Made by a program: the position numbers and the translations under genes | Assembly (NCBI GenBank): GCA_017451225.1 | Contig: JAFSPZ010000013.1 | Span: 1 to 43,797, forward strand | DNA from: Muribaculaceae bacterium | Lineage (GTDB): Bacteria; Bacteroidota; Bacteroidia; Bacteroidales; Muribaculaceae | DNA length: 43,797 nucleotides | Direction: 5' to 3' | In this document: in pieces, positions 1 through 43,797 of the stretch | Position numbering within the stretch: position 1 is the stretch's first letter | Layout: each line of letters starts with the position of its first letter | Notes under the pieces: generated by a model | Seen by the model: the letters and a program-made list of their open reading frames with translations, nothing else | Told to the model about the DNA's origin: nothing | Databases searched by the model: none

Positions 1-614
1 ATGAGGAGAAGGAGTTCTGCATGACTCGTCCAGCATTTGGTGGTAACTTGATGGCTACCATCGTTTGCCCCAACAACCGTCCACAGATGTCGACAGTGCG
101 TCCCGGTGTGATGCAGAAGATGGAGCGCGACGCTAGCCGCAAGGGTGTTATCACCGAGTTTGCTCCCAAGTTCGACACTTCGAAGTTCAAGGTTAAGGTG
201 GTTGAGACCATCAAGGCCGACAAGGAAATTGCCGACATCGCCGAGGCTAAGATTCTCGTTTCGGGTGGCCGTGGCGTTCACGACAAGGAAGGCTTCAACA
301 AGCTGCAGGCCCTTGCCGACGTGCTTGAGGGACAAGTTGCCTCGTCGCGTGCAATGGTCGACAATGGCGTGATGCCTCACGAGTGCCAGGTAGGTCAAAC
401 TGGTAAGACCGTTCGTCCACAGCTCTACATGGCTTGTGGTATCAGCGGTGCCATCCAGCACCTCGCCGGTATGGAGGAGAGCGATTTCATCATCGCCATC
501 AACAAGGACAAGTTTGCTCCCATCTTCAGTGTTGCCGACCTCGGTATCGTGGGCGACCTCCACAAGATCGTTCCCATGCTCACCGAGCGCATCAAGAAAG
601 AACTGGAAAAATAA
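1..614 (+). CDS. etfA: Electron transfer flavoprotein alpha subunit, C-terminal part (5' truncated by window)
   Basis: This is the FAD-binding C-terminal half of EtfA, which with EtfB passes electrons from flavin dehydrogenases to the quinone pool or a bifurcating partner. The reading frame is open to the first base of the window (from base 3), so the ATG at 21 is internal. Visible family motifs are SGGRGV, then QVGQTGKTVRPQLYMACGIS followed by GAIQHLAG, then INKDKFAPIF and ADLGIVGDL near the end; these contact the FAD and form the subunit interface. About 200 residues of a usual 320-340 are present. An etfB gene probably lies just upstream, outside the window. A strong intrinsic terminator follows 37 bases after the stop, so this is the last gene of its operon. 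Confidence 0.95.
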   Translation, partial: EEKEFCMTRPAFGGNLMATIVCPNNRPQMSTVRPGVMQKMERDASRKGVITEFAPKFDTSKFKVKVVETIKADKEIADIAEAKILVSGGRGVHDKEGFNKLQALADVLEGQVASSRAMVDNGVMPHECQVGQTGKTVRPQLYMACGISGAIQHLAGMEESDFIIAINKDKFAPIFSVADLGIVGDLHKIVPMLTERIKKELEK

Positions 615-651
615 GACTACAAATAGTTTTTTTTCATAATTGTAAAGTGGA

Positions 652-684
652 GGGCGGACCAAGCGATTTGGTCCGCCCTTTTTT
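652..684 (+). terminator. Intrinsic terminator of etfA
   Basis: An 11-bp perfect GC-rich stem (652-662 with 668-678) closes a 5-base loop and is followed by six T residues (679-684). This is a textbook rho-independent terminator for the etf operon. Confidence 0.93.
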
Positions 685-701
685 CAGCTCCCTATCTAAA
701 A

Positions 702-764
702 TAACGTGAGTTGGATAAAATAAAATGCTGAATATAAGGACATAGATCCGTCGAACTCACGTTA
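702..764. repeat. 11-bp inverted repeat with 41-bp spacer
   Basis: TAACGTGAGTT (702-712) and AACTCACGTTA (754-764) are perfect reverse complements. It lies just after the etfA terminator, has no T-tract, and could be a remnant of a mobile element end or a structured site. No function can be assigned. Confidence 0.7.
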
Positions 765-1160
765 ATTAGTGTCCGAAAAATAATACTACACTTCATATAA
801 TCTATTGATAATTAGCTCGCACTGTCATTTTAACGATTGATGCATTCGATTGTCTATTATAGTTGCTTTTCATTATTTTGATATTGTATTATCATCATTT
901 CACCCACTATATTTGTACCAACCATAAAGTAAAGCGTTCGTTGACATACTACCACCCACCCAATTTTTTTTTAAAAAACTGTCCCACAAAGATCCCGGGT
1001 GTTGTTGACGTACTGCGCCGCAAGCGCGGCGTTCAAAAAAACATCAATACTTATCCAAGCCTTAAGGCCCATCCACTATTACGATCCCCGAAAAAATGGG
1101 AAACATTTTTTCAATAATTGCCCCACATCAAAGAACAATACAGAAGCACCAGCCCAAAAA

Positions 1161-1190
1161 CTCTTAACTATGAACTAAGAACTATGAACT
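1161..1190. repeat. Degenerate 7-bp tandem repeat (CTATGAA type)
   Basis: Four heptamers in phase: CTCTTAA, CTATGAA, CTAAGAA, CTATGAA, then CTG. The same heptamer type recurs at 23844-23892, which makes this one member of a dispersed short-repeat family. Confidence 0.75.
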
Positions 1191-1289
1191 GTTTTGATTC
1201 CTTTGTTTCCTTTAATTCCTTTATTTTTTCATTTTTTTATTTTACCTTTGCCTCTCAAAAAAATAAAATATTAATCAAATAGTAATTTT

Positions 1290-1745
1290 ATGGGCTACAT
1301 CCAAAAGAATTTAATGACAGGCGAGAAAATAGCTTACGAAGCACGCCAGCACGGTATTATCTACACAGGACCTATAATTCTGGCTCTTGTGTCGTTTTGT
1401 GCGTTTTTTATCCCCATCGACACATGGATTAACGCATGCATTTGTGCTGTCTTGTTGTTCATTGCACTTTGTTGGGCAATTTCCATCTATGGTGGTAGGC
1501 AGTATGTCGTAACTACCAACCGCCTTATTTTCAAGCGTGGTATCATCAACCGCAACTCACATGAACTACTGCTCAAGAAATGCGAAGGCGTGCAGGTCGA
1601 CCAGACTATCTTTGGCCGCATTTTTGGCTATGGCACTGTAATCGTCACCACTGGCGAGGTCACCAATCGTTACAAGTACATCAGTAACCCACTCAGGTTC
1701 ACAACCAAGATTCATGAGCAGATTTCTAATCTGAAAGAAGAATAA
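1290..1745 (+). CDS. Membrane-anchored bacterial PH domain protein (bPH2/DUF304-like)
   Basis: A 151-residue protein with two membrane segments near residues 23-42 and 46-66, followed by a cytoplasmic domain of the bacterial pleckstrin-homology type. The pattern QYVVTTNRLIFKRGII, then a 'KKCEGVQVDQTIFGRIFGYGTV' type core (seen around residues 95-118), is characteristic of the DUF304/YdbT family. These proteins are poorly understood, and some act in envelope stress or membrane homeostasis. The ATG is preceded by a TACCTTTG promoter element at 1243-1250. The next gene begins 11 bases after the stop, so the two are probably co-transcribed. Confidence 0.8.
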   Translation: MGYIQKNLMTGEKIAYEARQHGIIYTGPIILALVSFCAFFIPIDTWINACICAVLLFIALCWAISIYGGRQYVVTTNRLIFKRGIINRNSHELLLKKCEGVQVDQTIFGRIFGYGTVIVTTGEVTNRYKYISNPLRFTTKIHEQISNLKEE

Positions 1746-1756
1746 ATTGATAACAT

Positions 1757-2083
1757 ATGGCAAGCAGTAGCGACTTCGTGCAGTATGTTGCCGACCAGTG
1801 CAGCGGGGCCGGCGAGATAGTCACCAAGAAGATGTTTGGCGACTATGGCATCTATTGCAATGGAAAAATCTTCGGCTTAATCTGCGACGACTGCCTTTAC
1901 CTGAAACCCACTAAAGCAGGTCAGGCATTATTGCGCTCAGTCGACTTGCGACCGCCATACCAAGGGGCTAAAGACTACTTCTTCATTGCCGACATCGACG
2001 ACCGCGACTACCTCTCTCAACTGGTAGCCGCTACTTGCAAAGAGCTCCCCGAGCCAAGAGCAAAAAAGAGAAAGAATATTTGA
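1757..2083 (+). CDS. TfoX/Sxy N-terminal domain protein
   Basis: A 108-residue protein made almost entirely of the TfoX N-terminal domain: a start like 'SSSDFVQYVADQC', the motif KKMFGDYGIYCNGKIFGLI, a 'LYLKPT' strand and a 'YFFIADIDD' segment. In gamma-proteobacteria full-length TfoX/Sxy promotes CRP-dependent competence genes. Stand-alone N-terminal domains are widespread in Bacteroidetes and their role is not established. The C-terminus is basic (RAKKRKN). It follows the PH-domain gene by 11 bases and is likely in the same transcript. Confidence 0.85.
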   Translation: MASSSDFVQYVADQCSGAGEIVTKKMFGDYGIYCNGKIFGLICDDCLYLKPTKAGQALLRSVDLRPPYQGAKDYFFIADIDDRDYLSQLVAATCKELPEPRAKKRKNI

Positions 2084-2124
2084 TAGTGCCTCTCTCTATC
2101 TTATATCGTTTATTATCAAAATGT

Positions 2125-2145
2125 AAAAACCAGCTTTAGGCTGGT
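2125..2145 (-). terminator. Probable terminator of the Sel1 gene
   Basis: On the minus strand ACCAGC, loop CTAAA, GCTGGT is followed by a T-rich stretch (TTTTACATTTT). It lies about 130 bases past the stop of the Sel1 gene at 2274. Confidence 0.6.
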
Positions 2146-2156
2146 CATAGATTAGC

Positions 2157-2202
2157 CCCCAGTACCGATTGCCGCTATGGGCACAGGAAATCGGTACTGG
2201 GG
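2157..2202. repeat. Perfect 13-bp inverted repeat with 20-base loop
   Basis: CCCCAGTACCGAT (2157-2169) and ATCGGTACTGGGG (2190-2202) pair perfectly. It sits between the converging TfoX and Sel1 genes, inside the 3' region of the Sel1 transcript. A second imperfect hairpin lies beside it (about 2212-2247). Neither has a T-tract on the plus strand, so this is a structured 3' region rather than a clear plus-strand terminator. Confidence 0.7.
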
Positions 2203-2273
2203 ATATTTCTAAACTAGAGAATAGTCGCTTAAGGTGACTCCCTAGTGTTGCCTATATGTTCAGAGTGTGACTA

Positions 2274-3383
2274 TTAAAATGGGCTATAATCATCTATGTC
2301 ATATTGCTCTACCCAATCACCACTGAATGCTGAACTACTTATTCTAGTCGCTTTCAAGCGGCCGTTCTTTAATGTGAGTTTTGTGTAGGCTGCGCCACCC
2401 ATATGGCCCCAACCGCATAAAAGACAGCCATTACCTTCTTTAAATCCTGTGTGTCCTGCACCTTCAGTAGCTACTTTCTTCATTTTACCACCGCTGTAGG
2501 TAAAAATGTGCAACATATAGTTCATTTCGCAGTCTCCTGTGATTACAAACAATTCGGGTATTCCGTCGCCACTGATGTCATGGATGAAGTATGAATCGCA
2601 GTCATAAGAGTTGTCCATCGTTTCTAATTGACGAATGAATACATTGCGATAAGCAAGCCTGTTAAGATTATCTTTAGCGCCTTTATATCCTAGTTTAGCG
2701 GATTTTTCATACCATTTGCGAGCTTCTGAGTCACTTTGTTGAATTCCTTCTCCTTCTTCATAGCATTCACCAAGGTTGTTCATTGCTTCGGCATGACCTT
2801 GTTCCGCTGCTTTACGGTACCATTTCACAGCCTCATAATAATCGTCAGAGTTATAATAGCAATTACCTAATCTGTTTTGTGCTTCATAATTGCCTTGTTC
2901 TGCTGCTTTACGGAACCACTTGACTGCTTCGTTCAGGTTTTCAGAAACACCTTCTCCAGAATCATAACGTATGGCAAGATTTACTTGCCCCCATACAAAT
3001 CCCTGGTCGGCCGATTTTATATACCATTCTACACATTTAGGAAGATTCTCCGTGTAGCCCCCCATGCCTCCGTTATATAATTCTCCAATGATGTCTTGTG
3101 CCCATGCTTCTCCTGCGTCAGCTTTACTTTTAATGGTGCTTACATTGCTAGTGGTTAATGCTTTTTTGTCAAATTTCCCATAGAAAACTTTCTCGCAAAG
3201 AGAGTCTTGTGCAGTGGCTATGCCGCTAATAGCTCTTTCTATAAGTTTTAAGTCGGCGGCATTAGGATTGCTTTTAGTAGCTGTTTTAGTAGTTTGTCGA
3301 TTAGAACGATGTCGTTGCGCGGTAGCAACCGATGTCGTTGCAGCAAATGCCAGCAACATGATGATAATTGTTACCTTTTTCAT
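2274..3383 (-). CDS. Secreted Sel1-repeat protein with C-terminal beta domain
   Basis: A 369-residue protein with a signal peptide (MKKVTIIIMLLAFAATTSVATAQ, cleavage near residue 23), a linker, and about four Sel1-like TPR repeats at roughly 85-235. The repeats carry the usual 'EAVKWYRKAAEQG' helix and 'GECYEEGEG' turn. The last 120 residues are not Sel1: they contain DISGDGIPELFVITGD, a calcium-loop-like motif of the VCBS/FG-GAP type, and a predicted beta structure. Sel1 arrays usually act as protein-binding scaffolds. The gene lies 129 bases downstream of a second Sel1 gene on the same strand, so the pair is probably a duplication whose C-termini have diverged. Confidence 0.82.
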   Translation of the reverse strand: MKKVTIIIMLLAFAATTSVATAQRHRSNRQTTKTATKSNPNAADLKLIERAISGIATAQDSLCEKVFYGKFDKKALTTSNVSTIKSKADAGEAWAQDIIGELYNGGMGGYTENLPKCVEWYIKSADQGFVWGQVNLAIRYDSGEGVSENLNEAVKWFRKAAEQGNYEAQNRLGNCYYNSDDYYEAVKWYRKAAEQGHAEAMNNLGECYEEGEGIQQSDSEARKWYEKSAKLGYKGAKDNLNRLAYRNVFIRQLETMDNSYDCDSYFIHDISGDGIPELFVITGDCEMNYMLHIFTYSGGKMKKVATEGAGHTGFKEGNGCLLCGWGHMGGAAYTKLTLKNGRLKATRISSSAFSGDWVEQYDIDDYSPF

Positions 3384-3512
3384 GATGGTTATTGTTTTAA
3401 AATATTGTTAATGATATTGTTTTGTAAAATACTGAATTATGAATGAAAAGTGAAATCTAACAGAACATAAGTGGAACTTTATTAATTATAGCCTCTACCT
3501 AATTAAGAAGTA

Positions 3513-4739
3513 TTATCTTCTTCTTTTGCTTCTATTGCTCTTAGTATTTCTATTAGAAGTCTGACTTTTTTGTCCTGTGCCGTGGCAACTTGGGCATGTA
3601 ACAACACCATCACCACTGTAAAAACCATTATCAGAATAGACCTCACCAGTCATCGCATTATAATCTTTTGAGCCACCGCCACCACATCTTCTACATCCTC
3701 TCTTGATTGCAAAGCTTTCACGTGGATTGGGACGAGAATAAGTTTCTCCATAACCGTCACATGCACTACATTCCACTTTTCCAGTGCCATCGCACCGAGA
3801 ACAACGTGAGAGTGAGTTAAGATTTTCTTGTGCCAATTCGCTACCATTTTCAGCAGCTATTTTATACCACTTGCGAGCTTCCGTTAGATCTTTTTTTACC
3901 CCCTTGCCGTCACGGTACATATCGCCCAAAATGTTTTGTGCATCACAATGACCCTGTTCAGCCGCTTTGCGGAGGTAATAAACAGCTTTGTTGTAATACT
4001 GAGGTATATTACTATATTCTGCCCCTAATGACCAAAATGCTTCTTCAGATCCATTCTCTTCAGCTTTGATAAACCAATACTCCATTTTGCTATAATCCTG
4101 AGGTACGCCCTCGCCACTTGCATAGCAAAATGCCAAATTATTTTGTGCGATGGGATTGTCTTGCTCAGCCGCTTTTTTGTACCAGTACACCATTTGGCTC
4201 TTATCTTTATCATCATAGTACCCCGCTAAGAAGTATTGAGCATAATCATCTCCCTGCTCAGCCGCCTTGCGGAGCCAATACACAGTTTGACTCTCATCAC
4301 CCTTCCAATCGTAATATTCACTCAACACGTATTGAGCTACAGCATCTCCATTGTTGGCAAGTGGAAGCGCTTCGGAATAAGCTTTAGATAACCATTCTTC
4401 AGCTTTGGTTTCGTTTTCAGCGACCCCCATGCCACTATGATAACATCGAGCCACATGATATGTTCCACCAGGGCATCCATTCTCCGAGGCTTTATTCGCC
4501 CAGTAGAAATATTTATTATCATCAACTTTTGCACCATAGTCAGCATAACGGAAACAGAGAGCTAATTTATACATGGCAACTGCATCTCCAGTTTGCGCTT
4601 TACGGAAATACTCTAGAGCTTTACCTCTGAGTTCCGACTCATTAGTTGTCACATTTGCTTGTGAAGCAGCGCTCGCATCAATAGTGGCGCATGCGCCAAT
4701 AATTAATACTGCTAATAAAATTGATAATACCTTTTTCAT
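3513..4739 (-). CDS. Exported Sel1-repeat protein with DnaJ-like cysteine-rich zinc domain
   Basis: A 408-residue protein. The N-terminus is a signal sequence; IIGAC at 13-17 could be a lipobox, or cleavage may follow ASA near residue 25. About seven Sel1 repeats cover residues 40-310. From about 313 to 395 come four zinc-knuckle motifs spaced as in DnaJ: CSRCDGTG, CSACDGYG, CRRCGGGG and CPSCHGTG. The C-terminus is very basic (NRSKRRR). In DnaJ this module binds zinc and unfolded substrate, but here no J-domain is present. A good promoter lies at 4790-4821. The role is unknown; a periplasmic or surface scaffold that holds client proteins is a reasonable guess. Confidence 0.82.
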   Translation of the reverse strand: MKKVLSILLAVLIIGACATIDASAASQANVTTNESELRGKALEYFRKAQTGDAVAMYKLALCFRYADYGAKVDDNKYFYWANKASENGCPGGTYHVARCYHSGMGVAENETKAEEWLSKAYSEALPLANNGDAVAQYVLSEYYDWKGDESQTVYWLRKAAEQGDDYAQYFLAGYYDDKDKSQMVYWYKKAAEQDNPIAQNNLAFCYASGEGVPQDYSKMEYWFIKAEENGSEEAFWSLGAEYSNIPQYYNKAVYYLRKAAEQGHCDAQNILGDMYRDGKGVKKDLTEARKWYKIAAENGSELAQENLNSLSRCSRCDGTGKVECSACDGYGETYSRPNPRESFAIKRGCRRCGGGGSKDYNAMTGEVYSDNGFYSGDGVVTCPSCHGTGQKSQTSNRNTKSNRSKRRR

Positions 4740-4789
4740 GAATTATGTTTTAAAATTATGTTTATGTCTTAGTATTGGTTATTACTCTG

Positions 4790-4821
4790 CAAATATAATG
4801 AATTGTTGATGAATAAGCAAA
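4790..4821 (-). promoter_or_regulatory. Promoter of the Sel1/zinc-domain gene
   Basis: On the minus strand TTTG (4818-4821), 20 bases, then TATATTTG (4790-4797), matching the Bacteroidetes -33/-7 consensus. The start codon is about 50 bases downstream. Confidence 0.7.
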
Positions 4822-5045
4822 TTTTGTCGAATATCTAAGATGTTGCAACTATAATTTTTTACTATAGTTCAGACCTCCATCGAGTTTCTATTTTTGTACA
4901 TTCAATCATTAGATCTTTGACATAGTTGTTACTGCAAAGGGTATAAAAACAACGTGTGGTAGGAAATATAAAGATATGGTAAGCACGCAGCTCTATTTTA
5001 GCTACTATCGGGAGCTCTAATTTCCACTCCGCAGGAGTGGCAGCT
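4822..5045. other. Gene-free spacer ending in a perfect hairpin
   Basis: AT-rich DNA without an open frame of interest. Just before the 9-bp repeats there is a perfect hairpin, CCACTCC GCA GGAGTGG, at 5024-5040. Confidence 0.6.
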
Positions 5046-5252
5046 GGTCAAGTGAGTCCACCGAGTCAACTGAGTCAGCTGAGTCAAGTGAGTCCACCGA
5101 GTCAACTGAGTCAGCTGGGTCAAGTGAGTCAACCGAGTCAAGTGAGTCAGCTGAGTCAAGTGAGTCAGCCGAGTCAAGTGAGTCAGCTGAGTCAAGTGAG
5201 TCAGCTGAGTCAGCCGAGTCAGCTGAGTTAATCGAGCCAAGTGAGTCAATTG
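5046..5252. repeat. 9-bp minisatellite array, 23 units (AGTCARSTG)
   Basis: Twenty-three uninterrupted 9-bp units, mostly AGTCAAGTG, AGTCAGCTG, AGTCAGCCG and AGTCCACCG, each containing the palindromic TGAGTCA/TGAGTCC core across unit joints. The last three units (AGTTAATCG, AGCCAAGTG, AGTCAATTG) form a junction that recurs at the end of later arrays. All frames are open only because the unit length is divisible by three. Confidence 0.95.
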
Positions 5253-5340
5253 TCCTTAATAACCACAAGCCGCATGGCTATGGTTATAGTATTGAACGGA
5301 AAATATTTCCAATTGTCAGTAATTGTCTTAAAAATATGTG
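5253..5340. repeat. 88-bp repeat unit, copy 1
   Basis: Begins TCCTTAATAACCACAAGCC and ends AAAAATATGTG. It contains a small hairpin AGCC-GCAT-GGCT, a hairpin GGAAA-ATA-TTTCC, and two copies of AATTGTC. It links the 23-unit array to the 7-unit array. Confidence 0.93.
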
Positions 5341-5403
5341 AGTCAGCCGAGTCAAGTGAGTCAACCGAGTCAGGTGAGTCAGCCGAGCCAAGTGAGTCAA
5401 TTG
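5341..5403. repeat. 9-bp minisatellite array, 7 units
   Basis: Seven 9-bp units ending in the same AGCCAAGTG-AGTCAATTG junction as the first array. Confidence 0.95.
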
Positions 5404-5491
5404 TCCTTAATAACCACAAGCCGCATGGCTATGGTTATGGTATTGAACGGAAAATATTTCCAGTTGTCATTAATTGTCTTAAAAATATGTG
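5404..5491. repeat. 88-bp repeat unit, copy 2
   Basis: Nearly identical to copy 1 with a few substitutions; same length and same hairpins. Confidence 0.93.
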
Positions 5492-5536
5492 AGTCAGCTG
5501 AGTCAACTGAGTCAATCGAGCCAAGTGAGTCAATTG
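5492..5536. repeat. 9-bp minisatellite array, 5 units
   Basis: Five 9-bp units, again ending in AGCCAAGTG-AGTCAATTG. Array length falls from 23 to 7 to 5 towards the neighbouring gene. Confidence 0.93.
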
Positions 5537-5624
5537 TCCTTAATAACCACAAGCCGTACGGCTATAATACTAGAATCAAACGGAAAATATTTCCAGTTGT
5601 CAGTAATTGTCTTAAAAAAGGTTC
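5537..5624. repeat. 88-bp repeat unit, copy 3 (diverged)
   Basis: Matches copies 1 and 2 but with a changed middle. The first hairpin is AGCC-GTAC-GGCT: the stem is kept and the loop altered. It ends 13 bases before the stop of the UvrA-like gene. Confidence 0.9.
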
Positions 5625-5637
5625 CTAGCTACTCATT

Positions 5638-7899
5638 TCACAAGTATTTAGCAGTGATGGAGTCATTACACGAGAGCATATCGCTTGGCGCGCCAGAGAA
5701 GATGATGCTGCCACCGTTTTCACCGGCACCGGGACCCATCTCAATAACAAAGTCGGCCGACTTTATCACGTCGGTATTATGCTCGACCACATACACAGTG
5801 TTTCCTTCGTCAACCATTTTGTTGAAGAGGTCAATGAGGTGGTGCACGTCTTTCAGGTGAAGACCGTCGGTAGGCTCGTCGATAATGAAAATGCCACGTT
5901 GCCCACCCTTGTCGACTGGCGAGGTGTAAGGCTGCAGATACGACGCTATCTTCATGCGTTGCAACTCTCCGCCCGACAGAGTGCTGAGTGCCTGGTTCAG
6001 GTGCAGATAGTCAAGCCCTACAACCATCAGTGGCTTCAGTTTTTCCTCGATGGGAGTGCCGGCAAAAAACTCGCTGGCGCGGCGAACACTCAAGTCCATC
6101 ACTTCGGCAATGTTCTTGCCATTGAGGGTATATTGCAACGCCTCTTTAGAGTAGCGCAGGCCGCCACACGCCTCGCAGGTGGTCTCGATATTGTCCATAA
6201 ACGCCATCTCCGAAATCACCACGCCCTTGCCGCCGCACACGGGGCAGCCACCCTTGCCGTTGAAGGTGAAATACTTCTCTTGCATCTTGTGGGCGCGGGC
6301 AAAGCGCTTGCGAATGTCGGGAGCCACGTCCATATAGGTTGCTGGTGTGGAGCGCAAACTGGAACCAATGTTCTTTTGGCTTATATATATAATGCCATCT
6401 TGGGCACGACGGAAGCATTCCATCAGCGAACTCTTACCTGAGCCAGCAACACCAGCCACCACGGTAAAGACTCCTAGTGGCAAATCAATGTCTACATTCT
6501 TGAGGTTGTGCAGCGATGCTCCTCGCAGCGAGAAGTGACCGCTGGCATGGCGAGGCGATGTGTTGAACTCTCCTCGCTGGCTCAGCATTGTGCCAGTGGC
6601 AGTGCCGCTCTTGAGCAGCTTGTCGTAACTGCCTTCAAATATTATCTGTCCGCCACGGCTGCCGGGGCCAGGACCAAGGTCCACGATGTGGTCGGCAATA
6701 GCAATCATCTCCTTGTGATGCTCCACAAGCAGCACCGTGTTGCCGGCGTCGCGCAGACGTCGAACCGAGTGTTTCATTTTCTCAATATCGTGATCATGCA
6801 GGCCTGTGCTGGGCTCGTCAAGGATATAGAGCACGTCGGCTAGCGACGAGTTGATATACTTTGCAATCTTGCAGCGCTGAGCCTCTCCACCCGAGAGAGT
6901 GCCCACGGCACGGTCCAGACTCAGGTAGCCAAGCCCAATCTCCTCAAGCGCTGTGAGACGTGCGCTTATTGCCTTCTTCAAGTCTACTGCCAGCGGTGAA
7001 GTAAGGGCCTTAATCCACTGGTTGAGCTTGGTGATCGACATGGCGCAAGCCTGGGCGATGTTGATGCCTTCAATCTTGCACGAGAGCACGCGAGGGCTCA
7101 GTCGTGTGCCGCCGCAGTCGGGGCAAGTGCCCATGTTAAGCATGGGGTTGAGCACAGCTGCATGTAGCAGACCTTCCTCGCTGTTGATGATGCTGCGGTA
7201 CATGCGCGGAATAATTCCCTCATATTTTGCGCTCTTGGGCCAATTTGACGGAGGATTCTTGAGCCTAATTTGCGGACTATTAAGGAACAGGTCCAGCTCC
7301 TCGGGGCTGTAGTCCTTGATTTTCTTGTCGAGGTCGAATAGGCCGCTATGGGCGTAGCGAATCCATCGCCAGCCACCCTTGCCGAAGGCGATATAGTGGA
7401 TGGTGTCCTCATCGTTGAGGCTCTTGTCGAAATCAACGAGCTTGTGGATGTCGAGTTCGCGAATCTCGCCAAGTCCCGAGCAGCGCGGACAGCTGCCCTC
7501 GGGATGGTTGAAGCTGAACGACTCGGCATAGCCCACCCAGGGCTGCCCCACGCGTGAAAAGAGAAGACGAAGCAGCGCTGCTATGTCGGTGTAGGTAGCC
7601 ACTGTCGAGCGCGAGTTCTGGGCCGGCTTCTTCTGGTCGATGACGATGGCGATAGGCAGGTTTTCAATTGCGTCAACGTGCGGACGACCATACTTGGGCA
7701 GATATTGCTGCACAAACGACGGGAAGGTGTCGTTCAACTCTCGTCTTGATTTTGCGGCAATGGTGTCGAGCACCAGCGAACTCTTTCCCGAACCCGAAAC
7801 GCCCGTGAACACGGTTATCTGATGCTTTGGAATCTCGAGCGAGACATCCTTGAGGTTGTTCTCCCGAGCTCCACGAATTATTATCTTGTCATGTGTCAT
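5638..7899 (-). CDS. uvrA: Short UvrA-family ATPase (UvrA2-like)
   Basis: A protein of about 753 residues with two ABC ATPase halves: Walker A GVSGSGKSS near residue 35, signature LSGGEAQR, Walker B ILDEPSTGL; then GVAGSGKSS, LSGGELQR and IIDEPTDGL. Zinc-knuckle pairs are present (CPRCSGLG, CPDCGG, CPVCGGKG with CEACGG). Canonical UvrA is about 940 residues. This form is roughly 190 shorter, and a segment equivalent to the UvrB-binding region appears reduced or missing, as in UvrA2/DrrC-type proteins tied to DNA-damaging drug tolerance. I prefer the ATG at 7899 over an in-frame TTG at 7908. The promoter at 7923-7953 leaves a leader of only about 15 bases. Confidence 0.88.
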   Translation of the reverse strand: MTHDKIIIRGARENNLKDVSLEIPKHQITVFTGVSGSGKSSLVLDTIAAKSRRELNDTFPSFVQQYLPKYGRPHVDAIENLPIAIVIDQKKPAQNSRSTVATYTDIAALLRLLFSRVGQPWVGYAESFSFNHPEGSCPRCSGLGEIRELDIHKLVDFDKSLNDEDTIHYIAFGKGGWRWIRYAHSGLFDLDKKIKDYSPEELDLFLNSPQIRLKNPPSNWPKSAKYEGIIPRMYRSIINSEEGLLHAAVLNPMLNMGTCPDCGGTRLSPRVLSCKIEGINIAQACAMSITKLNQWIKALTSPLAVDLKKAISARLTALEEIGLGYLSLDRAVGTLSGGEAQRCKIAKYINSSLADVLYILDEPSTGLHDHDIEKMKHSVRRLRDAGNTVLLVEHHKEMIAIADHIVDLGPGPGSRGGQIIFEGSYDKLLKSGTATGTMLSQRGEFNTSPRHASGHFSLRGASLHNLKNVDIDLPLGVFTVVAGVAGSGKSSLMECFRRAQDGIIYISQKNIGSSLRSTPATYMDVAPDIRKRFARAHKMQEKYFTFNGKGGCPVCGGKGVVISEMAFMDNIETTCEACGGLRYSKEALQYTLNGKNIAEVMDLSVRRASEFFAGTPIEEKLKPLMVVGLDYLHLNQALSTLSGGELQRMKIASYLQPYTSPVDKGGQRGIFIIDEPTDGLHLKDVHHLIDLFNKMVDEGNTVYVVEHNTDVIKSADFVIEMGPGAGENGGSIIFSGAPSDMLSCNDSITAKYL

Positions 7900-7922
7900 G
7901 ATTGTCAATGGTAATTGTGATG

Positions 7923-7953
7923 CAAATATACAACCATTTTGTCAAATGGCAAA
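7923..7953 (-). promoter_or_regulatory. Promoter of the UvrA-like gene
   Basis: Minus-strand TTTG (7950-7953), 19 bases, TATATTTG (7923-7930). The -33 box overlaps the end of the terminator of the giant upstream gene. Confidence 0.72.
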
Positions 7954-7982
7954 GCCACCTCGGCATCGCGTCGAGGTGGCTT
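7952..7982 (-). terminator. Terminator hairpin of the giant surface-protein gene
   Basis: AAGCCACCTCG (7952-7962) pairs perfectly with CGAGGTGGCTT (7972-7982) around a 9-base loop, 48 bases after the stop of the 8031-14606 gene. The following minus-strand sequence (TGCCATTTTG-like) is only weakly T-rich. Confidence 0.75.
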
Positions 7983-8030
7983 CTGGTTGTTACTATATAA
8001 ATAATAAATTACTTTGTGCTCTTTTGGGGC

Positions 8031-11000
8031 TTAGAACACGGCTTTGGCCGAGCGTGTCGTGCCATCGGTGTAGCGTGTCACGATAATGTTAACGCCACGG
8101 AATGGACTGTCGCTCACTTGTCCTGCTACATTGACATACTGGCGGCTCTCGACAATCTTGCCGTTCTCGACAATAATGCCTTCGATGCCGGTAGCGTTGT
8201 CAACGTAGATTGACAGTTTGATGTATTGGGTCTTGCCCTTCTGGGTGGCGCCAATAATCATTGCACGGCCGCTGTTGTTGGTCTTGGCGTTGATGTTCAG
8301 CATGCCGTCACTGTCAATTGCCAGATCAATGTCTTCACTCTCGATGTCGAGAAGAGCAGGAGCACCACCGACGGGAGCTGCTTCACCCAAGTCTTCAAGA
8401 GTGTAGATTATGCTAGAACCGTCCTCGTCAAGAGTGAAGAGCGCCTTAAGGTCAAGGTTCCAATTGCCAACTTTATAGGTGCGAGACTCCTCGGCGACAA
8501 GGTCGCGCTCGCAGTTGAAGTCGTCGAGGGCGAAGTAGGCTGCAGTATTCAAACCATATTGACCCTTATCACTGCCATCAAGCAGGAAGCGCACCTTAGC
8601 AACCTTGCCCAGAGGACGGAGGTCCATCCACTGCCAGGTGTCAAGGATATAATGGTCGAGTGCATTTTCGCTGCGGTAGTCGGCGAGATAGAAGTCGGTG
8701 CGAGCGGTCTCCTCGTCGTCGGCATCAAATCCCACTGCGGTGAGTTTGAACCACGAACCCTGAGAGAAGGCGGTTGCAAAGCCGTCGCCCACAGCCATAC
8801 CATTGTAGGCATAAGCATTGTTGCTCACATACACACCCTTCAAGTTGTCTCCGTCGGCGCTATTGGTAATCTCGATGAATTGACCCTCGGGGAAGGCGAT
8901 AGAGAAGTTGCTCGAGCCGTTGTGACCCTCGCCCACTGCGCTATGCCACTGGTCATTGAGAGAAGCATAGCTAGTTGCTGTCTCGTTACTCAGTGAGTAG
9001 CCATACCAGTAGTTGTAGCTTGGCATTGCACCGTTGTTAAAGTAGTAAGAACCGCTATAGAAGCCGTCCTCAACCATCGATGCTGTGGTTGGGTCATAAG
9101 CCCAGTGGCTCTCGTCATCGAGATAGTTGTCGTCCATCGATGCTGTCACCGCCTCGCCCAGCACGCGCACGCCAGTCTTGGCAGTTACGGTCTGTCCATC
9201 GGCACTGGTCACCGTGAGACGATAGCCATAAGAATACTCAGGAGCAACATTGAGAGTAGCTTCGTTGCCCACAACCTTGTTCATCTGGTCACGCCACTCA
9301 TAGGTGTAAGGCTCGTTGCCGCCAGCCACTACAGGAGTGATAGTAGCGGTCTCGCCAGCATTGATCGTGGCAGCCACCTTATTGAGAGTAGCGGTCAATG
9401 GCTCGATGTGGCGCAGAGTGGTGAACTCCTCGGTCTCGACCACGTCGCTCTCCTCGCCAAGTGGGCTCACTACCATGAGGTAAGCCTTGTAGGTAGTGTT
9501 TGGAGTAAGGTCGGTGAGGTTAGTGTTCACCTCGGTATCAGCAGTGATGTCGACGCCATCGGTCTCCTTGAGTTGGTCGGCAGTCACGCTCTTGAGCATT
9601 GGTGTTCCACTAGGCTCGTCGCCAACTGTCTCAACCATGTAATATAGCTTGCCGCCCACACTCCACTTGCTCTTAACGGTTGCAGTGGTCTCGGTGATGT
9701 CGTTAACGGTTGGATAACCCTCGGCAATCTCGGGTTTCTCAACTACAACCTCGGCAAACTCGTAGGCACCAATGGTTGGAGTTTCGGCATTGCGCTGCTT
9801 GCCGTCGGCATCGGTTGTGATGAAGTCGACAGGCACACCGGCGTTAAGGTTGCGAGCGCTGAGCAGGTGGTTGTCGATGTCGCTCATGAACTCGGCTTGC
9901 TCGGCAATGTTGCCTTGCTTGTTGTCGAGAGCATTGAGATCGTCGATAGTAGCTGCATGGTTCTCGAAGAGAGTTCCCGATGCTGCATACACAGCGTTGT
10001 TGGTCATAATCAACGCCTTGGCGTCGTCGGCACTGTTGATGTAGGCAAGTTTGCCGTTAGTGGTGAAGTTCTGCAGCAAGTTGTTCTGCATCTTCATTCC
10101 AGTGTAGCGGTTGCCGCTGCCAGCAGTGTAGTAAACATAGCCGTTGCTACCGCTCACGCGCACAGTGTTGTTGTAGAACGCGATGTTCTTAGAGTCGGCA
10201 GTCACTTGCAGGCCAGCGACACTGCTGCTTGAGGCGTTGGTAATAACAATACTGTTGTTGTAAACAAGGATAGGGTTCTCTGCGCTCTGACCCTCACAAC
10301 CCTGACGCATGTAGATACCTTGCGAATAGTAGGTGTGAGTGTGGGTAATCACGTTGTTGCGAACAATCATGCTGCCTGAGTTGCGGTAGATGTCCATCGA
10401 GTTGTAGCCTGTAGCGGTTGATGTGCTTTGGCTGATGTTGTTGTTCTCGATAAGGGCGTTGGCAACGTCGGTGATATAGATACCCTTGCTGCGAGGCTCA
10501 GATATCTTGTTATTGGTAATTATATAATCGAGTGCATCGGGCACAGCCACTGGACCAGGACCAGTGAGGCCCATTGCGATGTAGCCACCATAGAACTCAT
10601 TGCCATCGATGGTGAGGTAGTCGTTGTTCATGCCACCCTTGTCTTCCAAAGTGCCCACATTCTCGGTCTTGAACAAGTTCATGCCGCTGTAACCGCTGGT
10701 CACGAGCTCGGCCTTGAGGTAAGAGTCTTTGAGTGTGAAGTGGCGGCTCTGGTTGTAGATGTGGATGGCGTAAGGATAAGACTGGCTCTGTGGGATGAAG
10801 CTCATACTTTCGAAGCTTACCCAAGGAGTTGTCTCGACAAATACCATACCCTTCTTGAGCTCACCATAGGCTGGAGCGCTGTAACCGCCACCTGTGATAA
10901 TCACCTTGCTGCGGTCACCACTCTTGCTTACGAAGGTAACGGTGTTTTGCTCGCTTGTGCCACGCACCTTGCTGATGACGATGTTCTCGGCATAGCTGCC

Positions 11001-14000
11001 ATCCTCAACCTCGAAGCGCACAGCTCCCTCCACGCCATTGGCCATGGCAGCGGTAGCGGCGGCAAAGGTTGGGAAGTCGGCCTCGGCACTTGAGCCAATA
11101 ACATAGGTACCCTTGATGCCAGCAACCACCTGGCGCTCGGCATTAGTGCCAGTAACCTCAACAATGTTGTCGCCTTGAGCAACCTCAAGCACTTGCGCGT
11201 CGAGTTTGTTGCCAGTTTCGGCGTCGGCAGCCACATCGTAAGTGAGCCACAGATAGTAGTCACCATTGTCGCTGATTTCGATTGGAGTGTCGAGAGTCAT
11301 TACATTCTCTCCGTCGGCAACTGTAGTGAGCGATGCCACTGGATTAGCGTCGCTGAAGTTGGCAGTGTGATTGGTGTAATAGAGCTTAGCAGCAGTGATG
11401 TCGCTCACGCTGGTAGTTCCAGTTGTTGTGAACTTCACGCTGTTGATAGTGATAGGCTCCTTGTCGCCGCTCACGGTGACCTTGAGCTGCTGCATCAGTG
11501 CGTCGCTCATGTTGCGGTTCACGTTTTCGTTGGTAGCGGTAGCCTCAACACTCTCGATAGCGAATGGGGTCTTCTCGTGCAGTGACACTGCAATTGCCCA
11601 TCCGTCGAGGGTAGTAGCTGTAGAGTTGCCCTTATAATAAACGGTGAGAGAGCCATCCTCGGCCTTGCTCACAAGGTTTGCGGGACCAGTGGTGGTCGAG
11701 TACTTGTTGAGCAGGTTGTCATCGTTGACCTCCTGACCATTGTAAACATACATGTTGCCTGAGCCAATCGAGAATGTGCCCTGAGTGTTGAGTTCAATGG
11801 CGCTGTTCTCACGGCCGGGGATGAAGGTAACGGTTCCGGTGAGACCTTTGCTTACCTTGCCGTCAGGTCCTCCATCGTCGTAGAACATGAGAGGATTGTT
11901 GACAACAATCACGTTGTTGCCTTCCTCCATCAGATAGATGTACTTAACCACGCGAACACCTTCGGGGTCACCGTTCTCAACTGTAGTAACTGTGCCTGCG
12001 GCATCGGTGATTGAGAGGAGCTTGGCGTCGACTTGAGCCTCGGCTTCGGCGTCGGCTTTTACGTCAACGGTTACCCAGAAGTAGTTCTTGCCCTCGGTGA
12101 GCTCACGCTCGCCAGCGACAGAAACCTCGCTCTGTGCAGGATTCTCAACGTTGCCAAACTCTACTGCGGTGGCAAAGTCGTTGGTGTTGTTATAGAATAC
12201 GCTCACTTTGTTAACCGCATCCTCACTGCCCTTAAGGTCGAGAGCGACGTTGTTAATAGTGGCGGTGCTTAGAGTGCCCTCAGTCTCGACTACAAAGTCG
12301 ATGAGCTGGGCATTGCTGGCGCCTGGAGCGAGCACGTCGGTGCTAGTTTGGTTAACAGTCACACCGCTAACTTCCATGTTGTGGTTCTGGAAAGGCTGCA
12401 CAGTGGCGGTCCAACCAGTTCCTGCATAGTAGCTACTGGTGGTCTTAGGATTGAAGCGGATAGTCAGCGAACCATCGGCGCTCTGAGAACGGAGCACTTG
12501 ACCAGGACCAGTTGAGCTCTGGCTTGCGTCTTGCAAGCTCCACAGTAGGTTGGCGTTGTTTACCTCGGTGCCGCTATAAATCTCATAAACGGCTTTAGTG
12601 CCGTAGCTTGAGTTTGAGTAGTATACATCAAATGCCGAGAAGTCGATTTGTGCCACGGTGCCTGCCTCGGCAGGAGTGAAGGTGACGATGTAGTCGGCAT
12701 CTACGGTCTCATACTTGCCATTGTAGCCCTCAGTGTTGGTGAAGGTCCAAGGACCGCTGATAACATGGCTGTGTGAGCCTTGAGTGGCACGGCACACGTT
12801 GTTTACGGTGCGAGTGGCTGTGACTGCAGTCTCGGGAGCCTGGGTTGTCTCGCCCACGAGCACATTGTCGAGCGACAGAGTGATTTGCTCGCCGTTCTGC
12901 GCATTGTCGTTCAGGTCGAGAACTACGGCCACATAGTTGTGACCCTCGATAAGCTCCTTCTCGCCAGTGATGGCGATGCTGGTGCCAGTGACATCCACCT
13001 CACCAAATGGATTGGTAGTGGTGAACTCGTTCTTCTTACCTAAATAATAAGCGCGTGCGCGCGCGATGTTCTTAGCATCGGCGGCAGTGAGGTTGATACC
13101 CTTGAGGCTCAGTGGATTGGCTGTGTTGTCGGTTTGCACGTCGATGACGAGCATCTGGGCATTGGTGTCGCCTGCGCTAACTGTAGCAGTCGACGCTGCC
13201 TCGCCTGTAACACCAGCAAGTGTCATGTCGCCTGGTAGGAACTGGCTCACCAGTGCCTCCCAACCGCTCTTGGGATAACCAGCGGTGCTCTTGAGGTAGA
13301 CTGTTATAGAACCGTCGTCGGCAGTCGATTTCACGATTTCGGGCTCATCGAGTAGGGTAGTGATGAGGTTTGCCTCGTTCACTTCGCGACCGTTGTAGAA
13401 CTTAAACACGTCGTTGTAGCCCACGCTAGAAGTGTTGAACAGGTCGAGCTTCGAGAAGTCAATCTTGATGGCGTTGCCCTCGGTGGCAGGAACAAAGGTG
13501 ATTTGTCCCTCAAAACCTTGGGTAATGTTGCCATCCTTGCCGCCGTCGTCATAGAAGTTGTAGGGCACATCGCCCACAGTGATGACTTGTGGAGTGGTGG
13601 AGATGAGCGCGATAGCAGGTTTGGCGACTGCTACGGGAGTGCCAGCGGTGAACGGAGTCACTCCGTCGGGCATTCCTGCAGTAGCAATTTTGGTAATCTC
13701 AATTGCAGCCTTTGCACCAGGAACGGCATCACCCAGGAACTCTCCGGCAATCGAGAACTTGTTGGTACCCTCGGCTAATGGTTGGTTTAGGGTGAAAGTG
13801 TATCCGTCGCGATTGGTGGCAACAGTAGCATCAAGAGGTGTGTCACCCTTGAACGAAGCCTTCGAGCCTGCATAGAGGCGAAGTTGCGTTGGGTCGATAG
13901 CGTCCTCATTGGTTGTAGCCTTGAACGAGATACTGGTCACGTTGTCGGCATTCATCACGCCTGTGGTGGTGACCTCGGCTGTTGCGAAGTTAATGGCCTC

Positions 14001-14606
14001 GGTGGCAGTAGTGGCAGCATCCACGTTGTCGTAGTTGCTCGAAGCGCCAGTCACGGTCATATCTTCTAGTGTGATACACTTCACGATAGCCTTCCAGCCA
14101 TCAATGGCCTTGGCATAACGGTAAAGATAACCCACCGAGATGATGCCCGAGGCATCGGTAGCCGTGTAGGTTAAGTTCTCGTAGGTGCCGTCGAGCTTCT
14201 CGAGTACATTGCCCTCGGGCAGTGTGGAGCTTGCGGTCACGCCACTTGTTGATGTTGCATAACTGAACGACTCGTCGGGATCGGGGTCGCCAGCATACAC
14301 GTTCACGTAAGCAGGCCAGCTAGCACCGTCGTTGCGCACGTCAAGTCTCTCGAAGGTAAGCTGGATTGCTTTTCCTTCGGCGGGCTTGAACACCGTGAGC
14401 GACTGCGAATTGTTGCTGCTTGAGGATGAGATTCCTTGATAACCATTCATGTCGTAGAAGGTTATCACCTCGTCGGCAGCAACCTCGATGGTCTGCTTGC
14501 CAAATTGCAGCTGATTTACTGTGCGGTCGGCACGCGCAGGCAGTGCCATGGCCACGATAGCCATCAGCAGCACAAGGTTTTTGGAAAGTAAACTTAGTTG
14601 CTTCAT
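8031..14606 (-). CDS. Giant secreted beta-helix/DUF4465 surface protein under B12 riboswitch
   Basis: A 2191-residue exported protein. The signal peptide ends near ARA-D (residue 26) with no lipobox cysteine. Four alternating pairs of CUB-like modules (starts near 30, 341, 606 and 896; e.g. 'FYDDGGPDG' and 'FYNGREVNEANL') and BNR_assoc_N-like beta modules ('LTEGKNYFWVTVDVKADA') fill residues 30-1165. A right-handed parallel beta-helix follows at about 1166-1614 (repeated 'ITNNKIS', 'IENNNIS', 'VRNNVIT' turns). Then come an FN3-like domain (1620-1725), an Ig/PKD-like domain (1728-1815) and a DUF4465-type domain (about 1820-2035). The last 35 residues (PFRGVNIIV, TDG) resemble the end of the other giant protein here and may be a secretion or anchoring signal. 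The leader holds a cobalamin riboswitch, so expression should fall when B12 is plentiful. From memory, DUF4465 domains occur in Bacteroides BtuH-type B12-binding surface proteins. Confidence 0.85.
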   Translation of the reverse strand: MKQLSLLSKNLVLLMAIVAMALPARADRTVNQLQFGKQTIEVAADEVITFYDMNGYQGISSSSSNNSQSLTVFKPAEGKAIQLTFERLDVRNDGASWPAYVNVYAGDPDPDESFSYATSTSGVTASSTLPEGNVLEKLDGTYENLTYTATDASGIISVGYLYRYAKAIDGWKAIVKCITLEDMTVTGASSNYDNVDAATTATEAINFATAEVTTTGVMNADNVTSISFKATTNEDAIDPTQLRLYAGSKASFKGDTPLDATVATNRDGYTFTLNQPLAEGTNKFSIAGEFLGDAVPGAKAAIEITKIATAGMPDGVTPFTAGTPVAVAKPAIALISTTPQVITVGDVPYNFYDDGGKDGNITQGFEGQITFVPATEGNAIKIDFSKLDLFNTSSVGYNDVFKFYNGREVNEANLITTLLDEPEIVKSTADDGSITVYLKSTAGYPKSGWEALVSQFLPGDMTLAGVTGEAASTATVSAGDTNAQMLVIDVQTDNTANPLSLKGINLTAADAKNIARARAYYLGKKNEFTTTNPFGEVDVTGTSIAITGEKELIEGHNYVAVVLDLNDNAQNGEQITLSLDNVLVGETTQAPETAVTATRTVNNVCRATQGSHSHVISGPWTFTNTEGYNGKYETVDADYIVTFTPAEAGTVAQIDFSAFDVYYSNSSYGTKAVYEIYSGTEVNNANLLWSLQDASQSSTGPGQVLRSQSADGSLTIRFNPKTTSSYYAGTGWTATVQPFQNHNMEVSGVTVNQTSTDVLAPGASNAQLIDFVVETEGTLSTATINNVALDLKGSEDAVNKVSVFYNNTNDFATAVEFGNVENPAQSEVSVAGERELTEGKNYFWVTVDVKADAEAEAQVDAKLLSITDAAGTVTTVENGDPEGVRVVKYIYLMEEGNNVIVVNNPLMFYDDGGPDGKVSKGLTGTVTFIPGRENSAIELNTQGTFSIGSGNMYVYNGQEVNDDNLLNKYSTTTGPANLVSKAEDGSLTVYYKGNSTATTLDGWAIAVSLHEKTPFAIESVEATATNENVNRNMSDALMQQLKVTVSGDKEPITINSVKFTTTGTTSVSDITAAKLYYTNHTANFSDANPVASLTTVADGENVMTLDTPIEISDNGDYYLWLTYDVAADAETGNKLDAQVLEVAQGDNIVEVTGTNAERQVVAGIKGTYVIGSSAEADFPTFAAATAAMANGVEGAVRFEVEDGSYAENIVISKVRGTSEQNTVTFVSKSGDRSKVIITGGGYSAPAYGELKKGMVFVETTPWVSFESMSFIPQSQSYPYAIHIYNQSRHFTLKDSYLKAELVTSGYSGMNLFKTENVGTLEDKGGMNNDYLTIDGNEFYGGYIAMGLTGPGPVAVPDALDYIITNNKISEPRSKGIYITDVANALIENNNISQSTSTATGYNSMDIYRNSGSMIVRNNVITHTHTYYSQGIYMRQGCEGQSAENPILVYNNSIVITNASSSSVAGLQVTADSKNIAFYNNTVRVSGSNGYVYYTAGSGNRYTGMKMQNNLLQNFTTNGKLAYINSADDAKALIMTNNAVYAASGTLFENHAATIDDLNALDNKQGNIAEQAEFMSDIDNHLLSARNLNAGVPVDFITTDADGKQRNAETPTIGAYEFAEVVVEKPEIAEGYPTVNDITETTATVKSKWSVGGKLYYMVETVGDEPSGTPMLKSVTADQLKETDGVDITADTEVNTNLTDLTPNTTYKAYLMVVSPLGEESDVVETEEFTTLRHIEPLTATLNKVAATINAGETATITPVVAGGNEPYTYEWRDQMNKVVGNEATLNVAPEYSYGYRLTVTSADGQTVTAKTGVRVLGEAVTASMDDNYLDDESHWAYDPTTASMVEDGFYSGSYYFNNGAMPSYNYWYGYSLSNETATSYASLNDQWHSAVGEGHNGSSNFSIAFPEGQFIEITNSADGDNLKGVYVSNNAYAYNGMAVGDGFATAFSQGSWFKLTAVGFDADDEETARTDFYLADYRSENALDHYILDTWQWMDLRPLGKVAKVRFLLDGSDKGQYGLNTAAYFALDDFNCERDLVAEESRTYKVGNWNLDLKALFTLDEDGSSIIYTLEDLGEAAPVGGAPALLDIESEDIDLAIDSDGMLNINAKTNNSGRAMIIGATQKGKTQYIKLSIYVDNATGIEGIIVENGKIVESRQYVNVAGQVSDSPFRGVNIIVTRYTDGTTRSAKAVF

Positions 14607-14631
14607 AGTTAATTAATTATGTTAATAAAAT

Positions 14632-14663
14632 CGTCATTTCACTATACTCTCGGTGAAACGACG
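14632..14663 (-). promoter_or_regulatory. Candidate riboswitch expression platform (terminator-like hairpin)
   Basis: On the minus strand CGTCGTTTCAC (14653-14663) pairs with GTGAAATGACG (14632-14642) over 11 bp, with one G-U pair, around a 10-base loop. It is followed by ATTTTATT and then the start codon 25 bases on. Two further small hairpins lie upstream (14698-14715 and 14668-14682). This could act as a regulated terminator or hide the start site. Confidence 0.55.
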
Positions 14664-14815
14664 AAACAACATGAAGCATGTTACGAAATGATGCACTACA
14701 CCATGGCGATGGTGTGCAAAATGGCTATAGACGCCCCTCAGCGATGCAAATAGCTTGAAAACCTGCGATGTGTTCCGGCTCTAATTCCACGAGAGCACGA
14801 AAAATTTTTAACGAT

Positions 14816-15012
14816 AACGAGGCAGGTCTTCTGGCTAATTCCCATCGCTCGCCTTGGGGCCTTCCCACCAAAAAACTGGCAGTGACCGAAAATTGTGAAA
14901 ATTCGGCAAGCGACATGTGGGGAAAATACAGCAGCGGGTTCTGCCCAGGATTCTCACCTGTGTTCCCTTTTCAGCCAACAGTGGAGCGGGTGCTCATGCT
15001 GGCCACCACATT
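14816..15012 (-). ncRNA. Cobalamin (B12) riboswitch aptamer
   Basis: Read on the minus strand, the leader has the conserved cobalamin elements in order: AAAAGGGAACACAGGTGAG near the 5' side, then AATCCTGGGCAGAACCCGCT, then a CACTG...GGGAAGGCC segment, and finally the B12 box GCCAGAAGACCTGCC (14821-14835). Transcription probably begins near 15015, so the aptamer opens the transcript. The only gene downstream on this strand is the giant surface protein starting at 14606, about 210 bases away. Confidence 0.93.
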
Positions 15013-15021
15013 ATCACGCTG

Positions 15022-15053
15022 CAAAGGTAAGCACATTTTGCCATTTCACCAAA
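15022..15053 (-). promoter_or_regulatory. Promoter of the B12 riboswitch transcript
   Basis: Minus-strand TTTG (15050-15053), 20 bases, TACCTTTG (15022-15029): a near-perfect Bacteroidetes promoter. The predicted start, about 15015, leaves a leader of roughly 410 bases before the coding start. Confidence 0.82.
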
Positions 15054-15185
15054 TCGTTTGATGTTTATTGTTTGTCACTGTGAAAACATTTTTGTGGTTT
15101 GTTGATTAATAATCAAAATGTCAATAAATTCACACTTATTATAGATTATTTTCGATTTTTTTGTGATTTGTCCAAAAAAATATAT

Positions 15186-15193
15186 TACCTTTG
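15186..15193 (+). promoter_or_regulatory. -7 promoter element of nagA
   Basis: TACCTTTG, 42 bases before the preferred ATG. TTTG boxes upstream (15160-15163, 15167-15170) are at non-ideal spacing. Confidence 0.6.
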
Positions 15194-15234
15194 TAAAAAG
15201 AATTAAAAACCATAAAAAACAGCATTTCCTAGCG

Positions 15235-16401
15235 ATGTTAACCCAAATTTATAACGGTCAAATTCTTACCCCTTCGGGGTGGATTAATAGTGGCTCGCTG
15301 CTCTTCGAAGACTCGCGCATTGTCGAGATAAGAAAGAACAGCAACATCGAGCCGCGTGCCGAGACCGCTATAAATGCATTGGGAATGTATGTGGTACCGG
15401 GAGGCATTGAGCTTCATTGTCATGGAGGTGGCGGATGTGACTTCATGGAGGGGACCGAAAAAGCTTTTCGCACAGCTGTCTTGGCGCACCGCAAGCATGG
15501 AACAACATCCATTTTCCCTACTTTGTCGTCGGCTTCTCTACCAATGATCGAAGCGGCGGCACACACATGTGACGAACTTATCGAAGACCCCTTCAGCGGA
15601 GTGCTTGGTCTTCACCTTGAAGGCCCTTATTTCAACCCACTCAAAGCCGGAGCCCAGATGCCGGAACTCATACGCCTTCCCGATCCAGAGGAATATCATC
15701 ATGTGGTAGAGGATTTCAATTGCATTAAACGATGGGATTCGGCTCCAGAGTTGCCAGGAGTCGTTGACATGGGACCATATCTCACAGGAAAGGGCGTTCT
15801 GCCCTCGATTGCACACACTGCAGCCGAATTTGACGATGTGAGATCGGCCTACGAAGCAGGCTACACGCATGCTACACATTTCTACAATGGCATGCCAGGT
15901 TTCCACAATGTGCGTGAGTTCAAGCATGCAGGAACGGTTGAGGCTGTTTACCTAATGGAGAATATGACAGTCGAGATGATTGCCGATGGAATTCATGTGC
16001 CGCCCACGCTTCTTAAGCTTGTTTACCACATGAAAGGTGTGGAGCGCACTGCATTGGTGACCGATGCTCTAGCGGTGGCAGCCAGTGATAGCGACAAGGC
16101 TTTTGACCCTCGTGTTATCATTGAGGATGGAGTGTGCAAGCTAGCCGACCGTTCGGCTTTGGCAGGAAGTATTGCGACCATGGACAGGCTCATCGCCACT
16201 GCAGTTCACATGGCCGATATACCGCTTCAGGACGCTTGCCGCATGGTTGCCGAGACTCCTGCGCGCATCATGGGCGTATATGACCGTAAGGGTTCGTTGC
16301 AGCGTGGAAAGGATGCCGACATCCTTCTCCTTGATGAGGATATTAACCTCAAGGCTGTTTATTGCATGGGCAATAGGGTGAACCTTGAAGAGAAAATTTA
16401 A
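15235..16401 (+). CDS. nagA: N-acetylglucosamine-6-phosphate deacetylase
   Basis: NagA removes the acetyl group from GlcNAc-6-phosphate, feeding host-glycan or cell-wall amino sugar into glycolysis or peptidoglycan recycling. This 388-residue amidohydrolase has the metal-site start ELHCHGGGGCDF, the segment IAHTAAEFDDV, then THATHFYNGMPGFHNVREF, the IADGIHV strand and the catalytic-aspartate motif LVTDALAVAA. I choose the ATG at 15235 (MLTQIYNGQIL) because family members begin there and the -7 box lies at 15186-15193. An ATG at 15163 would place the promoter inside the gene. It is divergent from the B12-controlled gene. No nagB or transporter lies nearby, so it is a single-gene unit followed by tRNA-His. 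Confidence 0.94.
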   Translation: MLTQIYNGQILTPSGWINSGSLLFEDSRIVEIRKNSNIEPRAETAINALGMYVVPGGIELHCHGGGGCDFMEGTEKAFRTAVLAHRKHGTTSIFPTLSSASLPMIEAAAHTCDELIEDPFSGVLGLHLEGPYFNPLKAGAQMPELIRLPDPEEYHHVVEDFNCIKRWDSAPELPGVVDMGPYLTGKGVLPSIAHTAAEFDDVRSAYEAGYTHATHFYNGMPGFHNVREFKHAGTVEAVYLMENMTVEMIADGIHVPPTLLKLVYHMKGVERTALVTDALAVAASDSDKAFDPRVIIEDGVCKLADRSALAGSIATMDRLIATAVHMADIPLQDACRMVAETPARIMGVYDRKGSLQRGKDADILLLDEDINLKAVYCMGNRVNLEEKI

Positions 16402-16465
16402 CGGTTTTTTCTCCTCGTGATTATATTTCCATTTTTCCAAAAAAACAAAAAATCTCCCTAAAGTG

Positions 16466-16496
16466 TTGCACAAGTCAAAAAAACACTTTACCTTTG
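16466..16496 (+). promoter_or_regulatory. Promoter of tRNA-His
   Basis: TTG (16466-16468), 20 bases, TACCTTTG (16489-16496), ending about 18 bases before the tRNA 5' end. Confidence 0.75.
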
Positions 16497-16514
16497 CAGT
16501 CGCAATTGAAAAAT

Positions 16515-16589
<75 letters not shown>

Positions 16590-16595
16590 CTATAG

Positions 16596-16633
16596 CAAGC
16601 TCCTGAACAAATTGTTCAAGGGCTTGTTTTTTT
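16596..16633 (+). terminator. Terminator after tRNA-His
   Basis: CAAGCTCCTGAAC pairs with GTTCAAGGGCTTG with one mismatch and one G-U, followed by seven T residues (16627-16633). Confidence 0.85.
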
Positions 16634-16643
16634 GTTGCCATTT

Positions 16644-16674
16644 TTTGAGGATTCCTGTATTTTTGCTAATTTTG
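16644..16674 (+). promoter_or_regulatory. Promoter of the ADP-ribosylglycohydrolase gene
   Basis: TTTG (16644-16647), 19 bases, TAATTTTG (16667-16674), 65 bases before the ATG. Confidence 0.68.
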
Positions 16675-16738
16675 TGTTCTTATAATTGCCAATAGGAATA
16701 CATTATTTATATTAACACACTTTGAAATACTCATTATT

Positions 16739-17545
16739 ATGATAGGCGCTATTATTGGAGACATTGTGGGTTCAATCTATGAGTTTAATAATATCAAAAC
16801 TAAGGATTTCAACCTTTTCGATGATCGAATGGAGTTTACCGACGACAGCATTTTGACAATTGCTACTGCCGACTGGCTACTTCATGGTGGGGAAGCTGGG
16901 GAGTACTATTTCAGGTATGCAACTCGTTATCCTCATCCCATAGGTGGATATGGAGGAAGATTCACTCAATGGCTGCAACAATCAAGCGAGGAGATAGCAG
17001 AGCCATATAACAGCTGTGGCAATGGCAGTGCCATGCGTGTGAGCCCGGTTGGTTGGTACTTCCAGACCGAAAATGATACTCTCGAGGCAGCGAAGCGTTC
17101 GGCCGAATGCACTCACAATCACCCCGAGGGCATCAAGGGTGCCCAAGCCACGGCTTTGGCGATATTCCTTGCTCGTCACAACGCTTCAGTTCAGGAAATT
17201 GCCTGTCGCATAGAGAAAGATTTTGGCTATGACCTGTCGATGCCTATAGATGAAATCAGGCTTCGCTATTCGTGGGGCGGAATCGACGGTATGATAGATG
17301 GAGGTACTTGTCAAGGCAGTGTTCCGCAAGCCATATCATGTGCTTTGCAGGCGACTGACTTTGAGGATGCTGTCCGCAATGCCATTTCCATTGGAGGCGA
17401 TAGCGACACGATAGGCTGCATTGCTGGCTCTATTGCACAAGCACTCTTTGGTGTTCCTCAAGACTTTGTGGACCATGCCATGTCAATTCTGACATCAGAC
17501 CTTAAGGCTGTGGTGGAAGAATTCAATAGGGTTGTAAAAAATTGA
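16739..17545 (+). CDS. ADP-ribosylglycohydrolase family protein (DraG-like)
   Basis: A 268-residue all-helical enzyme of the DraG/ARH family, which removes ADP-ribose from modified proteins or other targets using two magnesium ions. Metal-binding motifs are clear: GAIIGDIVGSIYEF at the start, FTDDSILT near residue 33, and SIGGDSDTIGCIAG near 222. The segment SCGNGSAMRVSPVG is typical of the family. No ADP-ribosyltransferase gene is visible nearby, so the substrate is unknown. It has its own promoter (16644-16674) and converges with the ABC exporter gene 32 bases beyond the stop. Confidence 0.9.
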   Translation: MIGAIIGDIVGSIYEFNNIKTKDFNLFDDRMEFTDDSILTIATADWLLHGGEAGEYYFRYATRYPHPIGGYGGRFTQWLQQSSEEIAEPYNSCGNGSAMRVSPVGWYFQTENDTLEAAKRSAECTHNHPEGIKGAQATALAIFLARHNASVQEIACRIEKDFGYDLSMPIDEIRLRYSWGGIDGMIDGGTCQGSVPQAISCALQATDFEDAVRNAISIGGDSDTIGCIAGSIAQALFGVPQDFVDHAMSILTSDLKAVVEEFNRVVKN

Positions 17546-17559
17546 AAAATATGGGTGTT

Positions 17560-17591
17560 AAATAAAAATTGCATCACTTAGTCGGTGATGC
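17560..17591 (-). terminator. Terminator of the parE-coaD-protease-exporter operon
   Basis: On the minus strand GCATCAC (from 17585-17591) pairs with GTGATGC (17571-17577), followed by AATTTTTATTT. The stop codon of the ABC exporter lies in the loop. Confidence 0.75.
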
Positions 17592-19515
17592 CATTTCCTG
17601 TATATAGCTGATAGTAACGTCCCTTTTCAGCTATTAGCTCGTCGTGTGTGCCTTGCTCTATTATTCGGCCTTTTTCCATGACAACGATAATGTCGGCATT
17701 GCGCACTGTACTCAGGCGGTGGGCGATGACGAATGTTGACCTGTTTTTCATAAGCGAGTCCATTCCTTGTTGTATCATGCGTTCGGTGCGAGTGTCGATG
17801 TTGCTCGTTGCCTCGTCGAGGATAAGGGCTGGTGGATTGGCCACAGCAGCGCGTGCAATAGCGATGAGCTGTCGCTCTCCTTGCGATAGGTTGCCGCCAT
17901 CGGCGTTAAGCATAGTATTATAGCCTTGAGCAAGGCGCGAGATGAAATCATGTGCATGAACTAGCTTGGCAGCTTCAATACAGTCTTCATCGGTAGCGTC
18001 AAGCCTGCCATAGCGAATGTTCTCCATCACGGTCCCTGTAAAGAGGTGTGTCTCTTGCAGTACCATTCCCAAGCTTCGCCTCAAATCGGCACGGCAAATC
18101 TGAGTGATAGGGATGTTGTCATACAGGATCTTGCCGTCTTGAATGTCATAGAAGCGATTAATAAGATTTGTAATGGTTGTTTTACCGGCGCCCGTACCGC
18201 CCACGAGTGCAACCTTCTGCCCGGCATTGGTGTCCAAGTCAATGTCAAAGAGTACTTGCTTCTCGGGCACATATCCAAAGTCTACACTTGAGAAATCGAC
18301 TTCTCCTTGCTGTTTGATCAGTTCGAAACCTTCATCCACTGGCTTTTTCCATGCCCATGAATGAGTCACGTTTTGTGTCTCGGTGAGGGAACCGTCGGCA
18401 TTCTCTTCAACGTTAACAAGTTTGACATTGCTTTGGCTATCATCCTCACTTTCGCTGTCCAGAATTCTGAATACTCTTTCAGCGCCAGCTAGCGAAGCCA
18501 CCACGCTGTTGACTTGGTTGCTCACTTGCGACACTGGTTGAGTAAAGTTCTTGATGAGGGTGAGGAAAGATACTAGTGTGCCCACGGTGAGTCCTCCGTC
18601 TCCTAAGGCCACAAGAGCGCCCACAGTGGCGCAGGTCACGTAGATAAGGTTGGAGAGATTGCCGTTTATTGGCATGACTATGTTGGCCACCTTGTTGGCA
18701 TTGTAGGCGCTGTCACGCAGATTCTCGTTTAGAATTTCAAATTCTTCTATAGCCTCGTCTTCATGGCAGAATGTCTTTACTACTTTCTGACCAGTAAGCA
18801 TTTCTTCAACAAAGCCGTTCATGGCTCCCATGTCGTTTTGTTGGCGGCGGAAGTAGGTAGCCGAGCGGCCACCAAGCCACTTGGTTGTAAATACCATCAC
18901 CGTCGTGAGAGCTATGGTGAGCAATGTGAGTTGCCAGTTGAGAACGAGCATGCTTGTGAGCGTTGCCACAATGGTAATGAGGGAACTGAACACATTGGGA
19001 AGGCTACTGCCCACCATCTGCCTGAGCGAGTCAACGTCATTGGTGTACACACTCATTACGTCGCCATGAGAGTTCTGATCAAAGAACTTGATGGGCAACG
19101 ACTCCATGTGCTCAAACAGATTCTCGCGAAGCTTAAGCAACATTCCCTGACTCACGTTAATCATCAAGCGGCTGTTCAGGTAGGAGCAAGCAACGCCCAC
19201 CAGCAGTACGGCAGCTAGTTTGAAAAGTGTAATAGCCAGGGGACCAAAGTCGGGATTGGCTTCCGACGATAGAGGTGCGATATAGTCGTCGATGAGGGTT
19301 CGGGTAAAGAGGGTGGAGGTAAGCGTGGTGGCTGTAGTTACCAAGATGCATATAGCAACCACTAGCAACGACCATTTGTAGGTGCCAAGCATCATCTTCA
19401 ACAGTCGCGCAGCTGTCTTCATGCCACCAGGAGGCATCTTGGCAGTGCCTTGCATCCGCCTCCCTGGACCTCCGCCTCTCATTCCGGGTCCCATGCCCGG
19501 TCCCATGCCTGCCAT
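17578..19515 (-). CDS. ABC transporter, fused permease and ATPase (exporter)
   Basis: A 645-residue half-transporter. The N-terminus is an unusual Met/Gly/Pro-rich stretch (MAGMGPGMGPGMRGGG, to about residue 30), followed by a six-helix exporter membrane domain (about 45-340) and an ATPase domain. The latter has Walker A GGTGAGKTT (near 442), signature LSQGERQ (near 546), Walker B LILDEATSNID and a switch histidine in VIAHRLSTVRNAD. A 60-residue insert (about 355-415) separates the two domains. The sequence type resembles one half of Bmr/TM287-288-like heterodimers, but no partner gene is adjacent, so it may homodimerise or pair with a distant subunit. It starts 48 bases after the S41 protease stop and is probably the last gene of that operon. 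Substrate unknown. Confidence 0.9.
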   Translation of the reverse strand: MAGMGPGMGPGMRGGGPGRRMQGTAKMPPGGMKTAARLLKMMLGTYKWSLLVVAICILVTTATTLTSTLFTRTLIDDYIAPLSSEANPDFGPLAITLFKLAAVLLVGVACSYLNSRLMINVSQGMLLKLRENLFEHMESLPIKFFDQNSHGDVMSVYTNDVDSLRQMVGSSLPNVFSSLITIVATLTSMLVLNWQLTLLTIALTTVMVFTTKWLGGRSATYFRRQQNDMGAMNGFVEEMLTGQKVVKTFCHEDEAIEEFEILNENLRDSAYNANKVANIVMPINGNLSNLIYVTCATVGALVALGDGGLTVGTLVSFLTLIKNFTQPVSQVSNQVNSVVASLAGAERVFRILDSESEDDSQSNVKLVNVEENADGSLTETQNVTHSWAWKKPVDEGFELIKQQGEVDFSSVDFGYVPEKQVLFDIDLDTNAGQKVALVGGTGAGKTTITNLINRFYDIQDGKILYDNIPITQICRADLRRSLGMVLQETHLFTGTVMENIRYGRLDATDEDCIEAAKLVHAHDFISRLAQGYNTMLNADGGNLSQGERQLIAIARAAVANPPALILDEATSNIDTRTERMIQQGMDSLMKNRSTFVIAHRLSTVRNADIIVVMEKGRIIEQGTHDELIAEKGRYYQLYTGNGITD

Positions 19516-19563
19516 TTTTTAGAATTTAAAGTTAATGATTCGTGTTTCTCACCATTTTAAGAA

Positions 19564-21219
19564 TCAATGTGAAGCATTCTTCTTTTCTTTGTGCTCGCGG
19601 GCTAGACGGTCATACTCGGGATTACCCTTCGTGAGCAAGCTGTTGAACAGCTTGTCGTCGTTAATCACGCGGAGAGCTTCTTGAACATCCTTGTTGCGAT
19701 GGTTAATTATTATGGTATAGGCTCCGGGATCGGCAAACACGTCTCGAGCTATCAGGCCCTTAATCACAGTCTTTAGAAGAATCTCGCTTGTCTTGTACTG
19801 CTCTTCATTGTACTTGACATTATCTTTCTCGCCCATGGCGATGAATGCTTGCATATCTTCGTCGGTGATTGAGAAACGCTTGTCAAAGTCATAGACGTCG
19901 CGATATTGTTCTTTGATACTGGTGCGATTCTTGTCTACATAGTCTACAGCAAACTGGTTGATGATGCCCTTTGCCAGCAAATCACGGTAGTATTTGCTGT
20001 ATTCGGTGGTGTCTAATGGAACAAATACATCGGGCATGATTCCACCGCCACCATAAATGGTGCGACCGTTCTTCAGAGTCTTATAGGTGAGGGAATCATT
20101 GAATTGAATGCTGTCGAGGTGGTAATATTCTCCCTCTTTGGAGCGGTCGAGCAGGTCTTCTTCATACTGCTTTTTGCTACCCTTGGTATAAGGCTTTTGG
20201 ATGCAGCGCCCTGAGGGGGTGTAGTATCTTGCAACAGTGAGACGCATCATTGAGCCATCTTCAAAGCGGAAAGGACGTTGCACAAGGCCCTTGCCGTAGG
20301 TGCGACGGCCCACTATCACAGCACGGTCCCAGTCTTGCATGGCACCTGAGAAAATTTCGCTGGCCGAGGCCGAATACTGGTCAACTATTACAACAAGCTT
20401 TAGGTCTTTATAATTGCCAAATCCATCGGCATTAGCATCTTGGCGTGGAGACTTGTCGCCCTTGGTGTATACAATGAGCTGACGTCTGTTCAAGAATTCG
20501 TTACACATATCTACTGCAGCATTGAGATAGCCGCCGCCATTGTCACCCAGGTCGATGATGAGTTGTTTCATGCCTTGATTGTTGAGTTTTTCAATGGCTT
20601 CAACCATCTCCTCGTGAGTCTTGGCACCAAACCGAGAAATCTGGATGTAACCAGTCTTATCGTCTATCATGTAGGTTGCGTCAACGCTGTATAGAGGAAT
20701 ATTGTCGCGAGTGATGCGGAAGGTGATGAGCTCAGGGTTGTTGCCACGTTTTACTTGGACAGTGACTTTTGTGCCTTTCTTACCGCGCAGTCGCTTCTGG
20801 ATGTCGCTGTTTTTCATTTTTACACCAGCGATAACAGTGTCGTTAACTATGACGATGCGGTCGCCAGCAAGAATGCCCACTTTTTCCGATGGTCCGCCAA
20901 CGATGGTTTGGATAACATAAAGCGTGTCTTGTTTCATGTTGAACTGAATGCCAATTCCGCTGAACTCTCCCTGAAGAGGCTCTTCAAGCTCTTTGGTCTC
21001 CTTAGGGTCAGTGTAGGTGGAGTGGGGGTCCAAACTCTCTAACATCCCTTTGATAGCTTCTTCAATGAGTTTGTCTTCATTGACAGTGTCAACATAAAAA
21101 TTACTGATGGCATACTGGGCGTTTAGCAACTTTTGCATAGAGCCGCGAGTACTGCGCTGAGCGCCTACTAACGCAGTGAATCCCACCAATAAAACTAATG
21201 TAATAGCAAATTTTTTCAT
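19564..21219 (-). CDS. S41 family C-terminal processing peptidase with PDZ domain
   Basis: A 551-residue exported serine protease of the CtpA/Prc family, which trims or degrades periplasmic proteins. A signal peptide (about 1-20, ending VGA-Q) is followed by a cap region, a PDZ domain (about 85-170, GGPSEKVGILAGDRIV) and the protease core. The catalytic serine is in SASASEIF (near 284) and the lysine in TYGKGLVQ (near 310). The loop reads DLGDNGGG instead of the common LRGNGGG. It starts 36 bases after coaD and is co-directional with parE and coaD, an order common in Bacteroidales. Confidence 0.93.
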   Translation of the reverse strand: MKKFAITLVLLVGFTALVGAQRSTRGSMQKLLNAQYAISNFYVDTVNEDKLIEEAIKGMLESLDPHSTYTDPKETKELEEPLQGEFSGIGIQFNMKQDTLYVIQTIVGGPSEKVGILAGDRIVIVNDTVIAGVKMKNSDIQKRLRGKKGTKVTVQVKRGNNPELITFRITRDNIPLYSVDATYMIDDKTGYIQISRFGAKTHEEMVEAIEKLNNQGMKQLIIDLGDNGGGYLNAAVDMCNEFLNRRQLIVYTKGDKSPRQDANADGFGNYKDLKLVVIVDQYSASASEIFSGAMQDWDRAVIVGRRTYGKGLVQRPFRFEDGSMMRLTVARYYTPSGRCIQKPYTKGSKKQYEEDLLDRSKEGEYYHLDSIQFNDSLTYKTLKNGRTIYGGGGIMPDVFVPLDTTEYSKYYRDLLAKGIINQFAVDYVDKNRTSIKEQYRDVYDFDKRFSITDEDMQAFIAMGEKDNVKYNEEQYKTSEILLKTVIKGLIARDVFADPGAYTIIINHRNKDVQEALRVINDDKLFNSLLTKGNPEYDRLAREHKEKKNASH

Positions 21220-21255
21220 ATCTCTTGTGTTGTTTATTGTTTGAAATATAATTAT

Positions 21256-21750
21256 CTACTTGCCCAGTAAATCAAGTGGAGCATTTGCGGGCAAATAGGA
21301 TGTAACGTCTTGATTGTAACTGTAAAGCTCACGCACTATGGTAGAGCTTATGTGGCTGAACTCGGGAAGTGTGTAAAGAAGCACTGTCTCAATGCCGCTC
21401 AGCCGGCGGTTGATTTCGGCCATGTGCATCTCGTTCTCAAAGTCTTGTATCATGCGCACTCCGCGAAGCAGGCAAGTTGCACCCACCTCACGAGCCACGT
21501 CAACGGTGAGACCTTCCGATGCCACAACTTTTACTCGTGGCTCATCGGCAAACACTTGCTTTATAAACTCCATGCGGTTGTTGAGGTTCATAAATGGTTT
21601 TTTTGCGATGTTGCTCACCACTGCAACCACAATCTCGTCAAAGATAGGCAAAGCCCTTCTTACTATTGACTCATGGCCGAGGGTAAATGGGTCGAACGAC
21701 CCTTGGAACATCGCAATTCTCTTGCCGTCAGTGCACTGTGATGTCTTCAT
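21256..21750 (-). CDS. coaD: Pantetheine-phosphate adenylyltransferase
   Basis: CoaD makes dephospho-CoA from 4'-phosphopantetheine and ATP, the penultimate step of coenzyme A synthesis. The 164-residue protein has the nucleotidyltransferase signature [14 protein letters not shown], the '[18 protein letters not shown]' region and the ISSTIVREL motif. The start overlaps the 3' end of parE by 23 bases, which indicates translational coupling. The first 13 residues ([13 protein letters not shown]) are a few longer than in many homologues but no better start is visible. Confidence 0.96.
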
Positions 21751-23680
21751 CGTCTTCTATCACTAGGTTGTCAATAATAAAGTTTTGGCGTTCCATGGTA
21801 TTCTTGCCCATGAAGAACGTGAGAAGTTGCTTCACATTGTCCTCCTTGCGAAGCTTAACCTTGTCAAGGCGCATTTCTGGGCCTATGAAGTCAACAAACT
21901 CCTCAGGCGAAATTTCTCCCAAACCTTTGAATCGGGTTATCTCGGCATTGTCACCAAGTTTGTTGATTGCGGCCACGCGTTCCTCGTCGGTGTAGCAGTA
22001 GTAGGTCTCCACTTTGCTCTTCTTTGCCTCGCGTCCGGCACTGCGGCTCTTGCGCTTGGCATCTTTGCGGTTCAGAACACGGAACAACGGGGTTTGAAGA
22101 ATGTAGAGGTGGCCAGTCTTTATAAGTTCGGGATAGAACTGAAGGAAATAGGTGAGCAGAAGCAATCGGATGTGCATGCCATCGACATCAGCATCGGTAG
22201 CAATGATTACCTTGTTGTAACGCAGACCCTCGATGCCGTCATCGATATTGAGGGCAGCTTGTAATAGACCAAACTCCTCGTTTTTATAGACAGTTGCGGG
22301 AGGCAGACCAAAGGTGTTCAACGGTTTGCCTCGCAGCGAGAACACGGCTTGAGTCTGCACATCGCGAATCTTGGTGATGGAACCGCTCGCCGAGAGTCCC
22401 TCAGTGATGAACAGGCACGATTCTTCGCGACGGTCTCCGCGGTTATCGTTATAGTGCACGCGGCAGTCACGCAGTTTGTCATTGTGAAGCGCAGCTTTTT
22501 TCATGCGTTCTCTGGTTACCTTGGTAACACCGGCAATAGCTTTGCGCTCTTTCTCGTTCTCCTGAATCTTTTTGAGCAGCACGTCGGCTGTGGCAGGAGT
22601 CTTGTGGAGGTAGTTGTCAAGCTCCTTCTTGATGAAGTCGTTGATAAACTTATAGATGGTGGGGCCATCTTTCCACATCACACTTGAACCGAGTTTGATT
22701 TTGGTTTGTGACTCAAACACAGGTTCCTCAACCTTGATGCTGATTGCGGCGACGATACCGTTGCGTATGTCGCTGTATTCGAAGTTTTTCCCGTAGAAAT
22801 CCTTGATGGTGCGAGACAAAGCCTCGCGGAAGGCACTCTGGTGTGTGCCGCCCTGAGTGGTGTGTTGGCCGTTGACAAACGAGTAAAATTCCTCGCCCAT
22901 CTGAGCCGCATGTGTAATCACCACTTCTATGTCGTCACCTGTGAAGTGCATGAGTGGGTAGAGTGGGTCATTTGTCATGTTCTCGTTCACAAGGTCACTC
23001 AAGCCGTTGCGAGAGTGATAGCGTTTGCCATTGTAGTATAACGACAAGCCAGTATTCAGGAACGAGTAGTTCTTTATCATCACCTCGATGATGTCATCTC
23101 GGTACTCATAGTTCTTGAAAATAGTACTGTCGGGGGTGAACTCAACAACTGTGCCGTTTTCGTCATTGGGTTGGGCATCGATGATGCCTGTTTCGTTTTC
23201 AACAAGACCTTCCTTGTAGGTCACTGCCGAGCATTGGCCATCTCGAACCGAACGGATGAAAAAGTTTGATGACAAAGCGTTCACGGCTTTGATACCCACA
23301 CCGTTAAGACCAACGGAACGTTTGTAGTTCTTGGTGTCATACTTGGCACCAGTGTTCATCTTGCTTGATGCGTCTTTCACTTGGTCGAGGGGAATGCCAC
23401 GGCCATAGTCGCGTATGGTTACCTTGCCGTCTTCAACAGTAACATCGATGCGAGGTTTAGCAAAGCCGGTATTGAACTCATCAATGGAGTTGTCTATCAC
23501 CTCCTTCATCAGAACGTAGATGCCGTCATCGCTCTGCGATCCGTCGCCCAGTTTGCCAATGTACATTCCAGGACGCAAACGGATGTGTTCTCGCGGGGTG
23601 AGAGTTACCAGTTTCTCATAGCCTCCAAAGTCACTGCTTTGCTGCTGTGTGTTATCTTGTAGTTCTATTTCTTGAGCCAT
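21728..23680 (-). CDS. parE: DNA topoisomerase IV subunit B
   Basis: A protein of 650 residues carrying the ATPase and TOPRIM parts of the type IIA topoisomerase that separates replicated chromosomes. Motifs: ATP-binding DNSIDE and GRGIPLDQ, the '[14 protein letters not shown]' lid, the TOPRIM glutamate in TEGLSASGS (ParE-type rather than the GyrB EGDSAGG) and the metal site [13 protein letters not shown] choose the ATG at 23680 (MAQEIELQ); a longer frame to 23764 would run over the promoter. The partner parC is not in the window. First gene of parE-coaD-S41 protease-ABC exporter. Confidence 0.94.
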
Positions 23681-23753
23681 TAATTGTTCTATAAAATGTG
23701 AGGCGCAATTACGTTTATATTTCCCGAGACCAGGCGCCATAGGTCTCAACTTG

Positions 23754-23761
23754 CAAAGATA
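23754..23761 (-). promoter_or_regulatory. -7 element of the parE operon
   Basis: TATCTTTG on the minus strand, 74 bases before the chosen parE ATG. The -33 region is a weak match. Confidence 0.55.
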
Positions 23762-23843
23762 CAACTTTTAGATGAAATCTTAAAGTCTAACATCGTTTTT
23801 TAAATTCTATTCACATCATTAATACACCATGTCTTGAAAAAAA

Positions 23844-23892
23844 CTATGAACTAAGATCTGTGAACTGATAACTGAAAACTAAGAACTATGAA
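23844..23892. repeat. Phased 7-bp tandem repeat, 7 units, overlapping a gene end
   Basis: Seven consecutive heptamers: CTATGAA, CTAAGAT, CTGTGAA, CTGATAA, CTGAAAA, CTAAGAA, CTATGAA. The stop codon of the EcsC-like gene (23886-23888) lies in the last unit. It is the same type as the repeat at 1161-1190. Confidence 0.85.
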
Positions 23893-24686
23893 TTTGGCAA
23901 GTCGGGCGGCAACTCTTGATAATCTATTTCTTCTACTTTTTCTTCTTGGATGGCGCTGCTGTGCTGAGGCAGTAGCAACATGGTGTTGTGAAGTGTCATG
24001 CCCAGGCGTTGAGCTTGTGGCTTGAATGAGCGATAGGTAAGAGCGCCAGAGATAAGACCGCTCACAATGGGGATTACTTTGCCTATTCCTTCCGAGATGC
24101 CGTTCTTTGATAGCTCCATTCCAACTTTCTTGGCTATTTTCCTTACTGCTATCTGCAAGGTGCCGTTGGAGAGGGCATATTCAGGCAGTTTCTTCATAAA
24201 TTCCTGTTGCAGCTTCTTGCCCAATTCTTGAAGTGTCTTGGCTGCTATTGCCACACCTGTCATAACACCAACAAACACGGTGAGAAGATTTGTGGCACCT
24301 TCCGAGAGATTGCCTTTCTCATCGCGCATGTCGGGGTAGCCATATATGTAGGCAAGTTTTTGCGCCACTACAAATACATGATAATAGAACTGGGCGATAT
24401 CGGTTGGTATGGTTCCAAGGGTGGCCCAACCGCCAGGAACACCCATTGCTGCCGAGAGGATGGTGACCTTCTTTGTATGCGACTTGATCACGCTGGCAGC
24501 TATCTTATCCAGAAGTTTGTTAGGGACAAAACCTGCAGTCCCTCGGTCTATAGCAGTTTGCACTTGAGAGTCACAGCAATATTTCTTGAGAGCGCTACGC
24601 AAGAATTTCTCGCGGTCAACAGCTACTCCTGGCAGCTTTAATGCTGCACTCATCACTTTGTTCCATACTTTAATCTCATTTGCCAT
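23886..24686 (-). CDS. EcsC-like membrane-associated protein
   Basis: A 266-residue protein resembling the EcsC family: 'AAMGVPGGWATLGTIPTDIAQF' (about 80-102) followed by YYHVFVVAQKLAYIYGYPD, which are the family's core, and hydrophobic helices near 133-152 and 205-225. In Bacillus EcsC is encoded with the Ecs ABC transporter; its function is not known. Here there is no transporter partner. It has a good promoter of its own (24743-24774) and is divergent from cstA. The stop codon is contained in a heptamer repeat, so the last residues (LPPDLPNS) may be under little constraint. Confidence 0.7.
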   Translation of the reverse strand: MANEIKVWNKVMSAALKLPGVAVDREKFLRSALKKYCCDSQVQTAIDRGTAGFVPNKLLDKIAASVIKSHTKKVTILSAAMGVPGGWATLGTIPTDIAQFYYHVFVVAQKLAYIYGYPDMRDEKGNLSEGATNLLTVFVGVMTGVAIAAKTLQELGKKLQQEFMKKLPEYALSNGTLQIAVRKIAKKVGMELSKNGISEGIGKVIPIVSGLISGALTYRSFKPQAQRLGMTLHNTMLLLPQHSSAIQEEKVEEIDYQELPPDLPNS

Positions 24687-24742
24687 GATTTTATCGCTTT
24701 ATTGTTATATAAAAAGACGGCTTTTTAAGAGTCTAATTGACG

Positions 24743-24774
24743 CAAATGTAACCAATCAATATAACTCATGCAAA
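24743..24774 (-). promoter_or_regulatory. Promoter of the EcsC-like gene
   Basis: Minus-strand TTTG (24771-24774), 20 bases, TACATTTG (24743-24750). Confidence 0.75.
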
Positions 24775-24854
24775 TAATGTGCCGATTTTTACCCCGAATT
24801 GGTCGTTGCGATTCTTTTTTTAGGCGAAAAAGGGCTAGGTTATAGTTTTTTTAT

Positions 24855-24862
24855 TACTTTTG
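24855..24862 (+). promoter_or_regulatory. -7 promoter element of cstA
   Basis: TACTTTTG, 25 bases before the cstA ATG. No clear TTTG box is found about 20 bases upstream. Confidence 0.55.
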
Positions 24863-24886
24863 CGCTGCTAAAAAAACTTTATTACT

Positions 24887-26326
24887 ATGATTTCATTCTT
24901 GATAAGCTTTGCTGCCCTTGTTTTGGGCTATCTGATATATGGACGCGTTATAGAACGCATTTTTGGCCCAGACAATCGACAAACTCCTGCTATAGCTCAT
25001 CCCGACGGCGTGGACTATATCGCCATGCCCACTTGGAAGGTGTTCATGATTCAGTTCCTCAACATTGCTGGCACGGGACCAATCTTTGGAGCCATCATGG
25101 GAGCATGGTTTGGTCCAGCGAGCTACTTGTGGATAGTTTTGGGATGTATCTTTGCCGGCTCGGTTCATGACTACCTGAGCGGCATGATGTCACTGCGTCA
25201 CGACGGTGCCGGCCTCCCCGAATTGATAGGTAAATATATGGGCAATGTCATGCGCATCATCATGCTAGTGTTCTCGATGCTGTTGTTGCTAATGGTAGGA
25301 GCTGTATTTGTCTATAGTCCGGCATCAATTTTATCCGGTATAGTCGGAAGCGAGAAACTGTGGTTTGTTGTGATTTTTATCTACTATATAATTGCCACAT
25401 TGTTGCCCATCGATAAGATAATTGGAAAGATTTATCCCATCTTTGCTGCCGCTCTTATTTTTATGGCATTAGGACTCTTCATTGTATTGCTAACAAAGAT
25501 GCCGACAATTCCCGAAGTATGGCATTTGGGTAATGGAATGGACACTTGGATGACAGCTCAAACCCATAACGGCACCGACTTGCTAGGCGTTAAGGAATAT
25601 TTGAACAGGTATACTCTTTTCCCTGCAATGTTCATTACAATCGCTTGTGGTGCCATCAGTGGATTCCATGCCACACAGAGCCCGCTCATGGCTCGATGTC
25701 TCAAGAGTGAGAAGCTGGGAAGGCCGGTGTTCTACGGTTCTATGATTACCGAGGGTATGGTAGCACTTGTGTGGGCTGCTGTGTCGTCATGGTTCTTCTA
25801 CAGCGGCGGGTGGAAAGAAGTGTTGCCCCCCGATGCTGTAAACGAATTCCTCGCCCAAGTGGGAAATAACGATGGCAAGACGCTCATACAGTATTTTAAC
25901 GCACCGGCAGTTGTGAAGCTTGTGTGCAGCAGTTGGCTTGGGGTTGCAGGTGGCATCCTGGCTATGCTTGGCGTGGTGGCTGCTCCCATTACAAGTGGTG
26001 ATACAGCACTTCGCAGTGCCCGTCTCATTATTGCCGAGTTCCTCAAATTTGACCAAAAACCCATCGTCAAGCGCTTGATGATTGCTGTACCCATGTTTGC
26101 TGCAGTTCTCTTGCTGCTCATCTGGCAACTCGCAAATCCCAATGGTTTCAACGTTTTGTGGCAATACTTTGGTTGGTCCAATCAAACACTCTCGGTATTC
26201 ACCTTGTGGACAATCACAATTTATCTATACAAGAAAAAGAAGTGTTACTGGGTAACTCTCATCCCAGCCATCTTCATGACGGCAGTTAGTTTGTCATTCA
26301 TTATATTCCCTTTATTTATGTTTTAG
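24887..26326 (+). CDS. cstA: Carbon starvation protein A family transporter
   Basis: A 479-residue integral membrane protein with many helices. CstA-family members import pyruvate or peptides and are induced by carbon starvation in enterobacteria. Family motifs seen: GRVIERIFGPD at the cytoplasmic start, then MPTWKVFMIQFLNIAGTGPI, GAWFGPASYLWIVLGCIFAG with VHDYLSGMMS, and ACGAISGFHATQSP. The length fits the short form common in Bacteroidetes rather than the 700-residue E. coli form. It ends 3 bases before the stop of the converging DUF4105 gene, leaving no room for a terminator between them. Confidence 0.93.
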   Translation: MISFLISFAALVLGYLIYGRVIERIFGPDNRQTPAIAHPDGVDYIAMPTWKVFMIQFLNIAGTGPIFGAIMGAWFGPASYLWIVLGCIFAGSVHDYLSGMMSLRHDGAGLPELIGKYMGNVMRIIMLVFSMLLLLMVGAVFVYSPASILSGIVGSEKLWFVVIFIYYIIATLLPIDKIIGKIYPIFAAALIFMALGLFIVLLTKMPTIPEVWHLGNGMDTWMTAQTHNGTDLLGVKEYLNRYTLFPAMFITIACGAISGFHATQSPLMARCLKSEKLGRPVFYGSMITEGMVALVWAAVSSWFFYSGGWKEVLPPDAVNEFLAQVGNNDGKTLIQYFNAPAVVKLVCSSWLGVAGGILAMLGVVAAPITSGDTALRSARLIIAEFLKFDQKPIVKRLMIAVPMFAAVLLLLIWQLANPNGFNVLWQYFGWSNQTLSVFTLWTITIYLYKKKKCYWVTLIPAIFMTAVSLSFIIFPLFMF

Positions 26327-26329
26327 GGG

Positions 26330-27532
26330 TTAAGCCGATTTCCTTCTTAAGTTGATGATTGACCGCATAAGCAGGGCTGCAACAAGTGGGATGAATGCAG
26401 TGTTGGGTGCCTGAAGGCCACCTAGCCATACCACCACCATTGTGGCGATGAGAGCTATGTTCACCATGTGACACCATTTAAGTGTTTTCTTACTTTTCTT
26501 GAACCACGGCAAGATTGACAGCAACAGCATCAGTGGATTGAGCCACAGTATGTTGTAGTTGGGCATTGTGGCTTCATGGGTTGATATGAACTCGAGGAAA
26601 AAGATGAGACATCCCGATAGCCCAGCTATAGTGAATAGTATCGTGTCAAACCATCGCGACGGTTTCCCGCATCGCCAGTCTTTTATAGAAATCAAAGCTA
26701 CTATTGCTAATATTAGCAGGGCCATAGCCATTGGAGTTAAATACCATGGGGTGGGAGGTGCTACAATGCCGTTGTCACTGCCGGGAGCTATAACCTGAGT
26801 TTTAGCGACTAAAGGCATCTGGGTGCCATTTTGAGTGACAGTTACACTGTTTATGGCATGCATAAGGAATAGGGGTACAAAGGTTTGAGTGCGTCCGTCA
26901 ATCACTGTGTCGCAAGCAGCTCCGAGCGCAAGGTCGATTCCGAATTGCTCCCATGGGTAATTGCGGGTGTAGTGCGACATCACCTGTCTTAGAGTTCTTC
27001 CCACAATATAGTTGCACTTAGTGAAGTCAATCTCATGGCCAATGGCTGTTTCTATCACATCACGAGGACGGGTTGAGCAGTTGTCGCTGAAATGGCGGTA
27101 GCGGTACTCCCGGTTCTCGGGTTGTACGTTCCATGACAGCATGTCCCACACTTGTTGTGCTTGTGCGGGGGTGAGGTTTAAGTCTTGCTGCACCATCTTG
27201 CGACCGTCTTTTATTCCTCCGTCATGTTCGGGGGGCATTATAGCGCACAAGTAGTCGGTTTCGCCCATAATGTAGCGAGTTACAAAGCCTGGTGAATTGA
27301 AATCAAAAACACCATAGTTAATGTAATATTTGCCCGTTGAGTCGCTAATCAGTATTTCACTGTGCCCAAATACCTCAAACACTTCGTTGCCGGGATAATA
27401 GGTGATAAGACTCACCTTGATGGGGTGGGATGTGGCATTTGTAGAGTCGGTTTTCACATCTTGAGCTGTTGCTGTTGCAAATGTTGCTGCAAGCAATATT
27501 ATTGTAAATATAAATAATTGGTGTATTCTCAT
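26330..27532 (-). CDS. DUF4105 domain exported membrane protein
   Basis: A 400-residue protein with a signal peptide (ends near TAQD, residue 24), a DUF4105 domain (about 35-225) and then several hydrophobic helices from about 265 to 390. The domain shows 'PGNEVFEVFGHSEI', 'YGVFDFNSPGF' and 'HFSDNCSTRPRDVIE', with conserved H and C residues reminiscent of papain-like NlpC-type folds. The function of DUF4105 is unknown, and an envelope-bound enzyme is possible. It starts 6 bases after the ABC-F stop and is surely co-transcribed with it. Confidence 0.85.
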   Translation of the reverse strand: MRIHQLFIFTIILLAATFATATAQDVKTDSTNATSHPIKVSLITYYPGNEVFEVFGHSEILISDSTGKYYINYGVFDFNSPGFVTRYIMGETDYLCAIMPPEHDGGIKDGRKMVQQDLNLTPAQAQQVWDMLSWNVQPENREYRYRHFSDNCSTRPRDVIETAIGHEIDFTKCNYIVGRTLRQVMSHYTRNYPWEQFGIDLALGAACDTVIDGRTQTFVPLFLMHAINSVTVTQNGTQMPLVAKTQVIAPGSDNGIVAPPTPWYLTPMAMALLILAIVALISIKDWRCGKPSRWFDTILFTIAGLSGCLIFFLEFISTHEATMPNYNILWLNPLMLLLSILPWFKKSKKTLKWCHMVNIALIATMVVVWLGGLQAPNTAFIPLVAALLMRSIINLRRKSA

Positions 27533-27538
27533 ATTTCT

Positions 27539-29407
27539 TTATTCTTTCTCGCTGAGCTCAAGCCAGCGCATTTCTTTCTCCTCTAGTAGCTCATTGAGCT
27601 GGTTGTAACGGGCACTCTTGACGTCCATATCAGTTATAACCTCGCCGCTGGCAAATAAGATGTCGAGTTGTTGTTTTTCAGAGTTTAATTCCTCGATTTC
27701 TACTGTCAGCTGCTCCAGTTCTCTCTTCTCCTTGAATGTGAGCTTGCGGCTGTTGTCGCGCACGTTGTACTGAACCTTCTCTTTAGGTTTGGCCTGTGCT
27801 TTGGCTTGTTCGGCCTCGAGATGGTCGTGGTAATCTTTCCATGCACGATATTCACTGTAATTTCCAGGGAAATCCTTCACTACACCGTTCCCAAGGAATA
27901 CAAAGGTGTGGTCTACAGTGCGGTCCATGAAAAAGCGGTCGTGACTCACGATGATTACGCACCCATTGAACTTGGAGAGGTAGTCTTCCAGAATCTCGAG
28001 TGTGGAAATGTCAAGATCGTTGGTGGGCTCGTCGAGGATGAGGAAATTGGGCTTGCCCATTAGCACCATTGCCAGATAAAGGCGGCGTTTCTCGCCACCG
28101 CTCAGTGTGTGAATGAATTTCTGTTGTTCATTGTTGTTGAAAAGGAACAGATTGAGGAACTGAGCCGCTGTGTAATGAGTTTTTTCGTCGAAGGCCACAT
28201 ATTCGGCAATGTCTCGCACGGCGTCAATCACTTTCTTTTCCTCATCGAGTTTCATGCCTTCTTGGCTGTAGTAGCCAAAGCGCAATGTCTTGCCTAGCTC
28301 GAAATGACCGCTGTCGCACGGCACCTCGCCAAGTAGTAGTTTTATGAATGTGGATTTACCCACTCCGTTGTCTCCCACAATGCCAAGCTTTTCATAGCGG
28401 GCGAAAGTGTACTCAAAGTCTTGAAGTATAACCTTGTCACCAAAGGATTTGCACACGTTGTGGGCGGTGAAGATTTTCTTGCCTATGTAGGACGATTTCA
28501 CGTTCAATCGCACATCGCCGCGGTCTCTGATGCCTCGGGCACGTTCCTTGAGGTCGTAAAATGCGTCAATGCGATATTGGGCCTTGTGCTGGCGGGCCTG
28601 TGGTTGACGTCGCATCCACTCAAGCTCGGTGCGCAGCAGGTTGCGGGCTTTCTCAACTTGGGCGTTTTGTGCCTCGATGCGCTCGGCGCGTTTCTCGAGA
28701 TAGTAGTTGTAGTTGCCGTCGTAGGTGAATATTTCCTGTTGGTCCATCTCAATGATGCGAGTGCATATGTTGTCGAGGAAGTAGCGGTCGTGAGTCACCA
28801 TGAGCAGCGTCATATTGCTGCGCTTGAGATAATTCTCGAGCCACTCTATCATGTCGATGTCGAGGTGGTTGGTGGGCTCATCAAGTATGAGGAATTGCGG
28901 TTCGTCGATAAGGATTTTGGCAAGTGCTACGCGCTTAATCTGTCCGCCGCTGAGTTCGCTCACAGGTTGGTGAAAGTCATCGATTTTAAGTTTTGAGAGA
29001 ATCTGCTTGAAGCGTTCCTCATAGTCCCAAGCATGGTTGTTGTCCATGGCCTGAATAGCCACTGTCATAGCTTCTGGGTCGCCAGTTGATATGGCGTTCT
29101 CATAGCGTAGGACTGCTGTCGCTGCAGGATCATTGCCCTCTAGACAGGCGTCAATAACCGTTTTTGCTCCTTGAAAAGCTGGAGTTTGTGGCAGATAACC
29201 AATTCGCAAGTTGTTGCGATAAATGATGGTGCCGTCGTCGGGGTTGTCGATGCCGGCCAGTAGGTTCAGCAATGTGCTCTTTCCGGTGCCGTTTTTTGCA
29301 ATTAGGCCCACCTTGTCTCCTTCGTCAAGCCCAAAAGAGATGTCACCAAAGAGCAAGTCATATCCAAACGACTTGGTCAAATTCTCAACTTGCAGTATTA
29401 CTCCCAT
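27539..29407 (-). CDS. ABC-F family ATPase (Uup-like)
   Basis: A 622-residue soluble twin-ATPase without membrane segments. ABC-F proteins bind the ribosomal E site and help translation or give antibiotic protection. The first ATPase has GKNGTGKSTLL near 40 and LSGGQIKRVALAK, ILDEPTNHLD; the second has GDNGVGKSTF, LSGGEKRRLYLA and LDEPTNDLD. Between them is the charged inter-domain linker (EKRAERIEAQNAQVEKAR). The C-terminus (about 555-620) is a predicted coiled coil rich in E, L and K, as in Uup. A CAAAnnTA-type -7 box (29429-29436, minus TATTTTTG) precedes it. It is followed at once by the DUF4105 gene. Confidence 0.92.
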   Translation of the reverse strand: MGVILQVENLTKSFGYDLLFGDISFGLDEGDKVGLIAKNGTGKSTLLNLLAGIDNPDDGTIIYRNNLRIGYLPQTPAFQGAKTVIDACLEGNDPAATAVLRYENAISTGDPEAMTVAIQAMDNNHAWDYEERFKQILSKLKIDDFHQPVSELSGGQIKRVALAKILIDEPQFLILDEPTNHLDIDMIEWLENYLKRSNMTLLMVTHDRYFLDNICTRIIEMDQQEIFTYDGNYNYYLEKRAERIEAQNAQVEKARNLLRTELEWMRRQPQARQHKAQYRIDAFYDLKERARGIRDRGDVRLNVKSSYIGKKIFTAHNVCKSFGDKVILQDFEYTFARYEKLGIVGDNGVGKSTFIKLLLGEVPCDSGHFELGKTLRFGYYSQEGMKLDEEKKVIDAVRDIAEYVAFDEKTHYTAAQFLNLFLFNNNEQQKFIHTLSGGEKRRLYLAMVLMGKPNFLILDEPTNDLDISTLEILEDYLSKFNGCVIIVSHDRFFMDRTVDHTFVFLGNGVVKDFPGNYSEYRAWKDYHDHLEAEQAKAQAKPKEKVQYNVRDNSRKLTFKEKRELEQLTVEIEELNSEKQQLDILFASGEVITDMDVKSARYNQLNELLEEKEMRWLELSEKE

Positions 29408-29471
29408 TGCATTTTTGTAAAATCAGTGCAAAAATAGTAAAAAATGATATTATCAGCATTAATGTGGATGG

Positions 29472-29508
29472 AAAAAATACTGCCAGCCTCAATGTTTGGG
29501 GCTGGCAG
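29472..29508 (-). terminator. Terminator of the fumarate reductase operon
   Basis: CTGCCAGCC and GGCTGGCAG (29480-29488 with 29500-29508) form a perfect 9-bp stem, followed on the minus strand by TATTTTTTC. It lies 26 bases after the frdB stop. Confidence 0.88.
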
Positions 29509-29534
29509 TTTTGTTGGTTTGCAAGGTGCAACGG

Positions 29535-30290
29535 TTAGTCGCTGCACTTGGCACTAATGTACTCGCGGTTAAGGCGTGCAATGTTGCTCAGTTTGATGTT
29601 CTTGGGGCACTCGGCAGCGCAGGCACCAGTGTTGGTGCAGTTACCGAATCCCAGCTCGTCCATCTTTTGGAGCATAGCCTTTACGCGCTTCTTAGCTTCG
29701 GCCTTGCCTTGTGGCAGAAGAGCGAATTGGCTCACTTTAGCCGAAACGAAGAGCATTGCCGAACCATTCTTACAAGCAGCTACACATGCACCGCAGCCAA
29801 TGCAGCTTGCGCTGTCCATAGCTTCGTCGGCAGCTACCTTGCTGATGGGGATGGCATTAGCATCCTGAGCGCCGCCAGTGTTGAAACTAACGTAACCGCC
29901 AGCTTGCTGAATCTTGTCGAATGCGTTGCGGTCGACCATCAAGTCCTTGATAACGGGGAACGCAGCCGAGCGCCAAGGCTCAACAGTGATGGTCTCTCCA
30001 TCCTTAAAGCGACGCATGTAGAGCTGGCAAGTGGTAGCTCCAGTAGCGGGGCCGTGAGGATGTCCGTTGATATATAGCGAGCACATACCGCAAATTCCCT
30101 CGCGGCAGTCGTGGTCGAAAGCTATAGGCTCTTCGCCACGCTCAACAAGTTGCTCGTTGAGGATGTCGAGAGTCTCAAGGAACGAGGTGTCGGTAGGGAT
30201 GTCTTGCAACTCATAAGTCACAAATTCACCTTTAGCCTGAGGGTTTGCTTGCCTCCAAACTTTCAATTTTACGCTTATGCTATTTTCCAT
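29535..30290 (-). CDS. frdB: Fumarate reductase/succinate dehydrogenase iron-sulfur subunit
   Basis: A 251-residue electron-transfer subunit linking the flavin of FrdA to the membrane haem/quinone site. The [2Fe-2S] ligands are in CREGICGMC (C62, C67, C70) with C88. The ferredoxin-like part has [12 protein letters not shown] (near 160) and [13 protein letters not shown] (near 217) for the [4Fe-4S] and [3Fe-4S] clusters. It begins 6 bases after frdA. In Bacteroidales this complex mainly runs as quinol:fumarate reductase in anaerobic succinate production. Confidence 0.95.
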
Positions 30291-30296
30291 AATTCT

Positions 30297-32306
30297 TTAG
30301 TTTTTGTAGTTGCGTGTTTGTACCTTAATTGCCTCGTAGTGTAGTGGCTCTTTGATGAGCGATGGAGCTGTCTCGTCGTCGCCGTTGTATTTCCAGCAAG
30401 CAACATAGAAGAAGTTCTCGTCGTCGCGCTTGGCTTCGCCTTCTTCGGTTTGATGCTCTTCACGGAAGTGACCACCGCAAGATTCCTCACGGTTGAGTGC
30501 ATCGTAAGCGATGAGTTCACCCATAGTGATGAAGTCGCGCAAGCGGAATGCCTTGTCAAGCTCGATGTTCATGCCTTCCTGATCGCCGGGAATAAAGAGG
30601 TTGGTCTCAAACTCCTTGCGCAGGTCTTTAATCTTCTGGAGGGCAATCTCAAGGCTTTCTTTGGTACGGCCCATGCCTACGTAGTCCCACATGATGTTAC
30701 CCAACTCCTTATGGATGGAATCTACCGAGCGGCTGCCCTTGATGTTCATCATGGCATCAAGATCGGCCTGTACGCGCTCCTCGGTCTCCTCAAACTCTGG
30801 GAGGTCGGTGCTGAAGCGTGGCACAGTGATTTGGTCGCTCAAGTAGTTCTGGATAGTGTAGGGAAGTACGAAGTAACCGTCAGCAAGACCCTGCATCAAA
30901 GCCGAAGCACCCAGACGGTTAGCGCCGTGGTCGCTAAAGTTACACTCGCCAATGGCAAAGAGACCCTTGATTGAGGTCTGCAGCTCATAGTCAACCCAGA
31001 TGCCGCCCATTGTGTAGTGGATGGCAGGATAAATCATCATTGGGTTGTAGTAGTTCACACCATTGATGGTGTTGGCGAGCTCACCAGGATTAACGTCGGT
31101 GATTTCCTCATACATGTCGAAGAGGTTGCCGTAGCGTTGGCGAACCACGTCAATGCCCAAGCGGTTAATTGCTTCGCTGAAGTCGAGGAATACAGCTTGG
31201 CCAGTGTTGTTAACGCCATAGCCCTTGTCGCAACGCTCTTTGGCGGCGCGGCTGGCCACGTCGCGTGGAACGAGGTTACCGAAAGCTGGATAGCGGCGCT
31301 CGAGGTAGTAGTCACGCTCCTCTTCGGGGATGTCACTACCCTTGATTTGACCTGCCTGAAGTTTCTTAGCGTCCTCAATGTCCTTTGGAACCCAAATGCG
31401 GCCATCGTTACGTAACGATTCACTCATCAGCGTCAGTTTCGACTGCTTGTCGCCGTGGCGTGGAATGCAGGTGGGGTGAATTTGAACGTAGGCTGGATTT
31501 GCAAAGTAGGCACCCTTACGGTAGCAAGCCATTGCAGCGCTCACGTTGCAGGCCATTGCGTTGGTCGATAGGAAATAGGTGTTACCGTAGCCGCCGGTTG
31601 CTATAACTACAGCATGAGCGGCAAAGCGCTCGAGCTTACCTGTTACGAGATTCTTGGCGATAATACCGCGAGCGCGGCCGTCAATGATAACCACGTCGTG
31701 CATCTCGTAGCGGTTGTAGCTCTTGACATTGCCCATCTCAATCTGGCGGTTGAGCGATGAGTAAGCACCGAGCAGCAGCTGCTGGCCAGTCTGGCCCTTG
31801 GCATAGAATGTACGGCTCACCTGGGCACCACCGAACGAGCGGTTGGCGAGCAGGCCACCATATTCGCGTGCGAAAGGTACACCCTGTGCTACGCACTGGT
31901 CGATAATATTGTTTGATACCTCGGCAAGGCGGTAAACGTTGGCTTCGCGAGCACGGTAGTCACCACCCTTGACGGTGTCGTAGAACAAGCGGTAAACCGA
32001 GTCACCGTCGTTCTGATAGTTCTTAGCGGCATTGATACCACCCTGTGCAGCAATTGAGTGTGCGCGACGGGGTGAATCCTGGATGCAGAAGTTCATCACC
32101 TTGAAACCCATCTCACCCAGGGTTGCAGCAGCGCTGGCACCAGCAAGACCGGTACCCACAACGATGATGTCGAGGCGGCGCTTGTTGGCTGGGTTCACAA
32201 GTTTTTGATGAGCCTTATAGTTGGTCCATTTCTCAGCTACAGGTCCCTCAGGAATCTTTGAGTCAATAACTGGCTGAGCAACGTTGTTCTTAATGTTTTC
32301 TTCCAT
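30297..32306 (-). CDS. frdA: Fumarate reductase/succinate dehydrogenase flavoprotein subunit
   Basis: A 669-residue catalytic subunit that interconverts fumarate and succinate. The FAD-binding start is [20 protein letters not shown] (46-65); the histidine that attaches FAD covalently is H83 in HSIAAQGG. The substrate region includes HPTCIPRHG, and the C-terminal part has '[16 protein letters not shown]'. Length and motif order fit the Bacteroides/Wolinella type. It sits between the cytochrome b gene (42 bases upstream) and frdB (6 bases downstream). Confidence 0.95.
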
Positions 32307-32348
32307 TTTCTTGTGTAATGTTTTTAATGTTAATCACTCAGCTTAAAA

Positions 32349-33029
32349 TTAGCATGCACCAATGCAGTCGCAGCCGAAGGCAAACTTGCAAGTGAGAGCA
32401 ATAGCACAAACTGCGAAGAGCAGCATCACGATGGTAGCCCACCACCAGCCAATGCATTTCCAGCGCTCAATCCACTTGTCGTTGTTAACGCCAATAGATT
32501 GGAAAGCACTCCAGAAACCGTGAGTGATGTGGAACCAGATAGCGCAGAAGCCAATCAGGTAAACAATGCATACCCAAGGCTGGCTGAAGGCTGCCTCAAG
32601 AGCTTCTTCTCCACCAAGGACTTCTCCTCCAGTAATTTCGGGCAATTGCATCTTGGCCCAGAACTGGAACAGATGCAGTACTAAGAAGCACAGTACGATG
32701 AGGCCGAGCACAAACATGTTCTGAGAAGCCCATTCTACGCTCTTGGGACGCTTGGTGACAGCATAGCGGTCGGCACCACGAGCACTGCGGTTTTGCAGTG
32801 TCAAGATAAATGCATAGATGATGTGAATCACAAAACCTGCGGCGAGCACCGCAGTACCTAGCAGTGCATACCAGTTGGCACCAAGGAACTCGCAAACAGC
32901 CTCATATGCTTCGAGCGAATAGACTGCTACTGCGTTCATCAGCGCGTGGAATGTTAAGAATAGGATAAGGAACAGACCGGTGACACTCATCACCACTTTC
33001 CTTCCTACCGAAGATTTAAATAACCACAT
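32349..33029 (-). CDS. frdC: Fumarate reductase/succinate dehydrogenase cytochrome b subunit
   Basis: A 226-residue membrane subunit with about five hydrophobic helices and the histidines expected for two haem b groups (for example FHALMN near 28, VIHIIYAF, LHLFQFW and HITHGFW). It anchors FrdAB and exchanges electrons with menaquinone. The C-terminus ends in a cysteine-rich tail (CDCIGAC) that I cannot interpret. First gene of the C-A-B operon, with a strong promoter at 33121-33152 and a leader of about 85 bases. Confidence 0.93.
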   Translation of the reverse strand: MWLFKSSVGRKVVMSVTGLFLILFLTFHALMNAVAVYSLEAYEAVCEFLGANWYALLGTAVLAAGFVIHIIYAFILTLQNRSARGADRYAVTKRPKSVEWASQNMFVLGLIVLCFLVLHLFQFWAKMQLPEITGGEVLGGEEALEAAFSQPWVCIVYLIGFCAIWFHITHGFWSAFQSIGVNNDKWIERWKCIGWWWATIVMLLFAVCAIALTCKFAFGCDCIGAC

Positions 33030-33120
33030 AGTTGATTTGAATTAAGTTATTAATTGATTTATTTAATTAGTTATCAATGCAATAGTTGCCACACGCGACG
33101 CGCATGGCCGAATTTCAGTG

Positions 33121-33152
33121 CAAATATACCATTTTTTGCCGTGATGTGCAAC
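33121..33152 (-). promoter_or_regulatory. Promoter of the frdCAB operon
   Basis: Minus-strand GTTG (33149-33152), 20 bases, TATATTTG (33121-33128), with predicted start near 33114. Confidence 0.75.
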
Positions 33153-33179
33153 CTGTGAAACGAAAAACTTTATTTGTAC

Positions 33180-33210
33180 TTGTATTTTGTAAATATTAAT
33201 ATTATTTTTG
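33180..33210 (+). promoter_or_regulatory. Promoter of the Spi-like/lipoprotein pair
   Basis: TTG (33180-33182), 20 bases, TATTTTTG (33203-33210), 38 bases before the ATG. It is back to back with the frd promoter. Confidence 0.7.
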
Positions 33211-33247
33211 CAGTGAAAATTAAGAACAATTATATAATTATATAACT

Positions 33248-33505
33248 ATGAAAAAAGGATTATTATTTCTATTGCTCTTTGCGATGTGCTTGCCGTTGAT
33301 GGCAGAACAACGCACCGCAAGCGAAGCTCAAAATGTAGCAAGTAACTACTTGCGGACCAAGGCATCACACCACCTTTTAGGTGTAAGTTCACAAACTCCC
33401 CAGTTATCATTGTCGATGACTGGCATGAGTGCCGACAAGAAGGTGGACTACTATGTGTTTGTAGTAATAGCCGATGGTAAGAGTTACAAAGTTGTTTTGA
33501 AATAA
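33248..33505 (+). CDS. Small exported protein resembling a Spi/C10 protease propeptide domain
   Basis: An 85-residue protein with a clear signal peptide (MKKGLLFLLLFAMCLPLMA) and a mature part of about 66 residues: RTASEAQNVASNYLRTK, then a beta-rich end with 'YYVFVVIADGKSYKVVLK'. The pattern of an A-rich helix followed by a strand ending in a hydrophobic tail resembles the Spi domain, found as the propeptide of streptopain-like C10 peptidases and as stand-alone inhibitors. No C10 peptidase is in the window, so a free inhibitor or a degenerate remnant are both possible. The lipoprotein gene starts 6 bases after the stop. Confidence 0.6.
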   Translation: MKKGLLFLLLFAMCLPLMAEQRTASEAQNVASNYLRTKASHHLLGVSSQTPQLSLSMTGMSADKKVDYYVFVVIADGKSYKVVLK

Positions 33506-33511
33506 TTTTTT

Positions 33512-34276
33512 ATGATTAACATTAAATGGATATTGCTTGGTGTCATGCCCGTGGCTCTCATGGGGTGTGGCACCAAGTCTTTACTTGTCAATGGTGGTGA
33601 AGCAGTGGTGGTGAGCCAGGTTGAGGCAGGTGGCCACAAAATGATGGTGATGCAGCCGGGCGAGAGAACTCAACTGCGTTTTGTCAGCCACAAGCAGTGT
33701 GATTTCAGCGGTGCGCCAAGCATCGACGACACAACCATAGTGCTCAATGTGGCAGCTGCTTTTACCAAGGATGTCACCTCTATGGACGTGTGCGGCGACC
33801 ATGTGGTGGGGGGAGAATTCATCAAGGGCTATTATGATGAGACTGCTACTGGCCACATGCTCATTATTAATAATAAGGTAAAAATCTTGCCAAATAATCT
33901 CCTTGAGCAGTCCATTCAAGAGGCTGTAGCCGGCAAGGGATATTTGTTTCAGCAATGTCTCATTGTTGAGGACGGTAGGGGAGTGGTGGAGCGCATTCCG
34001 CAGGCCATTCGCGACCGCAAAGCCCACATCATCTATCGCGCTGCCTGTGTGATGAACGACGGCTCCTTTGCCATAGTCCAGGGCGGCGAACCCATGTTTT
34101 GCGGTGAGTTTATCGATGCACTTGTAGCTATGGGCGCGCGGCAAGCCCTCTATCTTGATATGGGCACCTGGGCATGGGGCTGGGTGCGTCCCAAGGGCGA
34201 TTCCACTCAAGAACTCTCGGAGCATTTTTTCAACACTCGCTTCCAGAGCAACTGGTTCATTTTCACCTATCCTTAA
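33512..34276 (+). CDS. Lipoprotein, phosphodiester glycosidase (DUF2233)-like
   Basis: A 254-residue protein with a lipobox (VALMGC, cysteine near 19). The later part fits the DUF2233/NAGPA-type fold: a central 'AFTKDVTSM' and 'VVGGEFIKGYYDE' region, 'CLIVEDGRGVVER', 'AACVMNDGSFAIVQGG' and 'FIDALVAMGARQALYLDMGT'. The last of these resembles the DGGxS active-site strand, but here it reads LDMGTWAW, so the key glycine/serine pattern is altered. It is encoded with the Spi-like gene (6-base gap). Assignment by pattern only; catalytic activity is uncertain. Confidence 0.6.
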   Translation: MINIKWILLGVMPVALMGCGTKSLLVNGGEAVVVSQVEAGGHKMMVMQPGERTQLRFVSHKQCDFSGAPSIDDTTIVLNVAAAFTKDVTSMDVCGDHVVGGEFIKGYYDETATGHMLIINNKVKILPNNLLEQSIQEAVAGKGYLFQQCLIVEDGRGVVERIPQAIRDRKAHIIYRAACVMNDGSFAIVQGGEPMFCGEFIDALVAMGARQALYLDMGTWAWGWVRPKGDSTQELSEHFFNTRFQSNWFIFTYP

Positions 34277-34312
34277 CACAACGGCATTCCGTGAAGGGTT
34301 GCTCTAGAAAGC

Positions 34313-34407
34313 AAAAAAAAAGCCCGGCTCTCACGAGTGGGACTTTAAATTTATGAATAGAATCTGTATAGAAAAGTGCAATATAATATTGCTGTCCTAA
34401 TTATTAT
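34313..34407 (-). ncRNA. Candidate small RNA (about 95 nt) with own promoter and terminator
   Basis: No gene covers this minus-strand stretch, yet it has all parts of a transcription unit. The promoter is at 34414-34443. A palindromic hairpin GCAATATTATATTGC lies at 34378-34392. A 3' stem (AAAG/CTTT, CCC/GGG, CTC/GAG, loop GTGA; about 34319-34345) is followed by nine T residues (34313-34321). There is no open frame of note. It does not match an RNA family that I recognise. Confidence 0.6.
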
Positions 34408-34413
34408 GCGGTG

Positions 34414-34443
34414 CAAAATTACGCATAATATTTCGATTGCAAA
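34414..34443 (-). promoter_or_regulatory. Promoter of the candidate small RNA
   Basis: Minus-strand TTTG (34440-34443), 18 bases, TAATTTTG (34414-34421). Confidence 0.6.
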
Positions 34444-34578
34444 AGGTAAAAAACTCCATTTTTTTGGTTAAAAATTCCAAAAGGGCAATTTAAGGCGTAT
34501 TTTCACATCTAATACATCATTCAAACATATGCTTTGGGCACATTTTCACTACATTTTGTCCTTTTTTGTTCAAATATA

Positions 34579-34609
34579 TTGTATTCTGTTTTTTTTTGGC
34601 TTAATTTTG
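34579..34609 (+). promoter_or_regulatory. Promoter of the DUF3298 gene
   Basis: TTG (34579-34581), 20 bases, TAATTTTG (34602-34609), 38 bases before the ATG. Confidence 0.72.
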
Positions 34610-34646
34610 TAGCATAGCAAGTATAATTATTTAAAGGTATACAATT

Positions 34647-35477
34647 ATGAAAACAAAATTATTTATCGCTTTCTTGCTGCTCGCGCTCACTGCGCAGGCT
34701 GCTCCAAAAATCAAGACTCAGCATTTTGAGTTCAAGGATTCAATCCGCTTTTTTGACAAAGAGGAACCCGATGCTCAGGGTTACAAGTTCACCAAGAGCG
34801 TGAGTGTCGATTGGCCAGTTACAGTCAATGGCAAGAAGTCGAAGGCTTTGAACGACTTCTTGGTTGAAGAAGTGTTCTATGCTAGTCACAATCCCCAGAG
34901 CTTCCCAACTGTTCCTCAGGATTTTAACTCGCTCGTTCCCTGTGTGAAGAGTTATGTGAGCGACATTCTGCGCTCCAATACCATGCTTAATGAGTATGTT
35001 GTCAAGGAGTATGGAACACCTGGATTAACCGACATCGATAGCAATGAGGAATACATGAGCTGTTGGTTCGAAACATTGGATTTTAAAGTAAGCCACACTG
35101 TTGGAAACCTGGTGTTCTTTGTTGAGAATGGAGATTACTACTATGGTGGTGCTCACGATGTTTTTGGTTCTACATTTTACGCCTACGATGCGGCGCTTGA
35201 CAAACCCATTCGCGTGACCGACGTAGTGACCAACCTTACCAAGGTGCTCAAAATGTTGCCTAGCTATGACCATCGTGACAAGGACTCCAAGTGGTGGGAC
35301 GGCATTAATGAGGTTGACATTACCAACTTCTTCATCAAGGGCGACAAGATGATCTTCGTCTTCCAACCTTATCAAGTTGGACCCTTCTGCGACGGCATTG
35401 TCGAGGTTCCCATCCCCCTCAAGACATTGAAGGCCAAAAAGCTCCTCACCCCCTACGGCAAAAAACTCCTCAAGTAA
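34647..35477 (+). CDS. Exported DUF3298 (RsiV-like C-terminal) domain protein
   Basis: A 276-residue protein with a short signal peptide (MKTKLFIAFLLLALTAQA). The C-terminal half carries DUF3298 features: 'YYYGGAHDVFGSTFYAYDAALDKPIRVTDVV', seen around residues 170-200, then 'FFIKGDKMIFVFQPYQVGPFCDG' (split here only for description) and a final IPLKTLK. This domain is found in the anti-sigma factor RsiV, where it binds lysozyme, and in many Bacteroidetes envelope proteins. No transmembrane anchor or sigma factor is adjacent, so a periplasmic binding role is likely but unproven. Confidence 0.8.
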   Translation: MKTKLFIAFLLLALTAQAAPKIKTQHFEFKDSIRFFDKEEPDAQGYKFTKSVSVDWPVTVNGKKSKALNDFLVEEVFYASHNPQSFPTVPQDFNSLVPCVKSYVSDILRSNTMLNEYVVKEYGTPGLTDIDSNEEYMSCWFETLDFKVSHTVGNLVFFVENGDYYYGGAHDVFGSTFYAYDAALDKPIRVTDVVTNLTKVLKMLPSYDHRDKDSKWWDGINEVDITNFFIKGDKMIFVFQPYQVGPFCDGIVEVPIPLKTLKAKKLLTPYGKKLLK

Positions 35478-35482
35478 TTTTG

Positions 35483-35520
35483 CCGGGCTACCGCCCTAAA
35501 TATTAATGCGCTACGCGCTA
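35483..35520. repeat. Hairpin repeat upstream of the GxxExxY gene
   Basis: Two small hairpins, GGGC-TACC-GCCC (35485-35496) and GCGC-TAC-GCGC (35508-35518), separated by TAAATATTAAT. The same spacer and second hairpin recur at 38529-38554. Confidence 0.8.
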
Positions 35521-35537
35521 ACATTATTTGTTAAACT

Positions 35538-35975
35538 ATGGTAGTTGACGAGAAATATACAAGTGAATATTCCTTTTTCTTTGATATTACTGGCGAGGCA
35601 ATGAGAGTTCACAGCAAGTTTAAGCCAGGTCTCTTGGAGTCGGCTTATGAAGCTGCATTGAAGTACTTGCTAGAATTGAAAGGCTATAAAGTTGAACGCC
35701 AAGTTATGGTTCCTATTTATTGGGATAATGTGCTGTTAGATCAAAGTTACAGGATTGATTTGCTTGTCAACGGCAATATAATTGTTGAATTGAAAGTCAC
35801 CAATGGAACAGGTTCCATTCATCGCTCTCAATTGTTCAATTATATGAATATCACCCACTTGCCTTTTGGTATGATTCTCAATTTTGGTTTGCAGAGCCTA
35901 TATTATGAGTGGTATCACCGAAACCCACAAACAGGGCAAATAACTAGAATAAAGAAATATAATAAAGAAATATAA
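35538..35975 (+). CDS. GxxExxY family protein (PDDEXK_3 nuclease-like)
   Basis: A 145-residue protein of the GxxExxY family, related to PD-(D/E)XK nucleases. It has the naming motif as GLLESAYEAAL (near residue 30) and the core YRIDLLVNGNIIVELKV, with the D and E-x-K residues of the fold. The family is frequent in Bacteroidetes genomes and its role is unknown. The gene is flanked on both sides by hairpin repeats of one family (35483-35520 and 35987-36025). A 13-bp tandem duplication (AAAGAAATATAAT twice, 35951-35976) forms the last codons and the stop, altering the tail (KKYNKEI). Confidence 0.85.
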   Translation: MVVDEKYTSEYSFFFDITGEAMRVHSKFKPGLLESAYEAALKYLLELKGYKVERQVMVPIYWDNVLLDQSYRIDLLVNGNIIVELKVTNGTGSIHRSQLFNYMNITHLPFGMILNFGLQSLYYEWYHRNPQTGQITRIKKYNKEI

Positions 35976-35986
35976 TAAATAATTTT

Positions 35987-36030
35987 AGCACCGTTAGGTG
36001 CAGTAATATTTAGCCCAAAGGGCGGCCATA
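35987..36030. repeat. Hairpin repeat downstream of the GxxExxY gene
   Basis: TAGC-ACC-type hairpin GCACC-GTTA-GGTGC (35988-36001), AGTAATATTTA, then GCCC-AAA-GGGC (36013-36023) and GGCCATAATA. It has the same layout as the repeats at 38588-38640 and 38706-38755, but with different stem sequences. Confidence 0.82.
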
Positions 36031-36035
36031 ATACT

Positions 36036-37217
36036 GTGACTAAGGTTTATATATTCAATCCGCAGAACGACTTGGCATTGGCAACCGGTGGCATCAACTA
36101 TGTGGCGCCACCGTTTGCTGTGCGCATGGCTGCCGACCTTGCCGTGCTGCCTGCATTTATCGCCGAGCCGGGTTCGCTGCTCATTACCGATAGTGACCTT
36201 GACGCCGAGTGGCTCGAGCATCTTAACACCACCTTCGGGCTTGATGTTCATGCCGTTAAGCGAAGCAATTTGCGGCATCTCACGCACTGCCAGGTGATGC
36301 CATGGGGGTGGTGCCTAGATATGCGCCGCCGCCTTCTTAAGTGGGGTGCAAGCAGCGACAGCGTGCCGTCAAAGGATTCCATTTATCATTTGCGAGGCCT
36401 TTCTCACCGTCGCGTTTCAATCCTCATTCACAAGCGCCTCGCAGATTTGATGGGACGTCGGCTCTGTCCCATGCCTGTGGAACTGGCGACTCCCGACGAG
36501 GTGATGGATTTTGTCCATCACTATCGCAACTGCTACATCAAGACTCCATGGTCGAGCAGTGGTCGAGGCATTTACCACTCCATCGATGGCGCCACTCCCG
36601 AGTTGGAGCAGTGGTGTCGCGGTTCGTTGAGGCGGCAAGGCTCGCTGCTGTGTGAACAGGCACTCGACAAGGTGATGGACTTCGCTGTGGAGTTCTATTG
36701 TACCGACGGCAAGGCCATCGAGCGTGGATTCTCAATTTTCTCCACCGATAGCCACAGCCAGTATACTTGTGGCGATGTGGCTCCGCGCGAAGTGCTAAAA
36801 TCAAGAATTACAGCTCTCTATCCACAGCTCGACGAGGTTGTAGAAGCTTTGACCCAAGCGATTGACGAACTCGTGGCGCCGCACTACACCGGTTGGATGG
36901 GCGTGGATATGCTTCTATATAATGCTGAAAGCCCGAGACGGAATGTCAGCCCCTTTTCCTTAGGACTAGACCCCTGTGTGGAACTTAATTTGCGGCCCAC
37001 TATGGGGGCAATCACATCGATGCTTGGCGATAGCATTATCGCTCAAGATGTTGCAGCGTCGTTCGCCATTGAGCAGCGCAGCAGTTCAGGCACTCCGTGG
37101 CCCGAGCATGAAGCTCCAGTAATAGAAAATCATCGGCTGACTGCCGGCACACTTTGCCTCACTCCCGACATTCCCACCGCCCTCTACCGCGCCATCCTCA
37201 CAGTTCAAACCCCTTAA
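36036..37217 (+). CDS. ATP-grasp-like protein of unknown substrate
   Basis: A 393-residue cytoplasmic protein starting with GTG (MTKVYIFNPQNDLALA). It begins with an N-terminal Rossmann-like part. The segment 'CYIKTPWSSSGRGIYH' (near 165) looks like an ATP-grasp lysine/glycine loop, and 'VMDFAVEFYC' is a following strand. 'GWMGVDMLLY' and 'CVELNLRPTMGA' near 325 carry the E-x-N magnesium motif. Ligases of this fold join a carboxylate to an amine or thiol, but nothing here names the substrate. No in-frame ATG is available near the start; the GTG lies just past a hairpin repeat. No recognised partner gene is adjacent. Confidence 0.72.
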   Translation: MTKVYIFNPQNDLALATGGINYVAPPFAVRMAADLAVLPAFIAEPGSLLITDSDLDAEWLEHLNTTFGLDVHAVKRSNLRHLTHCQVMPWGWCLDMRRRLLKWGASSDSVPSKDSIYHLRGLSHRRVSILIHKRLADLMGRRLCPMPVELATPDEVMDFVHHYRNCYIKTPWSSSGRGIYHSIDGATPELEQWCRGSLRRQGSLLCEQALDKVMDFAVEFYCTDGKAIERGFSIFSTDSHSQYTCGDVAPREVLKSRITALYPQLDEVVEALTQAIDELVAPHYTGWMGVDMLLYNAESPRRNVSPFSLGLDPCVELNLRPTMGAITSMLGDSIIAQDVAASFAIEQRSSSGTPWPEHEAPVIENHRLTAGTLCLTPDIPTALYRAILTVQTP

Positions 37218-37233
37218 ACACCTACGCGCAGCC

Positions 37234-37267
37234 CAATTGTGCATTATGTGTTATGCATTATGCATTT
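37234..37267. repeat. 7-bp tandem repeat (TGCATTA type)
   Basis: CCAATTG followed by TGCATTA, TGTGTTA, TGCATTA, TGCATTT. The related array CCAATTA-(TGCATTG)x3 lies at 39250-39277. Confidence 0.8.
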
Positions 37268-37275
37268 CTCAAAAT

Positions 37276-37306
37276 TTTGCCAACTCAAAATTATTCACTA
37301 CATTTG
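37276..37306 (+). promoter_or_regulatory. Promoter of the P-loop/CYTH gene
   Basis: TTTG (37276-37279), 19 bases, TACATTTG (37299-37306), 49 bases before the ATG. Confidence 0.75.
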
Positions 37307-37354
37307 TAACCTAAAAAGAATAAAGTAGTAACCAACGAACATAAACTATTATTT

Positions 37355-38449
37355 ATGAGTAAAATAACTAAAGTGGTGCTCACAGGTGGTCCTTGCGCTG
37401 GTAAGACTACCGCGCTTGCCAAGGTGGTTGAGCATTTCTCCAACCTGGGATATCAAGTGTATACCGTCCCCGAAGTACCCACCATGTTTGCTGTGGGAGG
37501 TGTGGACTATCTCACTAAGAATCAGTCACTTTTCTATCAAGCCGAAAAGTCAACTCTGCAGCTTCAGCTCGAATTGGAAGACCGCTTCGAGAGCATTGCC
37601 CGCGAGAGCGAGAAACCCGTGCTGCTGGTGTGCGACCGTGGCACGATGGACATTTCGGTATACCTCAGCCCCGAGACATGGCAGGCGATTACAGCCGAGA
37701 TTGACATTCCCATCGAGAAACTACGCGACAGCCGCTACGATGCTGTGCTCCACTTGGTTACCGCTGCCGACGGCGCTGCCGAGTTCTACACCACCAGCAA
37801 CAATGAAGCCCGCACCGAGGGCGTGGAGCTTGCATGCTCTCTCGACAAGAAGTTGCGTGGCGCCTGGACCGGGCATCCCCATCTGCGCGTGATTAGCAAT
37901 AGCGAGAACTTCGAAAACAAGATTCGCCGCGTGCTGCGTGAGATATCTAACGTGCTCGGAATCCCTGCTCCCATCGAGAACGAACGCAAGTTTATGGTCG
38001 AGGTTACAGGCGATATTCCAAACGCTATCGAGACCGATATCGTTCAAACCTACCTCATGAGCGAGCCAGGCACCGTGGTTCGTCTGCGCAAGCGCATGAT
38101 GCAGGGCAAGTATGTCTATCTGCAGACTACCACCAAGACTGTGGGCGACAACGAGCGCATTGTCACCGAGCGTAACATCAGCTATAACCAGTATATGAGC
38201 ATGATGGCGCTTGCCGACCCCACACGTCAGTCTATTCACAAAATCCGCAAGAGCTTCATCTGGGAAGGACAATACTACGAGCTCGACCAGTTCATCGATC
38301 CCGATCCTGGCTTCAGCATCCTTGAGATGGACAGCGAGGCACAGGGCGAGGAGACCAAGTTCCCACCCTTCATCAAGGTCATCAAGGATGTGACAGGCAA
38401 GGTCAAGTACTACAACATCAACCTCGCCGTCAAGACCCTCTACGATTGA
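37355..38449 (+). CDS. P-loop ATPase/kinase fused to CYTH domain (TTD14-like)
   Basis: A 364-residue protein. Residues 1-200 are an AAA_28-type P-loop domain: Walker A TGGPCAGKTTAL (10-21), a Walker B-like strand VLLVCDRGTMD (near 87) and 'FYTTSNNEARTEG'. Residues 205-364 are a CYTH domain, starting with its metal-binding signature ENERKF (E-x-E-x-K) and continuing with 'TYLMSEPGTVVRLRKR', 'ERNIS' and 'YELDQFIDPDPGFSILEMDSE', seen in pieces. CYTH proteins bind triphosphates or polyphosphate; the P-loop half resembles the nucleotide-binding part of eukaryotic TTD14 proteins. Single-gene unit with its own promoter and terminator. Substrate unknown. Confidence 0.85.
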   Translation: MSKITKVVLTGGPCAGKTTALAKVVEHFSNLGYQVYTVPEVPTMFAVGGVDYLTKNQSLFYQAEKSTLQLQLELEDRFESIARESEKPVLLVCDRGTMDISVYLSPETWQAITAEIDIPIEKLRDSRYDAVLHLVTAADGAAEFYTTSNNEARTEGVELACSLDKKLRGAWTGHPHLRVISNSENFENKIRRVLREISNVLGIPAPIENERKFMVEVTGDIPNAIETDIVQTYLMSEPGTVVRLRKRMMQGKYVYLQTTTKTVGDNERIVTERNISYNQYMSMMALADPTRQSIHKIRKSFIWEGQYYELDQFIDPDPGFSILEMDSEAQGEETKFPPFIKVIKDVTGKVKYYNINLAVKTLYD

Positions 38450-38473
38450 CACTTAAACACTCACTCAATAATC

Positions 38474-38506
38474 ACCAGCTGGTTTACAATAATCAGCTGG
38501 TTTTTT
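38474..38506 (+). terminator. Terminator of the P-loop/CYTH gene
   Basis: ACCAGCTG (38474-38481) pairs with CAGCTGGT (38494-38501) around a 12-base loop and is followed by T residues to 38506. Confidence 0.88.
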
Positions 38507-38528
38507 GATTTCATGCCGCTCCTGACGT

Positions 38529-38554
38529 CGCTAAATATTAATGCGCTCACGCGC
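38529..38554. repeat. Hairpin repeat, copy matching 35497-35518
   Basis: CGCTAAATATTAAT followed by GCGC-TCAC-GCGC. It aligns with CCCTAAATATTAAT and GCGC-TAC-GCGC upstream of the GxxExxY gene. Confidence 0.78.
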
Positions 38555-38570
38555 TAAAATTGATTTGTTT

Positions 38571-38790
38571 TTAATCGTCTGACAAAATCTTAGCCCGCAG
38601 GGTAGTAATCTTTAGCGCGCAGCGCGGCTCCTATTAATTCATGGACAATTCACGGCAATTTGTGTGAAACCTTCCAAGTCAATCGCCCTTAATCGTCTGA
38701 CAAAATCTTAGCCCGCAGGGCAGTAATCTTTAGCGCGCAGCGCGGCTCCTATTAATTCATGGGCAATTAACGGTAATTTGTGTTAAAACC
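38571..38790. repeat. Tandem duplication of a 102-bp hairpin-bearing unit
   Basis: Copies at 38571-38672 and 38689-38790, spaced by 118 bp and nearly identical. Each contains TAGC-hairpin (CCC-GCA-GGG), AGTAATCTTTA, GCGC-GCA-GCGC, GGCTCCTATTAATTCATGG and a CAATT-ACGG-AATTTGTG tail. The first half has the same layout as 35987-36030. Confidence 0.93.
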
Positions 38791-38791
38791 T

Positions 38792-38885
38792 CTGAGTAAA
38801 TTGTCTATAATACTCAATAGCCGAATGGCTAAGTATACGAAATCCAATGTAAAAATATCTTTGTCCTTAATTGTCGTAAAAAAAC
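38792..38885. repeat. Diverged copy of the 88-bp unit found at 5253-5624
   Basis: Begins TGAGTAAATTGTC, carries TAGCC-GAAT-GGCTA, and ends TTAATTGTCGTAAAAA, in the same order as TGAGTCAATTGTC, AGCC-GCAT-GGCT and GTAATTGTCTTAAAAA at 5244-5334. It is diverged and lacks the 9-bp array. Confidence 0.65.
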
Positions 38886-38997
38886 TGAGAACTGACTATT
38901 ATTTTTGATATTTCGGGTATAATTATACATTTTCATGGAATATTATTGTATCTTACTGAATATTACTATAATATATGTAAAAAAAGGGTATAATTTT

Positions 38998-39029
38998 TTT
39001 GGTAGTTTTGTATAAATCACATAACTTTG
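38998..39029 (+). promoter_or_regulatory. Promoter of the second giant surface-protein gene
   Basis: TTTG (38998-39001), 20 bases, TAACTTTG (39022-39029). The predicted start near 39036 leaves a leader of about 375 bases. Confidence 0.68.
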
Positions 39030-39249
39030 CCACCCAAATGGGCAAACTGTGTCTTAATGAACCAAACTTAGTATAAAACAAACGCTTACGCCTAAGAGTA
39101 GGGAAGCCGTACTAAACCCAAAAAATTTTTACACAATTACCTTCTAAAAGCCTTTAATGGACGTAAACTAAACCCAAATTTTTCTTTTTTACTTCCCACA
39201 ACTATGGCATTACTAGGCATTATTGTGTCCAAAGACGTCAAGCGAGGAA

Positions 39250-39277
39250 CCAATTATGCATTGTGCATTGTGCATTG
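39250..39277. repeat. 7-bp tandem repeat (TGCATTG) in the leader
   Basis: CCAATTA followed by three exact TGCATTG units. Nearby, ATGTTCTT is repeated twice (39308-39323 region). Confidence 0.82.
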
Positions 39278-39412
39278 AAAAAGTTCTTCTGTCCAAGGCA
39301 AATGGCATATGTTCTTATGTTCTTATGTCCAAAGAAAAAGACTTATGTTCTTGTGTCTGAAAATGAACTAAACCGAGACAAAAATATTTTTTATTAACCA
39401 AACTTATTTTTT

Positions 39413-42400
39413 ATGTTTAAAAAATTCTATCTAAAACTACTGATGAGCCTGATGCTCACGGCACTAACCGTGCCGCAGACCTGGGCGGAGACGGCAGAGG
39501 TTGGCGGGACATCGACCAATAACCAGGTGCCGTTAAACTGCCAGTATGGTGACTATGGATACCATAGTCAGATGGTTTATTCTCAAGCCATGTTAGAAGA
39601 GGCTGGTTTGCCAGCAGGAGCAAAAATTACTGCTATCACGTTCTATACCAGTTCTGGCTATGCTCTTAGTAATCCTAATGGTTCAGCTAACAATCCTTTG
39701 ACCATTAAGCTTGGGCAACCTGAAGGTACAACATTGCCAAGTTTTGTTACAGATAATTTGACTACTGTATCAACTACTGGAAACATTTGGTCAGGTGAAA
39801 CTTCTGTAACTCTTGAGTTTGACAGCGACAAAGCCTATACCTATGATGGAGGTAATCTGCTGATTGACCTTTCATGGGCATATGCTAGTGGGGGTTATTA
39901 TAAAAGTATTTACTGGTTAGTATCATCAGCAACAGGTGCTTCGCGCTATGCTAATAATAACAGTTCGGGTGTAGAACAAAGCTCAACCTCTAGCAACTAT
40001 CTACCCAAAATTACTTTCACCTACGAATCAGGTGAGGCCCAGGACTATGCAGCTAAGGTGTCGCCCAGTAGCTTAGACTTTGGTTCACTTCTTGTTGATG
40101 CTACCGACACAAAGAGTGTGACCATTCAGAACAAGGGTGCCTTGGAACTTCCTTACACAATCACAGGATTGAATGCTCCATTTAGCACCACTTCTACCAG
40201 CGGCTCGATTGCCGCAGGTTCAGATGTTAGCGTACCTGTTACCTTCACTCCCACCGCTGCAGGTTCTTTCGAAGGCGACATGCTAATTTCATTCCCTGGA
40301 AGTGGGCTTAATGATGTTACTGTTCATGTTACTGGCTCTGCTTCAGATGCTATCTGCAACGGAACAGATGAGAATACCTACTTGCCAATCTATGGCTATT
40401 GCTACGACTACACTCAAAAGAACCAAATGATTTATCCTGCATCATTACTTACTAAGTATGTGGGCAAAAATATCACAGCTCTTAAATTTTATACCAAAGA
40501 TGGTGTGAAATATAGTGATGGTTCTTATAATGTATCATTAGGTACAACTACTCAAAGTGAGTTTGCATCGTCAAGTCCTAGCCCTGCGAGTGCTACACTT
40601 ACAGTTGTTAAATCTGGTTTGACTGCCACCGATGGTGTGAATGGCAATGAACTTTCAATTACTTTTGACAATCCTTTCCTCTATGAAGGTGGCAACCTTG
40701 TTGTCGATTTCGAAGTTGTTACTAAGGGTACTTGTGATCCATATAGCAGCCGAACAAACTTTATTGGAGAAAATCAATCTTCTAACACTGCATATTATAG
40801 CTATGTAACCTATGGTACTAATAGGGTTGCTAATCCGGTGAAATTCCTTCCCAAAATGGACGTTACTGTTGGCGAGACTCCTGCTACTCCGGTTATCACC
40901 GTTGATCCCGCTACTGTAGAGGCATTCAGCACTGAGGTTGGTACTCCTGTAACTGCTACTGTTAATGTTACTGGCGAGAACTTGACTGGTGACATCACAG
41001 CTAATGTCAGTGGCGATGATGCCTTCACTGCAGCTCTGGAGAATGGTGTGCTCACCATTACTTACAACCCCACTGCTGCCGGCAACCACACTGCAACTGT
41101 CACTCTCTCGAGCGAGGGTGCTCAGGACGTGACTATCGCCCTTACCGGTACCGCTACCGCTCCTGCTGTTGACTATGCAGTGACCATGAGCGACAACACT
41201 GGTGCTCACAACTATGGCAACGTATTGGTTAACAGTTCAAATGTTTGGACTCTTACTATTACCAACAATGGCACCCAGACCGTTACTCCAACTCTGACTG
41301 GTCTTGAGGCTCCATTCTCTACCACTTACACCGCTACTGCTCTGGCTGCTGGCGAGAGCGCAACCATTAGCATTAACTATGCTCCCACCGAGCTTGGTGA
41401 ACACAGCAACACCATTACCATCTCGTTCCCCGAGGCTGGTGATGCTATCGCTGCCTACACTTGCGAGCTCACTGGTAAGGCTGTGGAAGAGTCATACGAC
41501 CCAAGCGACGAGAATGAGGTGGTTAAGCTTGTAACTGTTGACCAGCGCAGTATTTATGAGCCTGCGTTCATCGACAACGCTAACGGCAACACCACTCCCC
41601 AGCAGCTCAACTGCTACGACATGCGATTCAAGATGGCTCAGCCCGACGATCCCAGCAAGCGAATCAAGGCTGGTGACCTGCGTCCAGGCAACAACCTCTT
41701 TGAGTTCTATGCCATCGACGACTTTGGCACTGAGTTCCGTTTTGCTACCATTAACCTCTTTGCCGAGGGTCAGCCTTCAAGCAACCCATCGGTTAACGCA
41801 ATGGATGCTCCCATCAAGGTGACTCCTTCGGTTGAATATTATACCGAGGATGGTATGCCTGTGCATCCAGACCATACACATTACACCACTCTCAACTACA
41901 CCGAGAAGACCTACAACGACATCAACGAGCTTGTTGACCTCGAAGGTGTGATTGACTATGTGAACGACACTTGGTCGGCTAACACAGCCACCAACGCACA
42001 TCCCGATCACTACAAGTTCCAGATCCGTGGCGTGGGCCAGTATGGTGACATGGTTACTTCGCTTACTGCAGAGTACGTGGAAAGTCACATGACCGGATAT
42101 GGTAATCAGCTCGTTATGCCCGAAGGATGGGAGCGTGGTTCGTTTGCTGGTCCAAACAACGAGGCTTCCGATGATGTACACACATTCTATTATTATGACC
42201 TCTACATCAAGAAATCTTTCTTCGATGAGCGTGGTATTACCGGCCCTGTGACTGTGGTTGTAAACACAACCCTGTCGGGTAGCGGATTTAATGCCGATAA
42301 CTACAAGGCCATGAGCGTGAATGGTGTTGAGCAGATTATCGCAAAAGAGGAGTTTAAAGACTACTCTTGGACAGTGCCCTTGTTGGATGAAATACCTTCC

Positions 42401-43582
42401 AGCTCTATTGTTGAGCAAGTGCCTATGGGCGTGGTTATCCGACTGGTATCTACAGGTGCCGACTTTAACAGAACCACTGGTATTTACATCTACGGTGGTG
42501 GCACTGGCGTGAGCAACGTTGACACTGTGAATATCTACAAGTCGTCGATGAACGTGAAGGCCTACACTCAGAAGCAGGTTGATGACGACACCGATCGCAG
42601 CCTTGTTGCCATGAATGCCGGCGCAAAATCCGATGTTAACGTTTTGGCTTATGGCGACCCCGCTGTTACTGGTTATGTCTTAAACAAGAACACCAGCGCC
42701 AGCACAACAGGCATGACTGAGGTGGCATCTGCTAATCATGAAATTGGTGATGACGTTCACAGATATGTAGTTAACAGTACAGGTACATACAATGGCTCTT
42801 ACAACTTTATTCGTGATGAGTCGCTGGGTAATATCGATGGCATGTGGTTGCCCATGTATCCAGCAAGTGAAAACGAATATTACTTGCCTGTAACTTGGGC
42901 TAACGGTGTTGGTGATGACGGCGTAGTTCGCTCAGAAAACAATACCTACGGTTCTGCTATGCAGCAGGTAGAGAAGAACGGCTCTGTGGCTTTCACCTCA
43001 AGAAATTGCGAAAGAAGCCAGTACACTTGGGTTGTGGATGGTGAGACCTATTCTTACTATAGCCCAGAAGTTGTCCTTAATGGCGAGTTGCCTGCAGCAG
43101 GTTATGAGCTTTATAAATACCGTTTGTGGGTAGATTACGATGACAATGCACCTGCATGGGACTTCGAAATTGATACAGAAGGTAAAACTCATTTGACCAA
43201 TAAGATGGACCGTCCACTCGACGAGGGCACAACTCCTGAGCTTGGTGGAGAATTTCCTGAATCAGGAAAACAAAACTGGATATTCGTTGCTCCTGCCGAT
43301 TTGAATGAGGTGAAATTAGTTGCTCGCTTCTATTACAAGAAGACCTCTACCGGCAAGGCTCGTCCAACCGACAAAGACCGTCTCTACTACGTTGTTGAGA
43401 ACCAAGTCACAGCTCCAGTAGGTGTCGTTACTGGCGTTGACAATGTTTCAAGCAAGGCTGTAGCAAATGTCAAGTACTACAACATGATGGGTGTTGAGAG
43501 CAATGTTCCATTCCAGGGTGCCAACATCGAAGTTATCACCTTCACCGATGGTTCACGCACAACTCGCAAGATCATGAAGTAA
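39413..43582 (+). CDS. Giant secreted multi-domain surface protein
   Basis: A 1389-residue exported protein. The signal peptide ends near TWA-E (residue 26). Two related modules (about 27-205 and 316-480) share 'YGY', 'QMVYSQAMLEEAG'/'QMIYPASLLTKY' and 'ITAITFYT'/'ITALKFYT' patterns. They alternate with Ig-like ASH/choice-of-anchor-D modules: 'SLDFGSLLVDATDTKSVTIQNKG' type at about 212-305, a second Ig-like module at 490-585, and another ASH module at 586-690 ('NYGNVLVNSSNVWTLTITNNG'). The part from about 700 to 1340 is unique and rich in Y, D and N. The last 35 residues (PFQGANIEV, TDG, K) align without gaps to the end of the 8031-14606 protein. Probably an adhesin or cell-surface structural protein. 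An IS element begins about 75 bases downstream. Confidence 0.85.
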   Translation: MFKKFYLKLLMSLMLTALTVPQTWAETAEVGGTSTNNQVPLNCQYGDYGYHSQMVYSQAMLEEAGLPAGAKITAITFYTSSGYALSNPNGSANNPLTIKLGQPEGTTLPSFVTDNLTTVSTTGNIWSGETSVTLEFDSDKAYTYDGGNLLIDLSWAYASGGYYKSIYWLVSSATGASRYANNNSSGVEQSSTSSNYLPKITFTYESGEAQDYAAKVSPSSLDFGSLLVDATDTKSVTIQNKGALELPYTITGLNAPFSTTSTSGSIAAGSDVSVPVTFTPTAAGSFEGDMLISFPGSGLNDVTVHVTGSASDAICNGTDENTYLPIYGYCYDYTQKNQMIYPASLLTKYVGKNITALKFYTKDGVKYSDGSYNVSLGTTTQSEFASSSPSPASATLTVVKSGLTATDGVNGNELSITFDNPFLYEGGNLVVDFEVVTKGTCDPYSSRTNFIGENQSSNTAYYSYVTYGTNRVANPVKFLPKMDVTVGETPATPVITVDPATVEAFSTEVGTPVTATVNVTGENLTGDITANVSGDDAFTAALENGVLTITYNPTAAGNHTATVTLSSEGAQDVTIALTGTATAPAVDYAVTMSDNTGAHNYGNVLVNSSNVWTLTITNNGTQTVTPTLTGLEAPFSTTYTATALAAGESATISINYAPTELGEHSNTITISFPEAGDAIAAYTCELTGKAVEESYDPSDENEVVKLVTVDQRSIYEPAFIDNANGNTTPQQLNCYDMRFKMAQPDDPSKRIKAGDLRPGNNLFEFYAIDDFGTEFRFATINLFAEGQPSSNPSVNAMDAPIKVTPSVEYYTEDGMPVHPDHTHYTTLNYTEKTYNDINELVDLEGVIDYVNDTWSANTATNAHPDHYKFQIRGVGQYGDMVTSLTAEYVESHMTGYGNQLVMPEGWERGSFAGPNNEASDDVHTFYYYDLYIKKSFFDERGITGPVTVVVNTTLSGSGFNADNYKAMSVNGVEQIIAKEEFKDYSWTVPLLDEIPSSSIVEQVPMGVVIRLVSTGADFNRTTGIYIYGGGTGVSNVDTVNIYKSSMNVKAYTQKQVDDDTDRSLVAMNAGAKSDVNVLAYGDPAVTGYVLNKNTSASTTGMTEVASANHEIGDDVHRYVVNSTGTYNGSYNFIRDESLGNIDGMWLPMYPASENEYYLPVTWANGVGDDGVVRSENNTYGSAMQQVEKNGSVAFTSRNCERSQYTWVVDGETYSYYSPEVVLNGELPAAGYELYKYRLWVDYDDNAPAWDFEIDTEGKTHLTNKMDRPLDEGTTPELGGEFPESGKQNWIFVAPADLNEVKLVARFYYKKTSTGKARPTDKDRLYYVVENQVTAPVGVVTGVDNVSSKAVANVKYYNMMGVESNVPFQGANIEVITFTDGSRTTRKIMK

Positions 43583-43659
43583 ATAACTCGTGAATCGGGA
43601 ATCGTGACCGACACCCGAAACACATTCATACGCTGAAAGAAGAGGGCGACCCAATGTGA

Positions 43660-43797
43660 AGTGACCCCAAAAAGTTAGACGTTAAACACGTTTATAACTC
43701 TCTATGGTATTGAGCTCGGTATTGTACCGGGCTCATACCATTTAACTTGGCTTTTATTCTTTTATTGTTATACCAATCTATATATTCCGCTAAATCA
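43660..43797 (-). mobile_element. End of an IS3-family element (IS150-like), running off the window
   Basis: GTGACCCCAAAAAGTTAGAC at 43661-43680 is a typical IS3-family terminal inverted repeat, followed by the 3' end of its transposase on the minus strand. The outer boundary is near 43655-43662. The other end lies outside the window, so target duplication cannot be checked. Confidence 0.85.
43692..43797 (-). CDS. IS3-family transposase (orfB), C-terminal fragment
   Basis: The last 34 codons of the integrase-core transposase are visible, with the family ending YIDWYNNKRIKAKLNGMSPV followed by QYRAQYHREL and a TAA stop at 43692-43694. The rest of the gene lies beyond the window edge. It converges with the giant surface-protein gene. 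Confidence 0.9.
   Translation of the reverse strand, partial: DLAEYIDWYNNKRIKAKLNGMSPVQYRAQYHREL

What the first reader, a model, noticed from the sequence alone, without database searches (positions are those of the whole stretch)
8031..15053. B12 riboswitch directly controls a 2191-residue beta-helix/DUF4465 surface protein
The minus-strand leader from about 15015 shows the ordered cobalamin aptamer elements and B12 box, preceded by a near-perfect promoter. The only downstream gene is a giant exported protein with CUB-like modules, a parallel beta-helix and a DUF4465-type domain. B12 riboswitches in Bacteroidetes usually precede BtuB/BtuG/BtuH transport genes, none of which are here. From memory, DUF4465 is found in BtuH-type B12-binding lipoproteins. 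If so, this is a large non-lipoprotein relative in which a B12-binding module is carried on an adhesin-like stalk. It could capture B12, corrinoid-bound proteins, or host or neighbour cell surfaces when B12 is scarce.
Basis: partly seen in the sequence, partly recalled or inferred. Interest (0 to 1): 0.82.

Follow-up and report, generated by a model that had tools for sequence, protein, structure and literature searches.

The report
Giant B12-switched surface protein, conserved
Many gut and rumen Bacteroidales carry one enormous exported protein that sits behind a vitamin B12 RNA switch and joins a B12-binding type of domain to a long arm of sugar-binding-type modules, which points to an unrecognised part of how these bacteria compete for the vitamin.

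Summary
A cobalamin riboswitch (93.6 bits) with a Bacteroidetes-type promoter precedes a 2191-residue exported protein carrying DUF4465 (E 1e-51). One recalled point is wrong: DUF4465 is the BtuJ family, not BtuH. It is a published B12-binding fold (PMC13398666), and the window copy keeps four of the BtuJ1 contacts I mapped; Y97 is not matched.

It is not a lone oddity. Homologues with the same modules (four CUB + CBM93-type pairs, beta-helix, FN3, Ig, DUF4465, variable tail) occur across Bacteroidales; 76 of 97 loci scanned show the exact order. Of 80 public-genome loci, all 75 with upstream sequence have a cobalamin riboswitch upstream on the same strand: 57 within 1 kb, and 18 with BtuB, BtuG or BtuH in between. 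AlphaFold models match BtuJ-B12 complexes, CUB domains and a sialidase sugar-binding module.

Best reading: a surface B12-capture accessory of the BtuBG/BtuH system, made when B12 is scarce, with B12 bound near the anchor and a long arm reaching outward. B12 binding, regulation, T9SS export and arm ligand are inferred. The papers searched returned no description of this architecture.

The parts
15022..15053 (-). Bacteroidetes-type promoter TTTG-N20-TACCTTTG
   Evidence: sequence; pattern in 42 of 80 riboswitch upstream regions, 0.35 expected by shuffling; consensus recalled
14804..15025 (-). cobalamin riboswitch aptamer (RF00174); B12 box about 14821-14836
   Evidence: cmscan 93.6 bits, E 3.8e-22
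14757..14766 (-). possible anti-B12-box GCAGGTTTTC, complementary to the B12 box
   Evidence: fold; window itself 2 of 50 shuffles as good (0.04); the same or a shorter element in six near relatives; over all leaders only 5 of 54 beat shuffles at 0.02: weak
14624..14663 (-). 11-12 bp hairpin followed by ATTTTATT just before the start codon; possible terminator or start-codon sequestering element
   Evidence: fold z -2.36 for the 236-base leader; inference
8031..14606 (-). CDS of the 2191-residue giant protein
   Evidence: full-length homologues aligned
14529..14606 (-). Sec-type signal peptide, no lipobox
   Evidence: translation, read by eye; 1 of 71 homologue N-termini matched a loose lipobox pattern, and its Cys lies inside the hydrophobic stretch
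11046..14537 (-). N-terminal arm, residues 24-1187: four alternating CUB-type and PF14873/CBM93-type modules
9753..11039 (-). right-handed parallel beta-helix, residues 1190-1618 (CASH-like)
9165..9752 (-). FN3-like and Ig/SprB-like spacer domains, residues 1619-1814
   Evidence: alignment and model; weak SprB match below cut-off; FN3 and Ig labels are mine
8505..9164 (-). DUF4465 (BtuJ-type B12-binding jellyroll), residues 1815-2034; N2020, T2021, Y2024 and Y1932 align with BtuJ1 N241, T242, Y245 and Y146
8034..8189 (-). C-terminal tail shared with 17 other places of the genome; putative surface-sorting/anchor signal
   Evidence: 9 of 10 selected homologues carry a T9SS type-A domain at this position, 9 of 42 in a wider set

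Best explanation
This is a B12-repressed, exported surface B12-capture protein, an accessory of the BtuB/BtuG/BtuH cobamide uptake system of Bacteroidales. When B12 is plentiful the riboswitch shuts the gene off; when it is scarce the protein is made, passes the inner membrane by its Sec signal, and is carried to the surface by its C-terminal tail, most likely through the type IX secretion system. The C-terminal BtuJ-type domain binds cobamide close to the cell surface and passes it to BtuBG. The long N-terminal arm of four CUB-type and four CBM93-type modules plus a beta-helix reaches outward and binds glycans or glycoproteins, keeping the cell or the protein at places where B12 or B12-bearing material collects. 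Shown here: riboswitch, architecture, conservation, linkage to Btu genes, predicted fold. Inferred: B12 binding by this copy, direction of regulation, T9SS export, hand-over, arm ligand.
For: RF00174 at the gene. 17 of 18 giants in the family sample have the riboswitch directly upstream; the 18th follows riboswitch-BtuB-BtuG-BtuH on one strand. In public species genomes 75 of 75 loci with upstream sequence have one, 57 within 1 kb; all 13 loci re-tested with Rfam agreed. BtuB, BtuG or BtuH lies between riboswitch and giant in 18; 32 of 75 have a BtuB, BtuG, BtuH or second DUF4465 gene in the fetched locus. The query proteins for this were identified by PDB matches: BtuB1 1.4e-132, BtuG-type 1.5e-39, BtuH2 1.4e-45. 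The DUF4465 domain matches B12-bound structures; B12 binding is in print for eight DUF4465 members (PMC13398666). Contact residues: Y2024 in 86 and T2021 in 80 of 94 domains. CUB and CBM93-type folds; PF14873 in 42 of 42 arms. SprA and three PorU-type sortases are encoded. B12 demand: methylmalonyl-CoA mutase in 13 of 13 genus genomes.
Against: No binding or expression was measured. Two species (L054/L122 and L055/L115, each contig fetched twice) have lost the HI-loop motif and two more (L102, L109) have F for Y2024, yet all keep the riboswitch, so the rest of the protein may matter more than B12 binding in some. BtuJ1 Y97 aligns with L1883, a Tyr in only 6 of 94, and N2020 is N in 41 of 94. 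CUB2 and CUB3 are more conserved than DUF4465 (0.51 and 0.48 against 0.43 mean identity). The window tail does not match the T9SS type-A model; only 9 of 42 homologues do. MetH was not found in the 85.5% complete own genome.
Confidence: 0.68

Rival explanations
1. A B12-scarcity adhesin: the protein is mainly a glycan-binding adhesin that moves cells to B12-rich niches (mucus, epithelium, producer cells), and the DUF4465 domain is a minor or vestigial part.
For: CUB2 and CUB3 are the most conserved modules; arm modules of glycan- or protein-binding fold; HI-loop motif lost in two species that keep the riboswitch; the beta-helix resembles carbohydrate-active and adhesin helices such as PfbA.
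Against: DUF4465 is present in every homologue whose 3' end is on the contig and is the third most conserved module; B12-contact residues are kept in most; close packing with BtuH, with a 4-base overlap in L116 and L134.
Confidence: 0.17
2. A released or vesicle-borne B12 trap: the protein is secreted or carried on outer-membrane vesicles like BtuJ1/BtuJ2 in B. thetaiotaomicron, binds B12 at a distance, and is recaptured.
For: BtuJ proteins act on extracellular vesicles (PMC12751083, abstract); the C-terminal tails vary between species, two of them being dockerin-like (L082, L104, by eye), as if the anchoring mode differs.
Against: BtuJ1/2 are lipoproteins; no lipobox here; nothing measured on vesicles.
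Confidence: 0.09
3. The riboswitch-giant pairing is incidental: the aptamer sits by chance before an unrelated structural protein.
For: In the window alone the gene stands away from any Btu gene seen.
Against: 75 of 75 testable homologous loci have the riboswitch, 18 with Btu genes between.
Confidence: 0.01

Closest known systems
BtuJ1/BtuJ2 (BT_1491/BT_1957) and DUF4465 proteins such as D5EK51 (IPR027828)
   Different: BtuJ1/2 are lipoproteins of one domain (PDB chains of 256 and 305 residues); here the domain ends a 2191-residue protein with CUB, CBM93-type, beta-helix, FN3 and Ig parts, a non-lipoprotein signal peptide and a sorting-like tail
BtuH (7BIZ)
   Same: B12-binding accessory of the same riboswitch loci; directly upstream of the giant in 17 of 75 loci
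   Different: A separate protein with a B12-binding domain that had no known structural homologue when solved (PMC8941943 abstract)
CBM93 sialidases (T. forsythia NanH, BTSA)
   Different: No sialidase domain found; four copies alternating with CUB domains; sugar-binding residues not tested; direct sequence match of module 3 to solved sialidases is weak (E 0.017)
Cubilin, the mammalian intrinsic factor-B12 receptor (3KQ4)
   Same: Tandem CUB domains; second-ranked Foldseek match of the arm (E 1.1e-12)
   Different: Other CUB proteins match as well (neuropilins, PCPE-1); no overall superposition (TM 0.11 of the query); fold resemblance only

Membership tests
Cobalamin riboswitch (RF00174) | covariance-model score above gathering threshold over the whole aptamer | tested here: met
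   93.6 bits against 31.5, model 1-189
Cobalamin riboswitch (RF00174) | B12 lowers downstream expression | not testable with these tools
   needs a reporter assay; shown for B. thetaiotaomicron leaders in PMC12751083 (section 5)
DUF4465 / BtuJ family | PF14717 match above cut-off | tested here: met
   176.2 bits against 25
DUF4465 / BtuJ family | augmented jellyroll fold | tested here: met
DUF4465 / BtuJ family | HI-loop N-T-x-x-Y and DE-loop Tyr that contact B12 | tested here: met
   window N2020, T2021, Y2024, Y1932 align with BtuJ1 N241, T242, Y245, Y146, by my count along the alignment; conservation. The AB-loop Tyr (Y97) is not matched: L1883
DUF4465 / BtuJ family | binds cobalamin | not testable with these tools
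   needs purified domain
BtuH | BtuH-type B12-binding domain (7BIZ) | tested here: inconclusive
   no BtuH structure among the giant's six PDB sequence matches at E<=1; the fold lists do not exclude it; not searched with a BtuH profile
T9SS cargo | recognised C-terminal sorting domain (TIGR04183) | tested here: not met
   window protein has no TIGR04183 match; 9 of 10 selected homologue tails do, 9 of 42 in a wider set
T9SS cargo | genome encodes translocon and sortase | tested here: met
   SprA 1, PorU-like 3 in G000
CBM93 (PF14873) | Pfam match above cut-off and fold | tested here: met
CBM93 (PF14873) | binds sialoglycans | not testable with these tools
   needs glycan array
CUB domain | Pfam match and fold | tested here: met

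The most novel reading that the evidence does not exclude
The arm is a receptor for B12 carriers: its CUB and sialoglycan-type CBM93 modules seize glycosylated B12-binding proteins of the host (haptocorrin, intrinsic factor) or B12-loaded vesicles of other bacteria, and the membrane-near BtuJ domain strips the vitamin and passes it to BtuBG. It would be a bacterial counterpart of cubilin, whose CUB array is the mammalian receptor for intrinsic factor-B12, and would mean that commensals take B12 from its carriers and not only as free vitamin.
Probability: 0.1. Interest if true: 0.93.

Novelty: new variant of a known kind. Interest (0 to 1): 0.74.

Why it matters
How Bacteroidales compete for B12 is an active question, and the accessory proteins described so far (BtuG, BtuH, BtuJ, BtuK) are far smaller surface lipoproteins. 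This family adds a conserved exported component (75 complete copies of 2,062-2,346 codons with identical module order), found in Muribaculaceae and Prevotella and in a few Dysgonomonas and Paludibacteraceae records, that joins a B12-binding fold to an array of glycan- and protein-binding-type modules. It makes two questions directly testable: whether B12 capture is spatially tethered to mucus or glycoproteins, and whether such bacteria can take B12 from its glycosylated carriers. It also gives a function to test for a large protein for which Pfam and NCBIfam offer only domain names.

Tried and rejected
BtuH identity of the domain: not supported; DUF4465 is BtuJ.

Anti-B12-box expression platform: GCAGGTTTTC pairs with the B12 box in the window (2 of 50 shuffles as good) and the same or a shorter element occurs in six near relatives, but only 5 of 54 leaders beat shuffles at 0.02, the window not among them, and two of these five pair through other sequence. 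No general mechanism is claimed.

Regex detection of the riboswitch was too strict; replaced by a covariance model checked with Rfam on 13 of the 80 loci, the lowest-scoring one included. The model was built from riboswitches of giants, so the Rfam checks are the independent ones.

BtuH and BtuJ neighbours were partly false because whole proteins with dockerin or sorting tails were used as queries; repeated with domains only, and only those counts are used. BtuB and BtuG in the C60 locus were first named by eye and position; checked afterwards against the PDB.

SprA co-occurrence with giants: uninformative, 144 of 149 family genomes have SprA.

Enzymatic beta-helix: the fold resembles epimerases and lyases; Y1377, D1405, R1434 and Q1512 are near-invariant (39, 41, 39, 39 of 42), but I did not compare them with catalytic sites, so a catalytic or glycan-binding face stays open. 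Foldseek similarities of the C half to Ig-array proteins were not followed. The CBM93 match of module 3 to solved sialidases by single-sequence search is weak (E 0.017).

Rows dropped or left: 5 of 80 loci without upstream sequence (L068, L106, L110, L113, L114); 9 of 80 loci left out of the N-terminus count; one row (L002) in alignment A2 was on the wrong strand and was left out of A3. Alignments A4 and A5 hold 42 sequences each, the window plus 41 chosen from 57 non-redundant loci; A6 holds 33. The 20 flanking stretches were fetched but not analysed. Three mid-size DUF4465 loci (L056-L058) were searched only with the riboswitch model: L056 and L058 have a match, L057 none.

Literature: searches. 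None returned a description of this architecture; subscription journals and preprints are not in that library, so absence from print is not proven. PMC9723704 and PMC8123684 were seen only as search listings.
Full report
1. Observation. Rfam finds one cobalamin riboswitch in the window, 14804-15025 on the minus strand, 93.6 bits. Its 5' end overlaps a TTTG-N20-TACCTTTG promoter at 15053-15022 (consensus recalled). The start codon of a 2191-codon ORF lies about 200 bases downstream of the aptamer. Pfam gives DUF4465 at residues 1863-2030 (1e-51), PF14873 in three stretches, a beta-helix at its cut-off and a CUB domain. No BtuB, BtuG or BtuH gene was seen among the 26 window ORFs scanned.

4. 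Conservation and context. In 149 genomes of the family, 96 have a DUF4465 match and 18 of these have one in an open frame of 2072-2346 codons, in 8 genera. The riboswitch is directly upstream in 17 of the 18 (window; 16 of the 17 others). The eighteenth (G109, L052/L096) follows riboswitch, BtuB, BtuG and BtuH on one strand. A scan of species genomes with the giant alignment found 155 relatives and kept 80: Muribaculaceae, Prevotella (among them P. koreensis and P. aurantiaca), Dysgonomonas sp. BGC7, Paludibacteraceae, and many rumen MAGs. The scan pattern lay in a CUB module, so it did not select for the riboswitch. With a covariance model (search), 75 of 75 loci with upstream sequence have a riboswitch upstream on the same strand: 57 within 1 kb (median 214 bases from match end to ATG), 18 further up; 5 of 80 are cut by contig ends. 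Thirteen loci, the weakest included, were checked with Rfam and all agreed. With about two riboswitches per genome, chance would give about one such neighbour in a thousand genes (my estimate).

5. Neighbours. With domain-only queries, 42 of 80 loci show riboswitch-giant alone; 6 riboswitch-BtuB-BtuG-BtuH-giant; 6 riboswitch-BtuH-giant; 4 riboswitch-giant-BtuH; 16 other combinations with BtuB, BtuG, BtuH or a second DUF4465 gene; 1 (L090, Dysgonomonas) only further riboswitches; 5 are cut. So 32 of the 75 testable loci have such neighbours, and 18 have a BtuB, BtuG or BtuH gene between riboswitch and giant. That these are operons is inferred from strand and spacing; in L116 and L134 the BtuH and giant frames overlap by 4 bases. 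The queries come from the C60 locus of this genome: its BtuB matches BtuB1 (8blw_A) at 1.4e-132, its BtuG the BtuG-type YncE proteins (8blw_B 1.5e-39), its BtuH 7BIZ at 1.4e-45 and the BtuH part of 8blw_B at 7e-61; 7BIZ is the BtuH structure of PMC8941943 (passage) and 8BLW is BtuB1G1 (PMC10404256, passage). The own genome (85.5% complete) has one other cobalamin riboswitch and one other DUF4465 gene, both in that locus: BtuB, BtuG, BtuH with a dockerin, and a 320-residue BtuJ. Methylmalonyl-CoA mutase is present; MetH was not found.

6. Export. The signal peptide has no lipobox; among 71 homologues one loose match was found, with its Cys inside the hydrophobic stretch. The last 50 residues belong to a tail found at 18 places of the genome, the C60 BtuJ included, at different places from the 11 TIGR04183 matches. 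The window tail itself does not match TIGR04183. At the same position other homologues carry a T9SS type-A domain: 9 of 10 selected tails, 9 of 42 in the wider set. Of 74 tails, 24 match the window's tail type; two end in dockerin-like repeats (L082, L104) and the rest in type-A or other short tails (by eye). SprA and three PorU-type sortases are encoded. T9SS export of the window protein is therefore likely but inferred.

7. Mechanism. Shown: a B12 riboswitch, a B12-binding fold with most of its contacts, glycan- and protein-binding folds in the arm, riboswitch linkage wherever testable, and close packing with the uptake genes. Inferred: off-switch (as measured for B. thetaiotaomicron leaders, PMC12751083), B12 binding by this copy, surface display, hand-over to BtuBG, and glycan binding by the arm. 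The main rival is that the arm is the essential part and B12 only the cue; the higher conservation of CUB2 and CUB3 and the degenerate DUF4465 of two species favour it, while near-universal retention of DUF4465 and the close packing with BtuH oppose it.

8. Known or new. BtuJ, BtuH, BtuG, CUB and CBM93 are known, and PMC12751083 (section 8) already notes that 229 of 824 DUF4465 proteins carry the C-terminal targeting annotation IPR026444. I found no description of the multi-module giant or of its riboswitch linkage in the searches listed or in the passages read. The resemblance of the arm to cubilin (second Foldseek match) is of fold only and is shared by other CUB proteins.

Noticed in passing
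G000:C64:41920-53703 (own genome, outside the window): Three tandem PorU-like T9SS sortases (NF033707), while the genome has two separate classes of C-terminal tails (11 TIGR04183 places, 18 places of the giant's tail); each of 13 genus genomes has at least 2 PorU-like matches, fragments included. Possibly paralogous sortases with different tail specificity.
   Followed up: partly
L005:11913-13124 (own genome C60): The BtuH of the main B12 locus ends in a type I dockerin domain (PF00404), and two giants elsewhere (L082, L104) end in dockerin-like repeats (by eye); no cohesin was looked for.
   Followed up: no
window 39413-43582 (+): A 1389-residue protein with ASH/HYDIN-type Ig domains carries the same C-terminal tail as the giant.
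   Followed up: no
window 5638-7908 (-): A 756-residue short UvrA-like protein follows the giant on the same strand; a 13-bp hairpin with a T tail at 7952-7982 was flagged on the plus strand, and promoter-like sites on the minus strand at 7908 and 7952.
   Followed up: no
L090 (Dysgonomonas sp. BGC7): Four cobalamin riboswitches within 26 kb around the giant gene, two of them in divergent orientation near 25.1-25.8 kb.
   Followed up: no
L054/L122 and L055/L115: Riboswitch-controlled giants whose DUF4465 has lost the B12-contact HI-loop motif: natural variants to separate arm function from B12 binding.
   Followed up: partly
window beta-helix, residues 1377, 1405, 1434, 1512: Near-invariant Y, D, R and Q (39, 41, 39, 39 of 42); the first three are 28-29 residues apart, possibly stacked on one face.
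   Followed up: no
L104:20888-23845, L112:3789-7346, L121:7808-11431: Other enlarged DUF4465 proteins of about 985-1,210 residues beside BtuB/BtuG in the same loci.
   Followed up: no
L127, frame from 9973 (+): A shortened relative (1338-codon frame) with only cub4-bnr4-beta-helix-FN3-Ig-DUF4465 still has the riboswitch upstream, so the long arm can be reduced.
   Followed up: no
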